Assembly: GCA_036504895.1 (NCBI GenBank)
Contig: DASXUJ010000088.1
Span: 1-64,000, forward strand
Length of the DNA stretch: 64,000 nucleotides
From: Syntrophorhabdaceae bacterium
GTDB taxonomy: Bacteria > Desulfobacterota > Syntrophorhabdia > Syntrophorhabdales > Syntrophorhabdaceae
Direction of reading: 5' to 3'
Positions 1 through 64,000 of the stretch are shown here, in pieces. The translations under genes were made by a program, and so were the position numbers. The stretch's first letter is position 1, and every line of letters starts with the position of its first letter. A model generated the notes under the pieces. That model worked only from the letters and a program-made list of their open reading frames with translations. It had not been told where the DNA came from and ran no database searches.

Positions 1-279
1 CTCACAGACCACGAGAAGGAGGGATATGTCACCATAGGCAGAGCGACTTCTTCACTGATTACCCTATAAAAATCCCCTAAAATCAGGAAACAGAGCCACG
101 GGGAAAGTGATTGCTTCACGGGTTCCGTACTCGATGTACGGCAGAGGACCAAAGCGGAGCCAGGCGGCGGAGATGGAGCATTCCCTCCGATTCAGCAGCC
201 GTCCGAGCGAACTCCTGCGCATAACCCGCAGCCTCCCCCCCCGATAGCCGTTCCGCCCGCCCCCGCAGCCCCTTATAAA
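1..279. other. Left-edge stretch without a recognisable gene
   Basis: I see no convincing coding frame, tRNA or structured RNA here. A short ATG after a good AAGGAGG sequence near position 15-27 stops after three codons. The stretch from about 180 is very C-rich. It may be intergenic DNA or the decayed end of a gene outside the window. Confidence 0.4.
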
Positions 280-309
280 TTGTAAAACCCGCCCCTTCTA
301 TCGTATAAT
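280..309 (+). promoter_or_regulatory. Sigma-70-type promoter for the gatB operon
   Basis: TTGTAA at 280-285 and a perfect TATAAT at 304-309 are separated by 18 bases. They lie about 28 bases upstream of the GTG start of gatB, giving a short leader that holds the GAGG ribosome-binding site at 327-330. Confidence 0.6.
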
Positions 310-336
310 AACGGCAATACTAGGACGAGGTGCAAT

Positions 337-1788
337 GTGAACCATAGTGATTATGAAGGCGTGATGGGGCTTGAGGTTCATGCTCATTTACTGACCGATA
401 CGAAGATATTCTGCGGCTGCTCTACCAAGTTCGGGGCCGAGCCCAACTCCCATACCTGCCCTACCTGCATGGGGCTGCCCGGCGCCCTGCCCGTGCTCAA
501 CAAGAAAGTGGTCGACTTCGCCATCAAGCTCGGCCTCGCGCTCCACTGCAGGATCAACCACAAGAGCATCTTCGCCCGGAAAAACTATTTCTACCCCGAC
601 CTCCCCAAGGGCTACCAGATCTCCCAGTACGAGCTGCCTATCTGTGAAGACGGCTACCTCGACATCGCATCGGATAGCGGGACCAAGAGAATACGGGTCA
701 AGCGCATCCACATGGAAGAAGACGCGGGCAAGCTCGTCCACGAGGCGACCATCGAGACCAGCACCTACAGCATGGTCGACTATAACCGTTCCAGCGTGCC
801 TCTGCTCGAGATCGTGAGCGAGCCCGACATCGCTACCCCCGAAGAGGCCACCGCCTATCTGAAATCGCTCCGGGACATCCTCGTCTACCTCGAGATCTGC
901 GACGGCAACATGGAGGAAGGGAGCTTCCGCTGCGACGCCAACGTATCCGTTCGCAAGGTAGGAGATCCCGAACTCGGCACCCGGGCGGAGATGAAAAACC
1001 TCAACTCCTTCCGCTATATCGAGCGGTCCCTCGCCTACGAGATCGAGCGCCAGATCGAGGTCTTGAAGAAGGGGGGCAGGATCGTCCAGGAGACGCGGCT
1101 CTTCAACGCCGACGAAGGGGTCACCTACTCGATGAGGGGCAAGGAAGAGGCCCACGACTATCGCTATTTCCCCGAGCCCGACCTCCTTCCCCTGGTGGTC
1201 GACGATGCATGGATCAGCGAGATAGGGCAGACCCTTCCCGAGCTGCCCGCGGCGAAGACGGAGCGGTTCATCACTGCCTTCGGCCTCCCCCGCTATGACG
1301 CGGAGATACTCGTCTCCGACAGGGCCCTTGCCGACTATTTCGAAGAGGCGGTCAAGCTCTTTCCCGAGCCCAAAACCGTGAGTAACTGGATAATGGGCGA
1401 GCTCCTGCGCGAGCTCAAGACAGGCAATGCCTCTCCCAAGGATGCGCCCCTCACGCCTGTGCTTCTCGCCGAGCTCCTCTGCCTCATCAAAGACGGGACC
1501 ATAAGCAACAAGATCGGAAAGGAGATCTTTCCCGAAGTCTACGCACGGTCCATCTCCCCTAAAAAGCTCGTGGAAGAGAAGGGGATGGTCCAGATCAGCG
1601 ACGAATCCTCCTTAGAGGCGAGCATTGACGCCATCCTCGCCCGCTCCCCCAAAGAGCTGGCCGATTTCCGGGCAGGCAAGGAGAAGCTTCTCGGATTCTT
1701 CGTCGGGCAGGCCATGAAGGAGACGAAGGGAAAGGCAAACCCCAAGCTCTTAAACGAGCTTCTCCTGAAGAAGCTCAAAGGAGAATAA
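337..1788 (+). CDS. gatB: Asp/Glu-tRNA(Asn/Gln) amidotransferase subunit B
   Basis: GatB is the tRNA-binding kinase subunit of the cytosolic GatCAB complex, which converts misacylated Glu-tRNA(Gln) and/or Asp-tRNA(Asn) to the correct amide form. The 483-aa protein has normal family length. It has the typical N-terminus (GLEVHAHL), the Cys-rich [11 protein letters not shown]-type stretch near residues 25-45 seen in zinc-bearing GatB proteins, the [20 protein letters not shown] block, and a C-terminal YqeY-like helical tail ([12 protein letters not shown]). The start is GTG with GAGG six bases upstream. No gatA or gatC is visible in the window. It heads an operon with mtnA, whose start lies 7 bases after this stop. 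Confidence 0.97.
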
Positions 1789-1795
1789 TTAATAA

Positions 1796-2833
1796 ATGGC
1801 TATGAAGGAGCACATCTTCTGGAAAGAAGGCTCTCTTTTTCTTCTGGATCAGCGAAAACTGCCTTTTAGTGAAGAATTCATGGAGTGCACGAAGCTCGGC
1901 CACGTGGAGGCGGCCATCAGTACGATGGTGGTGCGCGGTGCGCCGCTCATCGGCGTGGTTGCGGCCTATGGCGTGGTGATCGCCCTGGCAGGGCTCCTCT
2001 CGAAGAAGGGACGGGTCAGCCCGGCGGACATGGCGCGCGTCTCGGGCCGGCTCATCGCCACGAGACCGACTGCGGTCAATCTCGCCTGGGCGGTTGAAAG
2101 GATGAACGACGCCTATGGCCGTTGCAAGGACCACGACGCCCTCCTCGACCTCATGACCGCGGAGGCGGTAGCGATCCACGCGGAAGACGTGGAGAACAAC
2201 AGGACCCTCTCCCGTTTGGGGGCCGCACTCATTCACGACGGCGATACCATACTTACCCACTGCAACGCGGGGGCCCTCGCCACCGGCGGATACGGGACCG
2301 CTTTGGGCGTTATTCGTGCGGCCCATGAGGAAGGGAAGGGGATAAAGGTGATCGCCACGGAGACGAGGCCCTACTTTCAGGGCGCCCGTCTCACCGCCTA
2401 CGAGCTCACGGAACAGGGGATAGACGTGGAGCTGGTGCCCGACAACCACGCGGGCCTCCTTTTATATAAGCAGAAAATCGACAAGATTATCGTGGGCGCC
2501 GACAGGATCACCCGAAACGGCGATACGGCAAATAAGATCGGCACTTATATGATCGCCCTGGCGGCCCGCGAGCACGGCGTCCCCTTCTACGTCGCCGCGC
2601 CCGTCTCGACCTTTGACAGGAGTACCAGGACCGGCGGGGAGATTGTAATCGAGGAGAGGGACTCGAAAGAGGTCAAGTATCTCAGGAAAACGCCCATTAC
2701 CCTCGATTGCATCAAGGCAAGGTATTATAGCTTCGATGTGACGCCGGCCCGGTATATCTCCGCCTTCATCACGGAAAAAGGCGTCATCGAAAAGCCCTTC
2801 AAAACAGGAATTACCAGGCTCCATACGTCCTGA
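1796..2833 (+). CDS. mtnA: S-methyl-5-thioribose-1-phosphate isomerase
   Basis: MtnA isomerises methylthioribose-1-phosphate to methylthioribulose-1-phosphate in methionine salvage. Related proteins can also act on 5-deoxyribose-1-phosphate. The 345-aa protein shows the RGAP motif at about 48-51, the catalytic Cys156 in THCNAG, the ATETRP block near 188-193 and the catalytic Asp236 in VGADRI, so all active-site residues expected for the family are present. AAAGGAG at 1777-1783 serves as ribosome-binding site. It lies between gatB and a SAM-cleaving enzyme gene with 7- and 2-base gaps, so the three are probably one transcript. Confidence 0.95.
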   Translation: MAMKEHIFWKEGSLFLLDQRKLPFSEEFMECTKLGHVEAAISTMVVRGAPLIGVVAAYGVVIALAGLLSKKGRVSPADMARVSGRLIATRPTAVNLAWAVERMNDAYGRCKDHDALLDLMTAEAVAIHAEDVENNRTLSRLGAALIHDGDTILTHCNAGALATGGYGTALGVIRAAHEEGKGIKVIATETRPYFQGARLTAYELTEQGIDVELVPDNHAGLLLYKQKIDKIIVGADRITRNGDTANKIGTYMIALAAREHGVPFYVAAPVSTFDRSTRTGGEIVIEERDSKEVKYLRKTPITLDCIKARYYSFDVTPARYISAFITEKGVIEKPFKTGITRLHTS

Positions 2834-2835
2834 CC

Positions 2836-3603
2836 GTGAAGATCATCACCCTTCTTACCGATTTCGGCTTGAAGGATGCCTACGTGGGCATCATGAAGGG
2901 AGTGATCGCCTCCATCAACCCCGATGCGACTGTCATCGATATCACCCATGAAATTGAATCACAGGATATAACCGAAGCGGCATTCATGATCGGCGATTAC
3001 TTCCGCTGGTTCGAAGAGGGGAGCATCCATGCGGCCATAGTCGATCCTACTGTCGGCAGTGCGAGGAGACCCATTATCCTGGTGAGTGAGGGCCGTTATT
3101 TCGTGGGGCCCGACAACGGCATCTTCACCCTTGTGATGGGCGAAGCCCCTGAAGTCTATGTAGTTGAGAATCAGGCGTTTATGCACCTGCCGGTGAGCGC
3201 CACATTTCACGGCAGAGACATCTTCTCCCCCGCGGCCGCCCACCTTTCACGGGGAATTATGCCCCGGGAGTTCGGTCCCGCCCTACACGATCCTGTCACC
3301 CTGCCCGGACTTCTTCCCGAAATGGAAGAAAATCTCATAAGAGGAAAGATCGTGCGATTCGACAGGTTCGGGAACGGCATCACCAACATTTCCGGAGAGA
3401 GGATCAAGCCTTTCCTCGCGGCTCCTTTCGTGATAGAGACGGGTGGGATGGAATTCCACGCCTTATCCCGCAGCTATTATGAACAGGAGGTCACGTGCCT
3501 CATCGGCAGCTCGGGATACCTCGAATTCGGCGTTTTCAAGGGAAGCTTCCAAGCTTTCGCGGCGGCGGTAAAGGGCCAGGAGGTGAGGATTAGAGCCACA
3601 TAG
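2836..3603 (+). CDS. SAM hydroxide adenosyltransferase (DUF62 family)
   Basis: The 255-aa protein belongs to the S-adenosyl-L-methionine hydrolase/halogenase superfamily (DUF62). Family members that are not halogenases split SAM with hydroxide to adenosine and methionine. The N-terminus has the family signature LLTDFGLKDAYVG, followed by the VDPTVG and VGPDNGIF blocks that form the SAM site. FHGRDIFSPAAAHL and the RFDRFGN...TNI block are also characteristic. The start is GTG two bases after the mtnA stop, which implies translational coupling. Its pairing with mtnA makes sense as both act on SAM/methionine-derived compounds, but the physiological purpose is not known to me. Confidence 0.88.
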   Translation: MKIITLLTDFGLKDAYVGIMKGVIASINPDATVIDITHEIESQDITEAAFMIGDYFRWFEEGSIHAAIVDPTVGSARRPIILVSEGRYFVGPDNGIFTLVMGEAPEVYVVENQAFMHLPVSATFHGRDIFSPAAAHLSRGIMPREFGPALHDPVTLPGLLPEMEENLIRGKIVRFDRFGNGITNISGERIKPFLAAPFVIETGGMEFHALSRSYYEQEVTCLIGSSGYLEFGVFKGSFQAFAAAVKGQEVRIRAT

Positions 3604-3769
3604 CGGCACATCTTCCTTTTTCGGCGTTTGGAGGCACTATTTATTCAGGATAGTCGCGCATCGAACTTATGTATACAAAATATTTAAAAAAACCTTAAGA
3701 AATCCCATAGTGAGACCGATAAACCCTTTCAGGAATGTTTCATTCCACACTACACTAAGGGGGTTAGAA

Positions 3770-4012
3770 ATGAAAAAAACGGTATGTGTTCTGTCGGCAC
3801 TCATCATGTTTTCACTGGTATTCGGAACTCTGACGCAGGCAGCGGCGCCCCAGGAGGGCAAAATGTTCGCTGAATTGAGCATGGATAAGACTCCGCTCGT
3901 AAAAGACTCGGGCTCCATATCGGGTCCCAACTCCATTCCGGGACTTACTCCGGTATATGCTCCGGGCTATGCCTATAATTCCGCGTACAATCCCGGCTAT
4001 TATCCGTATTGA
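3770..4012 (+). CDS. Small exported protein with Tyr/Pro/Gly-rich tail
   Basis: No family recognised. The 80-aa protein starts with MKKTVCVLSALIMFSL, a typical Sec signal peptide likely cut after the TQAAA stretch. The mature part is about 55 residues and ends with a repetitive Tyr/Pro/Gly/Asn tail (APGYAYNSAYNPGYYPY). The ATG at 3770 follows AAGGGGG at 3757-3763; an in-frame GTG at 3710 would place extra residues before the signal peptide and is less likely. A terminator follows 90 bases downstream. A surface or periplasmic role is only an inference from the tail. Confidence 0.65.
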   Translation: MKKTVCVLSALIMFSLVFGTLTQAAAPQEGKMFAELSMDKTPLVKDSGSISGPNSIPGLTPVYAPGYAYNSAYNPGYYPY

Positions 4013-4102
4013 TCACAGGTCGGAACTCGGGTCCTTATACTACCCCCGCTAAAATAGTGGGAGAGAAAGTTCAGGAGACCGTCAGACCATGGAATTGCTC
4101 CT

Positions 4103-4140
4103 AATCGGGGACCGGTACCACCGGCCCCCGATTTGTTTAT
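4103..4140 (+). terminator. Rho-independent terminator
   Basis: AATCGGGG at 4103-4110 pairs with CCCCGATT at 4126-4133, with further inner pairing of CCGGT and ACCGG. The hairpin is followed by TTTGTTTAT. It lies about 90 bases after the small exported protein gene. Confidence 0.75.
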
Positions 4141-4205
4141 AATCGTATTCTTCCTTTTGGACCGAATCAAAAATCGAATCTGATGTATTTTCCGAATTGG
4201 GTGGC

Positions 4206-4402
4206 CACGGAGTCGCAAGGGTTTCATGCTCCCCGCTTCGGCTGCGCCTGTTACCCACCAAGGCCCGTCGAGCACTCAGCCACCCAATTCGTCGTACCTC
4301 CTCAACACGAGTGGCTGCCCTTCGGGCCGTTCCTGCTCTCCAAGCGGGAGACCCAACAGCGCTCGCAAGGCGCAGGGAGCATGAAACCCTCCCGACTCCG
4401 TG
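4206..4402. repeat. 197-bp element with 28-bp terminal inverted repeats
   Basis: The left end (4206-4233, starting CACGGAGTCG) and right end (4375-4402, ending CGACTCCGTG) are inverted copies matching at 26 of 28 positions. The interior continues to pair imperfectly and carries no credible gene. The architecture is that of a MITE or large REP-like element. The rest of the gene-free stretch 4141-4583 shows nothing else I can name. Confidence 0.6.
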
Positions 4403-4583
4403 AAGCAGGACCAGGGGAACATTTAGTCCCGCATAAACCACATGAACACCTGACAGCGGCTGGTAGGGATCGGGGGGATCAGATAAGATAATCTGTGTGC
4501 CGGCATTATTAATGCGCGTAAGGTGGGTCGGGACTCCCGTGGTAAGGACGCCTATCCGCGCCTACCATATAGTGAATGAATTA

Positions 4584-5717
4584 TTATCTCATGGCATTTA
4601 ATGCAGTGCCTATGCTCAGGCCGAGCTGGACGAGGTTGAAATTGCCCTGGGCGTTGGTGGAAATGGCGACGGCTACGTCGGCGCCCTTGAAATAGAGGAA
4701 ATAGGCGAAGAAACCGGAGATGCCCCCGCTCTTGGTATAGACCCATTCCGTTTTGCCCGCCATTTTTATCAGCTCCCAGCAGTAGCCGAAAGAGGAGTCT
4801 CCGCCGGTGCCCGGATTCACATAGGGGGTCCCGTTGTTGAGGATAGTCTGTTCCATCATCTCGTCGATAGTCCCCCGGGTGAGAAGCACGCCGGGGGTGA
4901 AGGCCTTCTGGAATTTCACCACCTCAGCGGGAGTGGAAAGGAAATCCCCGGTGGCAAAGGGCGCCACCACGCTTACAAACGTGGCGTTCACGGTCTTGCC
5001 ATTGTCGACCGTATAGCCCGAGACCCGATGAGGCACGAGATCCGTGTCGCTGCCCACTCCGGTCTTCCTCATGCCAAGGGGCGTCACCACGTTTTCGGCG
5101 ATAAATTCACTGTACGCCTTGCCCGAGACCTGCTCGATGATCAGGCCCAGGAGCACGAAATTCGTATTACTGTACACGGCATCGGTGCCGGTGGCGAAGT
5201 CGAGGCTTCCTTTTGCATTGATGTAGTCGGTGGTGAGGGTGACAAGCTCCCCAGGGGTCCAGTCCTTCGCCCGGTTGGCGTCATATCCTTCGATCTCCGA
5301 GAAATCGGGGATGCCGGAGGTGTGCTGGAGAAGGTTCTTGATAGTGATCTGGTCCGCGTAGGGAAAGGCGGGAAGATAGGAGGAGAGCTTGTCATTGACG
5401 GAAAGAAGCCCCCGGTCCTTCAGGACGAGAATGCCCAGGGTCGTGAAAAGCTTGGAGACCGACGCGATCCTGAAGATACTGTCCGATCGCATCAGGCTGT
5501 TGAGCTCCAGGTTCGCCTTCCCATGGACGTAGAGGGAATGCTGGTTCCGTTTCTTGACGCTCACCACGAGCCCGGGCAGGTTATTGTCCTTGAAATAAGA
5601 GTGTATGATCTGTGCCACCGTCTGCCGGGCCTCTGCATGGGCGGGAGGGGCACTTATCAGGGTAAGGCCGATAAAGGCAAGGGCAATAAGAAGGCATAAA
5701 GTCTTTCTGAAGTTCAT
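4584..5717 (-). CDS. Exported serine hydrolase, beta-lactamase fold (class C/EstB-like)
   Basis: This 377-aa protein is a member of the beta-lactamase/D-Ala-D-Ala carboxypeptidase/esterase superfamily. A signal peptide covers about residues 1-28 (ends PPAHA). The nucleophile motif is Ser86-Val-Ser-Lys89, the second motif is Tyr182-Ser-Asn184, and a TKSGG motif near residue 330 takes the place of the usual KTG/HxG. It should act in the periplasm. The true substrate (peptidoglycan peptide, ester or lactam) cannot be told from sequence, so calling it a resistance gene would be unsafe. AAGGAG lies just upstream of the ATG at 5717. The gene stands alone. Confidence 0.85.
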   Translation of the reverse strand: MNFRKTLCLLIALAFIGLTLISAPPAHAEARQTVAQIIHSYFKDNNLPGLVVSVKKRNQHSLYVHGKANLELNSLMRSDSIFRIASVSKLFTTLGILVLKDRGLLSVNDKLSSYLPAFPYADQITIKNLLQHTSGIPDFSEIEGYDANRAKDWTPGELVTLTTDYINAKGSLDFATGTDAVYSNTNFVLLGLIIEQVSGKAYSEFIAENVVTPLGMRKTGVGSDTDLVPHRVSGYTVDNGKTVNATFVSVVAPFATGDFLSTPAEVVKFQKAFTPGVLLTRGTIDEMMEQTILNNGTPYVNPGTGGDSSFGYCWELIKMAGKTEWVYTKSGGISGFFAYFLYFKGADVAVAISTNAQGNFNLVQLGLSIGTALNAMR

Positions 5718-5824
5718 TTCTTCTCCTTGCGCGGGATGAGCGTATCAATAGAATTATCGTGTGTGCGGGCAGGGACTTAAGCAAAGAGGGGAGGGAAAGA
5801 AATGCTGGTGTTCACGTGGACGGT

Positions 5825-5953
5825 CACTGGAAAAAGGGAAATGGCCCATATGCACCACCAGGTTCCGCTTAGGCCTTCTGGCGTATGAATATACGCCGAC
5901 AGGCTCTAATGCTCATCTGGCGGCCCATCTGAACCATCGCCCTTTTTCCAGTG
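5825..5953. repeat. 129-nt long-hairpin element
   Basis: Perfect 14-base inverted ends, CACTGGAAAAAGGG at 5825-5838 and its complement at 5940-5953, enclose a series of shorter nested pairings: CCACCAG with CTGGCGG, GGCCT with AGGCT, and GGCGTAT with ATACGCC around a GAAT loop. The whole can fold into one long imperfect hairpin. No coding frame is convincing. It could be a small structured RNA or a MITE-like element. Confidence 0.5.
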
Positions 5954-5963
5954 CCCACTGCAG

Positions 5964-6000
5964 CCGGCATTCTATTAATCCAGGATTAATAGAATGCCGG
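5964..6000. repeat. Perfect 17-bp inverted repeat, 3-base loop
   Basis: CCGGCATTCTATTAATC at 5964-5980 is followed by CAG and then its exact complement at 5984-6000. There is no T-run after it, so it is not a standard terminator. It lies 10 bases from the 129-nt hairpin element. Beyond these two structures I see nothing in 5718-6324. Confidence 0.6.
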
Positions 6001-6324
6001 GGCAAAGAATTGAGGGTTCGGAGGGGACGGCGGTGTCTGGGTGTTATGGCTATCCGCGGGTAAGGCGGGTCCAGGGCATGGGCAGCTATTTATTGGGCAT
6101 GTACGCAACTATATTGATAAATAAATTTGATAATTTAATGAGCGTCCCTAATTCACTCATTGCCGGACATCTGTCCGTCAGCAGCGCCCCCTATCAGGTT
6201 GGATCAAATGCGTATTAGAATGAACGGAAGTCAGCACCACTGTCAGCGATGCTCAGGAAATAAAGAAACATTTTTGTTGCGAATCGGTTTCTTAGGTGAT
6301 GCCCTATCACCCGAAGATGCCCCT

Positions 6325-6525
6325 TCAGGCTTTTCTCTTGGTCGCCTTCGGCTTTTTGCTGGAAGTTATTTTTCCCTGTCCGGCTTTGGAATGTTTCTTC
6401 TCCTTTGTCCAGGTCTGCGTCGTAAAGTCGTTGTTTTGAACACGATCTATTGCGAAAGCATTCCAGGGAAATAATGATGCAGCAAATATAATGATGCCGA
6501 ACACGGCAAAGCGTCTCTTTAACAT
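6325..6525 (-). CDS. Small exported basic protein, function unknown
   Basis: The 66-aa product begins MLKRRFAVFGIIIFAASLF, a signal peptide ending near NAFA. The mature part of about 40 residues is rich in Lys, Thr and Ser and ends SSKKPKATKRKA. AGAGGAA precedes the ATG. A second gene of similar design (signal peptide plus Lys-rich tail) is at 45320-45565. It has no recognisable domain. Confidence 0.5.
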   Translation of the reverse strand: MLKRRFAVFGIIIFAASLFPWNAFAIDRVQNNDFTTQTWTKEKKHSKAGQGKITSSKKPKATKRKA

Positions 6526-6701
6526 GGGGTTCCTCTGTGCCTATTGATATTGAATTATAGCAGAAATATTCCGGCTATTCCACTCTCCTCGACCTGCCGC
6601 TCAGCCTCGATATCTTGCACAAGGGTACAAATTCATTCTCGCGTGGTAGTCTATCAGACGTCCGCGCTGTTTGCAGTTGTCCCTCAGAACTAATTATCTA
6701 G

Positions 6702-7127
6702 CTATGTCCCCATCGCTAGCCCTATTTTTGAATCTTCAAAGAGAACATGACATAGCTTGGTAGGTGTTTTGGTTTCGCATTCCCAAATAATAATTATATG
6801 CCAACCCGAATTTTCAAGTTCTTTCTGTATCTTAGCGTCTCGTTCTATATTTTGGCGAAATTTGTCTTCCCAGAATTTTTTGTGAGTACCGGGAACGGTC
6901 GCTCTTTTACAGCCTGCATGTTGGTGCCAAAAGCAACCGTGCACAAAAATACAAATTTTATATTTGGCGAGCACGATATCCGGTTTACCGGGTAATTTCT
7001 TTGCGTGCAAACGAAATCGATATCCCATGGCATGAAGCAACCGACGCACCGTTAATTCCGGAGAAGTATTTTTTCCTCGCACCGCAGCCATATTGCTGGA
7101 TCGCTTGTCTGGAGAAAGTCTGTCCAT
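6702..7127 (-). CDS. vsr: Very short patch repair endonuclease (Vsr)
   Basis: Vsr nicks the T of T:G mismatches produced by deamination of 5-methylcytosine and normally accompanies a C5 methyltransferase. The 141-aa protein has the family signature MDRLSPDKRSSNMAAVRGKNT, the PD-(D/E)xK-like GKPDIV with the metal-binding Asp50, and the FVHGCFWHQH block (61-70) with conserved His and aromatic residues. It is the last gene of the four-gene operon read from about 13.0 kb, 5 bases after the receiver-protein gene. The matching methyltransferase is two genes upstream. Whether it is a repair enzyme here or has been recruited as an effector cannot be decided from sequence. Confidence 0.95.
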   Translation of the reverse strand: MDRLSPDKRSSNMAAVRGKNTSPELTVRRLLHAMGYRFRLHAKKLPGKPDIVLAKYKICIFVHGCFWHQHAGCKRATVPGTHKKFWEDKFRQNIERDAKIQKELENSGWHIIIIWECETKTPTKLCHVLFEDSKIGLAMGT

Positions 7128-7132
7128 TTTTG

Positions 7133-8905
7133 CTATCCTGAAAGTGCTTTGAAATTAATTCCTAAGCCAGGGCGAGAAAGAAAAATACCTATACGTTGAA
7201 GCAAGTTAAGTGCATATTCTGAGCGAAGTTGAGCTAGAGCAGATGCTTCGCTCCAACAAAGGCCTAGCACTCCATCTTTTTGGTCAATCCAACCTACGCT
7301 GAGATTTGTGCCTTCATGAAACCTTCCCCTATTGCCAGCCAGCATTTGCTTCCATTCGGGATTTGAAATTATATCGCCCTCTTTATGAATGCTGAAAGCC
7401 TCTATATTTCCTCCTATTTGAAGAAAAAGATAAATGTTCTTAGTAGCATTTCTTAAAGCATTATTACGCGTTATTCTGTGAAGCTGCACAGCTATAAATG
7501 GACGACAATCTGCAAGGCTTGAATCTAATGTCCGATCTGGAACCATATCGCAAGCAGGAGATAGGCAGATCCAAAGTCCTTCTTCCTGACCTATGATATT
7601 AAAAACATGGCCGGTTGTTAAATGTGATCTATCAATCGGTTTTGTGCTTGTAAACCAATTAAAGGACATCAGAGTGTCGGGCGAGCCAACATCCGTTTTG
7701 TCAAGACCGCACTCACTTATTACCTCACCCGTGTCCAATCTGGCAAAACTTGCATATAATCGTTCCGCAAAATCGCTGAGGGTTGATTGCAGTTGGTCCC
7801 CAAGCGCCTCCCAGTGCCTCTCTATTGTGTTATAAATAATGCCTTTTTGATCGACCGGATCAGGTTCGAGAAAATCACTTAACCATTCCACTTGAATATG
7901 TTTATTGCGGAGGATTGCCGCCTCAGCGATTACTCCATGTTGGTCAATTTCAGTTCTCATTTTAGCTAATAAAAGGCGGTGAGGCGACGGAAATGATGTT
8001 CTTATGGCCTCTAATAACTTGCACTCAAAGGATTCTGGAGAGTGCGATTTTGAGAGCACCGTCACAAATAACCGGTCGGTTCTTATCCAATTAATGTCAC
8101 CTGAATTGCTGACCTGAACCCCTCCAAGATCGTGCGAGGAAAACTTTTTCGTAAGTTTCCCCTGTTTTTGCAGTAAGAGCCACTTGGCGAGATCCCTTGG
8201 ATTAATTTTGACTTCTCTGGGTCTTGATTTCCAAAGGTCGATGATTCTCGATCCCTCGGGTGTCCCCAGGAGGGCGGCACAAATTTCTGTGTTTCGTGTT
8301 CTTACTTGCAGATATGTACTCTCCGAGATTTCTCTGTCAAGCAATGAGATGATTTCTTCTGTTTCATTTTCCCATTGCTCCAAAGCATTGTTCAATGATT
8401 CCTGTTCGTCCTCTGTTAAACGCAATGCAGCATCAGGATAAGACAGGCCTAATGCAATTTCGCGGACTACCATCTCAAGATCGTCTTTCGTATGGACAAT
8501 AACCAAATTAAAGTGATCGTTTTCAGCAAGCTTCCTCAATATGTTTATCGCCGCCTCGCCTTTTACTCCTAGACTGTCCTCGAGATTGTAATCTAGTATT
8601 AGTAAATCGGAATGATGCAGATGCGGCGCGAACACTTCCTCCTTTGCAACAGTTATTTTCCTACCGTCATGAACATCGACAAGCCACGGACTTTCTTTCT
8701 TTCTGGCAAATTCGAGAAGTTGACGAACATGCTCAACATCTTGATTTTTACCCTTCCAGGCACCTTCCAGGTTCAATTCTTTTGCAGCAAAACTATCCAA
8801 TGTAGGGTACTCATCATCAATGACAATAACCGTTCTAATCGGGTCAATAAAAACTTCTTGGATAAGTTGATCATAACCCACGATTGATTCCGTATAATTA
8901 CTCAT
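7133..8905 (-). CDS. Receiver-domain protein of a methylase/GHKL island
   Basis: The 590-aa protein starts MSNYTES at 8905, overlapping the GHKL gene by 8 bases (AAGGGG lies just upstream); a longer in-frame reading back to 8974 lies inside that gene. An N-terminal receiver domain spans about residues 22-160: VIVIDDE with acidic residues Asp30/Asp31, LLILDYNLED with the expected phospho-acceptor Asp105, and VIVHTKDD with Thr139. The remaining ~430 residues match no domain I recognise; a WICLSPACDMVPD segment near residue 470 stands out. There is no DNA-binding HTH. Position directly after a histidine kinase-like ATPase gene suggests that ATPase phosphorylates it. Confidence 0.75.
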   Translation of the reverse strand: MSNYTESIVGYDQLIQEVFIDPIRTVIVIDDEYPTLDSFAAKELNLEGAWKGKNQDVEHVRQLLEFARKKESPWLVDVHDGRKITVAKEEVFAPHLHHSDLLILDYNLEDSLGVKGEAAINILRKLAENDHFNLVIVHTKDDLEMVVREIALGLSYPDAALRLTEDEQESLNNALEQWENETEEIISLLDREISESTYLQVRTRNTEICAALLGTPEGSRIIDLWKSRPREVKINPRDLAKWLLLQKQGKLTKKFSSHDLGGVQVSNSGDINWIRTDRLFVTVLSKSHSPESFECKLLEAIRTSFPSPHRLLLAKMRTEIDQHGVIAEAAILRNKHIQVEWLSDFLEPDPVDQKGIIYNTIERHWEALGDQLQSTLSDFAERLYASFARLDTGEVISECGLDKTDVGSPDTLMSFNWFTSTKPIDRSHLTTGHVFNIIGQEEGLWICLSPACDMVPDRTLDSSLADCRPFIAVQLHRITRNNALRNATKNIYLFLQIGGNIEAFSIHKEGDIISNPEWKQMLAGNRGRFHEGTNLSVGWIDQKDGVLGLCWSEASALAQLRSEYALNLLQRIGIFLSRPGLGINFKALSG

Positions 8906-11870
8906 ATCTAGTCCCCTTGAAATCAATAACGAAATTTGCTCCCCGAAGCCTGCAGAAGCGGTTTTCGGTCGCATATCTGATCGTATGACCTCCTGCGGCT
9001 AGATTAGCACGGCAGAGGTAGAGGCCGACTCCTCGCCCACCGCGAATTTTTCTGGTAAAGAAAAGGGTAAACAGATTCTTTAGGTCGTCCTTCTCTACAC
9101 CGGGGCCGTCGTCGGCTACGACCACTTTTCCATCAATTATATCAAGTAAGATCTTTTTAGCACTTCCGCGTGACTGACTGACCCAATAAGCGGCATTATT
9201 AACTAAGTTGATAAAAACTGGAAAGATCCGGGACGCCTGTTCGTATACGCTAAATTTAAGAAATTCCGAAGTAGCGGTAAGAGAAATGTCTCGTCGTTCA
9301 AGAGATTCCCCCATAAATTCCTCGACATAATCAATGATTTTCTTCCCATCAATCCAATTTTTGGCTTTCTCACCCGAAAGCTTCAATGGAGAAAGGAAGC
9401 GGAGCCGATCAACCAGCGCATTGTGCGCGGAGCGGACCATCTCAAACGTTGGATTAACTCTTGCGGTCTCTGACAAATGTTCCAAACCTCGCGAAATAGT
9501 CATTTCGAGACCTTCAATTTCGTGACCTATAATTTCCACCGTTATGCCTAATTGCGCCAAAGCATTCAACCGATCGATTTCTTGACGCAAATCTGCCGAT
9601 TGTTCCATAGTAAAGGTGAGCATAGTCTCAATATCTATGCTTTCCTGCAAGCTTTTCAAAGTTGCAACATATGGTTCGAAAAGATCTGAATTTTCGCGGT
9701 CTTGCTTCTCCCTCTCAAGTTCAAGCTTATCGAGAACCTGACCGAGAGTTGTTCGGCCGTGTTCCAAGTCATCGAGCAACGGTAACATTTTGCTGTGGTA
9801 GCGCTTGTTCCTATCATCAATTAAGTCCGAAATTCGTTTGATCTCACTGCTCAGAATATCTTTTGTTTCAGCGGCCCATTTTCTAAGTCGGTTTTGCAAG
9901 TAAACAGCATTCCGACTAATCTCAGAGTACGCTACGTCTTTAGATGATTTCGGTTTAATTTTTTCCAGTCGATGAGAGACGGAGACGGTGAGCCTGGCAA
10001 TAAGATCACCGGAAAGGCTATCATGGCTCTTAAAATCTCTATAATCTGATTCCATCGTTCCCAAGACATTGGGTGCCGGGCCAAGTGCAAGCTGCGCTCG
10101 ATGTTCCTTCAGTTCTAATAGGCGCCGTCTTATAGCCAGCAACTCCACCTCGGTTGTAGGCAATGAATCGGCCTGAGCTGTCATTGCCAGTTGAGTAAGT
10201 TCGCGTTCTACTAATTGTATCTCAGGCAGATTAGTCATTAAGCGAGCACGAAATTCTCTTTTTCTTCGCGCTTTAAGCTTCGTTTGCGCTTCCTCGGCCT
10301 TCTGTTTTGCGTAATTTTCTTGAATTTCCGGAAGCACTTGATCCCTTATATTTGAATTGGTCCCATAAAAACGCCGCGCACTTTCCTTCAGAATATTTAT
10401 AATAATATCGCGAAATACTTTTGCTGCTTTGTTATCAATGATACCCTCACGACCTGCTTTATCGCGTAAATTGGGATTCTCCTGCCTAGTCAGCGCTACG
10501 CGACCAAAAAGACGCCGATAAGACCAGAATTCCCGTCCAAAATGTTTCGTTCTGCGTAACTCAATTTCAAAGAAATCATTATCTTCACGTCCATAGGGCA
10601 TGACACGAAGGCCATTTCTATAGACCAAGAATCCTCCGTATTTGATTGCCTGTTCCATGAGTTTTGCATGCACTTCGGCTGGATGGGTTGTGTTGTCGAT
10701 CCGTTGCTCAAACGTACCAATCCTTAGATGGAATGAACCTACTCGCGAATCCGAACGAGTGGGCACCGCATACGCAGGATTGATGATTATCTCACCTTCG
10801 AGCCATTTACCGAAGACCCTAACTTTTCCCCGAAAAATTCCATTAATATCAATTTCGCCTTCAAGAACGTGCTCCAGTTCCTCAAGATTTTCGTAATCGA
10901 ATTCTCGTTCATCTGAGATAATGGGGCGACTTAACGAACCCTCCCAAGCGGTAACAGAATACCTAAAATCATCCGCTCCGAAATATGTCACCGCCTCATG
11001 AGGATCAACAAAAGGGTCAGTGAAGTTCGACAGCGTTTGGAAAAGTTTATCTTTTGCACTTTGGAGCGCATCCCCTTCGGTTGCGGTCGCGGTTCCATAT
11101 AACTGTGCCTCCAGATCGTACGTAATATTGGCCATGAGCATTGCCGTTCCATGCGAAGACGCATTCGCCCAAACCGGCCAGTTCTCAAGATGTCTTTCAG
11201 TAAAGGTTGTCGCAATTAAAGTCTCTTCTATGGCCGCCTTAGTAGAAGGTCGCCCTTCTTTTTTTTCTAAGGCATCATATATTTCCCATCCAGATACAAT
11301 TCGTTCATCGCGAGCTCCGTCATTCCCGTTCCCCCATATGTTGCCCATCATTTTGTCGAATAAAATTCCGATGTGCATCCACACGTCATTCTTTTCATCG
11401 AATTCTACAACCGGTATTTCAATGTCCTGCAGGTAGAGGAATGGATTCTCAAAAAGACGCCAGTCAATAAGAGCAGCGACGAAAGATGTATTTTTGCGTT
11501 TTGAAACTAGAAAAAGTAGTGAACCGAGATAGGCTGATGAAAGACGACCTATCCCCTTTTGGCCTTGTTTTTCTCTATGAGGTAGACCATTGCGATCATC
11601 CGCTGGTACATCTAAATCATATGCCTTCGATTCTGTGCCAACTACAAGCCATTTTTCTACGAATTCCTGATAGCTCATGCCAAACCCGTTATCAAAAATG
11701 GCTGCTATGGGCACATTTCCATCAAGAATGTGCAGAGATGCTTCGCGAGCATATGCATCGTAGGCATTTTTCCAGAGTTCGGAAATTGCGGTAGGACAAT
11801 CAGCAATCTGTTCGCGACCGAGATGATCGATGGTTCTTGCCCTAGTTTTAAACGCTATTGATTCGACCAT
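8898..11870 (-). CDS. Dual GHKL ATPase: MutL/MORC-like N-terminus plus histidine kinase-like C-terminus
   Basis: The 990-aa protein has two Bergerat-fold modules. The first has ELWKN (Glu31, Asn35), DNGFGM (Asp60) and GQKGIGRL (103-110), as in MutL/Hsp90/MORC-type ATPases. The middle (about 510-770) is helical and charged, probably coiled coil. The second resembles a sensor kinase: an H-box-like GHEIEGL with His783, then INLVNNAAYW (about 887-895), DDGPGV (920-925), FTLFFTRK and GGRGVGLYL. GHKL proteins of the MutL/MORC type are known from comparative genomics to occur in restriction-modification neighbourhoods. Here it lies 8 bases after the cytosine methyltransferase gene and overlaps the receiver-protein gene. 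No membrane segment is seen, so it should be cytosolic. Confidence 0.8.
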   Translation of the reverse strand: MVESIAFKTRARTIDHLGREQIADCPTAISELWKNAYDAYAREASLHILDGNVPIAAIFDNGFGMSYQEFVEKWLVVGTESKAYDLDVPADDRNGLPHREKQGQKGIGRLSSAYLGSLLFLVSKRKNTSFVAALIDWRLFENPFLYLQDIEIPVVEFDEKNDVWMHIGILFDKMMGNIWGNGNDGARDERIVSGWEIYDALEKKEGRPSTKAAIEETLIATTFTERHLENWPVWANASSHGTAMLMANITYDLEAQLYGTATATEGDALQSAKDKLFQTLSNFTDPFVDPHEAVTYFGADDFRYSVTAWEGSLSRPIISDEREFDYENLEELEHVLEGEIDINGIFRGKVRVFGKWLEGEIIINPAYAVPTRSDSRVGSFHLRIGTFEQRIDNTTHPAEVHAKLMEQAIKYGGFLVYRNGLRVMPYGREDNDFFEIELRRTKHFGREFWSYRRLFGRVALTRQENPNLRDKAGREGIIDNKAAKVFRDIIINILKESARRFYGTNSNIRDQVLPEIQENYAKQKAEEAQTKLKARRKREFRARLMTNLPEIQLVERELTQLAMTAQADSLPTTEVELLAIRRRLLELKEHRAQLALGPAPNVLGTMESDYRDFKSHDSLSGDLIARLTVSVSHRLEKIKPKSSKDVAYSEISRNAVYLQNRLRKWAAETKDILSSEIKRISDLIDDRNKRYHSKMLPLLDDLEHGRTTLGQVLDKLELEREKQDRENSDLFEPYVATLKSLQESIDIETMLTFTMEQSADLRQEIDRLNALAQLGITVEIIGHEIEGLEMTISRGLEHLSETARVNPTFEMVRSAHNALVDRLRFLSPLKLSGEKAKNWIDGKKIIDYVEEFMGESLERRDISLTATSEFLKFSVYEQASRIFPVFINLVNNAAYWVSQSRGSAKKILLDIIDGKVVVADDGPGVEKDDLKNLFTLFFTRKIRGGRGVGLYLCRANLAAGGHTIRYATENRFCRLRGANFVIDFKGTRYE

Positions 11871-11878
11871 TCTATCCC

Positions 11879-13012
11879 TTATGTACCATTTGATAAATTC
11901 TGCGATAATCCTTTTTGGAGCCCCAGCAGAATGTTGCTAAGCAAAACCTCTCCAAGCTTAATGGGCACTGCATTCCCAATCTGCTCTCCCGCAGCTATCA
12001 ACCCACCCTTAAATGTAAACCAATCTGGGAAAGTTTGAAAACGAGCCGCTTGTCGGATGGTAATCCCATGATGTTCCGTCGGATGGACGAACCTTCCTTT
12101 GGATGGATTTACACAAGCCGTTGTCATGGTGGGCCCTGGTTGTAAGGGGTTTATCCTCCCGTACACGTCTTTATGTCCAGTATGATTTTTGTGACACGGC
12201 AAAGTACGTTTCGACTGAAGGCGACTTCCTCCATTTAATGGAGTTGACCTAAATAAATCAACAATTTCCAATGAATGCGTCATATGATAATTGTTCATAT
12301 CCCCCGGTGGTGGAGGCGTTGTGAAAATGTCTCTTGCCATTTGCCAAGGCTTTAACCGAGGATTTTCCCTTCTGGCCTTTTCGTTGCCACAGGTCGGTGA
12401 TGGTGGCCAAGTTGTACCGAATGGAACATCATTCCTCACCCCTAGGATAAAAACACGTTTTCTGCGTTGAGGTACTCCAAAGTCCCTTGCATCCAAAATT
12501 ACTGGATCATGAAGATAATAACCGGTCGTTCTAGCTTTTTCATAGAATTTATTCAGATATTCTTGATGACGAGGCCAGAGAATTCCGGGAACATTTTCCA
12601 TCAAAAAAACTTTGGGCTTCAGCCTATCTACAAATTCAAAGTATCGCAATATTAATTTATTTCTAGGATCATCAACACCGGCATCATTGAGTCGATGAAC
12701 GGAAAACCCTTGACAGGGTGGGCCACCCAAGACAATATCACAGCAGTTGCCTTCTGAAAAATGTTTTTTGGCAACAAAAGATGGGGAAACATCAAGTATG
12801 TCGCCGTATAGGCTAGGGATTTTGTTTGTTTTGATTAAATTATGTCTGTAGGTGTCACAGGCATGCCGGTTTTTCTCTATGGCAACCTGCACTTTGAGAC
12901 CGATATTCATTGCAGCAAGAGATAATCCTCCGGCACCTGCAAAAAGATCAATACAGCTGAAGTTCGTGTTCGTCAAATCTTCCGAACCTATAGAATGTAA
13001 GAAAAGTCTCAA
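11879..13012 (-). CDS. DNA (cytosine-5-)-methyltransferase
   Basis: The protein (up to 377 aa) carries the ordered C5-methyltransferase motifs: CIDLFAGAGGLS (motif I, SAM binding), GGPPCQGFS with the catalytic Cys100 (IV), MENVPG (VI), DFGVPQRRKRVF (VIII) and a C-terminal IGNAVP (X). The target-recognition region lies between VIII and IX; the target site cannot be read from it. The start is uncertain: TTG at 13012 has no clear ribosome-binding site, and TTG at 12976, just before the motif I region, has GGAAGA close upstream. It heads the island operon. No classical restriction enzyme gene is adjacent. Confidence 0.95.
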   Translation of the reverse strand: MRLFLHSIGSEDLTNTNFSCIDLFAGAGGLSLAAMNIGLKVQVAIEKNRHACDTYRHNLIKTNKIPSLYGDILDVSPSFVAKKHFSEGNCCDIVLGGPPCQGFSVHRLNDAGVDDPRNKLILRYFEFVDRLKPKVFLMENVPGILWPRHQEYLNKFYEKARTTGYYLHDPVILDARDFGVPQRRKRVFILGVRNDVPFGTTWPPSPTCGNEKARRENPRLKPWQMARDIFTTPPPPGDMNNYHMTHSLEIVDLFRSTPLNGGSRLQSKRTLPCHKNHTGHKDVYGRINPLQPGPTMTTACVNPSKGRFVHPTEHHGITIRQAARFQTFPDWFTFKGGLIAAGEQIGNAVPIKLGEVLLSNILLGLQKGLSQNLSNGT

Positions 13013-13068
13013 AATTCAGCTTATCATTAATACTATTCATTTATTGAATTCATGCATGTTTGTAACTT

Positions 13069-13085
13069 TGTACCATTTAGGTACA
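13069..13085. promoter_or_regulatory. Inverted repeat, candidate operator of the methylase operon
   Basis: TGTACC and GGTACA flank ATTTA about 57 bases upstream of the methyltransferase start. On the minus strand a TTGAAA lies just upstream of it, so the dyad could sit between the -35 and -10 sites. The assignment as an operator is inference; no controller protein gene is present. Confidence 0.35.
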
Positions 13086-13238
13086 TCGTTTTTCAAGGTT
13101 ATTTTCCACATACTCTCATTGAACTAATGGCACTCCCATGTAAAAAACGTTAAACCAATAATTAGTTTCTTGCTAAACCAGAAGAGTCGGACCTTGAAAT
13201 TTGAATTTCGTAATAATTTATCATTTGCAGGGCCGAAT

Positions 13239-13555
13239 AGCCAAACCCTCCCTACTCCTCCTGACACGCGGGCTTCGGGGGCGGTTCCTGGAGCGACTTG
13301 CGGAGTGGCTGGGGGCCCCTGCAGCGGAGGGTTCCGGTGACGGCGCAGCCGGCACGCGCGCCGGATAGGTGGATTGAACCCTACAAAACCAGCCGGTTTG
13401 CGAACGACCAATTTACCATGCTCCGAAGACATTCTGCGCACTGAGCGCGAGGAAGCCGAGAGCGTCTTGGGTCCAGCCAACGGAGCAGCCGGAGCGGAAG
13501 GAATTGCCCCCGGAGCCCGCGCGTCCCACTCACATCGCGCAAAACCCGACGCTGT
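13239..13555. repeat. ~315-bp direct repeat, copy A, upstream of fic
   Basis: This GC-rich block reappears at 15091-15402 in the same orientation, with more than 80% identity by eye. It begins AGCCAAACCCTCC and ends CGCGCAAAACCCGACGC. Its own ends are inverted copies: GCGGGCTTCGGGGG near 13268-13281 matches the complement of CCCCCGGAGCCCGC near 13507-13520, with pairing continuing inwards. It therefore looks like a non-coding mobile or REP/MITE-type element. Confidence 0.7.
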
Positions 13556-13606
13556 GGTATTGGTGGTAATTTTCGCGCTAGACCTCTTACCCTATCCCAG
13601 TCCCGA

Positions 13607-13642
13607 ATTATCTGCTAATACTAAAGCTTATTAGTAGATAAT
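13607..13642. promoter_or_regulatory. 36-bp dyad, fic-associated site 1
   Basis: ATTATCTGCTAATA at 13607-13620 and TATTAGTAGATAAT at 13629-13642 form 14-base arms with one mismatch and an 8-base spacer. Related dyads lie at about 13658-13688 and 15546-15580. It looks like a repressor-binding site. Confidence 0.6.
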
Positions 13643-13657
13643 TGGTAATTGTCGTGT

Positions 13658-13688
13658 TATACTAATACTAAAATTATTAGCAGATATT
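13658..13688 (+). promoter_or_regulatory. fic promoter -10 overlapped by dyad site 2
   Basis: A -10-like TATACT at 13658-13663 overlaps the left, degenerate half of a second dyad whose right half TATTAGCAGATA (13675-13686) is intact. Binding of a repressor here would block the fic promoter, whose start codon is 30 bases further on. No clear -35 is seen. Confidence 0.5.
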
Positions 13689-13718
13689 TAGCACTCGAAA
13701 ACCCGAAGGGAGTACAAG

Positions 13719-15047
13719 ATGAAGATTCCGGAAAAACCTCCGCTGAATTGGCGCAAATATATCTCTTCCGAGATTCTCGCCTCTCCCCCTCGTGCTCTGC
13801 AGGAGGCTATCCGGAAAGGCAATCGGGATTATATATATTGGGATAAGTTTAAGTATCTCGTACCGGAGGGAATTTCCCGTGAATCCGCCTGGGCGGCACT
13901 CAAGCTGTCCCGAACGCTCAACGCAAGGGACCTTCCCCTGGTAAACCGCGACACCAATAATAACTTCACCTATTGGCAGCCCGACCGCGTTCTGGAATAT
14001 CTTTATCAGATAAATCGGGATGCTTCGGGAGCTGTCATCACCGGGAATCTCGCGGTACAAGGGAGTGAAAGAAAACTGTTTCTTCTTAATTCGATCATGG
14101 AAGAGGCAATTGCCTCCAGTCAGATCGAGGGAGCCGTTACTACGACAAATCAGGCAAAGGAGATGCTTCAACGCGGCGAAAAACCAAAGGACCGGTCGCA
14201 GCAGATGATTTACAATAATTACGCGACCATATCGAGAATCAAAGACTTAATCGAATTTCCTGCATCCCCTGTCCTGCTCAAGGAGCTGCAGGAGTCGATG
14301 ACCAGGGATACTCTCGATAGTAAGGCCCATGCGGGAAGGTTCCGCACCGCATCGGACAAGCCCGTCTATGTCATGAATTTTCGTGGGGATATTCTCCACG
14401 TGCCTACGCCGCCCGAACATATTGAGGAGGAAATCGGAAAACTGTGCGACTTTGCCAACCGGGCTCTGGAGGAGTTCATCCATCCCGTCATCAAAGGTAT
14501 CGTTCTTCATTTCTGGCTCGCCTATATCCACCCCTTTCACGACGGGAACGGCAGGACAGCCCGAGCCTTGTTCTATTGGAACATGCTGCGAAATCATTAT
14601 CCTCTGTTTGAATATATTTCCATTTCAAAATCTATCCTTAGATCGCGCGCAGACTATTACCGGTCCTTTCTCTATTCCGAGACGGACGAAGGGGACATGA
14701 CTTATTTCATCGCCTTTAATCTCAAGACCATCTCTGCCGCCCTCGATCAGCTCCATGAATACCTTGAGCGGAAAGGAGTGGAAAGACAGGTTTCCGCCCG
14801 GGAGTTTTCCGCCTTCCCCGGCCTTAACCATCGGCAGCAGGAGGTCCTTCGGCGGGTACTCGAAGATCCGGGGGTTGAGATCACCCTCAAGGACCTCATG
14901 CAGACATACCACGTAGTGCATCAAACCGCACGCACGGATATTTTAGACCTCACCAATGCGAAGCTGCTCGAAAAAAAGGTAAGGGGAAAGAGGTTCTATT
15001 TTGTGGCAGCACAAGATCTGGCAGCCCGTCTGGCCCACGCTTCCTGA
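13719..15047 (+). CDS. Fic family protein (AMP-transferase) with C-terminal winged helix
   Basis: Fic enzymes transfer AMP or another nucleotide part from a nucleotide to a Ser/Thr/Tyr of a target protein. The 442-aa protein has an inhibitory-helix motif Ser133-x3-Glu137-Gly138 on the N-terminal side of the core (class II, self-inhibited) and a complete active-site loop His271-PFHDGNGRTAR282. The last ~80 residues (HRQQEVLRRVLED onward) look like a winged-helix DNA-binding domain. GGGAG lies 8 bases before the ATG. The gene has no antitoxin partner, consistent with the built-in inhibitory helix. Two dyads precede it and one follows, so it probably represses itself. Direct repeats on both sides suggest the gene came with, or between, repeat elements. 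Confidence 0.93.
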   Translation: MKIPEKPPLNWRKYISSEILASPPRALQEAIRKGNRDYIYWDKFKYLVPEGISRESAWAALKLSRTLNARDLPLVNRDTNNNFTYWQPDRVLEYLYQINRDASGAVITGNLAVQGSERKLFLLNSIMEEAIASSQIEGAVTTTNQAKEMLQRGEKPKDRSQQMIYNNYATISRIKDLIEFPASPVLLKELQESMTRDTLDSKAHAGRFRTASDKPVYVMNFRGDILHVPTPPEHIEEEIGKLCDFANRALEEFIHPVIKGIVLHFWLAYIHPFHDGNGRTARALFYWNMLRNHYPLFEYISISKSILRSRADYYRSFLYSETDEGDMTYFIAFNLKTISAALDQLHEYLERKGVERQVSAREFSAFPGLNHRQQEVLRRVLEDPGVEITLKDLMQTYHVVHQTARTDILDLTNAKLLEKKVRGKRFYFVAAQDLAARLAHAS

Positions 15048-15090
15048 CGTATCCCTGCGCTCCGCCATGTCGTGGAGTGGCACTAAAAAC

Positions 15091-15402
15091 AGCCAACCCT
15101 CCCCACTCCCCTGACGCGCGGGCTTCGGGGGTAATTCCTGGAGCGACTTGCGTAGTGGCTGGGGGACCCTGCAGCGAAGGGTTCCGGTGACGGCGTAGTC
15201 GGCACGCGCGCCGGATAGGTGGATCGGGCCGGACAGGACCAGCCGGGTTTGCGGCCGACCGATGTACCGCACTCACGAGACAATCTGCGCACTGAGCGCG
15301 AGGAGCCCGGGAGCGTCTTGGGTCCAGCCAACGGAGCAGGCGGAGCGGAAGGAATTGCCCCCGAAGCCCGCGCGTCCGCTCCCCACGCGCAAAACCCGAC
15401 GC
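15091..15402. repeat. ~312-bp direct repeat, copy B, downstream of fic
   Basis: This is the second copy of the block at 13239-13555, in the same orientation and with the same end sequences. It starts 43 bases after the fic stop. The inner region around 15225-15290 is the most diverged part. Like copy A it carries inverted ends and no credible gene. Confidence 0.7.
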
Positions 15403-15545
15403 AACGCCCTGTCCTTTGCCGTGGCCTACATGTCCTTTGCCGTGTCAGTTGCCGTGGTTGCTGTTGTGGCCTTCGCCATGGCCTTCGCGATCGTCTTCCC
15501 CGTGATTTTCACTTTTGACCTCTTCCCTATAACGGTCCGGCCCGA

Positions 15546-15580
15546 ATTATCTGCTAATGCTAAATCTATTAGCAGATAAT
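15546..15580. promoter_or_regulatory. 35-bp dyad, fic-associated site 3
   Basis: ATTATCTGCTAATG (15546-15559) and TATTAGCAGATAAT (15567-15580) form 14-base arms (one mismatch) around CTAAATC. It follows repeat copy B by about 140 bases, as site 1 follows copy A by about 50 bases. No gene start lies directly beside it, so it may simply have been copied with the repeat. The remaining 15403-15545 is compositionally odd (repeated GCCGTG/GCCTTCGC words) but shows no gene. Confidence 0.55.
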
Positions 15581-15632
15581 TAGCAATCGGCATAATCGAA
15601 GGGTCGGACCTGCCGTCGCTCCAACTTCACAT

Positions 15633-15672
15633 AGAAGGGCGGGAAAAGGATATATCCTTTTCCCGCCCTTCT
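15633..15672. terminator. 40-nt perfect palindrome between convergent genes
   Basis: AGAAGGGCGGGAAAAGG with three more bases pairs perfectly with its complement, giving 20-base arms centred at 15652/15653. It lies between the fic region (plus) and the small gene ending at 15734 (minus), where a two-way terminator is expected, although neither side has a strong T-run. Confidence 0.6.
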
Positions 15673-15733
15673 TACGTTTCTCACCTTTCCGGCTTTTGCT
15701 TCTTCTATTTCAGGTATCTTTTTTTTTGCGTCT

Positions 15734-15934
15734 TTACGTGATTCCCTCCAGCGCCTTCCCGAGGGCCTTATTCCCTTCGGCTATGCACTGCCTCGCCTTT
15801 TCCAGGCTCTCGGCTGCTGCCGTTTCTCCTGCTTTTTCCGCCCGTTCTTTCCATTTTCCGTATTCTTCGAGGTCGTAGCGGTTCTCTTCCATGAGCCGTT
15901 TCAGGACTATCCTCAGCTGCGCCTTATTCTCCAT
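15734..15934 (-). CDS. Small charged helical protein downstream of rmuC
   Basis: The 66-aa protein is rich in Glu, Lys and Ala and likely forms two helices (LRIVLKRLMEENRYDLEEY, then the Ala/Glu-rich half). There is no signal peptide or known domain. Its start overlaps the end of rmuC by 11 bases, implying translational coupling, and it is the last gene before the palindromic terminator. Function unknown. Confidence 0.6.
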   Translation of the reverse strand: MENKAQLRIVLKRLMEENRYDLEEYGKWKERAEKAGETAAAESLEKARQCIAEGNKALGKALEGIT

Positions 15935-17327
15935 TTCCTCCCTCCTCCGGGTTCTCCGATTTGAGCCCCTCCGTGCTTCTCGGCATTGCGTCTATCTGGT
16001 CTATTATGGGTATCTCTGCCGCGCCTGTGACCCCGAGGTCTTTGAATCTCCTGACACTCGGGAGGATGCGTGCTTCCATGGAGCCTACTGTCTTATTATA
16101 CGCATCGGTGGTCTTTCTGATGTGGTTTCCCAGGTCTTCGAAGTGTTTTGCCATGGTGGAGACCCTGTCGTAGAGCTCCTTCCCTAAGAGGCTCACCTCA
16201 GCAGCGTTTTTCGTGATCTGCTCCTGCCTCCAGCCGAAGGCTATGGCCCTGAGTAAGGCGATGAAGGTGGTGGGTGTAGCGGCGATCACCCCTTTCTGGA
16301 TGCCATCCTCTATCAAGGACGGGTCTTTGTCGAGGGCCGCGCCGAGGAAGGATTCTCCCGGGATGAAGAGGATCACGAATTCGGGGGATTTGGCGAACTG
16401 GCTCCAGTATTCTTTTGAGGAGAGGCGGTTCATGTGGGCCCTCACCTGCTGGGCGTGTCGTACGATTTTGGCGGCCCTGCTTTCCTCCGTGGGATCGGCG
16501 ACGGCGTCCAGATAGGCGTCGAGGGATACTTTCGAATCTACCACTATTTCCCGGTCCGAGGGGAGGTGGATCACCATGTCGGGTCTCACCCTGCCTTTGT
16601 CCGTATCTATCGAGCACTGCTCGGTGAAATCGCAATGGGCGGACATGCCGGAGAGCTCGGCCACCCGTTTAAGCTGCATCTCGCCCCAGCGGCCCCTGAT
16701 CTCCGGCCTCCGGAGGGCGGAGACGAGGTTTCCCGTCTCCTTCTGCAGGCTCTCGTGGCTGAGCGCCAGTGCCCTCAGCTGCTCTTCCAAGCTTCCGTGG
16801 GCCTTGAGCCTCCCCTGCTCCATGGCCTTCAGCTCTTCTTCGTAGCGCCTGAGCGTCTCCTTGAGGGGTGCGATCATGCCGTCCATGGCGGCCTGGTGCT
16901 CGCCGAGATTGCCTTTTGCGATCTCGATTACCTTTTCCAGGTGGAGGGATGCGACCCTTATGAAGTCTTCGCTGCTTGCCTTTAACGCCCGGGACGAAAG
17001 GGCGTTGAAGGTGTCGGACATCTCCTTCTTCAGCCCTTCGAGGAGCCTCTTTTCCGCTTCCAGGCTCTTTTCCGCTGCGTCGAGTCTCGTTGCCGCTTCG
17101 ATCCTCGCGCCTTGCTCGCGGGTCAATTCAACTCTTAACGCCGCCTTTTCCCGCTCGTCGGCTTCAATCCGGCGGCGCAGCTCCTGCCCGACGGCTTCGG
17201 CGCTCCCCGCCGCGGCCGCAGATTCCGAGATGCTCCTGCGCGAGGCGGATGCGGCCCATATCCATGCGACCGCCGAGCCCGCAATGAGACCGAGCACCAG
17301 GGCGCCTATCTCTGTAAGGGTTATCAT
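15924..17327 (-). CDS. rmuC: DNA recombination protein RmuC
   Basis: RmuC-family proteins limit recombination at inverted repeats; the core resembles PD-(D/E)xK nucleases. The 467-aa protein has an N-terminal membrane segment (about 6-27), a long coiled coil (about 40-200) and the conserved core: RGRWGEMQLKRVAELSGM, DMVIHLPSDREIVVDSKVSLDAYLDA, and FVILFIPGESFLGAAL. Length is in the normal range. It lies 29 bases downstream of the TPR gene and may be read with it. Confidence 0.92.
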   Translation of the reverse strand: MITLTEIGALVLGLIAGSAVAWIWAASASRRSISESAAAAGSAEAVGQELRRRIEADEREKAALRVELTREQGARIEAATRLDAAEKSLEAEKRLLEGLKKEMSDTFNALSSRALKASSEDFIRVASLHLEKVIEIAKGNLGEHQAAMDGMIAPLKETLRRYEEELKAMEQGRLKAHGSLEEQLRALALSHESLQKETGNLVSALRRPEIRGRWGEMQLKRVAELSGMSAHCDFTEQCSIDTDKGRVRPDMVIHLPSDREIVVDSKVSLDAYLDAVADPTEESRAAKIVRHAQQVRAHMNRLSSKEYWSQFAKSPEFVILFIPGESFLGAALDKDPSLIEDGIQKGVIAATPTTFIALLRAIAFGWRQEQITKNAAEVSLLGKELYDRVSTMAKHFEDLGNHIRKTTDAYNKTVGSMEARILPSVRRFKDLGVTGAAEIPIIDQIDAMPRSTEGLKSENPEEGGNGE

Positions 17328-17356
17328 CGTCTCTTCAGATCAAAGGAGGTTCCGGG

Positions 17357-18973
17357 TCAGTGGCTGTCTTTCAGGCGGGCAGTCATCTGCTTTATCTCCG
17401 TCTGGATCTCCCTCGGGGGCTTGCACACGACGCACTTGTCGAGCTCCTCGAGGGCCAGTTCGTGGTTCCCCTGCTTTTCGTATATCTGGGCCATGAGCAT
17501 ATGAGCGCGGGCATAGCTCCGGTTGAGGGCGAGGGTCCTCTCCACGCTCGCGAGGGCCTCGTCGAACTTCGACAACGCGAGATAGACTTCACCCAGGGCG
17601 CAGTAAAAATCCGGATAAGGCAGATTCTTTGCCGAGATGAATTGGCCTTGTTCGAGGGCCTCTTCGTTTTTGCCGAGGGTCTTTAACGTATAGAAGAGGT
17701 TGAACCGGGCCCCGAGATAGTTCTTATTGAGCTCCACGGCCCGGCCGAAAGAGAGGCTTGCCTCCTTGAGGTCGCCAAGCCTCAGGTAGAGGGTGCCCAG
17801 GCTGTCGTGAAGGTCCGGGTAATTGGAGTGCTTGTCGATGTGCTCTTGCACGAGAGGGATAAGGGCTTCGCACAAGGAGCTGTCCTCCTCTGAGACGCTC
17901 ATGATTATGGAGACGATCTCCGACACATCGGGACCGATCTCGATATGCTTGATGAATTCGTGCATGGTCTGGGCGATCTGCCGCTCGCCGCCCAGGACCG
18001 TGTTGAGGATGCCCGAGAACTCCCCCTCCCTTTCACGCTCCGGGCCCTTTGTCGACTTCAGGGCATTGATCGTCATCTTCAGGTCATGGTCCTGGGGATC
18101 GATCTTACGGGCGCCCTCAAGCTCCTTGATGCCCTCCGATACGCGCCCGAGGTGACAATAGAGAAAACCGAGCTTCGCCTTTGCGTTTTTATAGGTGGGG
18201 TTGATCTCAAGGGCGCGCTTGAAATGGGCGATCGCCTGCTCCGGCTCGTCGCAGCCCGTATAGAGGATGCCGAGATAGTATTGGATATCCGCATAGGTGG
18301 GGAATTTCTCCTCGACCGCGGTCAGCTCCGTCAGGGCCTCGTCATATTTTCCGAGGTAGGCATAGCTCAGAGATGCCTTGATCCTGGCCTGGAGGTAATT
18401 CGGATTAATTGCCAGGGCGTTCTCGAAGGAATCGATGGCATCGTTCATAGAACCCCGTCCCAGGTAGGCAAGGCCGAGGCGGTAGTGGATATCCGCATAT
18501 TCGGGGTTATGCTTCAGGATCTTCCGGTAAAGGGAGATCACCTTGTCCCACATGCCGAGGTTATGGAAGGCCACCCCGAGCTTCAGCCTGGTGGGGAGGT
18601 TGGAAGGCTCGATATCGAGGAGCGCGGTGAAGCTCTTGATGGCGCCTTCGAAGTCGCCGAGGTTATTTTGCGCCACTCCGATGAAATGATAGAGCTCCGT
18701 ATAATCGGGGTTGAACTGGAGCGCCTTCTGGAACTCATGGAGGGCAATGGAGAAGTTTCCCATGGCAAAAGAGATGATCCCCAGGTTCCGATGGGCCTGG
18801 CTCAGATAGACGCGGGACAGGTTATGATGGAGGCTCGTAGTCGAGGTTTTCCGCTTGAGGATCTCCTCGAACTTCTCTATCGCCTCCTTGTACTGGTGTT
18901 TATTGAAAAGACGTATCGCCTCGTCGTATTCTTCGTCTTTTCCGAAGGAGAATACCCGTTTGAAGAAACTCAT
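17357..18973 (-). CDS. Tetratricopeptide repeat protein at the end of the EPS gene run
   Basis: The 538-aa protein consists almost entirely of TPR units, with canonical blocks such as YADIHYRLGLAYLGRG and AIDSFENALAINPNYLQA. There are about eight repeats in residues 15-290, a non-TPR linker (about 300-355), and further repeats to the C-terminus, which ends in a VVCKPP segment. No signal peptide is present, so a cytosolic scaffold is likely. It starts 28 bases after the initiating phosphoglycosyltransferase gene, so it is probably read with the polysaccharide cluster and may help assemble it. Confidence 0.8.
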   Translation of the reverse strand: MSFFKRVFSFGKDEEYDEAIRLFNKHQYKEAIEKFEEILKRKTSTTSLHHNLSRVYLSQAHRNLGIISFAMGNFSIALHEFQKALQFNPDYTELYHFIGVAQNNLGDFEGAIKSFTALLDIEPSNLPTRLKLGVAFHNLGMWDKVISLYRKILKHNPEYADIHYRLGLAYLGRGSMNDAIDSFENALAINPNYLQARIKASLSYAYLGKYDEALTELTAVEEKFPTYADIQYYLGILYTGCDEPEQAIAHFKRALEINPTYKNAKAKLGFLYCHLGRVSEGIKELEGARKIDPQDHDLKMTINALKSTKGPEREREGEFSGILNTVLGGERQIAQTMHEFIKHIEIGPDVSEIVSIIMSVSEEDSSLCEALIPLVQEHIDKHSNYPDLHDSLGTLYLRLGDLKEASLSFGRAVELNKNYLGARFNLFYTLKTLGKNEEALEQGQFISAKNLPYPDFYCALGEVYLALSKFDEALASVERTLALNRSYARAHMLMAQIYEKQGNHELALEELDKCVVCKPPREIQTEIKQMTARLKDSH

Positions 18974-19001
18974 CCTAACCCCCTTGCGAGATCCGGGACC
19001 A

Positions 19002-20447
19002 TCAGGCCGCCCCTTTTCTCGATAACACGGCCTTCACAGTCATCAATATGATTTTGAAATCGAGAGTCAAAGACCAGTTCTCAATATACTGAAGATCCAG
19101 CTTCATCCATTCGTCAAATTTTATCTCATTCCTCCCGCTCACCTGCCACAGACACGTCACGCCCTGGGTCACGGAAAGCCTCTTTCGCTGCCATGGCCTG
19201 TATTGGAGGACTTCCTTGAGGATTGGCGGCCTCGGTCCCACAAGACTCATGGTGCCGAAGAAGACATTGAACAGCTGGGGGAGCTCGTCGAGGCTCGTGC
19301 TCCTCAGGAGCTTTCCGATTCTCGTATGGCGCGGGTCTTCCTTGATCTTGAAGACAGGCCCATCCATCTCGTTAAGGTGCATCACCTTCTCGAGCATCTT
19401 GTCCGCACCGCTCACCATGGTGCGGAATTTAAACATCTTGAAAGGCCTGCCGTGCTTGCCGATCCTGTCCTGGATGTAGAGCGCGGGGCCCGGGGAATCC
19501 CGTTTGATCAGCAGGGGGATGATGATCCAGAAGGGGGTGCAGAGCGCAATCAGGATCCCCGAGACGGTTACGTCAAATACCCTTTTGAGAAACAGCTTCT
19601 CCGGGCTGTAAGGCAGGGGCTTGAACAGGATCGTCGACATGTCCTGGAGGGGTTCGGCGGAGACGCCGATTGTCTTGGCGAGCAGGGTGGAGACATCGAG
19701 AACGAAATCGATCCCGATCATCTCGCAACGGTTCGCGAGGTTCCGTATCTGGGTGGTGCTGTCCGTCCCGCCGGTGAAAAAGATCGTGTCGACCACGTTT
19801 TTTTCGAGGATCTGGGGCAGGTCGTCCACGAGACCCAGGACCTTATAATGTGAGATCTCCCGGCCCACCTCCGTCTTTTCATTGGTGAGGAACCCCAGCA
19901 CCTCGAACCCCCAACCCGGGTTTCCCTCGAAAAGACCTGCCGCCTTCACGGCCCGCTCACCGGTCCCCGCGATGAGAAGATACTTCGTGTACCTGCCCTT
20001 CTTCTGCTCCATTCTTATGTAGAGCAGCACGAGGAGCCTGTCCATCATAAGGAACACCCACGAGAAAAAGACAAAGGCAAAAACGAGCCAAATATCTTCT
20101 CTGAAGGAATAGTTGACCAGGACGAAGGCCATGAAAATGAGTCCCGTAAAGAGGCAGGGGATCGCCGTCTGAAGCGCCATAGTTTTGATCTTTTTCGCCT
20201 GGAGCACCCGGTGGCGGTACCAGAACTGGTAAAAAAAGACAAAGATCATAAAAAAGAAAGGCAGGGTCAGGAGATACCTGTCCCAATAGATAGAACTGGC
20301 CCCTATTATTCCGAAGCGCACGTAGGGATGGAGCGCATGGAGGAGCTTCATGTAAAGGGAGACGGAGAGGACATAGGAGAGGATAATGAAGAGGCAATCG
20401 AAAAAAAAGATGATGGGGGAGAAATATCGCTCGTGCTCTCGTATCAT
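19002..20447 (-). CDS. Initiating polyprenyl-phosphate sugar-1-phosphate transferase
   Basis: This is a WbaP/EpsE-type enzyme that starts polysaccharide repeat-unit synthesis by moving a sugar-1-phosphate onto undecaprenyl phosphate at the inner membrane. The 481-aa protein has four N-terminal membrane segments (about 10-130), a Rossmann-like CoA-binding-type domain (LLIAGTGERAVKAA), and the C-terminal catalytic region: the membrane helix after KRVFDVTVSG, KMFKFRTM, STSLDELPQL and SLVGPRPP. All blocks are intact. Being the first enzyme of the pathway but near the 3' end of the gene run is unremarkable. The upstream glycosyltransferase gene ends 10 bases before. Confidence 0.93.
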   Translation of the reverse strand: MIREHERYFSPIIFFFDCLFIILSYVLSVSLYMKLLHALHPYVRFGIIGASSIYWDRYLLTLPFFFMIFVFFYQFWYRHRVLQAKKIKTMALQTAIPCLFTGLIFMAFVLVNYSFREDIWLVFAFVFFSWVFLMMDRLLVLLYIRMEQKKGRYTKYLLIAGTGERAVKAAGLFEGNPGWGFEVLGFLTNEKTEVGREISHYKVLGLVDDLPQILEKNVVDTIFFTGGTDSTTQIRNLANRCEMIGIDFVLDVSTLLAKTIGVSAEPLQDMSTILFKPLPYSPEKLFLKRVFDVTVSGILIALCTPFWIIIPLLIKRDSPGPALYIQDRIGKHGRPFKMFKFRTMVSGADKMLEKVMHLNEMDGPVFKIKEDPRHTRIGKLLRSTSLDELPQLFNVFFGTMSLVGPRPPILKEVLQYRPWQRKRLSVTQGVTCLWQVSGRNEIKFDEWMKLDLQYIENWSLTLDFKIILMTVKAVLSRKGAA

Positions 20448-20457
20448 AGACGGTTAG

Positions 20458-21594
20458 CTATTTCCTTTTTCCCTTGCCTAGCGTTTTTCTGAAAAGCTCC
20501 TCATAGGACGTGGTCACCTTGTCCCATGTGTAATTTTCCTCGATCATTTTTCGAGCCTTCTCCCGATACTCCGTCACCGAGATCCCGCCGTCCGTCGCCA
20601 TCTGAAGTTTTTCCTGAAGGCTCGTCTCGCTGTTTTCGTCAAAAATGACGGCTGCATCCCTTACCACTTCCCTGTTCTCGGGCGTTCCGTTGACGATCAC
20701 GCAATTGCCGAAGCCCATCGATTCGATGAGGGCGGGATGGGTCCCCCCGACGGAGGTGGCGTGGATATAGACGTAGGCGTGTGACTGAAGCTCCTTATAG
20801 CCGTCGCCGAAGACAAAGCCGGTGAATATGATCCTCGGGTCCCTCGTCGATTTGAGGTTCTTGATATACTCCTCGCTGTAGGGGGCGTCCCCCACGATGA
20901 CCAGCTTCTTCTCCGTCTTGACCTTCTCAAAGGCCTTGATCACGAGATGGGCATTATTCTCAGGCTCGAGCCTGCTCACGTAGAGGAAATAGTCCTCGGG
21001 GACAAGGCCGAAGGCGTCGAGAGCCGCCCTGGTACGGGCCTTCTCCGTCTCTGCCCCATAGGGAATGAAGACCGTATCTTTCCCGTAGGTCTCTTTATAG
21101 TAATGCTCGATCACCAAGGCATCCGAAATTGCCACATTGGGAAAAATGCACGCCCCTATCTCTCCCATCCGGTACCAGAGCTTGCCGACGGCATTCCATT
21201 TCGCCCTCATCCGCTCAATCCCGTCCACGTTTATGAGTACTTTCTTTCCCGTCAGACGGGGGATAAAGGAAAAGAGGCTGTTCGCCGCATTGCACAGGAG
21301 GATCACCTGGTAATCCCTGAACATGGCATGGAGCATGGAGATGAAGGTATGGACCACGGTATCGAAATACTTGTGGCTGATGGTGGGAAGGATCACGAGC
21401 CGAACACCCTTATAAAAGGGCTCCGGGTAATGTATGATGTTCGACCGCCCGTAGACGGTCACTTCGTGGCCCCGTTCGACCAGACGCAAGGAAAGCTCCT
21501 CCGCAAAAGTCTCGAATCCTCCGTAACATGCCGGAATGCCGCGGGTACCTATTATGGCAACCTTCAATGGGCGACTCTTATTTTCTTTTTTCAA
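20458..21594 (-). CDS. Glycosyltransferase, DUF1972 plus GT4
   Basis: The 378-aa protein begins with VAIIGTRGIPACYGGFETF, the hallmark of the DUF1972 N-terminal domain of rhamnosyltransferase-like enzymes, followed by a GT4 C-terminal half with YVSRLEPENNAHLVI and the ESMGFGNCVIVNGTPENREV nucleotide-sugar-binding region. It adds a sugar to the lipid-linked repeat unit in the cytosol. The start is TTG at 21594 with AAGGGGAAA upstream. An opposite-strand acyltransferase gene interrupts the operon just upstream, so its transcription may need a separate start. Confidence 0.87.
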   Translation of the reverse strand: MKKENKSRPLKVAIIGTRGIPACYGGFETFAEELSLRLVERGHEVTVYGRSNIIHYPEPFYKGVRLVILPTISHKYFDTVVHTFISMLHAMFRDYQVILLCNAANSLFSFIPRLTGKKVLINVDGIERMRAKWNAVGKLWYRMGEIGACIFPNVAISDALVIEHYYKETYGKDTVFIPYGAETEKARTRAALDAFGLVPEDYFLYVSRLEPENNAHLVIKAFEKVKTEKKLVIVGDAPYSEEYIKNLKSTRDPRIIFTGFVFGDGYKELQSHAYVYIHATSVGGTHPALIESMGFGNCVIVNGTPENREVVRDAAVIFDENSETSLQEKLQMATDGGISVTEYREKARKMIEENYTWDKVTTSYEELFRKTLGKGKRK

Positions 21595-21654
21595 ATTTCC
21601 CCTTCACGAACGTGCGGAACGATAGGAAATACTTACTCTATGGGCCCTTTAAAG

Positions 21655-21861
21655 TCAAGGTTTTTCGGGCTTGCGCGTCCCCTCTCCCGCGGGCGCGGCA
21701 AGAAGAGGAATGGCGTTACGGTCTATCATGGAAAGAGCGATATCGGCCCCGCAGGCGTGATCGGAATATTGCGAAAGGCCGAGGGTGAGCCTGCCCGCGC
21801 CGCACCCGAAATCGAGTGCCTTACCCGCGCCGACCTTCAGGCCGAAAGAGTCGGTCTTCAA
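21655..21861 (-). pseudogene. Remnant of a SAM-dependent methyltransferase gene
   Basis: About 68 codons read as the front part of a class I methyltransferase, including motif I GKALDFGCGAGRLTLGL and the following acidic strand end (CGADIALSMIDR), then run into a stop. The rest of a methyltransferase (motifs II onwards) is absent, and the sequence before it has no good start. It overlaps the upstream region of the acyltransferase gene on the other strand. I read it as a leftover of a deletion or insertion in the EPS cluster. Confidence 0.55.
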
Positions 21862-21913
21862 ACGATTTTTCCTTGACAATACCGGTCTTTTATAATGAAG
21901 TATAGACTCGGAA

Positions 21914-22903
21914 ATGGCAAGAAACGGATATATACCGGAAATGCGGGTGAGCCGTGGCATCGGTATAATCCTCGTGACCCTGGGACATAGCGAACCGATC
22001 AGGTCCGTATTTCCTCTCTTGTTTTCAGTCATCTATGCCTTTCACATGCCTCTATTTTTCTTTCTTTCCGGTTTTTTTTCCCTGAAGGACCGGCAGGCGC
22101 GATCCCTGTCGGAATGGATCAGGGTAACCGGGAGAAGCCTCCCCGGTCTGATCATACCTTATATTTGCGTCAGCCTTCTTTTCAGCCTGCTCAAATATTT
22201 CGTTCCCCACCTGGCGGTCCGTCCGGTTGTCCCCACGCGACTTTTTTTCGACATCCTCGTCTTTCCCGCCCAGAACCCTGCGCGCTTCCTCTGGTTCCTT
22301 TATGTGATTATCATTCTGCGCGCCCTGACGCCCCTTCTTGCCGCCGCCAACCCCTATTTCATAATCGCGGCCCTTCTCATTCCTCAGGTGTTCGAGCCTG
22401 ATATCCCCCTTTTCGGAACGAGCCTGATCCTCCACTACGGGATGTTCTATTGCCTGGGGATGCTTGTTTCCACGGTCCAGGAGCAGTTCCTCGCCCTATT
22501 GAAGAAGCAATGGCTCCCTCCGGCGGCCCTTCTGTTTTTTGCAGCCGGTTATATACTCTTCGTGAAAACCGGGTGGTTCCTTTTGCCCTTGAGCAACGCC
22601 TTATGGGGCATCATCTTCACTCTTTCCGTCTGTTTCTGCTACAGCAGGTTTCTTCCGCGGAAAATATTGGAGACCGCGGGGACCTACTCGTTTTCCCTTT
22701 ACCTTCTTCAGTATTTCTTCATATTTCCGGTCTACCTGCTCCTTGCCAGGTCCATTTCACTGCCGGGGCCCTGGATCGTGCCATGTACGTTCGCGGCAGG
22801 CCTGGCAGGTCCGCTTTTCATGATTTTCTATGTCTTCCCCCACAGCAGGGTCCTCTCCCTTCTCCTGAGCGGGAACGAAAAAATGCCCGCCAGGCAGCAA
22901 TAA
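21914..22903 (+). CDS. Acyltransferase 3 family membrane protein
   Basis: The 329-aa protein has about ten hydrophobic segments and the family N-terminus SRGIGIILVTLGHS with its catalytic-type His, then PLFFFLSGFF. Such enzymes O-acetylate or O-succinylate polysaccharides across the inner membrane. It is the only plus-strand gene in the EPS region and may decorate the polymer made by its neighbours. A TATAAT lies at 21891-21896; a TTGACA at 21873-21878 is too close (12 bases) to be a normal -35 partner. The ribosome-binding site is weak. Confidence 0.85.
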   Translation: MARNGYIPEMRVSRGIGIILVTLGHSEPIRSVFPLLFSVIYAFHMPLFFFLSGFFSLKDRQARSLSEWIRVTGRSLPGLIIPYICVSLLFSLLKYFVPHLAVRPVVPTRLFFDILVFPAQNPARFLWFLYVIIILRALTPLLAAANPYFIIAALLIPQVFEPDIPLFGTSLILHYGMFYCLGMLVSTVQEQFLALLKKQWLPPAALLFFAAGYILFVKTGWFLLPLSNALWGIIFTLSVCFCYSRFLPRKILETAGTYSFSLYLLQYFFIFPVYLLLARSISLPGPWIVPCTFAAGLAGPLFMIFYVFPHSRVLSLLLSGNEKMPARQQ

Positions 22904-22913
22904 CGTTTTCCGC

Positions 22914-25298
22914 CTACTTCCGGGCAGCGAGATACCCCCATGCGAAGGCATTGGGAGCGATGGTCTGGTGCACGGTAAATTCACACATCATGGGGTACCA
23001 GAACACGTCCCAGTAATTCTCGATCACCGGCCAGCTCGCGGCCGCGGGAAAACAGAAGTTCCCCGCGTACATGTGAAGCGGGTTCTGGGGTCCTCCCAAA
23101 TGATCGACATCTAAGGGTCCCTCCACCGTAAGCCCGGGGGGCGGCGCCTGCCGGGTGACCCTCGAATCCATGTGGAGCACGTGGCGGGGATAGGCATGGC
23201 CCACTCCGGTCGTATAACAGAGGTTGAGGGGGTTGGCGCCGGCTCCGGTCTGGGCCGCGAGCACCACGGCGGAAAGATACTCTTTTTTCCCCGTAATAAT
23301 GTGGGCCCGTATGACGGAGAGAGAGTCGGGGACGGTAAAAGTACCTGCGAAGGCAGGTCTCCACGGCTCCTTCATCCAGCGGTAGCCTGTCTTCGTCTGG
23401 CTCTGGATGCGTGCATCCGCGTCGGCAATGATGGCGCTCACACAATTGCGCTTTAAAGAAGGATTCATTCCCGGCCGGTCCGTCCCCTGATAGACCCATG
23501 CCGCCTCCGACTGGTCGTGGCGTTTATGGATTGAAAGGGGAGTGCCGCCGGCCCCGAAGACCGTGGTTGCCTGAAAAAGGTCGTGCCATCCGCGGTCTCC
23601 CGTGGTACGGAAAAGTTCGGCAGAGGCAAGGTTTCTCATGTCCTTCACCTGGTGGTAAGGATAGGAGAGGTTATAACGCTCTTTCAGCTCCCTCTCCGCC
23701 CATGTCATGGCACGCAGCGCGCTCTCCCGGTATCGGCGGGCGAGATCGGGGCTCTGCTTTCCCAGCACATGGGCGGCCCGGGCGGCCGCGCCTGCATAAC
23801 TGTAGCTCGACCAGACATCGGGCGCGTAGGACATGACGTCGTGGGTCTCCTGCCAGCTCGCCTCTCCATACTTCGGATGACCCGCGGACTCTATGCCGCC
23901 CCGCACGCCGCCGTCCTCCGTCATAATCCTTCCGAAGAAATCGATCGACCAGAGGGCCTCCTGCATCAGGTCCGGCAGGGCCTGGTGATCCGTAGGGATA
24001 TTCAGCTTGAGACGGTCGAAGTAGGAAGGAAAGAGGCTCCAGAGGTCCATGAGCAGCCGCGCGACGTCAAGGTGCTGGATGCGGCGGTCCCAGTCCCCCG
24101 CGTCACAGTAGCCGCCCCAGGCGTTCGGGAGGGTTCGTCCCGTTTTATCGAGGAGAAGGGAGGTAAAGGCGTCGTTCCCTTCTTTGAGGCCGTTGCCCGT
24201 CTCCATCAGCGGCATCTTTGATTCATAGACCTTTACCCCGTCTTCGGGATTGAAATTTCTCGGCCGTTCAAAGGTGGTATAAGGCGGACCTATCTTAATG
24301 CCGCTTCTTTGGTGATAAAGGCCCCGGGCCGAAACGTAAAAGGCTTTTGCCCACGCGTCCGGGGCGATATTGAAGGCATAGGAGCAGCCCACGCCCTCCA
24401 CGTATATCCTGTAGGCGCCCGTCCTGGTCACGCTGCTGAAATCGAGGGAATAGACATCGGTCCCGTTGAAATTCCGGTTGTAGGCGTCTTCATTTTTTTC
24501 CGATGCGGCTTTTGACAGCCTTATGTCCCCTTCGTAGACCGTCTCTCCCGTGCCCTGGTCCAGGAGAAAGAACTTTTTGACCCCCCTGTAATCCATGGGT
24601 CCACCGCTTCCCATCCAGAGGGAGAGAAATGCCACCTTTGAAGGATCGTCCGGCCGGAACCCTATATGGCTCACATGGACCGCCTCGCTTCTCATTACGC
24701 GGGGATCGAAGGTGAATTTCCGGTCGGGGAGATTATGCATTTTGAGGGAAAGCGTGTAATTTCTCCCGGCTTTCAGCGGTGAAGGGAACCTGAGGTAGAG
24801 CCGGTGCTCCATGGGCGCGTCGAACCCGCCGGCCACCCTCGCCAGGTCGGTGGGCTTGCTCTTCCTGTATACCGTGGAGGGAGAGACGCCTCTCGAGTAG
24901 TCGGGGTCATCGGATGAGGTGACGACATAGGTCTCTTTAAGGTCCGAAAGCCTCGTGTCGAGCTTTTCCCCCGCGACCCGGTCGAGGGTCATCACTTTCG
25001 TGGAATTGCAGATGAGGGCGCCTATGGTCTTTCCCCCTTGTTTTATCCAGGTATTGCCCGATTCGTCCCGGAAAGGGGAGCCCTCCAACTCGCGCGAGTA
25101 GGGTTTTTGCATGCCATAATCGACGGCGCCCGCCTCGAGGGTAAGGCCGAGTACCCCGTCGGACACGGGTCCTATCTCCACGAGCCTGGGAGCGGCGCCC
25201 TGCTCCGCAGTCGTTTCCTGTCTGCCCGCTCCGCAAAAGGCGAGAAAAAGGCACATGCCCAACAAAATGCAAGAAATGGAGCGGCGTTTCATCGTCAC
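22914..25298 (-). CDS. Exported glycoside hydrolase family 9 enzyme
   Basis: GH9 enzymes are inverting endo- or exo-glucanases, mostly cellulases. The 794-aa protein has an N-terminal export signal with a Cys22 that might be lipidated (LAFC is not an ideal lipobox). An immunoglobulin-like region (about 200-310) precedes the catalytic domain, which shows YCDAGDWD (catalytic-base Asp399/Asp402), ETHDVMSYAPDVWSSYSYA and the GANPLNLCYTTGVG...YPRHVLH signature. Context in an EPS run suggests a role in trimming or releasing the polymer, rather than feeding on cellulose. The next upstream gene overlaps by 4 bases (ATGA). Confidence 0.88.
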   Translation of the reverse strand: MTMKRRSISCILLGMCLFLAFCGAGRQETTAEQGAAPRLVEIGPVSDGVLGLTLEAGAVDYGMQKPYSRELEGSPFRDESGNTWIKQGGKTIGALICNSTKVMTLDRVAGEKLDTRLSDLKETYVVTSSDDPDYSRGVSPSTVYRKSKPTDLARVAGGFDAPMEHRLYLRFPSPLKAGRNYTLSLKMHNLPDRKFTFDPRVMRSEAVHVSHIGFRPDDPSKVAFLSLWMGSGGPMDYRGVKKFFLLDQGTGETVYEGDIRLSKAASEKNEDAYNRNFNGTDVYSLDFSSVTRTGAYRIYVEGVGCSYAFNIAPDAWAKAFYVSARGLYHQRSGIKIGPPYTTFERPRNFNPEDGVKVYESKMPLMETGNGLKEGNDAFTSLLLDKTGRTLPNAWGGYCDAGDWDRRIQHLDVARLLMDLWSLFPSYFDRLKLNIPTDHQALPDLMQEALWSIDFFGRIMTEDGGVRGGIESAGHPKYGEASWQETHDVMSYAPDVWSSYSYAGAAARAAHVLGKQSPDLARRYRESALRAMTWAERELKERYNLSYPYHQVKDMRNLASAELFRTTGDRGWHDLFQATTVFGAGGTPLSIHKRHDQSEAAWVYQGTDRPGMNPSLKRNCVSAIIADADARIQSQTKTGYRWMKEPWRPAFAGTFTVPDSLSVIRAHIITGKKEYLSAVVLAAQTGAGANPLNLCYTTGVGHAYPRHVLHMDSRVTRQAPPPGLTVEGPLDVDHLGGPQNPLHMYAGNFCFPAAASWPVIENYWDVFWYPMMCEFTVHQTIAPNAFAWGYLAARK

Positions 25299-25852
25299 TG
25301 CGACGATGCCCCCGGCCCCCTCAGCTCGTCTTCAAAAAGAGTGAAGGGTGTATCCGGCAAAGGCACCTGCTCTTCGCACCGGACCACGGCTTCCGCAGCC
25401 CAGTAACAGGTATTCTCGTTGACCAGCCTCAGGGGGACCATTCGGTAAATATATCCGCTGCAATTAAACTCCGGCAGGGGCCCCGATTTCATTAAGGCCT
25501 CGTCGGGACTGCGCTTGATCAGCTCTAAGTCATATCCGCAGTTGAAGACCGGGGTTCTCCGCTCGAGGACCCTGAATTTCTTTTCCCCCAGTAGTTTGAG
25601 GTACTCCACGTGCAATTGGTCCGGATGAAGGTCCACGCTGGGAAGGGCCACCACGTTCCCCGATTCCATGCCGGGCTTATAGGTGCGTGACTCATGGGAA
25701 TAGAGGTAACAGACTCGTTCGATGAGGTAGGGCTGGACCACGGCGAAGGAGGCCTTTCCCACATAGCATTGGCCGCCGAAGGCAAAAGAGAAAAACCCGG
25801 AGATAAAGATGAGAGACGGAACCAGGGCGCCGATGCCCTTAGGATTGAACAT
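25295..25852 (-). CDS. Exported Cys-containing protein of unknown function
   Basis: The 185-aa protein has an N-terminal hydrophobic export segment (about 8-26, ending AFGG). The mature part holds at least six Cys (QCYVG, ERVCYLY, FNCGYD, FNCSGY, NTCYW, VRCEEQ), suggesting disulfides in the periplasm. No family is recognised. It overlaps the GH9 gene by 4 bases and the methyltransferase gene by 14 bases, so the three are translationally coupled. Confidence 0.7.
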   Translation of the reverse strand: MFNPKGIGALVPSLIFISGFFSFAFGGQCYVGKASFAVVQPYLIERVCYLYSHESRTYKPGMESGNVVALPSVDLHPDQLHVEYLKLLGEKKFRVLERRTPVFNCGYDLELIKRSPDEALMKSGPLPEFNCSGYIYRMVPLRLVNENTCYWAAEAVVRCEEQVPLPDTPFTLFEDELRGPGASSQ

Positions 25853-26576
25853 TTTGTCTCACTCCCGTCACCGCGTCCCGGCGCACCGGGGCCGCTTCTT
25901 TTGTTGCCACGAGGATACAATCGGTTTCATTGGCATCGACCTTTCCCAGACTTAGAAGTTTTAGAAGCATGCCCGCTCCGGAAAAAAAGAAGTCGACGGT
26001 CCGGAAACGATCACGCCAATTCTTCTGGACCGGTCCCTCGTAGAGGCGAAAATAATTTACAAGAAATCCCTGGGCCTCTAAGAATTTTTTTAGGTGTCGG
26101 GGCTCGATAAAGGGGCGGACATAGGTGGGGAACTGCCCGTCGCCCTCCCGGTCGCCCATGACCACACGGTAAAATAGGACGTGGAACCAGTAGGGCGTGA
26201 ACTTGGTCACCAGTCCCTTCACGGAGAGGAGGTTCGGGAATGCGAGAATAAGGACCCCTTGTTCTTTCAGGGTTTTTGTGAAATTCATCACTGCTTTTTC
26301 GGGTCTCGACAGGTGCTCCAGCACGTTCCAGCAGATGACCGCATCAAAAGTCGCCTCGGGCAGGGGATAGGTTTCAAGATCGCCCACTATCCTTTCCTGG
26401 ATAGAAGAGTTTCTTTCCAGCCGTTGCGCGGAGATGTCGATGCCCACTGTTTTCTCCGTTCCCCTGATGCGGATGTGGCTCATGGAGCCGCATCCCGCTT
26501 CGAGGAGGACCAGGGGTGGCTTATCTTTAAAGATATTCCCGAGGAGACCCTCCAGCTCGCTGAGTTGCTTTTCCAT
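25839..26576 (-). CDS. SAM-dependent methyltransferase in EPS cluster
   Basis: The 245-aa protein is a class I methyltransferase: motif I LLEAGCGSMSHI, acidic strand end VGIDISAQ, then DAVICWNVLEHL and LKEQGVLILAFPN. It may methylate a sugar of the repeat unit or a biosynthetic intermediate; the substrate is unknown. The C-terminal half has a hydrophobic stretch (PYWFHVLFYRVV) seen in such EPS-linked enzymes. It is part of the tightly packed minus-strand run. Confidence 0.82.
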   Translation of the reverse strand: MEKQLSELEGLLGNIFKDKPPLVLLEAGCGSMSHIRIRGTEKTVGIDISAQRLERNSSIQERIVGDLETYPLPEATFDAVICWNVLEHLSRPEKAVMNFTKTLKEQGVLILAFPNLLSVKGLVTKFTPYWFHVLFYRVVMGDREGDGQFPTYVRPFIEPRHLKKFLEAQGFLVNYFRLYEGPVQKNWRDRFRTVDFFFSGAGMLLKLLSLGKVDANETDCILVATKEAAPVRRDAVTGVRQNVQS

Positions 26577-26599
26577 GGGATTCCTTTCCTCTCCCGCCC

Positions 26600-27214
26600 C
26601 TATTGGGAATTCCTTATCTTAAATCTTTTGAGCCGTATCCGGATATACCACCATTGAAGAGGACTCAATAGAGAAGTATACACGGGTTTCGCCCCGTTGG
26701 ACAGATAGAAGCTGAGCGCGGCCAACCGGAACGGATCGCTGGTGAGATAGACGGCATCATAATGCTCCCGGCCGAAATAGGCGAGGGTGCGGAAGCAAAG
26801 GGGGTAGGAAAGACCTTTGCCGCGATGAGCGGGCTTGATGATAAACCACATGCCCATCCCGATCTTCTTTCCCTTGGCTGATGCGTCACACGCGCTGAAA
26901 CAGCCCGTGAGCTCCTTTCCCCACCATACCCCCGAGGCGGAATCAGGGGTCGCCAGGCGATTGAAAATCTCTTCCCTTATCCTTTCGGCCGTCCAGACAC
27001 CGAAATTGCCGTCCGAGTTGAGAAGGCTCGCCCATGCTTCAGCGTCGGCCTCCCGGTCAGGTGAACGGAGGGAATAGCCGTCCGGCGCCGTCCATTCTCT
27101 CCGGGACAACTCCGCAAGAAGGTCCATTGAGAAAGTGAATTTCACCTGCCGCTGGTAAAACAGGGAAAAAACATTCCTGGTCAAAACCATCAGCCGTGCG
27201 GTTTTACGAGGCAT
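26600..27214 (-). CDS. GNAT-type N-acyltransferase
   Basis: The 204-aa protein (start MPRKTAR at 27214, overlapping the flippase gene by 11 bases) has a GNAT-like fold in its C-terminal half: IGMGMWFIIKPAHRGKGLSYPL contains the R-G-x-G-L acetyl-CoA loop. The C-terminus has Trp/Arg-rich basic residues. It could acetylate an amino sugar made by the DegT aminotransferase of this cluster; that link is inference. An in-frame start at 27262 would lie deep inside the flippase gene. Confidence 0.68.
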   Translation of the reverse strand: MPRKTARLMVLTRNVFSLFYQRQVKFTFSMDLLAELSRREWTAPDGYSLRSPDREADAEAWASLLNSDGNFGVWTAERIREEIFNRLATPDSASGVWWGKELTGCFSACDASAKGKKIGMGMWFIIKPAHRGKGLSYPLCFRTLAYFGREHYDAVYLTSDPFRLAALSFYLSNGAKPVYTSLLSPLQWWYIRIRLKRFKIRNSQ

Positions 27215-28643
27215 AACGCACCTTGAGCTTGGACGCAACTTCACCGAGAAGGCGAATGGCATTCCACGGGAACACCTTCAAAATGAATATGAGCGCCCCA
27301 TAGACCACCACGCCTGCGGCCACGTTAAGGAAAAGATGGTCGTCTCCCAGGGGACGGAAATAGAGAATCCCCAGAAGGGTAAGGTTTGCGCCCGCGATCT
27401 TCACCCACGGAGCTGCCTGGAAAGGGTTACCCACATGACGGATCACAAAGACCAGGGTAGTGGAGCTCAAGAATACCTCGCACAGGAGCAGTGCCCATGC
27501 AGAACCTACGAAACTGTACTGCGGAATCCAGAGATAGTTGAGGAGAATGCTTATCACGGCGGCTGCCGCGGTATTCCAGTATGCAAAGTGGACGACGCTC
27601 ATCGAAAGGACCACGGCCGACATGAAGAGCGACAGGAAGACGAGCATGCCCGCCCACATCAGAATGGCTAAGGACGGGGCCGCGGGAACAAAGCTCTCAC
27701 CGAAGATAGTCCTGATCAGGACGGGGGCCAGGAAGGTCATCAGTATGGCGAAAGAGACCCCGAAAATCCCCACAAGCTCCATAATCATTACGGATATTCG
27801 TTTGAGCGAGGCGAGATCATGCATGGCCTTGGCGGAGAGTATGGGTATAAAGGGGCCCACGAGAATCGCCCCGGCCATGACAAATATCTCGAAGAATCGG
27901 TAGGAAGCATTGAACATGCCTACGGCGAAGTCGGATTTCATGGCTGCGAGCATGAATATGGGCACCCTGCCGCTCACGATCGTAAAGAATGCAGAGACCC
28001 CCAGGGGAACGGCAAGGACCAATATCTGCTTCATCCGTGCCGGCTCGATGACGAAAGAAGGCTTTATCAGCCTGGAGGTAAAATAATAGGCGGAGACGCC
28101 GTACACTATGTTCGCGATCAGGAACGCGAGGACGACGGAGAGAAGGTCGCCGGAGAACCCCAGGGCCAAGAGGGAGAGGAGCAGGTAGACTGCCCCGTAG
28201 AGAAGGGACGAGTACATGGAGAGCCAGGGCCTTCTGTGCACCTGGAAGACAGGCTCGAAAAACCTGGCGGAGAGGAAGGGTATAAAAAGGGAGCCGATGA
28301 GAAGGACCAAAAAGAGGTCCTTTCTCATCATGTACCCCGCGATGACCGCAATTGCCACCGATATCAGGCTGAACGCGGTCTTCAGCACGAGAAAGTTTCC
28401 CCAATAGGATTTCTTGTCTCCCTGAACCTGGGCGATATCCTTTCCCAGTACGGAGGTCATGCCGAAATCGGCAAATTGGGTGAAGACGTTCAGAAATGTG
28501 ATCACGTAGGAGTAACGGCCGAAGAATTCCGTCCCTCCCGCCCGTGCAATAAGGACGAAGATGGAGAAATTGACCCCGAAGGTGCACAAACGCCCCACCG
28601 ATTGTGCGATCAGGTTGGTGAGATATTGTCGCGCCGTGCTCAT
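27204..28643 (-). CDS. Polysaccharide flippase (Wzx-like, MATE/MOP superfamily)
   Basis: The 479-aa protein has 12-14 hydrophobic segments and the N-terminus NLIAQSVGRLCTFGVNFSIF followed by GTEFFGRYSY, typical of lipid-linked oligosaccharide flippases. It moves the undecaprenyl-linked repeat unit to the periplasmic face. It lies between a glycosyltransferase gene (12 bases upstream) and the GNAT gene. Confidence 0.9.
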   Translation of the reverse strand: MSTARQYLTNLIAQSVGRLCTFGVNFSIFVLIARAGGTEFFGRYSYVITFLNVFTQFADFGMTSVLGKDIAQVQGDKKSYWGNFLVLKTAFSLISVAIAVIAGYMMRKDLFLVLLIGSLFIPFLSARFFEPVFQVHRRPWLSMYSSLLYGAVYLLLSLLALGFSGDLLSVVLAFLIANIVYGVSAYYFTSRLIKPSFVIEPARMKQILVLAVPLGVSAFFTIVSGRVPIFMLAAMKSDFAVGMFNASYRFFEIFVMAGAILVGPFIPILSAKAMHDLASLKRISVMIMELVGIFGVSFAILMTFLAPVLIRTIFGESFVPAAPSLAILMWAGMLVFLSLFMSAVVLSMSVVHFAYWNTAAAAVISILLNYLWIPQYSFVGSAWALLLCEVFLSSTTLVFVIRHVGNPFQAAPWVKIAGANLTLLGILYFRPLGDDHLFLNVAAGVVVYGALIFILKVFPWNAIRLLGEVASKLKVRYAS

Positions 28644-28655
28644 ATCCGGGAGAGA

Positions 28656-29663
28656 TTACCAGACCTCTCCGTCCATGACCCTCGTATAGAGCTCGACATA
28701 ATCCCGGGCCATGCGGGCGTCTGAAAAATGCTCCTCCGCGTAAGCCCGGCAGTCCTGGGGCCTCACCTCGTCTATCCGACCGACCGCGGACCTCAGGCTC
28801 TCGACGGAATTACAGAGAAAGCCGTTGACCCCGTGCACAATCTGCTCCGGCACGCCCCCTTCGGCAAATCCTATCACCGGGGTACCCGATGCGAAAGCCT
28901 CGAGCACCACCAGGGGGAAGGCATCAAACCAACGGGGCGTCTGAATGAGGGCCCGTGCATCCCGAAGGTATTTGTTGGTGCCCTGTATCTCGCCGATATA
29001 GGAGACATTGGGAGAGAACCAGAGGAGCGGCTTCAAGACCGTATGATAGTAGAGCTTGTCTTCAATGTTTCCCGCGATCAGCAATTTTTCGGGTATTCTT
29101 CTGAAGGCCAGGGCCGCGAGGTGCTGCGCCTTATATCTCGCAATCTTCGAGATATGGATGAAATAATCCTTTTTATCATAACTGTAGTCATACTTGTCCA
29201 GTTCCAGTCCGTATTGCACGTACCGGGTGGCGCCTCCGCATTGCCTTGCATGGGCCGCGCTGCATGCCACCAGGTTTTGCCTCCTGTAATCGGGCGCCGG
29301 GGGAATGCAGGTGGAGATCACGGAAGGGATCTCCGGGTGCCTCAGGACAAAGAGGTTCTGAAAAGACCAGTCGTGGATCACGTCCACCGGGTTCGCCCTC
29401 AGGTACTCCTCCATGGCCGCACAGAGAGGCTCTTCCGATATGACATCCGACGGCCGCCTGATGCCGCTCGGGGCCTTGGAAGGATCGTATCCCGGCACCT
29501 CCACCGTCTTTCCCGAGCAGTAGCTGCCGGGGATGGCGAAAAGGGTGACATCATGACCCGCCTTTACGAGGCCCTCGACGAGAGTATAGACGACCCGCTC
29601 TATGCCTCCATATCCATCGGGAGGCGTTTTTTTAAATACGATCGAGACGACGGCGATCTTCAT
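28656..29663 (-). CDS. Glycosyltransferase, GT4 family
   Basis: The 335-aa protein has the GT-B N-terminal pattern PDGYGGIERVVYTLVEGL...GHDVTLFA and the C-terminal EAFASGTPVIGFAEGGVPE nucleotide-sugar site. The middle shows YFIHISKIARYKAQHLA, resembling the donor-binding start of the second domain. It is a cytosolic or membrane-associated sugar transferase of the repeat-unit pathway. The upstream aminotransferase gene ends one base before its start. Confidence 0.88.
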   Translation of the reverse strand: MKIAVVSIVFKKTPPDGYGGIERVVYTLVEGLVKAGHDVTLFAIPGSYCSGKTVEVPGYDPSKAPSGIRRPSDVISEEPLCAAMEEYLRANPVDVIHDWSFQNLFVLRHPEIPSVISTCIPPAPDYRRQNLVACSAAHARQCGGATRYVQYGLELDKYDYSYDKKDYFIHISKIARYKAQHLAALAFRRIPEKLLIAGNIEDKLYYHTVLKPLLWFSPNVSYIGEIQGTNKYLRDARALIQTPRWFDAFPLVVLEAFASGTPVIGFAEGGVPEQIVHGVNGFLCNSVESLRSAVGRIDEVRPQDCRAYAEEHFSDARMARDYVELYTRVMDGEVW

Positions 29664-29664
29664 T

Positions 29665-30897
29665 TTAATTCGCCTCGCTCATGACTTTCCGGAATGCCCG
29701 GATCACGTCCTCTACGTCTGTCGGGGAAAGGGCCGGGGAAAGGGGGAGGCTGATGGTCCTGTCCCCGATCCGCTCCGCATTCGGGAACTCGCCCTCTTTC
29801 CAGCCATAGGTCTTCCGGTAGTAGGGATGACGATGGATGGGGATATAATGGACCCCCGTCCCTATGTTTTCCGCGGTGAGGGCATTGAGCACCCAGTCGC
29901 GGCTCCTCCCCAGGCGGTCGATATCGATGAGCGGGGTGTAGAGGTGATAGGCGTGGCGCGTCTCTTCCTCCACCGGCGCCGGCACGGTACAGGCGAGGTC
30001 GGCGAAGCTTCTGTTATAGGTATCCCATATGTCCCTGCGCTTCTCCCAGTAGGGCTCGATCCTCTTCAACTGCTCCACCCCTATGGCGGCGGTTATGTCG
30101 GGCATATTGTACTTGAAGCCCGCGAAGACCACGTCGTAATGCTTGTACCCCTCGTCGGAAAACCTTTTCCACGCATCCTTGCTCATGCCGTGAAGGCCGA
30201 GGACTTTTACGGTCGAGGCGATCCTCTCGTCGTCCGTCACGATCATTCCCCCTTCGCCGGTAATGATATTTTTGGTGACATAGAAGCTGAAACAGCCGAT
30301 ATCGCCAAAGCTGCCCGATTTCTCGCCCCTGTATTCCGATTCGATCGCATGGGCGCAATCCTCGATGATCATGAGGTTATAGCGTTTCGCGATCCTCCGT
30401 ATGGGGTCCATATCACAGCAACGGCCCGCGAAATGGACGACGAGGATGGCCTTTGTTTTCGCCGTGATCTTCTCCTCTATGAGAGAAGGCGAGATATTCA
30501 TGGATGGGAGATCGCAATCGACGAGCACGGGGGTGGCGCCGCTGTGAATGATGGCATTGACCGTCGCGCAGAAGGTCATGGTGGTGGTGATCACCTCGTC
30601 GCCCGGCCCTACTCCGCTCGCCAGCAGGGAGAGATGGAGGGCCGCAGTGCACGAGTTGACCGCCACGGCGAAGCGCTTTCCCTTGTAGGCGGCAAAATCT
30701 TCCTCGAACTGATGGGCCAGGGGCCCCGTGCCGATCCAACGGCTTTTCAGGCAGGCGACCACCCGGTTGATCTCCGATTTTTCGATGAGGGGCGCCCCGA
30801 AGACGAGGAACTTCCCTTTTCGACGGGCAGGGGTCCCTCCATAGAGGGCCAGTTTCGTACTCGTCTTATTGTTCTTCTTATTTGCGGCGCATTTCAT
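29665..30897 (-). CDS. DegT/DnrJ/EryC1/StrS-type sugar aminotransferase
   Basis: This PLP enzyme makes 3- or 4-amino sugars from nucleotide keto-sugars. The 410-aa protein (start MKCAANK at 30897, overlapping the glycosyltransferase gene by 20 bases) shows VNSCTAALHLSLLA, EDCAHAIESEYRG and the PLP-lysine block CFSFYVTKNIITGEGGM. The C-terminal part has the conserved HYIPIHRHPYYRK. It would supply an amino sugar for the polymer. A reading from 30987 lies inside the upstream gene and is rejected. Confidence 0.9.
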   Translation of the reverse strand: MKCAANKKNNKTSTKLALYGGTPARRKGKFLVFGAPLIEKSEINRVVACLKSRWIGTGPLAHQFEEDFAAYKGKRFAVAVNSCTAALHLSLLASGVGPGDEVITTTMTFCATVNAIIHSGATPVLVDCDLPSMNISPSLIEEKITAKTKAILVVHFAGRCCDMDPIRRIAKRYNLMIIEDCAHAIESEYRGEKSGSFGDIGCFSFYVTKNIITGEGGMIVTDDERIASTVKVLGLHGMSKDAWKRFSDEGYKHYDVVFAGFKYNMPDITAAIGVEQLKRIEPYWEKRRDIWDTYNRSFADLACTVPAPVEEETRHAYHLYTPLIDIDRLGRSRDWVLNALTAENIGTGVHYIPIHRHPYYRKTYGWKEGEFPNAERIGDRTISLPLSPALSPTDVEDVIRAFRKVMSEAN

Positions 30898-31828
30898 GTC
30901 GTATATTCTCCCGCTCCAGAGCTTTATATATCTTCCTGTAGAACATGAGGGATAGATTTTCGTCTGACTTTGAGAGCCGCCGCGCAAGAAACAGCATCAA
31001 AGGAATGGTCCTTCTGTTGACCAGGATGCCCGCGGCCAGGTATTTAAGCCTTTTCTTCGCCGGCAGCCCGAGATAAAAACCGACGGAGGCGAGCTCGTCC
31101 TTCAGGTGGGGCGATTTCTTGTACCAAAGGGCGAGTGTTTTCCCGCTCAGTTTCCCAAGCTCGAGATAGGACGTCTCCGTGAGGTGGTGGTAGTGGTAGC
31201 CGAGCGCCTCCGGCTTGTACATGATCCTGAGACCGTGGTGGGACAGCCTCTCGGCCAGCTCGACATCGTCGTTGTAGCGGAGACTCTCGTCAAAAAGGCC
31301 GTATTTCTCGAGAAATGTCTTCTTTACCGATATATTGCACGTGAAGAAGGCGTGCCAGTCCAGCTCCGTACGGCCCTTCCACAGGTCAAAGGCGGTATCG
31401 AGGTGCAATTTGGCGAATAAAGAGGGCGGCATATCGGGTGACATGGTGATCCTCCCGAGGACCGCCACATTTTCGGCCGGATATTCCCTATGGCACGCGA
31501 GATGGGTCTCCAGTACCCCCGGGGTCGCCACGGTATCGTCGTTGAAAAAGAAGAGTATCGGTCCGGCCGCGTGGCGGATCGCATTATTGCGGGCGGCATT
31601 CTGGCCGCTGTTCGGCTGACGGAGGTAGAGCAGGTTGGGAAACACCTCCTCCTGAAAGCGTCTCGCCCTTTGGCCTGTATCGTCCCCGGATCCGTCGTCG
31701 GCCACGATCACCTGAAAATCCGCGAGGGGAAGGGTCTGCTTCGAGAGGGCGTCAAGGCATTTTTCGAGTATCTCGGCCCGGTTATAGGTGGGAATGATCA
31801 CGGTGGCAAGGATATTCCGGTCGGACAT
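30878..31828 (-). CDS. Glycosyltransferase, GT2 family
   Basis: The 316-aa protein begins with the GT-A pattern VIIPTYNRAEILEKCLDAL and has VIVADDGSGDDT, then FFNDDTVATPGVL as the DxD-like metal site, and ESLRYNDDVELAERL as the catalytic-base region. The basic C-terminus has no clear membrane helix. Its ATG overlaps the stop of the 36-codon ORF at 31828-31938 by one base (TAATG). Confidence 0.88.
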   Translation of the reverse strand: MSDRNILATVIIPTYNRAEILEKCLDALSKQTLPLADFQVIVADDGSGDDTGQRARRFQEEVFPNLLYLRQPNSGQNAARNNAIRHAAGPILFFFNDDTVATPGVLETHLACHREYPAENVAVLGRITMSPDMPPSLFAKLHLDTAFDLWKGRTELDWHAFFTCNISVKKTFLEKYGLFDESLRYNDDVELAERLSHHGLRIMYKPEALGYHYHHLTETSYLELGKLSGKTLALWYKKSPHLKDELASVGFYLGLPAKKRLKYLAAGILVNRRTIPLMLFLARRLSKSDENLSLMFYRKIYKALERENIRHEMRRK

Positions 31829-31938
31829 TATTTATCTCTCTCCGGGAATTTTGTGCGCGGGTCGTGTGCTTCCTTCTCCCACGTGAGGGCGCGATTATAA
31901 CCGGTGCGTATCATCCTGATCTCACGCTCAATGGTCAC
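31828..31938 (-). CDS. Possible 36-aa small protein between two glycosyltransferases
   Basis: A GTG-started 36-codon frame exactly fills the gap between the two neighbouring glycosyltransferase genes. It overlaps the upstream gene by 11 bases and the downstream ATG by one base (TAATG). AAGGAAG lies about 7 bases before the GTG. The product is charged (begins [18 protein letters not shown]) with no hydrophobic segment. The tiling is what a coupled operon gene would show, but it could be only a re-initiation bridge. Confidence 0.4.
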   Translation of the reverse strand: MTIEREIRMIRTGYNRALTWEKEAHDPRTKFPERDK

Positions 31939-33052
31939 GGGACACTTCCTTCATGATTTCAAGCATTTTCATCGCGGTCTTATCCCAGCCGAACTTCTTC
32001 GCCTGTTGAAATCCCTTCGCCCTCATCTCCGATTTTAGCGCGTCATTGGAGACCACGCGGAAAATCGCGTCACCCAGACCCTTCACATCGAGGGGGTCGA
32101 GGAGTATGCCCGCATCTCCCACCACTTCCGGCAGGGAGGTGAGGTCGGAGCTTATTACCGGACATCCCGAAGACATGGCCTCGAGACAGGGGAGCCCGAA
32201 ACCTTCATATAGGGAAGGATAGACAAAGACATCTGCAAGGCCGTAGAAGAGGGGAAGGTGCTCCTCGGGCAGGAACCCGGTGAAAATGAGCTCGTTTTTC
32301 CAGGGTGAACGGCTGATCTCCTCCATCTCGTCAGGGGGCAGGAAATCCCTGACGCCTCCCACCACCAGCTGGTGGGGGATTCCTTTTTCCGTTTTCAACG
32401 CCCCGTAGGCGGCAACGAGGCTCCTCAAGTTCTTCCTCTTATTGAGCCTTCCCACGTAGAGTATGTACTCCCCTGTGACCCCGTAGCTTTTCACCACTGC
32501 CCGGGCAGCCTCTCTATCCTCGAGGGGCTTGAAAAGGGGCCCCGCGCCGTTATACCCCACCTCGACATGATCGGGCGGCACATGATAATTCCTGACGATG
32601 TCCTCTTTCGAAAATTCGGAGACGGTCATCACCTTGAAGGCCCGTCTCACATTATGGGGGATAAGGATCTGGTCCTTCACCCTTTCGAAGGCGGTGAAAC
32701 ATTCCGGGATGGCAAGAAAAGAAAGGTCATGGACCGTGAGGATAAGTTTTCCCCTGAAAAAAGGAGGGCCGTAATAATTCGCATGAAGAATGTCGATCCG
32801 GTCCTTATAGGTCATAAGGCCCATACGAAGCATTCTGACGGGCGGCGACCCCGCCCCCAAAGAGCGGAGGCTTACGTGGGGATAGGAATCGAAGGTCCTG
32901 TAATAAGCATACGCGGAATCGGTCACGTAGAGGAGATAGGCGTTCGTTCTGTCGAGGGAGACGAGCCTCTCCACGAGGTTCCTCATATACGTACAGTTTC
33001 CCGTACCCTCTCTCTCCGCCAGATGAAAATCGATCCCTATCCTCATATGCAT
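31928..33052 (-). CDS. Glycosyltransferase, GT4 family
   Basis: The 374-aa protein is mannosyltransferase-like: [20 protein letters not shown] at the start, the [17 protein letters not shown] donor-site start, and [20 protein letters not shown] with the conserved Glu pair near the C-terminus. A GLPCLEAM-type motif is typical of enzymes using GDP- or UDP-sugars. The 182-base gap upstream has no certain gene. Confidence 0.9.
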
Positions 33053-33234
33053 TCTTTCTCTGTTTTATTTATCGGATAAGAGGGGAAAAACGTAAGAGCC
33101 GCCGTCGGTGCGGTTTTCTTCCGCTCCCCGTGCGCGCATCAGGAGTGTGACCTTCGGGTGAGGCGGGTGCATGGGCCTTCCCTTCACGGCCGGCCCGGCA
33201 ATCCGGCTCAAAGAAAGACCGCCTACGCTCCCCT

Positions 33235-34212
33235 TCATTCCTTTTTGAAAAAGGCGCTATCGGCGGGATGGCGGAACATGTGGGTGAGGAGGTATCCGGC
33301 ATAGGCGCCCATCATCCGTGCTTTCCTCCTGCTCATATCTCTCCCCTGTCTCAGGTTATGGAGGCGGTAAAGCAGGAATCTGCCCAGGTATCCCCAGGCG
33401 AGGATAACGTCGAAGAGAAAGGCGGTATGGCCCCCGTGGTACGTTCGGTACAGCCTGCGAAGATTTTCGAGCCAGACCGGGGAAATACGCTCCTCAACAC
33501 CACGGTCCGCACTCCCGCCCTGGAGATGCACGATCTTAAGGCGAGGCAGATAACAAATCCGGTACCCGAAAGACCTGATGCGGCAGCCCCACTCCACATC
33601 CTCGGCATACATGAAGATCCCTTCGTTCAGAAGACCCGTGACGGGCAGTATGGACCTTCTCACGAGGAGATCGGCCCCGCATATCCAGTCCACGTCAAGC
33701 TCATTGCCGCCCGGGTTGCCGTTGAGAAAGAGGCCCTTGCATCGGCGAGGCCATACTCTGGAGAGGAAAAAGGCAAAATTGAAGGCGGTGATCAGCCCCG
33801 GCTTGAAGCCTGCGTCTCCTACCTGGCGGCTGCCGTCGGGAAAGACGAGACCACAACCGCTCGCACCCACATCCGCCGAGCGGTCCATGAATGCTATCCA
33901 GTTCTTGAATATCGCAGGATCGGGTATTATCGTATCCGGGTTGAGGAGAAGGAGATATTCCCCTTTCGCCTCCCGGATCGCCCGGTTATTTGCCTTCGCG
34001 AACCCCTCGTTCGATTCATTTTGTATGAACCGTACTCCCCCGAACTGCGCTACAGCCGCTGCCGTGCCGTCGGTGGAGGCATTGTCCACCACGATTATCT
34101 CATGGGGTACCCCCACATCATCCCGCGTAACGGAGGCGAGGCAGTCGGCAACAAAATTCTCGGTGTTCCAGGTAACTATTATTATCGAGAGCTTAAGGAA
34201 ATCATTTCTCAC
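33235..34212 (-). CDS. Glycosyltransferase, GT2 family (rhamnosyltransferase-like)
   Basis: The 325-aa protein has LSIIIVTWNTENFVADCLAS at its front, IIVVDNASTDGT, LLLLNPDTIIPDPA (the DxD equivalent) and FMYAEDVEWGCRIRSFGY, the WbbL-like signature. I place the start at GTG 34212, just before the GT-A fold. A longer frame to 34539 would add ~109 residues of low-complexity sequence overlapping the ligase gene and is probably not translated. The ribosome-binding site is weak. The C-terminus holds a hydrophobic segment that may anchor it to the membrane. Confidence 0.88.
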   Translation of the reverse strand: MRNDFLKLSIIIVTWNTENFVADCLASVTRDDVGVPHEIIVVDNASTDGTAAAVAQFGGVRFIQNESNEGFAKANNRAIREAKGEYLLLLNPDTIIPDPAIFKNWIAFMDRSADVGASGCGLVFPDGSRQVGDAGFKPGLITAFNFAFFLSRVWPRRCKGLFLNGNPGGNELDVDWICGADLLVRRSILPVTGLLNEGIFMYAEDVEWGCRIRSFGYRICYLPRLKIVHLQGGSADRGVEERISPVWLENLRRLYRTYHGGHTAFLFDVILAWGYLGRFLLYRLHNLRQGRDMSRRKARMMGAYAGYLLTHMFRHPADSAFFKKE

Positions 34213-34304
34213 AGGTAAGTTCGCGGGATTGCGCTTAAGCGGGGAGAGGACGCACCACAGCAGGTCCCCAATGGCGGAGGCCGGGCGCGGTATCGGGGAA
34301 AGGC

Positions 34305-35774
34305 CTAAAGACCAGGGCTCTCTTCCTTTCTCCTGAGGATGCTCATGGCTCCTATGAGGCCGAACATGGAATAGACGAGGGTTGACACATTCATCAGGAT
34401 CCTGAACCCGGGATCGGCGGAGCCATGGATCAGCTGGGCAATCAGGCCCGCGGCTGCTCCCACTGCAATCGCCTGTTGCCAGGGAGGGGCCCTCAGCATC
34501 ACTTTGAAGGCGATCACCAATGCGGCAATAAACATCCACAAAAACGCGATGAGGCCGACGGTGCCCGTCTCGGCCCAGACGGCAAGATAGAGGTTGTGGA
34601 CCACGTGGGTCGAGGTCCTGAACAGACTGGAACCACCGGTGGTATCGTAGGTTTTGAAGACCTTGGCAAGATTGTTGAGCCCCACCCCGAAAACCGGGAA
34701 CTGCCTCACGATGGACAAGGCCGCCTTGTTGAGCGGCGCCCTTGTGGCCGCGGAGCCAAAATCTTCATAGGTCAGGCGCTTCTGGACCGTGGGATAGGCG
34801 AGTATGCCGAGACCGCAAAAGATCATTCCCACGAAGAAAAGCCCCACGAGGGTCTTGCTCTGGGTGATCTTCTTCCTTATGAGGCAGAAGAAGACGAGGG
34901 CAAGGGGCAGGGGCAGGGACATCCATCCGCCACGGGACAGGGTGGTCATGATGCCCACCAGACCCACGATAGTCACGAAGGAGTACCATATCTTGCGCAG
35001 AGGCCTCTCCTCGCCCAGAAACATGGCGAACATGAGGGGTATGAGTATTTCGAAATAATAGGCGAGGATATTCGCATGGCCGATGGTCCCACTGGCCCGG
35101 CTGCCTGCATACCACACCTCGAGGGTTCCCAGCTCCCTTTCTCCCAGGGCGGAGAGACCGAGGGTGTGGCCGGTGTAATACTGGTACATGGCAATTGCCG
35201 TTTCAATGACCACGCCAGCCGACAGGGTCAGCAGGAATGTATCTACCTGGGACCTGTCCTTCAGGTTCATCACGATAAAAAAGATTATGAGGAGCGATCC
35301 CAGGCGGGCCAACTCCAGCAGGCTGAGCTCCGGGGAAGCCGCGTTGGCGAAACTGAGCATGCCGCTCAGGATGTAAATAATGGGGGCCCACAGGAGGGTG
35401 CGGTTATACCTGAATGTCGGCTCCGTCGTCCTCTTGGTATAATGCTCGTACAGGAAAAGTACATATAAGAGAAGGGCGGAGAGGAGGCTCAGCCCTATGT
35501 CGATGCTCGTCACCCCCACGTACTCACGATAGAGAAGGTTGATGTCGAGGTTAAAGGGGATGCCCAGGCCGAGGAATATTATGGCGATGGAGGTGAGGTT
35601 CTTCCGGCTCGCAAAATAGAGTACCCCCACAAGAAACGCCAGGGCCGCCAGGAGGGCGAGGATGGTTTTCACCTTCAGCTCGTCGAGAAAAATAGCGGTA
35701 GCGGCAGCCCCTATCCCTAGAATAAAGGGGAGTACTATCCTGGCGTATGATTCTTTACGATAAGCGGGATACAT
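34305..35774 (-). CDS. O-antigen ligase/polymerase family protein (Wzy/WaaL-like)
   Basis: The 489-aa protein has about 12 hydrophobic segments and a large periplasmic loop with the family's RAPLNKAALSIVRQFPVFGVGLNNL and STHVVHNLYLAVWAETGTVGLI (conserved His, Arg and Gly). It either polymerises repeat units or ligates the chain. It is the only Wzy-type gene in the cluster, so polymerase is the likelier role. It lies between the CpsD-like and glycosyltransferase genes. Confidence 0.85.
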   Translation of the reverse strand: MYPAYRKESYARIVLPFILGIGAAATAIFLDELKVKTILALLAALAFLVGVLYFASRKNLTSIAIIFLGLGIPFNLDINLLYREYVGVTSIDIGLSLLSALLLYVLFLYEHYTKRTTEPTFRYNRTLLWAPIIYILSGMLSFANAASPELSLLELARLGSLLIIFFIVMNLKDRSQVDTFLLTLSAGVVIETAIAMYQYYTGHTLGLSALGERELGTLEVWYAGSRASGTIGHANILAYYFEILIPLMFAMFLGEERPLRKIWYSFVTIVGLVGIMTTLSRGGWMSLPLPLALVFFCLIRKKITQSKTLVGLFFVGMIFCGLGILAYPTVQKRLTYEDFGSAATRAPLNKAALSIVRQFPVFGVGLNNLAKVFKTYDTTGGSSLFRTSTHVVHNLYLAVWAETGTVGLIAFLWMFIAALVIAFKVMLRAPPWQQAIAVGAAAGLIAQLIHGSADPGFRILMNVSTLVYSMFGLIGAMSILRRKEESPGL

Positions 35775-35810
35775 CGGTGCCTTGCCCTTTGCGCCTCATG
35801 GCCCGAAGGG

Positions 35811-36533
35811 CTACAGGAGATTATAGACAGCGCGGGGAATATAGTATTCTCGTTTGTTCAGAATGGCCCCGAAAATGTTCGCGTTGGCGGTCTCGAGGTT
35901 ATGCTTTGCGGCCGAGGCCACTTCCCATCTCGTACCCTCGGCTTCTACCACCATCACGACTCCGTCCACATGGCTCGCAAGAATGGGCGTCTCCGGATAT
36001 TGAGTCAGGGGGGCGGAATCAAAGATGATGAGATCGTGGATATCCCTCAGCTCATCAAGAAGCCTTATGAATTCAGGGGTTTCAAAGAGTAGTATGGGAT
36101 TTTGGACTTTTCGTCCCGCGGGAATGAAATAGAACCTTTCCGGCCTGACCTCGACCACGCCCGCTTTCAGGGATATCTCTTCCATGACGAGCTCCGAGAG
36201 GCCGTATTCCCTGTCGCACCCGAAATACTCATGGAGCACGGGGTTCCGGAGGTTTCCATCGATAAGGACCACGCTTTTCATCGAGCTGCTGGAGAAGGCA
36301 CTCGCGATATTGAGCGCTATGGTCGACGCGCCTTCGCGGCGGTTGCATGATGCGACCACCATGGCGCAATTTCCTTTTCTGCCTTTTCTCGTTTTCTTGG
36401 GGACTGAGAGCAGGTCCCACGTGACCCGGTAAAAATGGTCGAATAGGCCGGGCATAAGGCGAAGGGCGGGCGGAAAACCGTGGGGACCGCCATAATAACC
36501 CGATTCATCGGAAAGTTCTTGTTTATCTATCAT
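35811..36533 (-). CDS. CpsD/CapB-like ATPase with degenerate Walker A
   Basis: The 240-aa protein is related to the bacterial tyrosine-kinase (BY-kinase) partner of Wzz proteins. It has the Walker A' strand VVLIDGNLRNP (Asp92) and a Walker B-like LIIFDSAP. The Walker A region reads SCNRREGASTI (62-72): where active enzymes have GEGKT/ST, this one has Ala instead of the Lys that holds the phosphates. The C-terminus has only a few Tyr (EYYIP, AVYNLL) rather than a cluster. It may have lost kinase activity and act as a structural partner of the Wzz-LysM protein encoded 66 bases upstream. Confidence 0.8.
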   Translation of the reverse strand: MIDKQELSDESGYYGGPHGFPPALRLMPGLFDHFYRVTWDLLSVPKKTRKGRKGNCAMVVASCNRREGASTIALNIASAFSSSSMKSVVLIDGNLRNPVLHEYFGCDREYGLSELVMEEISLKAGVVEVRPERFYFIPAGRKVQNPILLFETPEFIRLLDELRDIHDLIIFDSAPLTQYPETPILASHVDGVVMVVEAEGTRWEVASAAKHNLETANANIFGAILNKREYYIPRAVYNLL

Positions 36534-36599
36534 GGTTCTTCCTTCGTTTTATACCTGTCCATTCGAACCTCCTATGAGAAAAGGAGCGCAATTTCCCTG

Positions 36600-38753
36600 T
36601 CAGCTCCCCTTGCGGATCGTCTTTCCTTTTTCAGCCACCTCTTCCGGTATCAATATCTTCTGCCCGACCCAGAGGTTGGCGCCTATTCCCGGGTTTGCGG
36701 CCCTGACACGCTCTATTGCTTCATTGAAAATAAAATCATCGGGCACTGAAAACACATCTCTCAGGACGCCGACCAAAGTCTGCCCGCGGGTCACGGTGTG
36801 CTCGATCGCAACCGGCTTCTTCTTTTCCTGTGTCGCCGGCTCGGTCCTTCGCCCTACGGAGGGAGAGGCCTCCTCTCCCGATCTGATTGCAGATGGGGCA
36901 GCTTTACTCCGTCCCGCCTCAGCCGTGAGCTCTTCGCGGGCAGGATCTGAAGGAAGGGCCTCAAGAAGTGTTTTGTGGGAATCGCCAATGCCGGCGCCCG
37001 CACTAGGGTCTTCATGACCGCTGCCCGCCTTCGGCGCGGTAACCACCTGGGCGAGGTAGCGCTCTGACGCGGTAGGCTTGTTATTCCACTGGTCGGACGG
37101 GGAGCCGTTCACGGAAAAGTAGATGCAGAGACTCAGCGCACTCAGGGACAATACGGATATCCAGCTCCCGCTCGTGCTTCTCATGCTCATATTGGAGTGG
37201 GCGTCCACGGGAGCCGGAACCCCCGTACGGATCCTGCCCCTCATGCGGTCTCCCATGGCGACCAGATCGTCTATGATCGAGCGTCTTTCCCTGCGCCCGC
37301 TAAAAGGCACCGAAAGAAGCATGGGCACGCCGAGGTTCGTGAGTACATTATCCTCGTCTTTGAACGTATGGTCGAAGAATTCCCGGATCGCGGCAAACCC
37401 GAAACCGAAGAAGAGTCCCAGGAATGCGGCCATCCCGATAATAATCCCCTTCCTCGGGTAGGCGGGTGTGAGAGGCGGGATAGCGGGGGTCGCGATCTTG
37501 ACGCTTGAAATCCTTCTGGCGTCGAGGTCGTCCGATATCCTCAGGTCCTCTGCCTTCTTTTTATAGATCTGGTAGTTGCCTTCCACGAGGTCCCTCGTCC
37601 TCTGAAGTTGTTTCAGGGTGAGGGTCTTTGCGGTCACGCTGTCAAGTTTCTTCGTTTCCTCGGAAATTTCACGCTGAAGGCTGGTCCTCTTATTTTCCGC
37701 AAGGGCAAGCTCCATGTTGACTATGTTCGTCAAACTTTCCGCTTTCTGACTCCGAAGGTTGCCGAGCTGAAGGTCGATGGCCTTCACTTCATTCGCGGCA
37801 GTCGTATAGTTCTTGAGGAGCCGCTCGCGATCGATCTTGAGCTTAAAATAAGAATCGTCAAGAGTCCTGAGATAGGCCTGTTTGTCGAGCATGGCGCTTC
37901 CGATGTCCGGGGTCTCGATCCATACGCCGGGCGTCCTGGCCATTTCCTGGACCTTCTTGAGCTTTGTGCGCGCCTGTGCCGCGTCGACCATTACGAGGTT
38001 CAAACGATTATTGAGGTCGCCGATATTTCTCAGCAATATCTCTTTCTGCAGCTCGATGTTGGCGAGATTTGATTTCGAGATGAAGCCCTGGAGCTCGTCT
38101 TCCGCGTCCCTCAGCTTCTTTTCGAATAATTCGATCTGATCGATATAAAAACGATAGGAGCGCTGCGTCTCATACACCTTCGTGTGCTGGGTCACATACT
38201 CATCGGCATAGGCATTTGCTACCATGGCGGCGATTTGCGGATCGGTCCAGTCGAAAGTCAACCGTATCATATCCGTATCTTCAAGATATGTGACGCCCAG
38301 GGCCTTCAAAAAGACGCCGACCATATTCTTTTCAGTCGAAGCGGGTTTCTGTACGATTCCATATCGGAAGAGGAAATTGCGCACTTCCTCTTTGGCGCTC
38401 TCGTAGTAGCTTTTCCGGAATCCCGGGCCGTTCATCTGATCCTTGAGCCTCGACACGACTTTTTCGGTAAGGTATTCGCCTTTCAGAAGCTCCATCTCGT
38501 TCCTGATGTTCTGGCTCCTCTCCTGGAAGACCATGTTGAACTGCTCCGGGGGAAACTGTTGCATGCCCGAGATCTGGGCTTTCCCCATTTTGATCAGGAT
38601 TTTAGTTTCCGCCCTGTAACGCGGCGAGGTGAAGGCGCAGTAAATGAGGGCACCTCCGAGAGCGGCAAGAAGGACGATCGAAATGATCACCTTATTCTTG
38701 AAAAAGGTGTTGAGTATGTCTCTCGTTGTGATGAGTCTTTTTTCCCCTGCCAT
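36600..38753 (-). CDS. Wzz/GumC-type chain-length protein with C-terminal LysM domain
   Basis: The 717-aa protein has an N-terminal Wzz domain with membrane helix (about 20-40), a long periplasmic coiled coil (about 170-400), and a second helix (IIIGMAAFLGLFFGFGF). A short cytosolic piece (NLGVPMLLSVPFSGRR) resembles the link that in other proteins leads into a BY-kinase. A third hydrophobic segment (SWISVLSLSALSLCIYFSV), a low-complexity linker, and a LysM-like domain at about 652-703 (HTVTRGQTL...NPGIGANLWVGQKILIP) follow. By topology the LysM is periplasmic and could hold the export machine on peptidoglycan. The kinase-like partner is the separate next gene. Confidence 0.87.
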   Translation of the reverse strand: MAGEKRLITTRDILNTFFKNKVIISIVLLAALGGALIYCAFTSPRYRAETKILIKMGKAQISGMQQFPPEQFNMVFQERSQNIRNEMELLKGEYLTEKVVSRLKDQMNGPGFRKSYYESAKEEVRNFLFRYGIVQKPASTEKNMVGVFLKALGVTYLEDTDMIRLTFDWTDPQIAAMVANAYADEYVTQHTKVYETQRSYRFYIDQIELFEKKLRDAEDELQGFISKSNLANIELQKEILLRNIGDLNNRLNLVMVDAAQARTKLKKVQEMARTPGVWIETPDIGSAMLDKQAYLRTLDDSYFKLKIDRERLLKNYTTAANEVKAIDLQLGNLRSQKAESLTNIVNMELALAENKRTSLQREISEETKKLDSVTAKTLTLKQLQRTRDLVEGNYQIYKKKAEDLRISDDLDARRISSVKIATPAIPPLTPAYPRKGIIIGMAAFLGLFFGFGFAAIREFFDHTFKDEDNVLTNLGVPMLLSVPFSGRRERRSIIDDLVAMGDRMRGRIRTGVPAPVDAHSNMSMRSTSGSWISVLSLSALSLCIYFSVNGSPSDQWNNKPTASERYLAQVVTAPKAGSGHEDPSAGAGIGDSHKTLLEALPSDPAREELTAEAGRSKAAPSAIRSGEEASPSVGRRTEPATQEKKKPVAIEHTVTRGQTLVGVLRDVFSVPDDFIFNEAIERVRAANPGIGANLWVGQKILIPEEVAEKGKTIRKGS

Positions 38754-38804
38754 GGCCTTATCCCCCTATGATAGTTGTATCGGCCCCATACGTGCTGATC
38801 TTCA

Positions 38805-39884
38805 TCATCTGACAACGGTAGGTGCGTTGTACACGCCGTATGTTAAGGCGAAGCTCTCTCCCTGCCAGAGGAAAAGCTGCTTGATGTACTGGTCCACGAA
38901 GCGGTCCGCCTCCGCAATCGCGGTCCTCGGCACGAAAATAACGCTGTTGTTCGGGACTATTATATCTTCTTCCACCCTCAGGCTGTGCATCGCATTTTTG
39001 AGGTTGACGGTCCGGATCACGGGCTGGTTCTTGTCATCCCAGTAAAGGATCTTTACTTTGCCCAAGGACCCCGTGGTAAGGACCCCTCCCACCATGGCAA
39101 TCGCCTGCAACACCGTCATCGGTTTCGCCATCACGAGAGGGCCCGGCCTTTGGACCTCTCCAAAAACGAATGTACGGTTTCCCGCGAGGGTTTCGATGAG
39201 GACGGAAACATTCAGGTTATTGAAATCATGCCTGTATTCCAGCACGATGGCGTCTTTCAGCTCGTCGATCGTTCTGCCCGCGGCCTTCATTCCCCTCAGG
39301 AGGGGGAGATATATATTGCCGTCAGGGCCTACGGTCACGAGCTTTGCCTGGCCCCTGGGCGCATTGGTTATGGCCTTTTGAAGCTCCGTAATCTTCGACG
39401 AATATTTATTCACCGTGACGGTGATTGTCGGTTTATTGAGGATATCTCCGTAGGTCTCGCTGATCGACGATGCGAGCTCCAGGGGTTTGAGCCCGGCCGC
39501 GGCGAAGTCCCCCTTGATGGGGAGGGTGATCTTGCCGTCAGGGCGTACCACGACGGTCCTGTTGAACCCCGGCTGATAGAAGAAGTCGACGTTCAGCTCA
39601 TCGTTCACGCCGACCCGGTAGTCCTGGGCCTCGGCGGTAAGGGAAAGGTGGTACATGATCTCGAGCACGTCCCCGGGAGAAAGCCTGTAGAGGCTCAGCC
39701 CTTCGCGGATATTTTTAATAATGCTCATACGGATCTTCGACTTTTCCGTATCGCTGATCTCGTCGATTACCTTCACCGTGCCGTCCACCTTCATTTCCTG
39801 GGTGCGGACCCCGCATCCCCCCACAAAGCACGCGAAGAGAATAGAAATGCAAAGAAATAAACCTGCATGGAGCATCCTGTTCAT
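38805..39884 (-). CDS. Polysaccharide export lipoprotein (Wza-like)
   Basis: Wza-type proteins form the outer-membrane export channel. The 359-aa protein has a signal peptide with lipobox VGGC, the Poly_export domain with YRVGVNDELNVDFFYQP...VRPDGKITLPIKGDF, and at least one SLBB domain (VFGEVQRPGPLVMAKPMTVLQAI). I choose ATG 39884 over GTG 39890 because AAGGTGG is spaced correctly for it. It is the first gene after the EPS promoter, and the first step of the export system together with Wzz-LysM. Confidence 0.9.
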   Translation of the reverse strand: MNRMLHAGLFLCISILFACFVGGCGVRTQEMKVDGTVKVIDEISDTEKSKIRMSIIKNIREGLSLYRLSPGDVLEIMYHLSLTAEAQDYRVGVNDELNVDFFYQPGFNRTVVVRPDGKITLPIKGDFAAAGLKPLELASSISETYGDILNKPTITVTVNKYSSKITELQKAITNAPRGQAKLVTVGPDGNIYLPLLRGMKAAGRTIDELKDAIVLEYRHDFNNLNVSVLIETLAGNRTFVFGEVQRPGPLVMAKPMTVLQAIAMVGGVLTTGSLGKVKILYWDDKNQPVIRTVNLKNAMHSLRVEEDIIVPNNSVIFVPRTAIAEADRFVDQYIKQLFLWQGESFALTYGVYNAPTVVR

Positions 39885-39983
39885 TTCCACCTTAACCTTT
39901 TCATTTTTTTGCGCGACCCCGGACCATTACAAGATGATCTGGTATGGAATCCCTGTAAAGCGGCCCCGGGACATGATTTTTTA

Positions 39984-39995
39984 CAGGCTACCGCC
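39984..39995 (-). promoter_or_regulatory. ops/JUMPStart-like element in the EPS leader
   Basis: Read on the minus strand the leader contains GGCGGTAGCCTG. The first eight bases equal the core of the ops element (GGCGGTAG), and T is kept at position 11. In enterobacteria this element pauses RNA polymerase and recruits RfaH for read-through of long polysaccharide operons. It lies about 50 bases after the predicted start point. CCTGTAAA of its 3' flank pairs with TTTACAGG 20 bases further on (39952-39987). Confidence 0.55.
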
Positions 39996-40050
39996 ATCGC
40001 GGGGGCCTTCAGCTTAATCATCTCGTGGTCCTCTCCAATAGAATATCATT

Positions 40051-40080
40051 ATTATCAGGAACTTAAGCTTCATTTGTCAA
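40051..40080 (-). promoter_or_regulatory. Strong sigma-70 promoter of the EPS operon
   Basis: On the minus strand TTGACA (40080-40075) is followed after 18 bases by GATAAT (40056-40051), within TGATAATAAT. Transcription should start near 40044, giving a ~160-nt leader before the Wza start. No other promoter of this quality is seen for the following ~20 kb of minus-strand genes. Confidence 0.75.
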
Positions 40081-40227
40081 GAAAAATCGTAACTTTACCT
40101 TTTGCGCTAGCAGGATTTCAGGGGATCGCCGCCTGTGACCGTCGCGGTTGCGGACGAGCCGGCCCGAAAGATGGGACGATGATTAATTAAATAAGGTAGT
40201 TACAAATTGAGGTCTCTATCCGGCACC

Positions 40228-41574
40228 CTAAAATACCGACTCGCCTATGATCTGCCAGCCTTGTTTTCCTTTGCGGAGATAGAGGAGTTTTTTGCTGTCA
40301 CTCTTGAAGTTGTTTGATTGGTACTTTTGGTCGAACCTCACCACCGCAAACCTCGCGTCCTTGTCCTGGGCCATGAGGGCAGCGATATGCTCCACTTTTA
40401 TGTGGATCGATTTTTTGTTGCTGTTTACCTTTTCCTTATGTTTCCTGAAGGTTTCATAGTTCATCCCCTCGCTGTTGACGAAATCCGGGGCATAGAAGCT
40501 CAAATATTTTTTTGTATTGATGCTCTCCCATGCATGCCTCCATGCGCTCACGAAGCCCCTGATCTCTTCCGATGCGGCCTGCCATTTTTGATGCTCCGTG
40601 AACTGGAGGGTGTCGACGATTGCAATCGGGGTGCCCTGGGGTTTTATGATCCCTGCCAGCTCTTTGAGCACGTCGTTGGTAACCACGATGCAGCCCTTCG
40701 TATTGAGGAGGTCGGTAAGGTTTTTCTTATCGTTGTGGCCGTGGAGCCAAATGCCGTTCCCGTTCCTGCCTTCCTTGCGGTCCATGAGGTTCGGATAGTT
40801 GAGCACAAAAGCGCCGGTGCCGTAATCGCCGGGAAGCTTATTGCCGGGGGTATAGCGGACCATGAAATAGATGCCCTTCGGAGTCGCGAAATCTCCCGCC
40901 TTCTTTTTGTCGCCGTTATTTGCCCCCAGGATACAGGGATAAGATTTGACAAGGGTGAATCTGCCGCTGCCGGAGCGCAACACGTGGAGCGCCCTCGCAT
41001 CCTTCTCGCATATGAGCAGGTATTCGCCCTGGTCCGCGACTAAAAGAGGCGCAGGTATCGAATTGGAGGGAATCGCGAGCTTCACGGCCCTTTCAAGGGG
41101 CGGGGTCGCCGCCTTTACCTCTTCGAGGGAAACGGTCTTTTTGGCTTCCGGCAGCGAAGCGGTCTTCTTCGCTTCTTCCATTGGCGGGGTCTTTTTGGCT
41201 TCTTCTACGGGAGCGGTCTTCTTCCCCGGCAGCGGGGCGGATGGGACCGCCTTCTCCGGGAGGGCCTCGACTGGTTTTGCGCGGACCGTCTCCACCGATG
41301 ATTTTTCAGGGGCAGGGGCGGGCGCTTTCTTCTCGCGCTCCGGGGCCGTTAACGATGCGAGCAGCGCGCTTCCCTGGGGAGTTTTATTGAGGGCCTCCCG
41401 CAGCCGGCTCACTTTCTCGTTGGTCTGGTTCACGGCCCTGACAAGGTCGTGGGTTCTCTTCCTTTCTTTTACAAGAAGGTAAAGAAAGACGGAATTGAGT
41501 AAAAGGAGCAGGGCGAGAAGACCGATGCCTATCTTTATGGGAGCCTTGAGTGAAATCCTATTTTCATCCTTCAT
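40228..41574 (-). CDS. Membrane-anchored L,D-transpeptidase (YkuD family)
   Basis: L,D-transpeptidases form 3-3 peptidoglycan cross-links or attach proteins to peptidoglycan. The 448-aa protein has an N-terminal membrane helix (about 13-35), a Pro/Ala/Lys-rich linker (about 80-165) with near-repeats of EEAKKT, and the YkuD domain with LHGHND (His278) and NTKGC (catalytic Cys295; Thr-Lys-Gly-Cys instead of the common Ser-x-Gly-Cys). A C-terminal NTF2-like domain (about 330-448) is typical of the ErfK/YafK-like subgroup. It faces the periplasm. Its closeness to the Wzz-LysM gene hints at shared cell-wall anchoring. Confidence 0.88.
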   Translation of the reverse strand: MKDENRISLKAPIKIGIGLLALLLLLNSVFLYLLVKERKRTHDLVRAVNQTNEKVSRLREALNKTPQGSALLASLTAPEREKKAPAPAPEKSSVETVRAKPVEALPEKAVPSAPLPGKKTAPVEEAKKTPPMEEAKKTASLPEAKKTVSLEEVKAATPPLERAVKLAIPSNSIPAPLLVADQGEYLLICEKDARALHVLRSGSGRFTLVKSYPCILGANNGDKKKAGDFATPKGIYFMVRYTPGNKLPGDYGTGAFVLNYPNLMDRKEGRNGNGIWLHGHNDKKNLTDLLNTKGCIVVTNDVLKELAGIIKPQGTPIAIVDTLQFTEHQKWQAASEEIRGFVSAWRHAWESINTKKYLSFYAPDFVNSEGMNYETFRKHKEKVNSNKKSIHIKVEHIAALMAQDKDARFAVVRFDQKYQSNNFKSDSKKLLYLRKGKQGWQIIGESVF

Positions 41575-41699
41575 TGCGACGACCGGAGACTTAAATTGTG
41601 TATATTTATAGAAGAGCGGCCGGGGTTTGTCAATAGTACAATTGGCCTTTCAGGAAGGCCCGCGCCCTTGCCCTTCGGAATGATTGCAGAATGATCCAA

Positions 41700-42851
41700 C
41701 TATAAAGTCCGGAGCCATGCCTCCAGCCGGTCGCATCCCTCTTTGAGCCGGTCCAGGCTGTTTGCATAGGAGAAGCGCACATGAGAGCCCGCGCGGAAGG
41801 AACCGAAATCATATCCAGGGGTTATGGCGGTCTTGGCCTCTGCGAGCGCCCTTTCGACGAACTCCATACTGTCGAGTCCCCACCTCTCGATGCCTGCGTA
41901 CACGTAAAAGGCCCCTTCGGGATCGAGGGGGATGCGGAATCCGAGGTCCTTGAGCCTCGGGAGTATGAAATCCCGCCTCTGCCAATAAGTCCTCCTCATC
42001 GTCTCGAGCTCATCGCCCGCATCGAAGGCGTGGAGCGCCGCAAATTGCGAGATGGAGGGGGGAGAGATAAAGACGTTCTGGGCAACCTTCTGGGCGGGCC
42101 TCACGAGCTCTTCGGGCACCACCATCCATCCGAGGCGCCAGCCCGTCATGGCATAGGTCTTCGAAAAACCATTGACTACGATGATCCCGTCCGATACGGC
42201 AAGGGCCGTCTTTATAGGCCCCTCATACCAGAGACCGGAGTATATCTCGTCCACAATAAGGGTCACCCCGCGGCCGGAGAGGAGGCGGTAGAGGTCTGCG
42301 AGGGCCCCGGGCCCATATATTGCGCCCGTAGGATTGGAGGGGTTGGAGACCACCGCCACGTGGGGCATCTCTCTGAGATCCCGGAAATGCTCCGCCGTCA
42401 CCATATATCCCGTCTCCTCCGTCACGGGGATGGGCATGATGGCGGCATCCGCAAAGACGGCGAAGTTCCTGTAGCATGGGTAGCCGGGGTCGGCGAGGGC
42501 CAGCAGGTCCCCTCTTTCGAGAAGGACCGCCGCGAGGAGCATAAAGGCTCCCGAGGTCCCGTTGGTGATGATTATCCTGTCGGGGGAGATGTTGACCCCA
42601 TGCGATTTACGGTAAGATCCGGCGATCTTCTCCCGGAGTTCCCTGAGTCCCAGGCTGTGGGTGTAGAACGTCCTGTTCTCCCGTATCGCTTTTACCGCCT
42701 CTTCCTTGACCGAAAGAGGACTCGGGAAATCGGGCTCCCCCACCTCCATATGGACGATGTCCTCGCCCCTGGCTTCCATCTCCTTTGCCTTCTCGAGAAG
42801 CTCCATTACATAGAAGGGGGTAATCTCCTGCGCCCGTTTCGTGATCTTCAT
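41700..42851 (-). CDS. Pyridoxal-phosphate aminotransferase, class I/II
   Basis: The 383-aa protein has the aspartate-aminotransferase family fold: HMEVGEPDFPSP at the front, SNPSNPTGAIYG, DEIYSGLWYEG, the PLP-lysine block NGFSKTYAMTGWRLGW and the C-terminal substrate Arg in HVRFSYANS. It exchanges an amino group between an amino acid and a keto acid; the substrate is not predictable. It is the last gene of the run starting at rlmN, with a 14-base gap from the methyltransferase gene. Confidence 0.9.
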   Translation of the reverse strand: MKITKRAQEITPFYVMELLEKAKEMEARGEDIVHMEVGEPDFPSPLSVKEEAVKAIRENRTFYTHSLGLRELREKIAGSYRKSHGVNISPDRIIITNGTSGAFMLLAAVLLERGDLLALADPGYPCYRNFAVFADAAIMPIPVTEETGYMVTAEHFRDLREMPHVAVVSNPSNPTGAIYGPGALADLYRLLSGRGVTLIVDEIYSGLWYEGPIKTALAVSDGIIVVNGFSKTYAMTGWRLGWMVVPEELVRPAQKVAQNVFISPPSISQFAALHAFDAGDELETMRRTYWQRRDFILPRLKDLGFRIPLDPEGAFYVYAGIERWGLDSMEFVERALAEAKTAITPGYDFGSFRAGSHVRFSYANSLDRLKEGCDRLEAWLRTL

Positions 42852-42865
42852 AGTGCCGCCATCGC

Positions 42866-43501
42866 CTAATTCCCTTTATCCGCTATTACCACGTGGTGGA
42901 GGCTCGTCTGCCAGAAAAGAAAGGGTATGCTCTTTCCCTTCCTTACCTCGAACCCGGTTTCCGTAAGCAAGGCGGTCACCTGCCGGGGCTTCCACTGCCG
43001 CTCGTGTCCCGCGTCGTAGAAGGCTTCCTTGATCATGCCGAGGGCAAGGCGGGAGAGGAGGAAATTCCGGTCGTGGGGTATGACGATGATGAGGCGGCCC
43101 CCGGGGCTTAAGACCCTGTAGAGCTCGGCCACCCCTTCGGCGGGCTTCGCGAGGTGTTCGAGCACATCGATGCATATTGCCGCATCGAAGCGGCCCGAGG
43201 GTATGGCGAGGTCATAGACGTTCGAGCGGATCGCGGTCAACCCGAATTTCGTGCAGATATCGATGTTCTCCTCTTCGAGGTCCACGCCGACCACTTCTTT
43301 TCCGGGGAAAAGGGAGACAAGCTTCTCGAGGGCGATGCCCTCTCCGCAGCCTATATCGACAATGCGCGTGTGGCGGGGCAGGATTTGGGAGAAGACGATA
43401 TTGTCCCGGAAGTCCCAATACCAGCGTCCGGGTCCGCCTTTGGCGTACTGGTCCCTCTGGTAGAGCATCCCTTCTTTCGGCAGGTGGTGGTGTACGGGCA
43501 T
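42866..43501 (-). CDS. Class I SAM-dependent methyltransferase
   Basis: The 211-aa protein has motif I VDIGCGEGIALEKLVSL, the acidic strand end VGVDLEEENI, and AAICIDVLEHLAKP followed by LSPGGRLIIVIPH. The N-terminus (YQRDQYAKGGPGRWYWDFRD) resembles enzymes acting on lipid or glycan precursors. The substrate is unknown. A 60-base gap separates it from the upstream hotdog gene. Confidence 0.82.
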   Translation of the reverse strand: MPVHHHLPKEGMLYQRDQYAKGGPGRWYWDFRDNIVFSQILPRHTRIVDIGCGEGIALEKLVSLFPGKEVVGVDLEEENIDICTKFGLTAIRSNVYDLAIPSGRFDAAICIDVLEHLAKPAEGVAELYRVLSPGGRLIIVIPHDRNFLLSRLALGMIKEAFYDAGHERQWKPRQVTALLTETGFEVRKGKSIPFLFWQTSLHHVVIADKGN

Positions 43502-43561
43502 GGGGAAATGTACCAGAGTTGGCTCCCCTCTGTCAATTTTCCCGTCCCGCGGGATGTCCGT

Positions 43562-44056
43562 TCAGGGGGCCTGAAGTATCGAATAAAAATGGTCTTTTAT
43601 CGAGGGGTCGGCCACGGAGAAATCGAAGCGCTCAATGAACTGCCCGAGGGGCAGGCCCTTTGCCTCGCGGAAGAGGGCATCGACCCGGGCGCACATCTCG
43701 CCGCCGGTCGTCTCGATCCATGCCTCGGCGTGGAAGTCCCTGTCCTCCGTGTAGAGGTACCGGGCCTTGGCCTTGTGGAGGGTGTTGCACATCACGGGTT
43801 TCACGAACTCCGACTCTGTTTTTCTCGTCATGCAGATCTTTTTCGTCTCCATGAAGATCACGGACCAGATCATCACATCGAGGATGCCGAAGATCATGCC
43901 GCCGTGGACCACGTTCCTGTACCCGTCGAACCGGCGGTCCAGGTTGAGGTCGCATAGGACAAGGTGATCGTCATAGGTAAGGGTAAGCTGGAGTCCTTCC
44001 GGCCGTTCGGTGCCGCAGTAAAAGGAATCCCTGTATGCAGGCAATCTGCCTTTCAT
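43562..44056 (-). CDS. Hotdog-fold protein (PaaI-like thioesterase)
   Basis: The 164-aa protein shows the hotdog helix region NVVHGGMIFGILDVMIWSVI and the following strand KTESEFVKPV, as in acyl-CoA thioesterases of the PaaI group. It would hydrolyse an acyl-CoA, or another thioester, in the cytosol. GAGGA lies 9 bases before the ATG at 44056. It overlaps rlmN by 4 bases (ATGA), so translation is coupled. Confidence 0.78.
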   Translation of the reverse strand: MKGRLPAYRDSFYCGTERPEGLQLTLTYDDHLVLCDLNLDRRFDGYRNVVHGGMIFGILDVMIWSVIFMETKKICMTRKTESEFVKPVMCNTLHKAKARYLYTEDRDFHAEAWIETTGGEMCARVDALFREAKGLPLGQFIERFDFSVADPSIKDHFYSILQAP

Positions 44057-45090
44057 GGGGCGCACTCCTCGAGATATTTCATGCCGAGCTGGCCGCAGGC
44101 CCCGGAAACGTCTTTTCCCCGGGAGTCCCGTATGATGGTGATGAAGCGCTTCTCATGGAGGTAAGCCTGGAACCGCTCGATTGTTTCGGGTGAAGGGGTT
44201 TTGAACTCGATATAGGGGGATTCGTTGCAGGGGATGAGGTTCACCTTGCACTTTACGCCTTTCAGAAGCTCCGCGAGCTCTTTCGCGTCTTCCAGAGAAT
44301 CGTTGACCCCTTTTAACAGCACGTATTCGAAAGTGATCCGCACCCGTCCGCTCGCCTTGAACTCCTTCACGAACCTGATGATCTCCCGGATGGGGTACAT
44401 CCGGTTTATGGGCATGAGGTAGGTCCTCTTCTCGTCGTTCGCCGCGTTAAGGGAGATGGCGAGGCTCGCCACCTTCGTCTGGATCGACTGGAGCCCTCCG
44501 ATGAGTCCTACGGAGGAGATGGTCACCTTCCGGTGGGAAAAATCGAGGCCCAGGGAGTTCTTGATGATGTCGAGGGAGACGAGCACGTTGTCCAGGTTAT
44601 CGATGGGCTCGCCCATGCCCATGAACACAATATTGGAAATGCGCATATCCCCGAGGTGTTGCCGCACCGCCATGATCTGGCCCACGATTTCCGAGGCGGA
44701 GAGGTTCCGCCTGAAGCCGATCTTCCCGGTTACGCAGAACCGGCACCCCATGCGGCAGCCGATCTGGCTCGAGACGCACAAGGTATTTCGCCCCTCTTCA
44801 GGCATGAAGACGCTCTCGATCAGGCTCCCGTCTTCGGTCAGAAGGCCGAACTTGATGGAGCCGTCCTCCGATTCGAGGGTATCGCTAATGACAGGAGTGG
44901 AGGTGGAGAACATGTCCGAGAAGACCCCGCGAAGGGATTTGGAGATATTTGTCATCTCCGAAAAATCGAGTACCCCCCGGTTATAAATCCAGTTATAAAG
45001 CTGGCGGGCCCGGAACTTCTCGTTCCCGAGGGCCCCGATCACCTTCTCCAGCTCGGGCAGCGTAAGGTCATAAAAACTTTGCATTGGCAC
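44053..45090 (-). CDS. rlmN: 23S rRNA (A2503-C2)/tRNA (A37-C2) methyltransferase
   Basis: RlmN is a radical-SAM enzyme that methylates C2 of A2503 in 23S rRNA and A37 in some tRNAs. The 345-aa protein has the radical-SAM cluster Cys112-x3-Cys116-x2-Cys119 in GCRMGCRFCVTG. A C-terminal Cys in SGACGQLG fits the second catalytic Cys of the family. It heads the operon rlmN-hotdog-methyltransferase-aminotransferase from the promoter at 45129-45157. Confidence 0.96.
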   Translation of the reverse strand: MPMQSFYDLTLPELEKVIGALGNEKFRARQLYNWIYNRGVLDFSEMTNISKSLRGVFSDMFSTSTPVISDTLESEDGSIKFGLLTEDGSLIESVFMPEEGRNTLCVSSQIGCRMGCRFCVTGKIGFRRNLSASEIVGQIMAVRQHLGDMRISNIVFMGMGEPIDNLDNVLVSLDIIKNSLGLDFSHRKVTISSVGLIGGLQSIQTKVASLAISLNAANDEKRTYLMPINRMYPIREIIRFVKEFKASGRVRITFEYVLLKGVNDSLEDAKELAELLKGVKCKVNLIPCNESPYIEFKTPSPETIERFQAYLHEKRFITIIRDSRGKDVSGACGQLGMKYLEECAP

Positions 45091-45128
45091 GATGTCTCTC
45101 GGATTCGATGAGATAGGAAATAATCAAT

Positions 45129-45157
45129 AGAATAGCAGAAATGGGGGTGGGGTGCAA
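45129..45157 (-). promoter_or_regulatory. Promoter for the rlmN operon
   Basis: On the minus strand TTGCAC (45157-45152) and TATTCT (45134-45129) are separated by 17 bases, about 40 bases upstream of the rlmN start. Confidence 0.55.
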
Positions 45158-45319
45158 ATCCGGTTGAGAGGGTTGAGTATGGCGCGGGCCAAGGAGATAG
45201 ATTTGCCCCCTATAATCCGGGATCAGCGAAAAATGTGGGTCTGCTGTTTTCTGACGGGCTTCTCCGGATTAAATCGGAAAGCGAGATCCAGAGGGGGCCA
45301 TAAGCCCCCCCTGTTACCA

Positions 45320-45565
45320 TTAATCAGGCGATCCGGTTGACGCTGCCGGAGCCTTCTTTGCCTTCTTTGCTTTCTTGACCTTCATCTTTTTGGTTTTCTT
45401 CTTCTTCTTCGTCTTTTTGGCCTTCTGCTCGGGTGCTGCTTTCTCGGGAACAGTGACACTGTCCGGGGCAGAGGATGGCGGGGTCGTGGTTTCCTGTGTA
45501 AATCCAGGTGAGACAAAGACTACGGTTATGAGTAATGCGATCAGTATGACGAGTGCCTTCTTCAT
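45320..45565 (-). CDS. Exported Lys-rich protein
   Basis: The 81-aa protein has a signal peptide (MKKALVILIALLITVVFVS, cut near GFTQ). A short Pro/Ser/Thr region follows, then a very basic tail of alternating Lys-Lys and Ala/Thr/Met/Val. A perfect AAGGAGGTGA precedes ATG 45565, so this start is preferred over GTG 45574. A nucleic-acid, teichoic or anionic-polymer binding role is possible but unproven. It resembles the product at 6325-6525 only in design. A GGGGGC/GCCCCC hairpin lies just after the stop, near 45300. Confidence 0.65.
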   Translation of the reverse strand: MKKALVILIALLITVVFVSPGFTQETTTPPSSAPDSVTVPEKAAPEQKAKKTKKKKKTKKMKVKKAKKAKKAPAASTGSPD

Positions 45566-45800
45566 TTGGTTCACCTCCTTTTTTCTTGTCCTTTGCTTCC
45601 CGGCTCACGTGGAGCCCTGCATATGCTACTACGGGTAAGGCGGAAAAACGAAACTTTTCTCTATGCCTTGCGAAGGGCGTTGTCATTATTATTGCGAAGG
45701 GATCATCCCCGCCTCTGCTCAATGAGGGGCCCATCAAATCACAATATGAGCATTTCGGATCGCTGCTGCAACCTTTTTCGAGACATGGAAACAATGAGGA

Positions 45801-45872
45801 GGTCGCTTACTCCGGGAGGAGACTCCCGGGTTCGGGTGGCTTCAAAGCCGGGAATGTCCCCGCTGAAGGAGT
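45801..45872. other. Structured intergenic stretch ahead of the hybrid kinase gene
   Basis: CCGGGAG-GAGA-CTCCCGG (45812-45829) forms a 7-bp hairpin with a GNRA loop. CGGG/CCCG (45833-45862) encloses a GGCT-TCAA-AGCC hairpin, and ACTCC (45809-45813) can alternatively pair with GGAGT (45868-45872). The pattern looks like a folded leader RNA, but it matches no riboswitch I can identify. Short plus-strand frames across it are not convincing genes. A TTGACT at 45944-45949 is a possible -35. Nothing else is seen in 45566-46100. Confidence 0.3.
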
Positions 45873-46100
45873 TGTATGGGTACGTCAGGAATGGGCTTGG
45901 CCGGCGTGACGGAGGACAATAATTTCTTTTTCTTCCGCTCTTATTGACTCTGGTCAAGTAAAGCATCAGATTAAGTGGTATGGGTTAGATAAAAGAGGGT
46001 GCTTCGTAAAGGCGGAGACCTGAATTTCCCGGTATCCCGCCTCCTTGAAAGATCATGCCTTCCTGCCACCGAGAGAAACCTTCTTATCGACTGGTGGACC

Positions 46101-48536
46101 ATGGGCGCCCGAAAACAGAAAACCATCCTCCTCATTGAAGATGAGGCCATTCTTGCAAAGGTCGAGGCCAAAACAATCAGGCAATTCGGGTACCGGGTCA
46201 TCGTTGCCGATTCCGGCAGGAAAGCAGTCCGGCTCGCCGCTGAAAATCGAGATATCAGCCTTATTCTCGTAGACGTCGATCCGGGCAAGGGCATTGATGG
46301 TACGGAGGCTGCAAGGCAGATCCTCTCAAAAAGAACAGTACCGGTAGTCTTTCTCACCTCCCATCCAGAGCAGGAGATGGTGGAAAAGGTGCGAGGCATC
46401 ACGCGCTACGGCTATGTGATCAAGGATTCCGGAGATTTCGTCCTTAAGTCTTCGATAGATATGGCATTCGAGCTTTTTGAAGCCCATGAGAAGACCAGAG
46501 TGAGCGAAATAAAATATCGGCGGCTCCACGAGACCATGACCGACGCCTTCGCGCTCGTTGATATGTCCGGACACATCATTGAAGTGAACCAATCATTCGT
46601 CAATATGCTGGGCTACTCGGAGGAGGAATTGCTCCGGCTGGCTTATCATGATTTTACGCCCGTAAAATGGCACCGCTTCGAGTCGAGGATTATCAAAGAG
46701 CAGGTAATGGTGCGAGGTTTTTCTGAAGTATATGAAAAGGAATACACCCGCAAAGACGGTATCGTCTTTCCGGTCGAGCTGCGAGCTTTCCTCATTAAGG
46801 ACGACAAAGGCGCGCCCTCAGGCCTATGGGCCATTGTGCGGGACATTACGGACCGCAAGAAAGCCGAGACGGCGCTCAAGGAGAGCGAAGAAATAATGCG
46901 ATACATTGTCAAGAACGATCCCAATGCCATCGCCGTGTACGATTGCGACCTTCGCTACATCGCCGTCAGCAACCGTTTCCTCTCGGATTATGGCGTCAAG
47001 GAGGGGGATGTGCTCGGTAAACGTCACTATGACGTATTTCCGGAGATGCCCCAAAGGTGGAAGGACGTGCATCAGCGGTGCCTCGCGGGCGCGATAGAGC
47101 GGAATGACGATGATTATTTTGAGCGACCCGATGGGTCGATCACCTATAACCGGTGGGAATGCCGGCCATGGCGCCGTGCCGACGGCGAAATAGGGGGCAT
47201 CATCATGTATACCGAGGTAACGACTGAACGCAAAAAGGCCGAGATGGCTTTACGCAAAGCCCGTGACGAGCTCGAACTGCGTGTTGACGAGCGCACCGAA
47301 GAGCTGCGCAAGGCGTACGAAAGTCTGAAGAAAGAAACCAGGGAGCGTGCCCTGGCTGAGGAACAGCTCCGCCAATCCCTGAAGATGGAGGCCATCGGCA
47401 CTCTCGCGGGAGGCATCGCTCATGATTTCAACAACATCCTCGCAGCCATCATAGGTTTCACTGAAATGACCCTCGATGAAATCTCGGACCATCCCCTGGC
47501 AGAAAAAAACCTCGATAATGTCCTCAAATCGGCCACGAGGGCCAGAGACCTTGTGAAACAGATCCTCTCCTTCAGCCGGAAGACCGATTACGCCAGAAGC
47601 CCCCTCGCCGTCTCTCCTCTTATCGAAGAGACCATCCAGCTCCTGAGGGCTTCCATTCCTGCGACCATCGAGATGAATCTTATCAACACCGCACGCTCGG
47701 ATGTCGTCCTGGCCGCCCCGCTGGAGGTGCAACAGATTCTCATGAACCTCGCCACCAACGCCTCCCTTGCCATGCAGGAGGAAGGGGGGACCATGGAGAT
47801 CAGCCTCACCGATGTCAGCATAAGGCCCGGCTCTCCCATCGCGGTGCCGGACATAGTGCCTGGAGAATATTTACAGCTCGCGGTAAATGATACCGGTATC
47901 GGCATGAGCGCCGAGACGATGGAACGGGCCTTCGAGCCTTTTTTCACCACACGGGAAGTGGGCAAGGGTACCGGCATGGGGCTTGCGGTAGTCTACGGGA
48001 TGGTGAAGGATCTCCAGGGGGCCATCACCCTGGAGAGCGAGTTCGGGGTGGGCTCCACCTTTCGGGTGTTCCTCCCCAAAGTGACGGCTGAGCCGGAACA
48101 AAAACAGCTTCACAGCACTGAAATTCCCCCCGGCAAGGAGAGAATCCTCTTTGTCGATGACGAGGATATGCTTGTCAAATGGGGTCAAGGCGTACTCGAA
48201 AGGCTCGGCTATACGGTAGCCGCCGTAGTTGACAGCGCGGAGGCCCTGAGGATCTTCTCTTCCGATCCCTTCCGGTTCGACCTCGTGATCACCGACCAGG
48301 CCATGTCGGGAATGTCCGGGATCCAATTGTCGAAGGAGCTTCTCAAGATAAAACCCGATACCCCTATTATCCTGTGCACCGGCCACAGCGAGACGGCTTC
48401 CCCGGTCACCGCCAGAAAAGCGGGCATCCGGGAATTCCTCATGAAACCCCTTGCGAGGCTGGAATTGGCACAGGCGGTTCGTCGTGTGCTGGACGGGAAA
48501 CCCGGCTCCGGCACAGGTCATGTATTGGACATTTGA
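46101..48536 (+). CDS. Hybrid sensor kinase REC-PAS-PAS-HK-REC
   Basis: The 811-aa protein (start ATG 46101; an in-frame GTG at 45999 would add 34 residues of no known domain) begins with a receiver domain (TILLIEDEAIL...LILVDVDPGKGIDGTEAA). Two PAS domains follow, then a short coiled coil and a HisKA domain with the phospho-His in [11 protein letters not shown]. The ATPase domain has the blocks [17 protein letters not shown] and GKGTGMGLAVVYGM. A C-terminal receiver (ILFVDDED...DLVITDQAMSGMSG) ends the protein. No membrane segment is seen, so it senses a cytosolic signal. It resembles the next kinase closely. Confidence 0.9.
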   Translation: MGARKQKTILLIEDEAILAKVEAKTIRQFGYRVIVADSGRKAVRLAAENRDISLILVDVDPGKGIDGTEAARQILSKRTVPVVFLTSHPEQEMVEKVRGITRYGYVIKDSGDFVLKSSIDMAFELFEAHEKTRVSEIKYRRLHETMTDAFALVDMSGHIIEVNQSFVNMLGYSEEELLRLAYHDFTPVKWHRFESRIIKEQVMVRGFSEVYEKEYTRKDGIVFPVELRAFLIKDDKGAPSGLWAIVRDITDRKKAETALKESEEIMRYIVKNDPNAIAVYDCDLRYIAVSNRFLSDYGVKEGDVLGKRHYDVFPEMPQRWKDVHQRCLAGAIERNDDDYFERPDGSITYNRWECRPWRRADGEIGGIIMYTEVTTERKKAEMALRKARDELELRVDERTEELRKAYESLKKETRERALAEEQLRQSLKMEAIGTLAGGIAHDFNNILAAIIGFTEMTLDEISDHPLAEKNLDNVLKSATRARDLVKQILSFSRKTDYARSPLAVSPLIEETIQLLRASIPATIEMNLINTARSDVVLAAPLEVQQILMNLATNASLAMQEEGGTMEISLTDVSIRPGSPIAVPDIVPGEYLQLAVNDTGIGMSAETMERAFEPFFTTREVGKGTGMGLAVVYGMVKDLQGAITLESEFGVGSTFRVFLPKVTAEPEQKQLHSTEIPPGKERILFVDDEDMLVKWGQGVLERLGYTVAAVVDSAEALRIFSSDPFRFDLVITDQAMSGMSGIQLSKELLKIKPDTPIILCTGHSETASPVTARKAGIREFLMKPLARLELAQAVRRVLDGKPGSGTGHVLDI

Positions 48537-48555
48537 GGGTTATGCTCCACCCGCC

Positions 48556-48574
48556 GCCCCTTCCGGGGCTTTGT
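48556..48574 (+). terminator. Short hairpin after first hybrid kinase gene
   Basis: GCCCC-TTCC-GGGGC is followed by TTTGT, 20 bases after the stop codon. The stem is only 5 bp, so it would be a weak terminator. Confidence 0.35.
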
Positions 48575-48640
48575 GCCGGCATCATCATTAATCGGAATTG
48601 CCGCCGGACCGCACTTCGGGCGGGCTATGGCCGGGCCCAT

Positions 48641-48669
48641 TTGACACTTGAACGGGTTTCCGCTAATCT
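48641..48669 (+). promoter_or_regulatory. Promoter for second hybrid kinase gene
   Basis: TTGACA at 48641-48646 and TAATCT at 48664-48669 are separated by 17 bases. The ATG at 48721 follows an AGGAGGG ribosome-binding site. Confidence 0.6.
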
Positions 48670-48720
48670 TCTTTGTATATTACGATTTTGGCGCTACGGG
48701 AATCATTATAGGAGGGCTGT

Positions 48721-51249
48721 ATGAAAGATACCTCCAGGACAAAACCGAAACGCACCAGGAAGACGACCGTCAACGGGCCCGAGCGACCGGAAACCAAGCC
48801 GGAGGGCGCAGAAGACGAACAAGGGTTATCCTCGCAGCAACCGCTCACCGAACCCCCCGCTCTTAACCGGGTTATCTCACCGCTCCGGGATCTGGAGACC
48901 GCACCGAACCAGGCGGAAAAGGTCTTGCAGGAGGACGGGATAAATTACAAGGAATTCATCGATCAGCTGCCCGGAACCGTAGTGGAGATCGATTCTGAAG
49001 GCAACCTCGCCTATGTAAACCTCCATGGCCTTCATATGTTCGGATATACCCCGAAAGACCTTGAGAATGGTCTCAACATTTTTCAGGCCATCGTTCCGGG
49101 GGATTGTGGCCGGATGAAGGCAGCCATCGAAATAATCTTGCGCGGAGGCAGAAGGGGCGGCGGCGAGTTTACCATGGTGCGGAAGGAAGGCAGCAGGTTT
49201 CCCGCCTTCATCCATGCGAGTGTTGCCATGCGCGGCAACAGGGTCACAGGATTACGGGCAGTAGTGATCGATATCTCGGACCGGAAAAAGGCGGAGGAGT
49301 CGATCCTTGAATCGGAGCGGGCCGGCCGGGCCACCATCGATGCTTTAACTGCTGCTCTTTGCGTCATCGATAAAGAAGGGACGATTTTGAGCGTGAACCG
49401 GGCATGGCGGAAATTTGCCGATGAGAACCCGCCCATACCGCCCGAATATGCGGTGGGGATGAATTATCTCAACGTGTGCGACCATGCAACCGGCTACGAC
49501 TCCGGCGAGGCCGCGCCCTTCGCTGCAGGAATCCGTTCCGTAATGGAGGGCGTGGTAGATGATTTCAGCATGGAGTACCCCTGTCATACATCGCAGAAAG
49601 AGCGGTGGTTCATCGGCCGCGTCACCCGCTTCCCCGAGAACGGACCTTTGCGCCTGGTAATCACCCATGAAAACATCACTGACCGTCTCTATGCCGAGAA
49701 GGCGCGGCGGGAGAGCGAAACCTTTTTAATCACCCTTCTCGACGCGATCCCTATTCCGGTGTTTTACAAGGACAGGGAAGGCAGGTATCGGGGATTCAAT
49801 CGGGCTTACGAGGCGTTCTTCGGTGAAAAAAGGGAGCGTCTTATCGACAAGACCGTGTTCGACATCAATCCGCCGGAGCTTGCGGAAATCTATCGCTTAA
49901 GGGATGACGAGCTTTTCGAGGGCGGAGGGGAACAGCACTACGAGTCTCAACTGAGAAACGCCCAAGGTGTGCTCCGCGATGTAATCTTCAATAAAGCGAT
50001 TTTCACCGACAGTCAGGGGAACGTCAGCGGCCTCGTCGGAGCTATCCTCGACATCACCGACCGCAAACGGGCGGAGGAGGAAAAAGAGGCACTCGAGTCG
50101 CGCCTGCTCCAGGCCCAGAAGATGGAGGCGATCGGGACGCTGGCGGGGGGTATTGCTCATGATTTCAATAATATTCTCGCCGCCATTATCGGATTTACTG
50201 AAATGGCCCTTGACGATACGCCCCCCGACAGTCCGACCCGTCGCCACCTGGAGCTTGTCCTCAAAAGTGGCGTGAGGGGACGTGACCTCGTAAGGCAGAT
50301 CCTCGCCTTCAGCCGCAAAACAAAGTACGAGAGAAGTCCCCTTTCGGTCTCATCTATCGTCGAGGAAACCGCCAAACTGCTCAAGGCATCTTTGCCTTCC
50401 ACGATTCAACTTATCATGCGTCCCGAGGCGAGATCCGACGTGGTCCTTGCAAATGCCACCGAGATCCAGCAAATCCTCATGAACCTTTCCACGAATGCCG
50501 CCCATGCGATGCGGGAAAAGGGCGGGGAGTTGAGCATCACCCTTGCAGATACCGACGTCATACCCGGCTCGCCCCTCGAATCGAACCTCGTCCCGGGGCC
50601 TTACCTCCAGCTCACGGTAAGGGATACCGGCGTCGGGATGGATGCAAAGGTGATGAAAAGAATATTCGAGCCCTTCTTTACTACGAAAGAAGTGGGCCAG
50701 GGGACCGGGATGGGGCTTGCCATGACCTATGGGATAGTGAAGAGCCTGGGCGGCGACATATCCGTTACCAGCTCTTTGAGAACCGGCACGATTTTCGTGA
50801 TTCTCCTTCCCAAGGCGAAATTGGAAAGTATCTCCGATCAATCGGCGGAGGAAATATCGGGGGGCAGGGAGCGTATCCTCTTCATCGATGATGAGGAGGT
50901 GCTCGCGAAATTGGGGAAGGCCACCCTCGAAAAACTCGGCTACAAGGTCACGGCCATGACAGACGGCGTGAAAGCGCTCAAGATATTTTCCAAAGACCCC
51001 TCCCGCTTCGACCTGGTCTTCACGGACCAGACTATGCCTGAAATACCCGGCATCAACCTTGCCGTGAAACTCCTGAGGATTCGGCCGGACCTTCCGATCA
51101 TTCTCTGCACGGGCCACAGCGACGCCGTATCCCCCGAAATCGCGAAAGAGGCGGGTATCAGGGAATATCTCATGAAGCCGGTCATAAAAAGGGAGATGGC
51201 CCGGGCCGTCCGCCGCGTGTTGGATAAGAGCAGGAAAGGAAAAGCGTAG
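48721..51249 (+). CDS. Hybrid sensor kinase PAS-PAS-PAS-HK-REC
   Basis: The 842-aa protein has a basic, unstructured N-terminus (about 1-65), three PAS domains (about 75-195, 200-325, 330-455), a HisKA with [11 protein letters not shown], and an ATPase domain with LMNLSTNAA, VRDTGVGM and GQGTGMGLAMTYGI. The C-terminal receiver contains RILFIDDEEVL and DLVFTDQTMPEIPG with the phospho-Asp. It is cytosolic. The receiver is very similar to the broken receiver remnant at 57202-57655. Confidence 0.92.
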   Translation: MKDTSRTKPKRTRKTTVNGPERPETKPEGAEDEQGLSSQQPLTEPPALNRVISPLRDLETAPNQAEKVLQEDGINYKEFIDQLPGTVVEIDSEGNLAYVNLHGLHMFGYTPKDLENGLNIFQAIVPGDCGRMKAAIEIILRGGRRGGGEFTMVRKEGSRFPAFIHASVAMRGNRVTGLRAVVIDISDRKKAEESILESERAGRATIDALTAALCVIDKEGTILSVNRAWRKFADENPPIPPEYAVGMNYLNVCDHATGYDSGEAAPFAAGIRSVMEGVVDDFSMEYPCHTSQKERWFIGRVTRFPENGPLRLVITHENITDRLYAEKARRESETFLITLLDAIPIPVFYKDREGRYRGFNRAYEAFFGEKRERLIDKTVFDINPPELAEIYRLRDDELFEGGGEQHYESQLRNAQGVLRDVIFNKAIFTDSQGNVSGLVGAILDITDRKRAEEEKEALESRLLQAQKMEAIGTLAGGIAHDFNNILAAIIGFTEMALDDTPPDSPTRRHLELVLKSGVRGRDLVRQILAFSRKTKYERSPLSVSSIVEETAKLLKASLPSTIQLIMRPEARSDVVLANATEIQQILMNLSTNAAHAMREKGGELSITLADTDVIPGSPLESNLVPGPYLQLTVRDTGVGMDAKVMKRIFEPFFTTKEVGQGTGMGLAMTYGIVKSLGGDISVTSSLRTGTIFVILLPKAKLESISDQSAEEISGGRERILFIDDEEVLAKLGKATLEKLGYKVTAMTDGVKALKIFSKDPSRFDLVFTDQTMPEIPGINLAVKLLRIRPDLPIILCTGHSDAVSPEIAKEAGIREYLMKPVIKREMARAVRRVLDKSRKGKA

Positions 51250-51305
51250 TACCGTTGATTTTGCCCTTCATGCATTTCTTATCCTTTACCTGTATCTGCC
51301 CTGAT

Positions 51306-52334
51306 TCATGATTCCTTGAGAATGGTCATGAGTGATACGGTGAGCGCCATTATGAGGGGCCCCACGATTATGCCGATGAGGCCGAAGGCCTGGATGCCGC
51401 CCAGGACTGCGAAGAAGGTGAGGAGAAAGGACATGCTTGCCCGGCCCCTGATGAAGAGCGGCCGCACCACGTTATCTACGAGACCGATTCCCAGTACGCC
51501 GAAAGCAGCCAGGATAAGCGCTTTCGCGATGTGCCCCGTGACAAGAAGGTAAAGGCTCATGGGCACCCATACAATATGTGATCCGACAAAGGGGATAAAG
51601 GAGGTAATAGCGGTAGCCAGACCCCACAGCACCGGCGAAGACATTCCTACGGAAACATACCCTATTGTCCCGATCATCCCTTGTGCCAAAGCCACGGCCA
51701 CACCGCCGTAAATGGTCGAAACGATCACATCCTTCGCCTGTTTTGACAGGTGCTGCTTATTGCGCTCTGAAAAGGGCAGATACTCGAGAATGGTCGCCAC
51801 ATAGGTTCTGCCGTCTTTAAAAAGAAAAAAAAGGATAAATGCCATGATAAAAAAGGTCGCAAAGGCGTTCATCACACTTCCCAACCCCGCGGGAAGGCGC
51901 TGGAGCAGCCCCTTCGACAGGTTCGTAAGAGCTCTTCCCGCATGAGCGATCGCCTGTTGTTCATCGAGGCGAAACAGGGGTAATACCCTGTTCGCAAGAT
52001 CGTGAACGGCCGAGTTTTGGTACGCGGACCGCATCGATTCCATGGTCAGACCCGTATCGGCAATACCCTGAAGCTCCCCCACCAGAAGATAAGAGAGATA
52101 CGAAAGAGGCCCGAGGATCACGATCAGGACCACCGTGACCGTAATGAGGGAGGCCCCAACCGGCCGCTTCACGTAGCGGAGGGTAAAAAGATATACGGGA
52201 TAGAAAGTTATGGCGAAAATGGAGGCCCATGCGACGGGAATAATGAAGGGCGCCATGACAAGGTAGGCAAGGTAACCGAGGACCGCCCCAAGAACGATCA
52301 ATAATCCGATGCTGAATTTACTCGTCATGGGCAA
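51306..52334 (-). CDS. AI-2E family transporter (UPF0118/PerM-like)
   Basis: The 342-aa protein has about seven or eight hydrophobic segments and the family's conserved C-terminal pattern PVLWGLATAITSFIPFVGSHIVWVPMSLYLL, then GLVDNVVRPLFIRGRASM and GIQAFGLIGIIVGPLIMAL. Members export small molecules or Na+/H+; the AI-2 name should not be taken as proof of substrate. It lies alone between two kinase genes on the other strand. Confidence 0.9.
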   Translation of the reverse strand: MPMTSKFSIGLLIVLGAVLGYLAYLVMAPFIIPVAWASIFAITFYPVYLFTLRYVKRPVGASLITVTVVLIVILGPLSYLSYLLVGELQGIADTGLTMESMRSAYQNSAVHDLANRVLPLFRLDEQQAIAHAGRALTNLSKGLLQRLPAGLGSVMNAFATFFIMAFILFFLFKDGRTYVATILEYLPFSERNKQHLSKQAKDVIVSTIYGGVAVALAQGMIGTIGYVSVGMSSPVLWGLATAITSFIPFVGSHIVWVPMSLYLLVTGHIAKALILAAFGVLGIGLVDNVVRPLFIRGRASMSFLLTFFAVLGGIQAFGLIGIIVGPLIMALTVSLMTILKES

Positions 52335-52688
52335 GCCTTACATATCGCAGCAGTTGCCGAATTGGTGGAAAACCGGACAGGCCATTCATAAACATAGGTC
52401 CATCAAGAGTTCATGTCAACGACGGGAGTGCGAACTTTGGGAATCAATCCAGGCGAGAGGAAGTGATATAGACCCCCTATCCTCGCCCTTTTAAGCCGAA
52501 GCCCCGTAAAGCCGATAATATTGAGAGGCCCAGGGAAAGAGTTGCCGCCCTCGGTTGGCGGTAAGAAAGCCCGGTCTCTGGAATATGGCGTTGCCCTGTG
52601 ATAGACTGTGCCCGGCGCATGACCTCCTTACCCCCTTTCGCCGGAGATCCCTTTCACGGAGGGCGCAAAGATAAGAAAAAGGAGTTTC
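52335..52688. promoter_or_regulatory. Divergent intergenic region with AI-2E transporter promoter
   Basis: On the minus strand TTGACA (52419-52414) and TATGTT (52396-52391) are 17 bases apart and suit the transporter gene that starts at 52334. For the kinase gene on the plus strand I see AAAAAGGAG as ribosome-binding site just before GTG 52689, but no promoter that I trust. There is no gene in the stretch. Confidence 0.5.
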
Positions 52689-55600
52689 GTGACCCACCGG
52701 TTCTACAAATCCATTAAGGCCCACCTTTTATTCCTGGTCCTCATCTGCCTCCTGCCGGCGCTCGGGATCATCCTCTACTCCGGCATCGAACGGCGCAAAG
52801 ACGCGATGAGGGACGCGGAGCTGAGCATCCTGGCGGTGGCGAACAGTCTTGCCTCCGAACACCTCCGTATTGTGGAGAGTACCCGCCAGATCCTCGCCAC
52901 CCTTTCAAAACTTCCCGATGTTCAGGGTCTGAGAAGCGACCCATGCAACCAGTTGTTCGAGGATATCCGGGCCCAGAACCCCGTATACGGGAACCTCTTC
53001 CTCACCGACCTCCATGGAGACATCATCGCCTCGAGCCTGCGGTCCACGGTCAGCAACGTAAGGGATCGCAAATATTTTCGCGATGCGATGATGAAAAAGG
53101 ATTTTTCCGTGGGCGGCTACACCATAGGGAGGATCACGGGAACTCCGCTCATCCACTTCGCCTATCCCGTGCTCGACAGGCGAGGCCGGCTCAAGGCGAT
53201 ACTCGCCGCGGGTATCGACCTCAACCGTTACGGACAGAAGTTCCTCAATGAAAAGCTCCCCGAGGGCGCCGCCCTTGCCCTCACGGACTATGAGGGCGTC
53301 CGCCTTTTCCGGTATCCCTTTCCCGAAAAATTCATAGGACAGAGCGATCGGCCCGAGGTGATGAACATCATGATGGGCGGCCCCGAGGAAGGGACTTTCT
53401 CCTACCAGCGCGACGGGAGGAAGGCTCTCTACGCCTACACGAGGTTCCGTCTTGCCGAGGGCGAAACACCCTATCTTTATATACGGGTCAGTCTCCCGGA
53501 GAAACAGGCCCTCGCTCATGCGAGAAGGCTTCTCCTCATCGACCTCATCCTCCTCGGCATCGCCTTTTCCATTGCCCTCGTCTTCGCTCTGGTCATAGGT
53601 AAGGCGGTGATCGTGCGAAGGCTCGATAAACTGGTGGATGCCTCCCTGCGGTTAAGGAAGGGCGATCTCAGGGCAAGGACCGGACTGCCCCATGAAGAGG
53701 ACGAGTTGGGCCGGCTTGCGGCGGCCTTCGATGCCATGGCGGTCGCATTGGAATTGAAAGAACAGGGACGACTCGAGGCTCAGGAAGCACTCTCTTCCCA
53801 ATTCCGGTTCCTCCAGAACCTGCTCGACACCATGCCCAATGCGGTATTTCATAAAGATTCATCGGGCATCTACCGGGGCTGCAACAAGGCATTCGAGGAA
53901 TACACGGGGATCGCCAGAGACCGGGTCGTGGGTAAAACCGTCTTTGAAATCCACCCGAAAGAGGTGGCGGAGGTTTATTACCGCAAAGATAACGAGCTCT
54001 TCGCCCATCCGGGCATCCAGTCCTACGAAGCGGTGATCCGACACAATTCCGGTATTCAGCGGGATATCATCCTCACCAAGGCCGCATATTATGACAATTC
54101 GGGCAGGGTGGCGGGCCTTATCGGAGTCATGGTCGACATCACGGAGAGGAAGCGGACGGAGGCGATCCTCGCCTACGAAAGCTCCCGTTTCTCCGCAATC
54201 TCCGAGCATGCGCCTTTCGGCATGATGATGGTCGATAGGGAGGGCAGGCTCACTTACCTGAATCCGAAGTGCAGGGAGATGTTCGGGTACGATCAGTCGG
54301 ATATCCCGGACGGCGCCGCGTGGTTTCACGCCGCTTTTCCCGAATCTGCGTACAGGCGCAGGGCCGTAGCGGCCTGGGTCGGCGATCTCGAAAGGACGGG
54401 GACAAAAGAGGCGAGGTCCTTTACCGTAACCTGCAAGGATGGAAGCCAAAAGATCGTCAGTTTTATACTGGTCCATCTCGAATCGGGGGGACAGATCGTA
54501 AGCTGTGAGGATATTACCCTAAGGACGCAGGCGGAAGAGACCCTGAAAGAGAGCGAGAAGACGCTGAGGGCCCTTATCAATGCGACCATGGAATCGATGT
54601 TTATGACCGATCCCGACGGGATCATACTCGTGGCGAACGAGGTAGTGGCCAAAAGACTCGGGGGCAGCGTGGAGAGCGTCGTGGGGACCTGTCAGTATGA
54701 CTATTTTGAGCCCGATGTCGCGGTCAGGAGAAAGAGATACTATGACATGGCGGTCCACACGGGCCAACCGGTCCGGTTCGAAGATTCCCGGACGGGAAGG
54801 CATTTTGAAAGCTTTTGTAATCCCGTGTGTGACAGCGACGGGAAAGTGTCGAGACTCGCCATATTTTCCCATGATGTCACACAAAAAAAACGTGCCGAGG
54901 AAGAGAAGACCCGCCTGGAATCACAGCTCAGGCAATCGCAGAAAATGGAGGCCATCGGCACCCTTGCAGGCGGCGTGGCCCATGATTTCAACAATATCCT
55001 TACCGCCATCATCGGATACGGCAGCCTTCTTCAGATGCACATGGAGAGGGACGATCCGAAGACCGTGTACGTGGACCAGATACTCGCCTCCTCCCAAAAG
55101 GCCGCGGTCCTCACCCAGAGCCTCCTCGCCTTCGGCCGCAAACAGGTGATGGAGCTGAAACCGCATAAAATAAACGAGATCATCGCGGAGGCGGAAAAGC
55201 TTCTGAAAAGGCTTCTCACCGAAGATATCGAGTTCCGGGTGGTCCTTGCCGAACCTGGTGCGACCATAAGGGCGGACCTGACCCAGATAGACCAGGTGCT
55301 CATGAACCTCGCGACTAATGCGCGCGACTCCATGCCCAGGGGAGGCAGGTTCACTATCAGCACGAAGATGGAACATTTCAATGAAGAGGCTGCTGCCGCA
55401 CTGGGTCTGGCCGGCCCCGGGACCTATGCCGTGATAGGGGCCGCGGATACGGGCGAAGGCATGGACCGGAAGACGAGGGAGAAGATCTTCGAGCCCTTCT
55501 TCACCACGAAGGAAGTGGGCAAAGGCACGGGCCTCGGCCTTTCCATCGTCTATGGGATCATCACCCAGCATAACGGCCATATTGTGGTGGAGAGCGAGCC

Positions 55601-56057
55601 CGGCCACGGCTCCCGTTTTACCGTCTATCTGCCCGCGGTAGAGCAGAAGATTGAGAGAACCTTCCAAAGAGGAGAGCCAGTAACGGGAGGAGGGGAGACC
55701 GTTCTCGTGGCCGAAGATAACGACGGGGTCAGAAGGCTCGCGAGGGAGGTGCTCACCAGGGCGGGATATACGATAATAGAAGCTATGGATGGGGACGATG
55801 CGGTCTGCCGGTTCATGGAGCAGACTGACACGATCGACCTCCTGCTTCTTGACGTGGTCATGCCGAAAAGAAACGGAAAGGAAGCGTGGGAGGCCATACG
55901 CCCTCTACGGCCGGACGTGAAGGTCCTCTTCATGAGCGGTTATACGGGCGATATCATTTTCACCAAGGGGGTCCGCGACGAGGCGCTCAATTTTATCGCC
56001 AAGCCCCTTGCACCTGATGAGCTGCTGCGGAAGGTCCGGGAAGTATTGGACGCATAA
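52689..56057 (+). CDS. Membrane hybrid sensor kinase Cache-HAMP-PAS3-HK-REC
   Basis: The 1122-aa protein has a membrane helix at about 14-32 and a periplasmic Cache-type sensor (about 35-275; [41 protein letters not shown]). A second helix (about 280-303) and a HAMP domain with [16 protein letters not shown] follow, then three PAS domains (about 375-490, 500-615, 620-730). The HisKA has [11 protein letters not shown], the ATPase has [17 protein letters not shown] and [14 protein letters not shown], and the receiver has [14 protein letters not shown]. It should sense a small extracellular ligand. The start is GTG with AAAAAGGAG upstream. Confidence 0.93.
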
Positions 56058-56060
56058 AAC

Positions 56061-57239
56061 CTAAGAGGACGGAAATCCCTCCCGCCCCCGAGGTTCGTCT
56101 CCCGAATTTTCCAGTGTGAACCGGAATGTGGTACCCTCTTCTATCGAGGTGGTAAAACCGACCTCGCCTCCAAGTATCTCTTCTCCGAAAAATTTCATAG
56201 AATAGGTGCCGTAACCTCTTCCCATTTTCGCTTTGGTGCTGAAGTTGCGCTGAAAGACCCTCGCGGCTACCTCCGGAACGATATATGCTTCATTCCACAC
56301 GCAAAACCGGACTTTCCCCTGAAGCTGCTCGACCCATACCCTTACTTCCCGATTTCTCGGCGTTGCTTCAAGGGCATTGGTAATTATATTGTTGAGTACC
56401 CTCACGAGCAAGGATGCGTCGGTCACGAGGTGGACTGGAGGGACCTCTTTCTGAAAAGAGAGGCGCTTGCCGTTGACGAGATCGTTCGCGGAAAAGATCT
56501 CTTCCAAGTCTTGCAGAACCTGGCCCACAGGCAGAGAATCATGGGCGAGCCGGTACGCGCTCCCATCGTCCCTGCTCATGCAACGCTGGATCTGTATCTC
56601 GTTTGCAAGACGAACGGAGCAGCTCCGGGTGGTCTCGAGAAGGCGCTGCTTGTCCTCAAACTCGTCAAATTCCGGGTTGGCGAGAATATGGGTCGCATTG
56701 ACTATGGTCGCCACTATATTGTTGATGTCGTGGAAAAAGACCCTCTCCAGCGCGGCGAGCCTCTGAGGATAAGAGATATCCTGAAGAAAGAGGAGGAGAA
56801 GTCGCGTCTCCGAGTGCATTACGGGGGCGCATCGCACCCTGAAGTACATGTCCTTCCTCTTACCTCCGTTCCGGACCGTAAGGGCGCAGGTTGCCTCTTC
56901 CGCCTTATTCGTCGCAAGAGAGGCGACTATGCTGATCGCCGCGCCACAGGAAGCGCAGGCCCGGCTCGTCCCGCAGCCGGCCTCCATCTCTTGGGCGTGG
57001 ATGCAATGGACCATCTCTCCGGGTCGCAGGCCAAGGATCTCACGGCCATGAGGAATACCGAGCATTTCAATTAAACCGTCATTCACTGCGACGATCTGAC
57101 GGTGTGCGTTCAGTACCGCAATGACCCCCCCAATTGAATGGAGCACCTCATCGATCACGAAGTTATTGCCGGCCGCCTCTATCTCCCGTGCCAGCTCATC
57201 GTCACGTGAACGCCCGGGAGGGGCAAAATACGTTTTCAT
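56061..57239 (-). CDS. Sensor histidine kinase with Cys-rich PAS domain
   Basis: The 392-aa protein (ATG 57239, preceded by AAGGAGGTATCGG) has a PAS domain (about 30-165) carrying the Cys cluster HCIHAQEMEAGC, then RACASCGAA, which could bind a metal or Fe-S centre or sense redox. The kinase core has the phospho-His in RVFFHDINNI. The ATPase domain has IITNALEA, an unusual G1 region VWNEAYI instead of DxGxG, and GRGYGTYSMKFFGEEILGG. This variant ATPase occurs in related sensor kinases and need not mean inactivity. It lies downstream of the kaiB genes on the same strand. Confidence 0.87.
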   Translation of the reverse strand: MKTYFAPPGRSRDDELAREIEAAGNNFVIDEVLHSIGGVIAVLNAHRQIVAVNDGLIEMLGIPHGREILGLRPGEMVHCIHAQEMEAGCGTSRACASCGAAISIVASLATNKAEEATCALTVRNGGKRKDMYFRVRCAPVMHSETRLLLLFLQDISYPQRLAALERVFFHDINNIVATIVNATHILANPEFDEFEDKQRLLETTRSCSVRLANEIQIQRCMSRDDGSAYRLAHDSLPVGQVLQDLEEIFSANDLVNGKRLSFQKEVPPVHLVTDASLLVRVLNNIITNALEATPRNREVRVWVEQLQGKVRFCVWNEAYIVPEVAARVFQRNFSTKAKMGRGYGTYSMKFFGEEILGGEVGFTTSIEEGTTFRFTLENSGDEPRGREGFPSS

Positions 57240-57655
57240 CCGATACCTCCTTAAAGAGTCCTTCGGCTCCACGATGGATCAGACAGGCCTCTGCAATGCT
57301 ATCGACTTCAGGTAAGACCGTCAATAAAACCCTATGGCCCCTTCTCTTGAGAGCGCCTCGGATCGCCTCCGCCGGCTCCGCCCTCGAAAGGGGTTTCATC
57401 AGAAACGCCATGATACCCATTGATCGGGAAATGTCCGCCGTGACGGCGTCGCTATGGCCCGTACAAAGAATATCCGGCAGGTCCGGTCTGATCTTAAGGC
57501 ATTCCCGGCCAATTCGAGCCCGGTTATGCCGGGCATGGTCCGATCGGTGAGCACGAGGTCAAACCGGGACGGGTCATGAGAGAAAGACCTGAGGGCGGTA
57601 ATGCCATCGGTCATCACCGTCACGTGGTATCCCTTCGTGAGCGCCTCCTTTAATC
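57202..57655 (-). pseudogene. Frameshifted, truncated receiver domain
   Basis: Reading from about 57655, one frame gives TVMTDGITALRSFSHDPSRF, then DLVLTDRTMPGITGLELAG with an intact phospho-Asp. The frame is then lost near 57505-57515. The continuation, CLKIRPDLPDILCTGHSDAV and MGIMAFLMKPLSRAEPAEAI, is in another frame. The first third of the receiver (acidic residues) is missing, joined to the truncated kaiB. Its sequence closely matches the receiver at the end of the kinase at 48721-51249. Clearly decayed, unless the shift is a sequencing error. Confidence 0.75.
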
Positions 57656-57817
57656 TCGGAGATACGCACGGTCTCTCCCGCCGAGGTATTCCTCACAAAT
57701 TTTCTTGATATTGGTGATCGCCTGCATCGAGTTCGGTGTCGCACATGCCACATAGAGACCGAACACGTAGTTTGAGTCCTTCGCCTCCTTTAAAGCGCTT
57801 TCGTGATTCAGTGACAT
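57650..57817 (-). pseudogene. Truncated second kaiB
   Basis: A 55-codon frame starts MSLNHESALKEAKDSNYVFG and continues LYVACATPNSMQAITNIKKI, the first beta strand and helix of the KaiB fold. After CEEYLGGR it runs into unrelated sequence and a stop, so the second half (strands 2-4) is lost. The start is 8 bases after the stop of the intact kaiB. Its end overlaps the receiver remnant, which marks the junction of a deletion. Confidence 0.7.
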
Positions 57818-57825
57818 ATCTGTTT

Positions 57826-58164
57826 TTACTTTTCCCCCTTCGTTCTGCCGGGCTCGCGGAGGTCGAGACCCACGAGGACGCGATCCATGTTCGACAGGTC
57901 TCCGATAATTTTTTTAATAGGTTCCGGCAGCTTGCGCACGAGAGTGGGGATGGCCAGTATCTGGTCTCCTTCGGCGAGTTTCGGGTTTTCCATGAGGTCG
58001 ATCACTTCGATTTGGTACTTCCCCTCAAGGTGTTCCTCGCATATTTTTTTGAGGTTCGAGAAAGCGGCAAGAGATTTCTGGGTCTGTCCTGCCACATAAA
58101 GGCGAAGCTCCCATTCTTTCTCTCTCTTCTCCGGTGGAATTACGGGTTTCTTCCGGCCCGTCAT
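57826..58164 (-). CDS. kaiB: Circadian clock protein KaiB family
   Basis: KaiB binds the KaiC ATPase in the cyanobacterial clock; in other bacteria kaiB and kaiC homologues are linked to stress and signalling. The 112-aa protein shows [20 protein letters not shown], then [24 protein letters not shown], then [19 protein letters not shown], the full thioredoxin-like KaiB fold. GGAGG lies upstream. Its ATG overlaps the stop of a 44-codon ORF (ATGA). No kaiC is in the window; the partner may lie elsewhere or be lost. Confidence 0.93.
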
Positions 58165-58295
58165 ATCCCTGCCTCCGCGACTCGACCATTTCCGGGCTTG
58201 GAGGGTTTAGACCCGATAATTTCAAAAAAAGGCGTGACGGTGAAAAAATTCCCATGAAGCGAAAATTGACAAAGTGATCCGTTGTGCCCTTCCAT
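58161..58295 (-). CDS. Possible 44-aa protein coupled to kaiB
   Basis: An ATG-started 44-codon frame has a perfect AAGGAGG 6 bases upstream of the start and ends in an ATGA overlap with kaiB. The peptide (begins [15 protein letters not shown], with a TPFFEIIG segment) has no known domain or signal peptide. The good translation signals argue for a real, translated frame, if only to couple kaiB. Confidence 0.45.
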
Positions 58296-58324
58296 TATGA
58301 ACCTCCTTCAGATGATGGGAGCCA

Positions 58325-58354
58325 GGTATATTACGTATCTACAGGGTGCGGCAA
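58325..58354 (-). promoter_or_regulatory. Possible promoter of the kaiB locus
   Basis: On the minus strand TTGCCG (58354-58349) and TATACC (58330-58325) are 18 bases apart, about 30 bases upstream of the 44-codon frame. Confidence 0.4.
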
Positions 58355-58458
58355 GGGTTTTATGCGTTATCCTCCTAAGACGTTCCCCCAATTCTAAAAC
58401 CGTGGTTTTTCTTTGTAAACAAAAAAATGAAGCCCCGTTAAAATAAAAGAAAAAAACC

Positions 58459-59307
58459 CTATTCCGGCCTGTGCGCGCCATTCAATTGCTCCTGAAGCCG
58501 GCGTAGGCCGGCGTATGCCCTCGTGAGGAACGCCGGAGGCGCCTCCACGCCGGGCTCCTTCGGGAATATCTCCAGGTTCAAAGTGCCCCTGTAGGTCGGA
58601 GGGAAAAGAGAGATCACCCTTTTCCAGTCGATTACGCCCTCACCGGGCAGCCAATGCCTGTCGGCGAGGCCGTCGTTGTCCGAGATATGGACGGCAAGGA
58701 GAAGATGTCCCCACTGCCTGAGCAGTTCCCCCGGACTGGCACTGTAGAGGAAGTCATGGGAGCTGTCGTAGCAGAGACCGAGGCAGGGAGAGGCGATACG
58801 GGAGAAAAGGTAATGGAGGTGGCCCGGCTTTTGCGTGTTCTCCACGGCGATTCGGATCCCATTGTCCTCAGCTTTTTGGATCACCCGGCTAAGCGCATCG
58901 ATCCCGTGTCGGTTCGGGGGCGGAGGCTGCTCACCTTTGCTTCTCGTGATATGGGCCACCACGATGGCTATGGAATGTTTCGCACAGAATGCGACGGCCC
59001 TCAGAAGGTCCTTGAGCCCGACCTCACGCTCCCGCTCCGATGGTGACCAGAGGAGATTGCACCTGCCTTCCGCGCAGTGGACGTAATCCACGGCAAGCCC
59101 CCTCTCCCGGGCGAGGACCGGCATCATATCCTCCTGTCCTGCCCTCACGAGGTCTTCTTCGTCGCCGAGCCCTAAGGAGGTGACCTCAAAACCCGCCTCC
59201 CTTATCACGTCGCATCTCTGAGAAAAAGAGAGGGGATAGCCGAAATATGAGTAAGTCCCCAGGGGCCACAGGGGTTCGATCCCTGCCGGAGTATCGAATC
59301 GAGTCAT
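58459..59307 (-). CDS. Sugar phosphate isomerase/epimerase-like TIM barrel
   Basis: The 282-aa protein is of the xylose isomerase-like/AP endonuclease 2 TIM-barrel family. Expected metal ligands are seen in IRIAVENTQKPG (Glu), GLCYDSSHD (Asp/His), LLAVHISDNDGLADRHWLPGEGVIDW (His, Asp, His, Glu) and TLNLEIFPKEPG (Glu). It probably isomerises or epimerises a sugar or cyclitol; the substrate is unknown. It stands alone and diverges from the NifU-like gene. Confidence 0.85.
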   Translation of the reverse strand: MTRFDTPAGIEPLWPLGTYSYFGYPLSFSQRCDVIREAGFEVTSLGLGDEEDLVRAGQEDMMPVLARERGLAVDYVHCAEGRCNLLWSPSEREREVGLKDLLRAVAFCAKHSIAIVVAHITRSKGEQPPPPNRHGIDALSRVIQKAEDNGIRIAVENTQKPGHLHYLFSRIASPCLGLCYDSSHDFLYSASPGELLRQWGHLLLAVHISDNDGLADRHWLPGEGVIDWKRVISLFPPTYRGTLNLEIFPKEPGVEAPPAFLTRAYAGLRRLQEQLNGAHRPE

Positions 59308-59312
59308 AATTC

Positions 59313-59342
59313 CTATTATTGTGATAAAATAATATTTGTCAA
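59313..59342 (-). promoter_or_regulatory. Promoter very close to the TIM-barrel gene start
   Basis: On the minus strand TTGACA (59342-59337) is followed after 18 bases by TAATAG (59318-59313), or after 17 by ATAATA. The ATG is at 59307, so the transcript would begin at or next to the start codon. An AGGA lies between -10 and ATG. Confidence 0.45.
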
Positions 59343-59417
59343 CTTCACGGGGGGCCTCTTCAACAGCCGGAAAGGGCGCCCCTTTGTAACCACCGGGCTG
59401 CTGTCTTATTTTTATTT

Positions 59418-59446
59418 TTGAAATTAAATTTATTTGCCCTTATGAT
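59418..59446 (+). promoter_or_regulatory. Promoter for the NifU-like/GGGtGRT pair
   Basis: TTGAAA (59418-59423) and TATGAT (59441-59446) are 17 bases apart. The -10 lies inside a dyad, TGCCCT at 59435-59440 and AGGGCA at 59449-59454, which could be a regulator site. Confidence 0.5.
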
Positions 59447-59535
59447 ATAGGGCATGGTTCACCGAACAGGGGTTATCGGGAACCGCTCGAATACACGCAT
59501 CCGTAAAATACGCTCACAGGAGGCAATGTGGACTT

Positions 59536-60228
59536 ATGATGTATTCACATGAAGTAGAGAATATGTGCTCCGTAACGAAAGGTCCCGATCATGGACCCGC
59601 ACCGATCCCGCAGGAGGGAAAATGGACCCGGGTCAAGGAAATCAGGGACGTGTCCGGCTTTACTCACGGCATAGGATGGTGTGCGCCCCAACAGGGTGCG
59701 TGCAAACTGACCCTCAACGTGAAGGAGGGGATGATAGAAGAGGCTTTGATAGAGGCCATCGGCTGCTCGGGGATGACCCATTCGGCTGCCATGTCGGCGG
59801 AGATTTTACCGGGAAAGACGATTCTGGAAGCGCTCAACACCGACCTCGTGTGTGACGCCATCAACACGGCCATGAGGGAGCTCTTCCTCCAGATCGCCTA
59901 CGGGAGGAGCCAATCGGCTTTTTCTGAAGGGGGTCTCGCGATAGGCGCGGGCCTTGAAGACCTTGGAAAAGGGCTACGAAGCCAGGTGGCCACCATGTAC
60001 GGCACCCGTGCAAAAGGACCGAGATATCTGGAGATGGCCGAAGGGTATGTGACAAAAATTGCCCTCGACGCTCATGGCGAGATCATAGGATACGAGTTCG
60101 TAAGCCTCGGCAGGATGATGGAGATGATCGGTAAGGGCATGGACGCCAACGAGGCGCTCAATAAGGCCTCCGGCTCTTATGGCCGGGTTTCCGAAGCGGT
60201 ACGGCTCATCGATCCGCGACATGAATAG
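59536..60228 (+). CDS. NifU/IscU-like iron-sulfur scaffold-type protein
   Basis: The 230-aa protein is related to the N-terminal domain of NifU/IscU scaffolds: a KLTLNVKEGMIEEALIEAIG strand pair and the GCSGMTHSAAMSAEILPGKT block with a conserved Cys. The other scaffold Cys sites are not arranged as in IscU, so cluster building is unproven. A Cys at GIGWCAPQQGACKL (two Cys) and LVCDAI may serve. It is followed after 11 bases by the GGGtGRT gene; the two always-adjacent families probably work together. AGGAGG lies 12 bases before the ATG. Confidence 0.8.
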   Translation: MMYSHEVENMCSVTKGPDHGPAPIPQEGKWTRVKEIRDVSGFTHGIGWCAPQQGACKLTLNVKEGMIEEALIEAIGCSGMTHSAAMSAEILPGKTILEALNTDLVCDAINTAMRELFLQIAYGRSQSAFSEGGLAIGAGLEDLGKGLRSQVATMYGTRAKGPRYLEMAEGYVTKIALDAHGEIIGYEFVSLGRMMEMIGKGMDANEALNKASGSYGRVSEAVRLIDPRHE

Positions 60229-60239
60229 GAGGGGATGAT

Positions 60240-61238
60240 ATGGCGCTATTTGAGAACTATGAACGAAGGATCGGAAAGATCGATGCCGCCCTGGCGGCCT
60301 GCGGCATCGGCTCAATAGAAGAGGCGAAGAAGATATGTGACGTAAAAGGGATAGACCCTTACAGGATATCGAAGGATATCCAACCCATCTGTTTCGAGAA
60401 CGCGGGCTGGGCATATGTGGTCGGCGCGGCCATGGCCATAAAAAAAGGGTGCTCCCGGGCGGCGGACGCCGCGGAGACGATCGGCGAGGGCCTCCAGTCC
60501 TTCTGTATTCCCGGCTCGGTGGCAGACGACAGGAAAGTCGGGTTAGGCCATGGAAACCTGGCGGCCATGCTTTTAAGGGAAGAGACGCAATGTTTCGCCT
60601 TTCTCGCGGGGCATGAGTCTTTTGCCGCCGCTGAAGGCGCGATCGGCATCGCAAGGTCGGCAAACCGCGTAAGGAAATCGCCCCTCAGGGTCATCCTCAA
60701 CGGACTCGGCAAAGATGCCGCCCAAATCATTGCGAGGATCAACGGCTTCACCTATGTAAAGACGAATTTCGACTACTCCCAGGGCCGGCTTCTGGTAGTG
60801 GAGCGCAAGGCATATTCAGCGGGCGAGCGTGGGGCGGTCAACTGTTACGGGGCCGACGACGTGAGGGAAGGGGTGGCCATAATGCACCACGAGGCGGTGG
60901 ACGTCTCCATCACGGGAAACTCCACGAACCCGACGCGGTTCCAGCACCCCGTGGCAGGCACCTACAAGAAAGAGTGCAATGAAGCGGGAAAAAGGTATTT
61001 TTCCGTCGCCTCCGGCGGGGGCACAGGCAGAACACTTCACCCCGACAATATGGCGGCAGGTCCCGCCTCGTACGGGATGACCGACACCATGGGAAGAATG
61101 CACAGCGATGCACAATTCGCCGGGTCCTCATCGGTTCCCGCCCATGTGGAGATGATGGGTTTTCTCGGGATGGGGAATAACCCCATGGTAGGCGCTACAG
61201 TAGCCGTGGCGGTGGCAGTCGAGCAGGCTTTGAAATAA
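60240..61238 (+). CDS. GGGtGRT family protein
   Basis: The 332-aa protein carries the family's name motif in SVASGGGTGRTLHPDNMA and is Gly/Ala-rich throughout, with HEAVDVSITGNSTNPTRFQH and conserved Cys (KICDVKG, QPICFENAG, SRAADAAE, QSFCIPGS). No function is established for the family as far as I know. Pairing with a NifU-like protein suggests a role in Fe-S or sulfur handling in anaerobes. It has a normal family length and no export signal. Confidence 0.85.
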   Translation: MALFENYERRIGKIDAALAACGIGSIEEAKKICDVKGIDPYRISKDIQPICFENAGWAYVVGAAMAIKKGCSRAADAAETIGEGLQSFCIPGSVADDRKVGLGHGNLAAMLLREETQCFAFLAGHESFAAAEGAIGIARSANRVRKSPLRVILNGLGKDAAQIIARINGFTYVKTNFDYSQGRLLVVERKAYSAGERGAVNCYGADDVREGVAIMHHEAVDVSITGNSTNPTRFQHPVAGTYKKECNEAGKRYFSVASGGGTGRTLHPDNMAAGPASYGMTDTMGRMHSDAQFAGSSSVPAHVEMMGFLGMGNNPMVGATVAVAVAVEQALK

Positions 61239-61252
61239 AAGGGGCAATCAAT

Positions 61253-61294
61253 CGGCCGAAGCGCCTTTTCCGGGGCCCTGAGGCGTTTCGGCCG
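61253..61294. terminator. Hairpin between convergent genes
   Basis: CGGCCGAAGCGCC (61253-61265) pairs with GGCGTTTCGGCCG (61282-61294) apart from one G-U-type position. It lies between the GGGtGRT gene stop and the stop of the TPR gene on the other strand, so it likely ends both. Confidence 0.6.
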
Positions 61295-61296
61295 GC

Positions 61297-62331
61297 TTAC
61301 TCTTTCTGCAATTCCTCGTAGAGGCGGGCCGCAAAAAGGCTCTTCTTCTTTCGCAGCTCCTTATATTGACCGGTCGAGGATTCCCTGTCCCCTGCCTTCA
61401 GATAGGCCACGCCGAGGTGATAACGGGTAGCGTCGTCATCGGGGTTTATCAGGCTCGCCCGGCTCAGGGAGTCGACAGCCTCTTTATAACGGCCGAGCCC
61501 CAGGGAGATGACCCCGAGGTTATACCCTGCGAATCCGTCACCGGGGTTGAGACGGATCGCTTCTCTGAAGGCATCCACCGCCTCCTCGTATCGCTTCAGG
61601 TTGCTCAGGACCACGCCGAGGTTATTGAAACCGAGGGACTCTTCCGGCCTCAGACGAACGGCATCTTTTAAGGCACTTGCCGCATCCTCATAGCGTTCGA
61701 GGGTGAGGTAGACGACGCCCAGATTAAAGTGCGCGGGACCGTCGTCCGGCTGCAGACGGAGGGCCTGCCTATATTCCCCTATCGCCGCGTCATATTTTTT
61801 AAGGCGTCCGTAAAGGACGCCGAGGCTGAAATGGGCGGCTGCCCGAGCAGGGTCAAGGGCGACGACTCTCCGGAACGCCTCCAGCGCCTCCCGTGTGTGT
61901 CCCAGCTCACTCCTGCATACCCCGCATTGAAACCAGGCATCACCGTTACCCGGGGCCTCTCTGACCGCCCTCTCCAGGTAAGGCAGGGCCTCCCCGTACT
62001 TTTTCTCCCCCACGAGGGCCTTGCCCTTCTCATAATCCTCTTCGACGACGCGAGTCTTGCCCTCTGCCGCGCCCCCTTTCCCCGGAAGGGATGAGACCGC
62101 CGTCCCGGAAAGCCCGCACAGGGAGCAGGGCACATAACCGGCCTTCTTCGCCTCGGCTCGACTATTGAACCTGATCAAATTGGCGGACTTAATCAACCCT
62201 GCCCTCGTGCACATGGGCAGGTGGTACCGGAAGGACGTCTTTGATGCGACATACTGGGCCCCTATTGCCGGAGCGCAAAGGATACCGAGAAAGAAGACGG
62301 AAAACAGGAGGGTGACAAGGCCTTTTTTCAT
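61297..62331 (-). CDS. Exported TPR protein with N-terminal Cys motif
   Basis: The 344-aa protein has a signal peptide (about 1-25). A small domain follows (FRYHLPMCTRAGLIKSANLI, then AKKAGYVPCSLCGL) that resembles the Ada/nuclease-associated metal-binding module with His and three Cys. After a linker come about seven TPR units (about 95-330), with strong repeats such as AHFSLGVLYGRLKKYDAAI. It probably acts as a periplasmic protein-protein scaffold. Function is not known. Confidence 0.8.
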   Translation of the reverse strand: MKKGLVTLLFSVFFLGILCAPAIGAQYVASKTSFRYHLPMCTRAGLIKSANLIRFNSRAEAKKAGYVPCSLCGLSGTAVSSLPGKGGAAEGKTRVVEEDYEKGKALVGEKKYGEALPYLERAVREAPGNGDAWFQCGVCRSELGHTREALEAFRRVVALDPARAAAHFSLGVLYGRLKKYDAAIGEYRQALRLQPDDGPAHFNLGVVYLTLERYEDAASALKDAVRLRPEESLGFNNLGVVLSNLKRYEEAVDAFREAIRLNPGDGFAGYNLGVISLGLGRYKEAVDSLSRASLINPDDDATRYHLGVAYLKAGDRESSTGQYKELRKKKSLFAARLYEELQKE

Positions 62332-62400
62332 CGCCCCTTATTGTACCAGTATCCTGAGCACGCGACAAGACCGGCGGATGGGCGCAGAGGTGACTTTCCG

Positions 62401-63750
62401 TCACTCGTCTTTGAGCCGGAAATTCCTTCCCTCTTTCTCCATAGCCGCCGTCAACTCGCGCAGATAGGCGGAGATCTTGTCCTGATCATCTGCAGAGCCT
62501 ACCGGAACAATAGCCGTCCCGAGCTGATCTCCGGCGTCAAAAATATCTTTTACCGTGATCCTGTCAGGGGCCCTGGCAGGCAGAAGACCCGGTCCGCCTT
62601 TACCCTTACCCTTCACTTCCACGGCAAAGCCGGAGGCGAGAAGGTCTTCAACGACCCTCTCCACGAGGAGAACCGGTATCTCGACGTGAAACGCGATTGT
62701 GCGGATCGTAGGCGGCTCTCTTCCCTCCTGGAAAGCGGTCACGAGAAACCTCATGATCCTTGCCATAAGAATCTTCCTCGACGCATTACTTATCCGTGAG
62801 TAGGAAGGTTTATATCCGAAAGTCTCATAGTGGCTCTCGGCCCTGGCCAGCTCCGCGCCGAAGAGGATGATCATCCAGCTCGTCTGGAGCCACACGAGAA
62901 GCAGCGGCAGGGCCGCGAAGCTTCCGTAAATCGCTCCATAGCTTGCCACTCCTATCTGAAACCTGATGTAGGCCCACTGGACTATCTGAAACATGGTGCC
63001 CGAGGCTATGCCGCCTATAAGGGCCGAGCGGATGGGGACATTCGTATTCGGCACCGCTTTGTAGAGGGCGATAAGAAGGGCCCAGATGAAGAGATAGGGC
63101 ACGAACCCCAACAGGAAAAAGAGGGTATCGACCATTATCCCCGGCGGCGCGTATCCCCGGATCAGGTCTCCCACCCTGCCGGTGAGCAGGACGGTCATAC
63201 TTCCGGACAAGGCGAAGAGCATGGGGCCCACGACCATGATGGCGGTGTAGTCACTGAACCGCCTCCCCATGGTCCTCCCTTTCCGTACGCTCCAGATCTT
63301 ATTGAAAACCCCCTCAATCCTGCCCAGAATGCTGATCACCGTATAGAGAATCATGATCGAGCCGAAGCCGGCTATAAGCCCGCCTTTCGCCTGACGGAGA
63401 AGGGCGTCGGCGAAATGGAGGATCTGATTGGTCAGTTCGGCCTGCCATTTTGCATTCTCCGCCATCTGGAGTATCTGGTCTTGAACGAATTTGTCGAGAC
63501 CGAACCCCTTGGCCACGGCAAAGATCATGGCGACAAAGGGTACCACATTGAGAAGGGAGTAGTAGGTGAGAACGGATGCGGTCTGCGCGCAATCGTCCTT
63601 CATAAAACCCTTTATCGCTAAAACGATTATCCTGAGGTACCTGAGACCGAAGGCCCTGGCGGGGGAAAGGTCCCTGAGCCGGACCGTCCACATCTCGTTT
63701 TCAAAGAAGTTGCGGACCCGTCCAACAAAAGTCTCTGCCCAGGCTTTCAC
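62401..63750 (-). CDS. YihY/BrkB family membrane protein with C-terminal winged helix-like tail
   Basis: The 449-aa protein has the YihY pattern: DDCAQTASVLTYYSLLNVVP at the front, six hydrophobic segments, and AIYGSFAALPLLLVWLQTSWMIILFGAELA near the end of the membrane part. The extra ~130-residue C-terminal tail (RFLVTAFQEGREPPTIRTIA, then LVERVVEDLLASGF) looks like a winged helix, as found in the longer members. Old names (RNase BN, BrkB) do not fit; it is probably a transporter or membrane-stress protein. Confidence 0.88.
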   Translation of the reverse strand: MKAWAETFVGRVRNFFENEMWTVRLRDLSPARAFGLRYLRIIVLAIKGFMKDDCAQTASVLTYYSLLNVVPFVAMIFAVAKGFGLDKFVQDQILQMAENAKWQAELTNQILHFADALLRQAKGGLIAGFGSIMILYTVISILGRIEGVFNKIWSVRKGRTMGRRFSDYTAIMVVGPMLFALSGSMTVLLTGRVGDLIRGYAPPGIMVDTLFFLLGFVPYLFIWALLIALYKAVPNTNVPIRSALIGGIASGTMFQIVQWAYIRFQIGVASYGAIYGSFAALPLLLVWLQTSWMIILFGAELARAESHYETFGYKPSYSRISNASRKILMARIMRFLVTAFQEGREPPTIRTIAFHVEIPVLLVERVVEDLLASGFAVEVKGKGKGGPGLLPARAPDRITVKDIFDAGDQLGTAIVPVGSADDQDKISAYLRELTAAMEKEGRNFRLKDE

Positions 63751-63760
63751 CCTTCCCCCT

Positions 63761-64000
63761 CTACTTCAGACTGAAATTAACGCGGTTGGCGCCGGCCTTT
63801 TCCTTCTTTTCCGGAGAGGTTATTTTAGGCTCCACCAGGAAGAGGCGGTCGGAGTTGACCCGGCCCGACTTTACAATCGCGTCTTTTGCGTGAAGGGCCC
63901 GTTGGCGTGCGAGGGCGCGCAGGTCTCCGTCGGTGATATTGATATGGGTTACCATGAGCTTTTCCATCTCCGTCCGGGGCAAACCCTTTTCAAGGCCGAT
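63761..64000 (-). CDS. C-terminal end of a DUF748-like protein (cut by window edge)
   Basis: The reading frame enters from beyond the right edge and ends at 63761. The visible ~79 residues contain DGDLRALARQRALHAKDAIV followed by KSGRVNSDRLFLVEPKI, which matches the OmpA-like end of large DUF748 (AsmA-like) envelope proteins. An internal TTG at 63982 is unlikely to be the true start, since the frame stays open upstream. It lies 10 bases before the YihY gene. Confidence 0.65.
   Translation of the reverse strand: MGLEKGLPRTEMEKLMVTHINITDGDLRALARQRALHAKDAIVKSGRVNSDRLFLVEPKITSPEKKEKAGANRVNFSLK

Follow-up and report, generated by a model that had tools for sequence, protein, structure and literature searches.

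The closest described relatives of the locus analysed here are two-component-like systems that combine HEF_HK and Response_reg_2 proteins (PF19191/PF19192; Bellieny-Rabelo et al. 2021, PMC8011034). In the available text of that report, the group 1 architecture is the main one, found in 174 of 222 HEF_HK proteins, Response_reg_2 proteins are described without any other known domain, and control of restriction–modification (R-M) systems is proposed as the function. The kinase described here also shares its N-terminal GHKL and S5 domains, and an R-M context with methylases and Vsr, with the paraMORC/MORC ATPases, which have been tied to R-M systems (Iyer et al. 2008, PMC2292703). At the C-terminal end those ATPases carry a nuclease, a TIR or another domain, in place of the histidine kinase core found here. 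In VcSduA, a paraMORC3 protein of the Shedu type, defence depends on a residue of the GHKL ATPase (PMC12137116). A related N-terminal GHKL ATPase is also found in the BbrUII/HgiDII restriction enzymes (NCBIfam NF050001).

The window, a stretch of 64,000 nucleotides from a Syntrophorhabdaceae genome, encodes a double-GHKL kinase (8898–11870, minus strand) that by its sequence is a further member of the HEF_HK/Response_reg_2 family, which entered Pfam and the literature in 2021. It is the second gene of a four-gene cassette (6702–13012, minus strand) made up of a methyltransferase, the kinase, a response regulator (RR) and Vsr, in that order. The C5-cytosine DNA methyltransferase (11879–13012, minus strand, start codon uncertain) has PPCQ and ENV motifs and matches Pfam DNA_methylase at 3e-60 and NCBIfam dcm above its cut-off. 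The Vsr mismatch endonuclease (6702–7127, minus strand) matches Pfam Vsr at 1e-30 and NCBIfam vsr at 150.6 bits, against a cut-off of 97.85. Neighbouring genes lie 8 and 5 bases apart at two junctions and overlap by 8 bases at the third; a scan for promoters and terminators gave matches at chance level. All the features that define the described family are present: HEF_HK, HATPase_c_3 together with HATPase_c, an adjacent Response_reg_2 protein, and a C5 methyltransferase with Vsr. Domain order, the RR neighbour, the methyltransferase 5′ and Vsr 3′ of the RR all agree with the 2021 description, with no essential difference. The initial annotation had treated the kinase gene without these operon partners, although it is from them that most of the functional clues come. 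A gene for a SoFic-related Fic-domain protein starts on the opposite strand, about 0.7 kb from the methyltransferase (13719–15047, plus strand; PADLOC E 9e-48); a Fic gene is also found near the cassette of a Pseudoalteromonas plasmid (L034).

The kinase reading frame starts with ATG and encodes 990 amino acids followed by a stop. Pfam, alignments and an AlphaFold2 model compared by VIA-align divide the protein into an N-terminal module of HATPase_c_3 and S5 (about residues 1–500), a helical middle of ~270 residues (about 505–770) and a C-terminal part with HEF_HK/DHp, including His783, followed by HATPase_c. The Pfam matches all exceed their gathering cut-offs, with HATPase_c_3 on residues 27–136 (7e-15), HEF_HK on 773–830 (7e-7, 30 bits against 24.1) and HATPase_c on 879–984 (3e-12). 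Every motif listed in the initial annotation was found at its position: E31-LWKN35, D60NGFGM65 and G103QKGIGRL110 in the first ATPase; the H-box G782HEIEGL788; and the N-box N888-LVNN892, G1 D920-DGPG924, F-box F937F938 and G2 G945RGVG949 in the second. H783-E784 supplies the core histidine and acidic residue expected of HEF_HK, and the H, N, G1, F and G2 boxes of two-component histidine kinases are all present together with their DHp–CA fold. The same architecture was once thought rare by the initial annotation, a view that does not survive comparison with the 174 of 222 HEF_HK proteins that share it in the available text of PMC8011034.

The AlphaFold2 model was built from 17 homologues and has a mean pLDDT of 78. 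Its residues 8–511 join a GHKL ATPase to an S5 domain, as in paraMORC/MORC proteins, and align by VIA-align with MORC3 (Z 16.7, 327 residues, 4.3 Å); the N-terminal module also aligns with SMCHD1 (Z 16.6). Long, nearly unbroken helices cross residues ~507–797, in keeping with the long helical middle predicted from sequence. The C-terminal module adopts the DHp plus HATPase_c fold seen in HK853 and CpxA, and residues 762–987 align with HK853 at Z 16.8 (213 residues, 5.5 Å). The presence of a MORC/MutL-like GHKL module at one end and a histidine kinase-like one at the other, as first described, is thus confirmed by domain matches and modelled folds alike. The local geometry around His783 and in parts of 430–480 is unreliable, because pLDDT falls below 50–60 there, and the ATP-lid regions are likewise of low confidence. 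A MutL orthologue was considered and rejected, as TIGR00585 reaches 24.3 bits over 44 residues against a cut-off of 180.

Conservation of the kinase was assessed in an alignment of 32 rows, which combines relatives from 19 loci of other genomes with more from an even sample of Pseudomonadota. As L001 and L078 represent one locus, 31 of the rows are distinct; two are weak relatives with a length of about 740 amino acids. His783 is present in 32 of 32 rows (31 distinct, the two weak relatives included). In the first ATPase, the catalytic residues Glu31, Asn35, Asp60 and Lys105 occur in every row but one; nearly all rows keep the N and G boxes of the second ATPase. When the two weak relatives are omitted, E31, N35, D60, K105, H783, N888 and N892 are kept in all 30 rows (29 distinct). 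HATPase_c_3, HEF_HK and HATPase_c occur together in 17 of 17 close homologues. The initial annotation had named a variable His783, or a C-terminal fold other than HATPase, as grounds for abandoning its kinase assignment; the assignment stands, because the histidine is invariant and the module models as DHp plus HATPase. The invariant H, N and G residues rule out a degenerate pseudokinase. Between this kinase gene and a congener's copy, changes are mostly synonymous (pN 0.11, pS 0.77), indicating strong purifying selection, which together with the Pfam scores and folds rules out an artefact of chance or composition.

The response regulator (7133–8905, minus strand), defined from Pfam, alignments and a model, comprises Response_reg_2 and a C-terminal output domain. 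It starts at the ATG at 8905, within the 8-base overlap with the kinase gene, while the longest open reading frame begins at 8974. Response_reg_2 scores 62 bits against a cut-off of 27, and the modelled core is a REC fold (Z about 10, 119–125 residues, 3.1–3.2 Å, against receivers such as PorX and CheY) in which a long insert separates strands 4 and 5. The VIA-align rows for this model covered the receiver only. The receiver residues are D30, D31, D105, T139 and K286. Asp30, Thr139 and the phospho-site position Asp105 are invariant in 33 of 33 RR rows (32 distinct), with Asp31 in 32 rows and Lys286 in 26.

The output domain (~402–590) carries a C-x4-C-D ... R-x-G pattern in which Gly432, Cys452-Asp453 and Gly580 are invariant in the alignments and Cys447 and Arg578 nearly so. 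It has no Pfam model, and PADLOC has no model for either the RR or this domain. Foldseek found no match to its fold with E below 0.001 in PDB and BFVD. Its profile retrieved nothing usable from PDB sequences, Pfam or PADLOC and, from PHROGs, only families of unknown function. Pfam and profile searches of the RR found none of the known DNA-binding output domains, and no nuclease motif was recognised in the RR or the kinase. As far as the searched literature shows, including the available text of the 2021 report, the domain has not previously been described.

The kinase and the RR are closely linked across genomes. In the 19 loci, where kinase relatives are full or nearly full length and 36–80% identical, the RR always adjoins the kinase. 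Response_reg_2 was found in 11 of 398 evenly drawn Pseudomonadota genomes, each time with HEF_HK within about 1 kb; three further HEF_HK matches in this sample are shorter proteins without Response_reg_2. The kinase and RR distance matrices correlate at r = 0.97, against a largest shuffled value of 0.48, and those of kinase and methyltransferase at r = 0.70, bearing in mind that co-inheritance alone can produce a mirror-tree correlation. The methyltransferase is adjacent in 17 of the 19 loci and in 10 of the 11 sampled Response_reg_2 genomes; none was found beside cassettes L004, L072 and L037. Vsr is often, though not always, present among the loci. Clustering of the flanking reading frames revealed no gene family other than the cassette's own in more than 2 of 19 loci, and no nuclease gene besides Vsr was common to the 19 loci or the sampled genomes. 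A restriction enzyme in a neighbouring gene was rejected on this count. The effector, if there is one, would then most simply lie in the kinase or the RR; either protein could also conceal a nuclease.

Several loci depart from the usual arrangement. The C5 methyltransferase is 3′ of the RR, not 5′ of the kinase, in alphaproteobacterial loci (L018:12760-13920, L019:12724-13944 and L035:12766-13971). The kinase gene of L011 (L011:7965-12178) is split by an insert of ~1.2 kb after codon ~118, with methyltransferase, RR and Vsr intact, and the kinase reading frames of L016 and L019 look frameshifted. On a Klebsiella plasmid (L036:4971-7241), a kinase relative seems to be broken into three reading frames 3′ of an N-6 methylase gene.

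The cassette has a GC content of 43–45% in surroundings of mostly 49–62%, and similarity to the congener's copy spans only 6754–12956, with different flanks. Because of this foreign GC content and the confinement of homology to the cassette, the four genes were probably transferred as one unit. A phage origin was considered and rejected: the matches of this kind came to no more than two phage records, both weak, plus four IMG/VR contigs.

Searching with the output domain recovered it in proteins without Response_reg_2, several of which come from a shorter, divergent clade. In this clade the kinase (712–731 amino acids) has an H-box, HEGR(R/K)PL or a near variant, between HATPase_c_3 and HATPase_c, and the adjoining RR of 331–362 amino acids joins the same output domain to an ordinary receiver. 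Kinases of the two clades can be aligned over their full length (hhalign probability 100, E 2e-49), and the output domains of the RRs match at probability 95 (E 2e-8). At the sequence level, the short clade is what ties the output domain to canonical receivers and H-boxes. A short kinase–RR pair adjoins a C5 methyltransferase on Campylobacter pTet-type plasmids and in Fusobacterium (L101, L102 and L103), and 41 Campylobacter plasmid records match the short-clade regulator; on an Enterobacter plasmid with the short system no methyltransferase was found nearby. A search among relatives with alignment A5 recovered mostly ordinary receiver domains. Stand-alone relatives of the output domain, with an LTQ(S/D)CDL motif, no Pfam match and 207–235 amino acids, sit beside unrelated genes (L114:6883-7587, minus strand; L115:6882-7505, plus strand). 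The L115 relative is preceded by an uncharacterised 253-residue protein without a significant Pfam match. The output domain, the short clade, which the available text of PMC8011034 does not mention, and the lack of a separate nuclease are what the present analysis adds to the described family.

An intact kinase core and an intact receiver, together with a methyltransferase and a MORC-like module, are most simply read as a device that senses DNA lacking methylation and relays the signal by phosphotransfer to the output domain of the RR. It is established for MORC/MutL-type GHKL–S5 modules that ATP makes them dimerise and that they engage substrates, either DNA or protein. That a DNA or conformational clamp may control the kinase, as the initial annotation suggested, is a reasonable hypothesis, with which the fold, the invariance of the ATPase residues and the link to a methyltransferase all agree. 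We give a probability of roughly 55% to the kinase being the sensor-kinase subunit of a DNA-methylation-linked HEF_HK/Response_reg_2 cassette that acts by the following relay. The C5 methyltransferase would mark host DNA, and Vsr would repair the T:G mismatches that arise from deaminated 5-methylcytosine. The N-terminal GHKL–S5 module, dimerising on ATP binding as in MORC/MutL, would close with the helical arm on unmarked DNA. The helices would transmit this closure to the DHp/CA kinase; phosphorylated by it, His783 would hand the phosphate on to Asp105 of the RR. The freed output domain, with its C-x4-C-D ... R-x-G pattern, may be the effector, stopping either the invader or the cell it has infected; this step is a guess, because neither a fold nor a catalytic motif has been recognised in the domain.

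These steps of DNA sensing, signal transfer, phosphotransfer and effector action are what we infer from the protein sequences and models; the literature searched yielded no experiments on autophosphorylation, phosphotransfer, DNA binding or phage restriction. Also counting against the scheme are the stand-alone relatives of the output domain beside unrelated genes and the few cassettes for which no neighbouring methyltransferase was found. Detocs is a defensive two-component system in which a kinase–regulator pair acts against phage, with sensor and effector domains that differ from those here. To our knowledge, Detocs has neither a MORC-like module nor a methyltransferase. In VcSduA, a GHKL ATPase is proposed to control the effector in anti-phage defence, which is comparable to the relay scheme, but there the effector is a fused PD-(D/E)xK nuclease rather than the end point of a phosphorelay (PMC12137116).

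It is possible but unlikely that the protein works as a BbrUII/HgiDII-type restriction enzyme driven by ATP. Its N-terminal GHKL module would then cleave unmethylated DNA directly, together with a partner, and the kinase-like end would be a second conformational ATPase without phosphorelay. The adjacent cognate C5 methyltransferase and Vsr would suit such an enzyme, and the kinase N-terminus matches both NF050001 (E 4e-14) and the PADLOC REase_II models. However, the NF050001 match covers only residues 12–129, about 120 residues of the kinase, and reaches 52 bits against a cut-off of 550, far short of the full-length match expected of that family, so membership in that family was rejected. The invariant His783 and RR phospho-site would be needless in a non-signalling pair, and the lack of a recognised nuclease motif in either protein also argues against cutting.

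An ordinary cytoplasmic two-component system, regulating the methyltransferase or other genes according to nucleotide or DNA status, appears quite unlikely. The histidine kinase and REC modules with conserved phospho-sites are those of such a system, and the proposal of R-M control in the available text of PMC8011034 points the same way, but no DNA-binding output domain of a known type is present in the RR, cassette and methyltransferase spread together as one unit, and a MORC-like module would be an unusual ligand sensor. A selfish or addiction cassette, in which the kinase–RR pair kills or stalls the cell once host methylation is lost, the module thereby perpetuating itself, and phage defence is secondary, is improbable: its mobile, patchy occurrence on plasmids and genomic islands, a methyltransferase that could serve as antidote, and an L011 kinase gene interrupted beside an intact methyltransferase and RR would agree with it, but direct evidence of toxicity is wanting and strong purifying selection fits defence and addiction alike.

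Judging from sequence and gene context, the family that includes the methylation-linked relay proposed here is probably a self/non-self DNA alarm. More tentatively, a single plan may be common to two deeply diverged clades, HEF_HK/Response_reg_2 and the short HisKA-like/REC clade of Campylobacter and other plasmids: a check by His–Asp phosphorelay, in which a MORC-like clamp would test for the cytosine methylation made by the cassette itself and the kinase would release the RR effector domain. The output domain and the short clade offer a concrete target for further work, with conserved residues and plasmid-borne natural examples for comparison. If the mechanism holds, bacteria would be able to act on DNA methylation status by phosphorelay rather than by direct cleavage, and the cassette would provide a tractable bacterial model for how MORC ATPases couple DNA to signalling.
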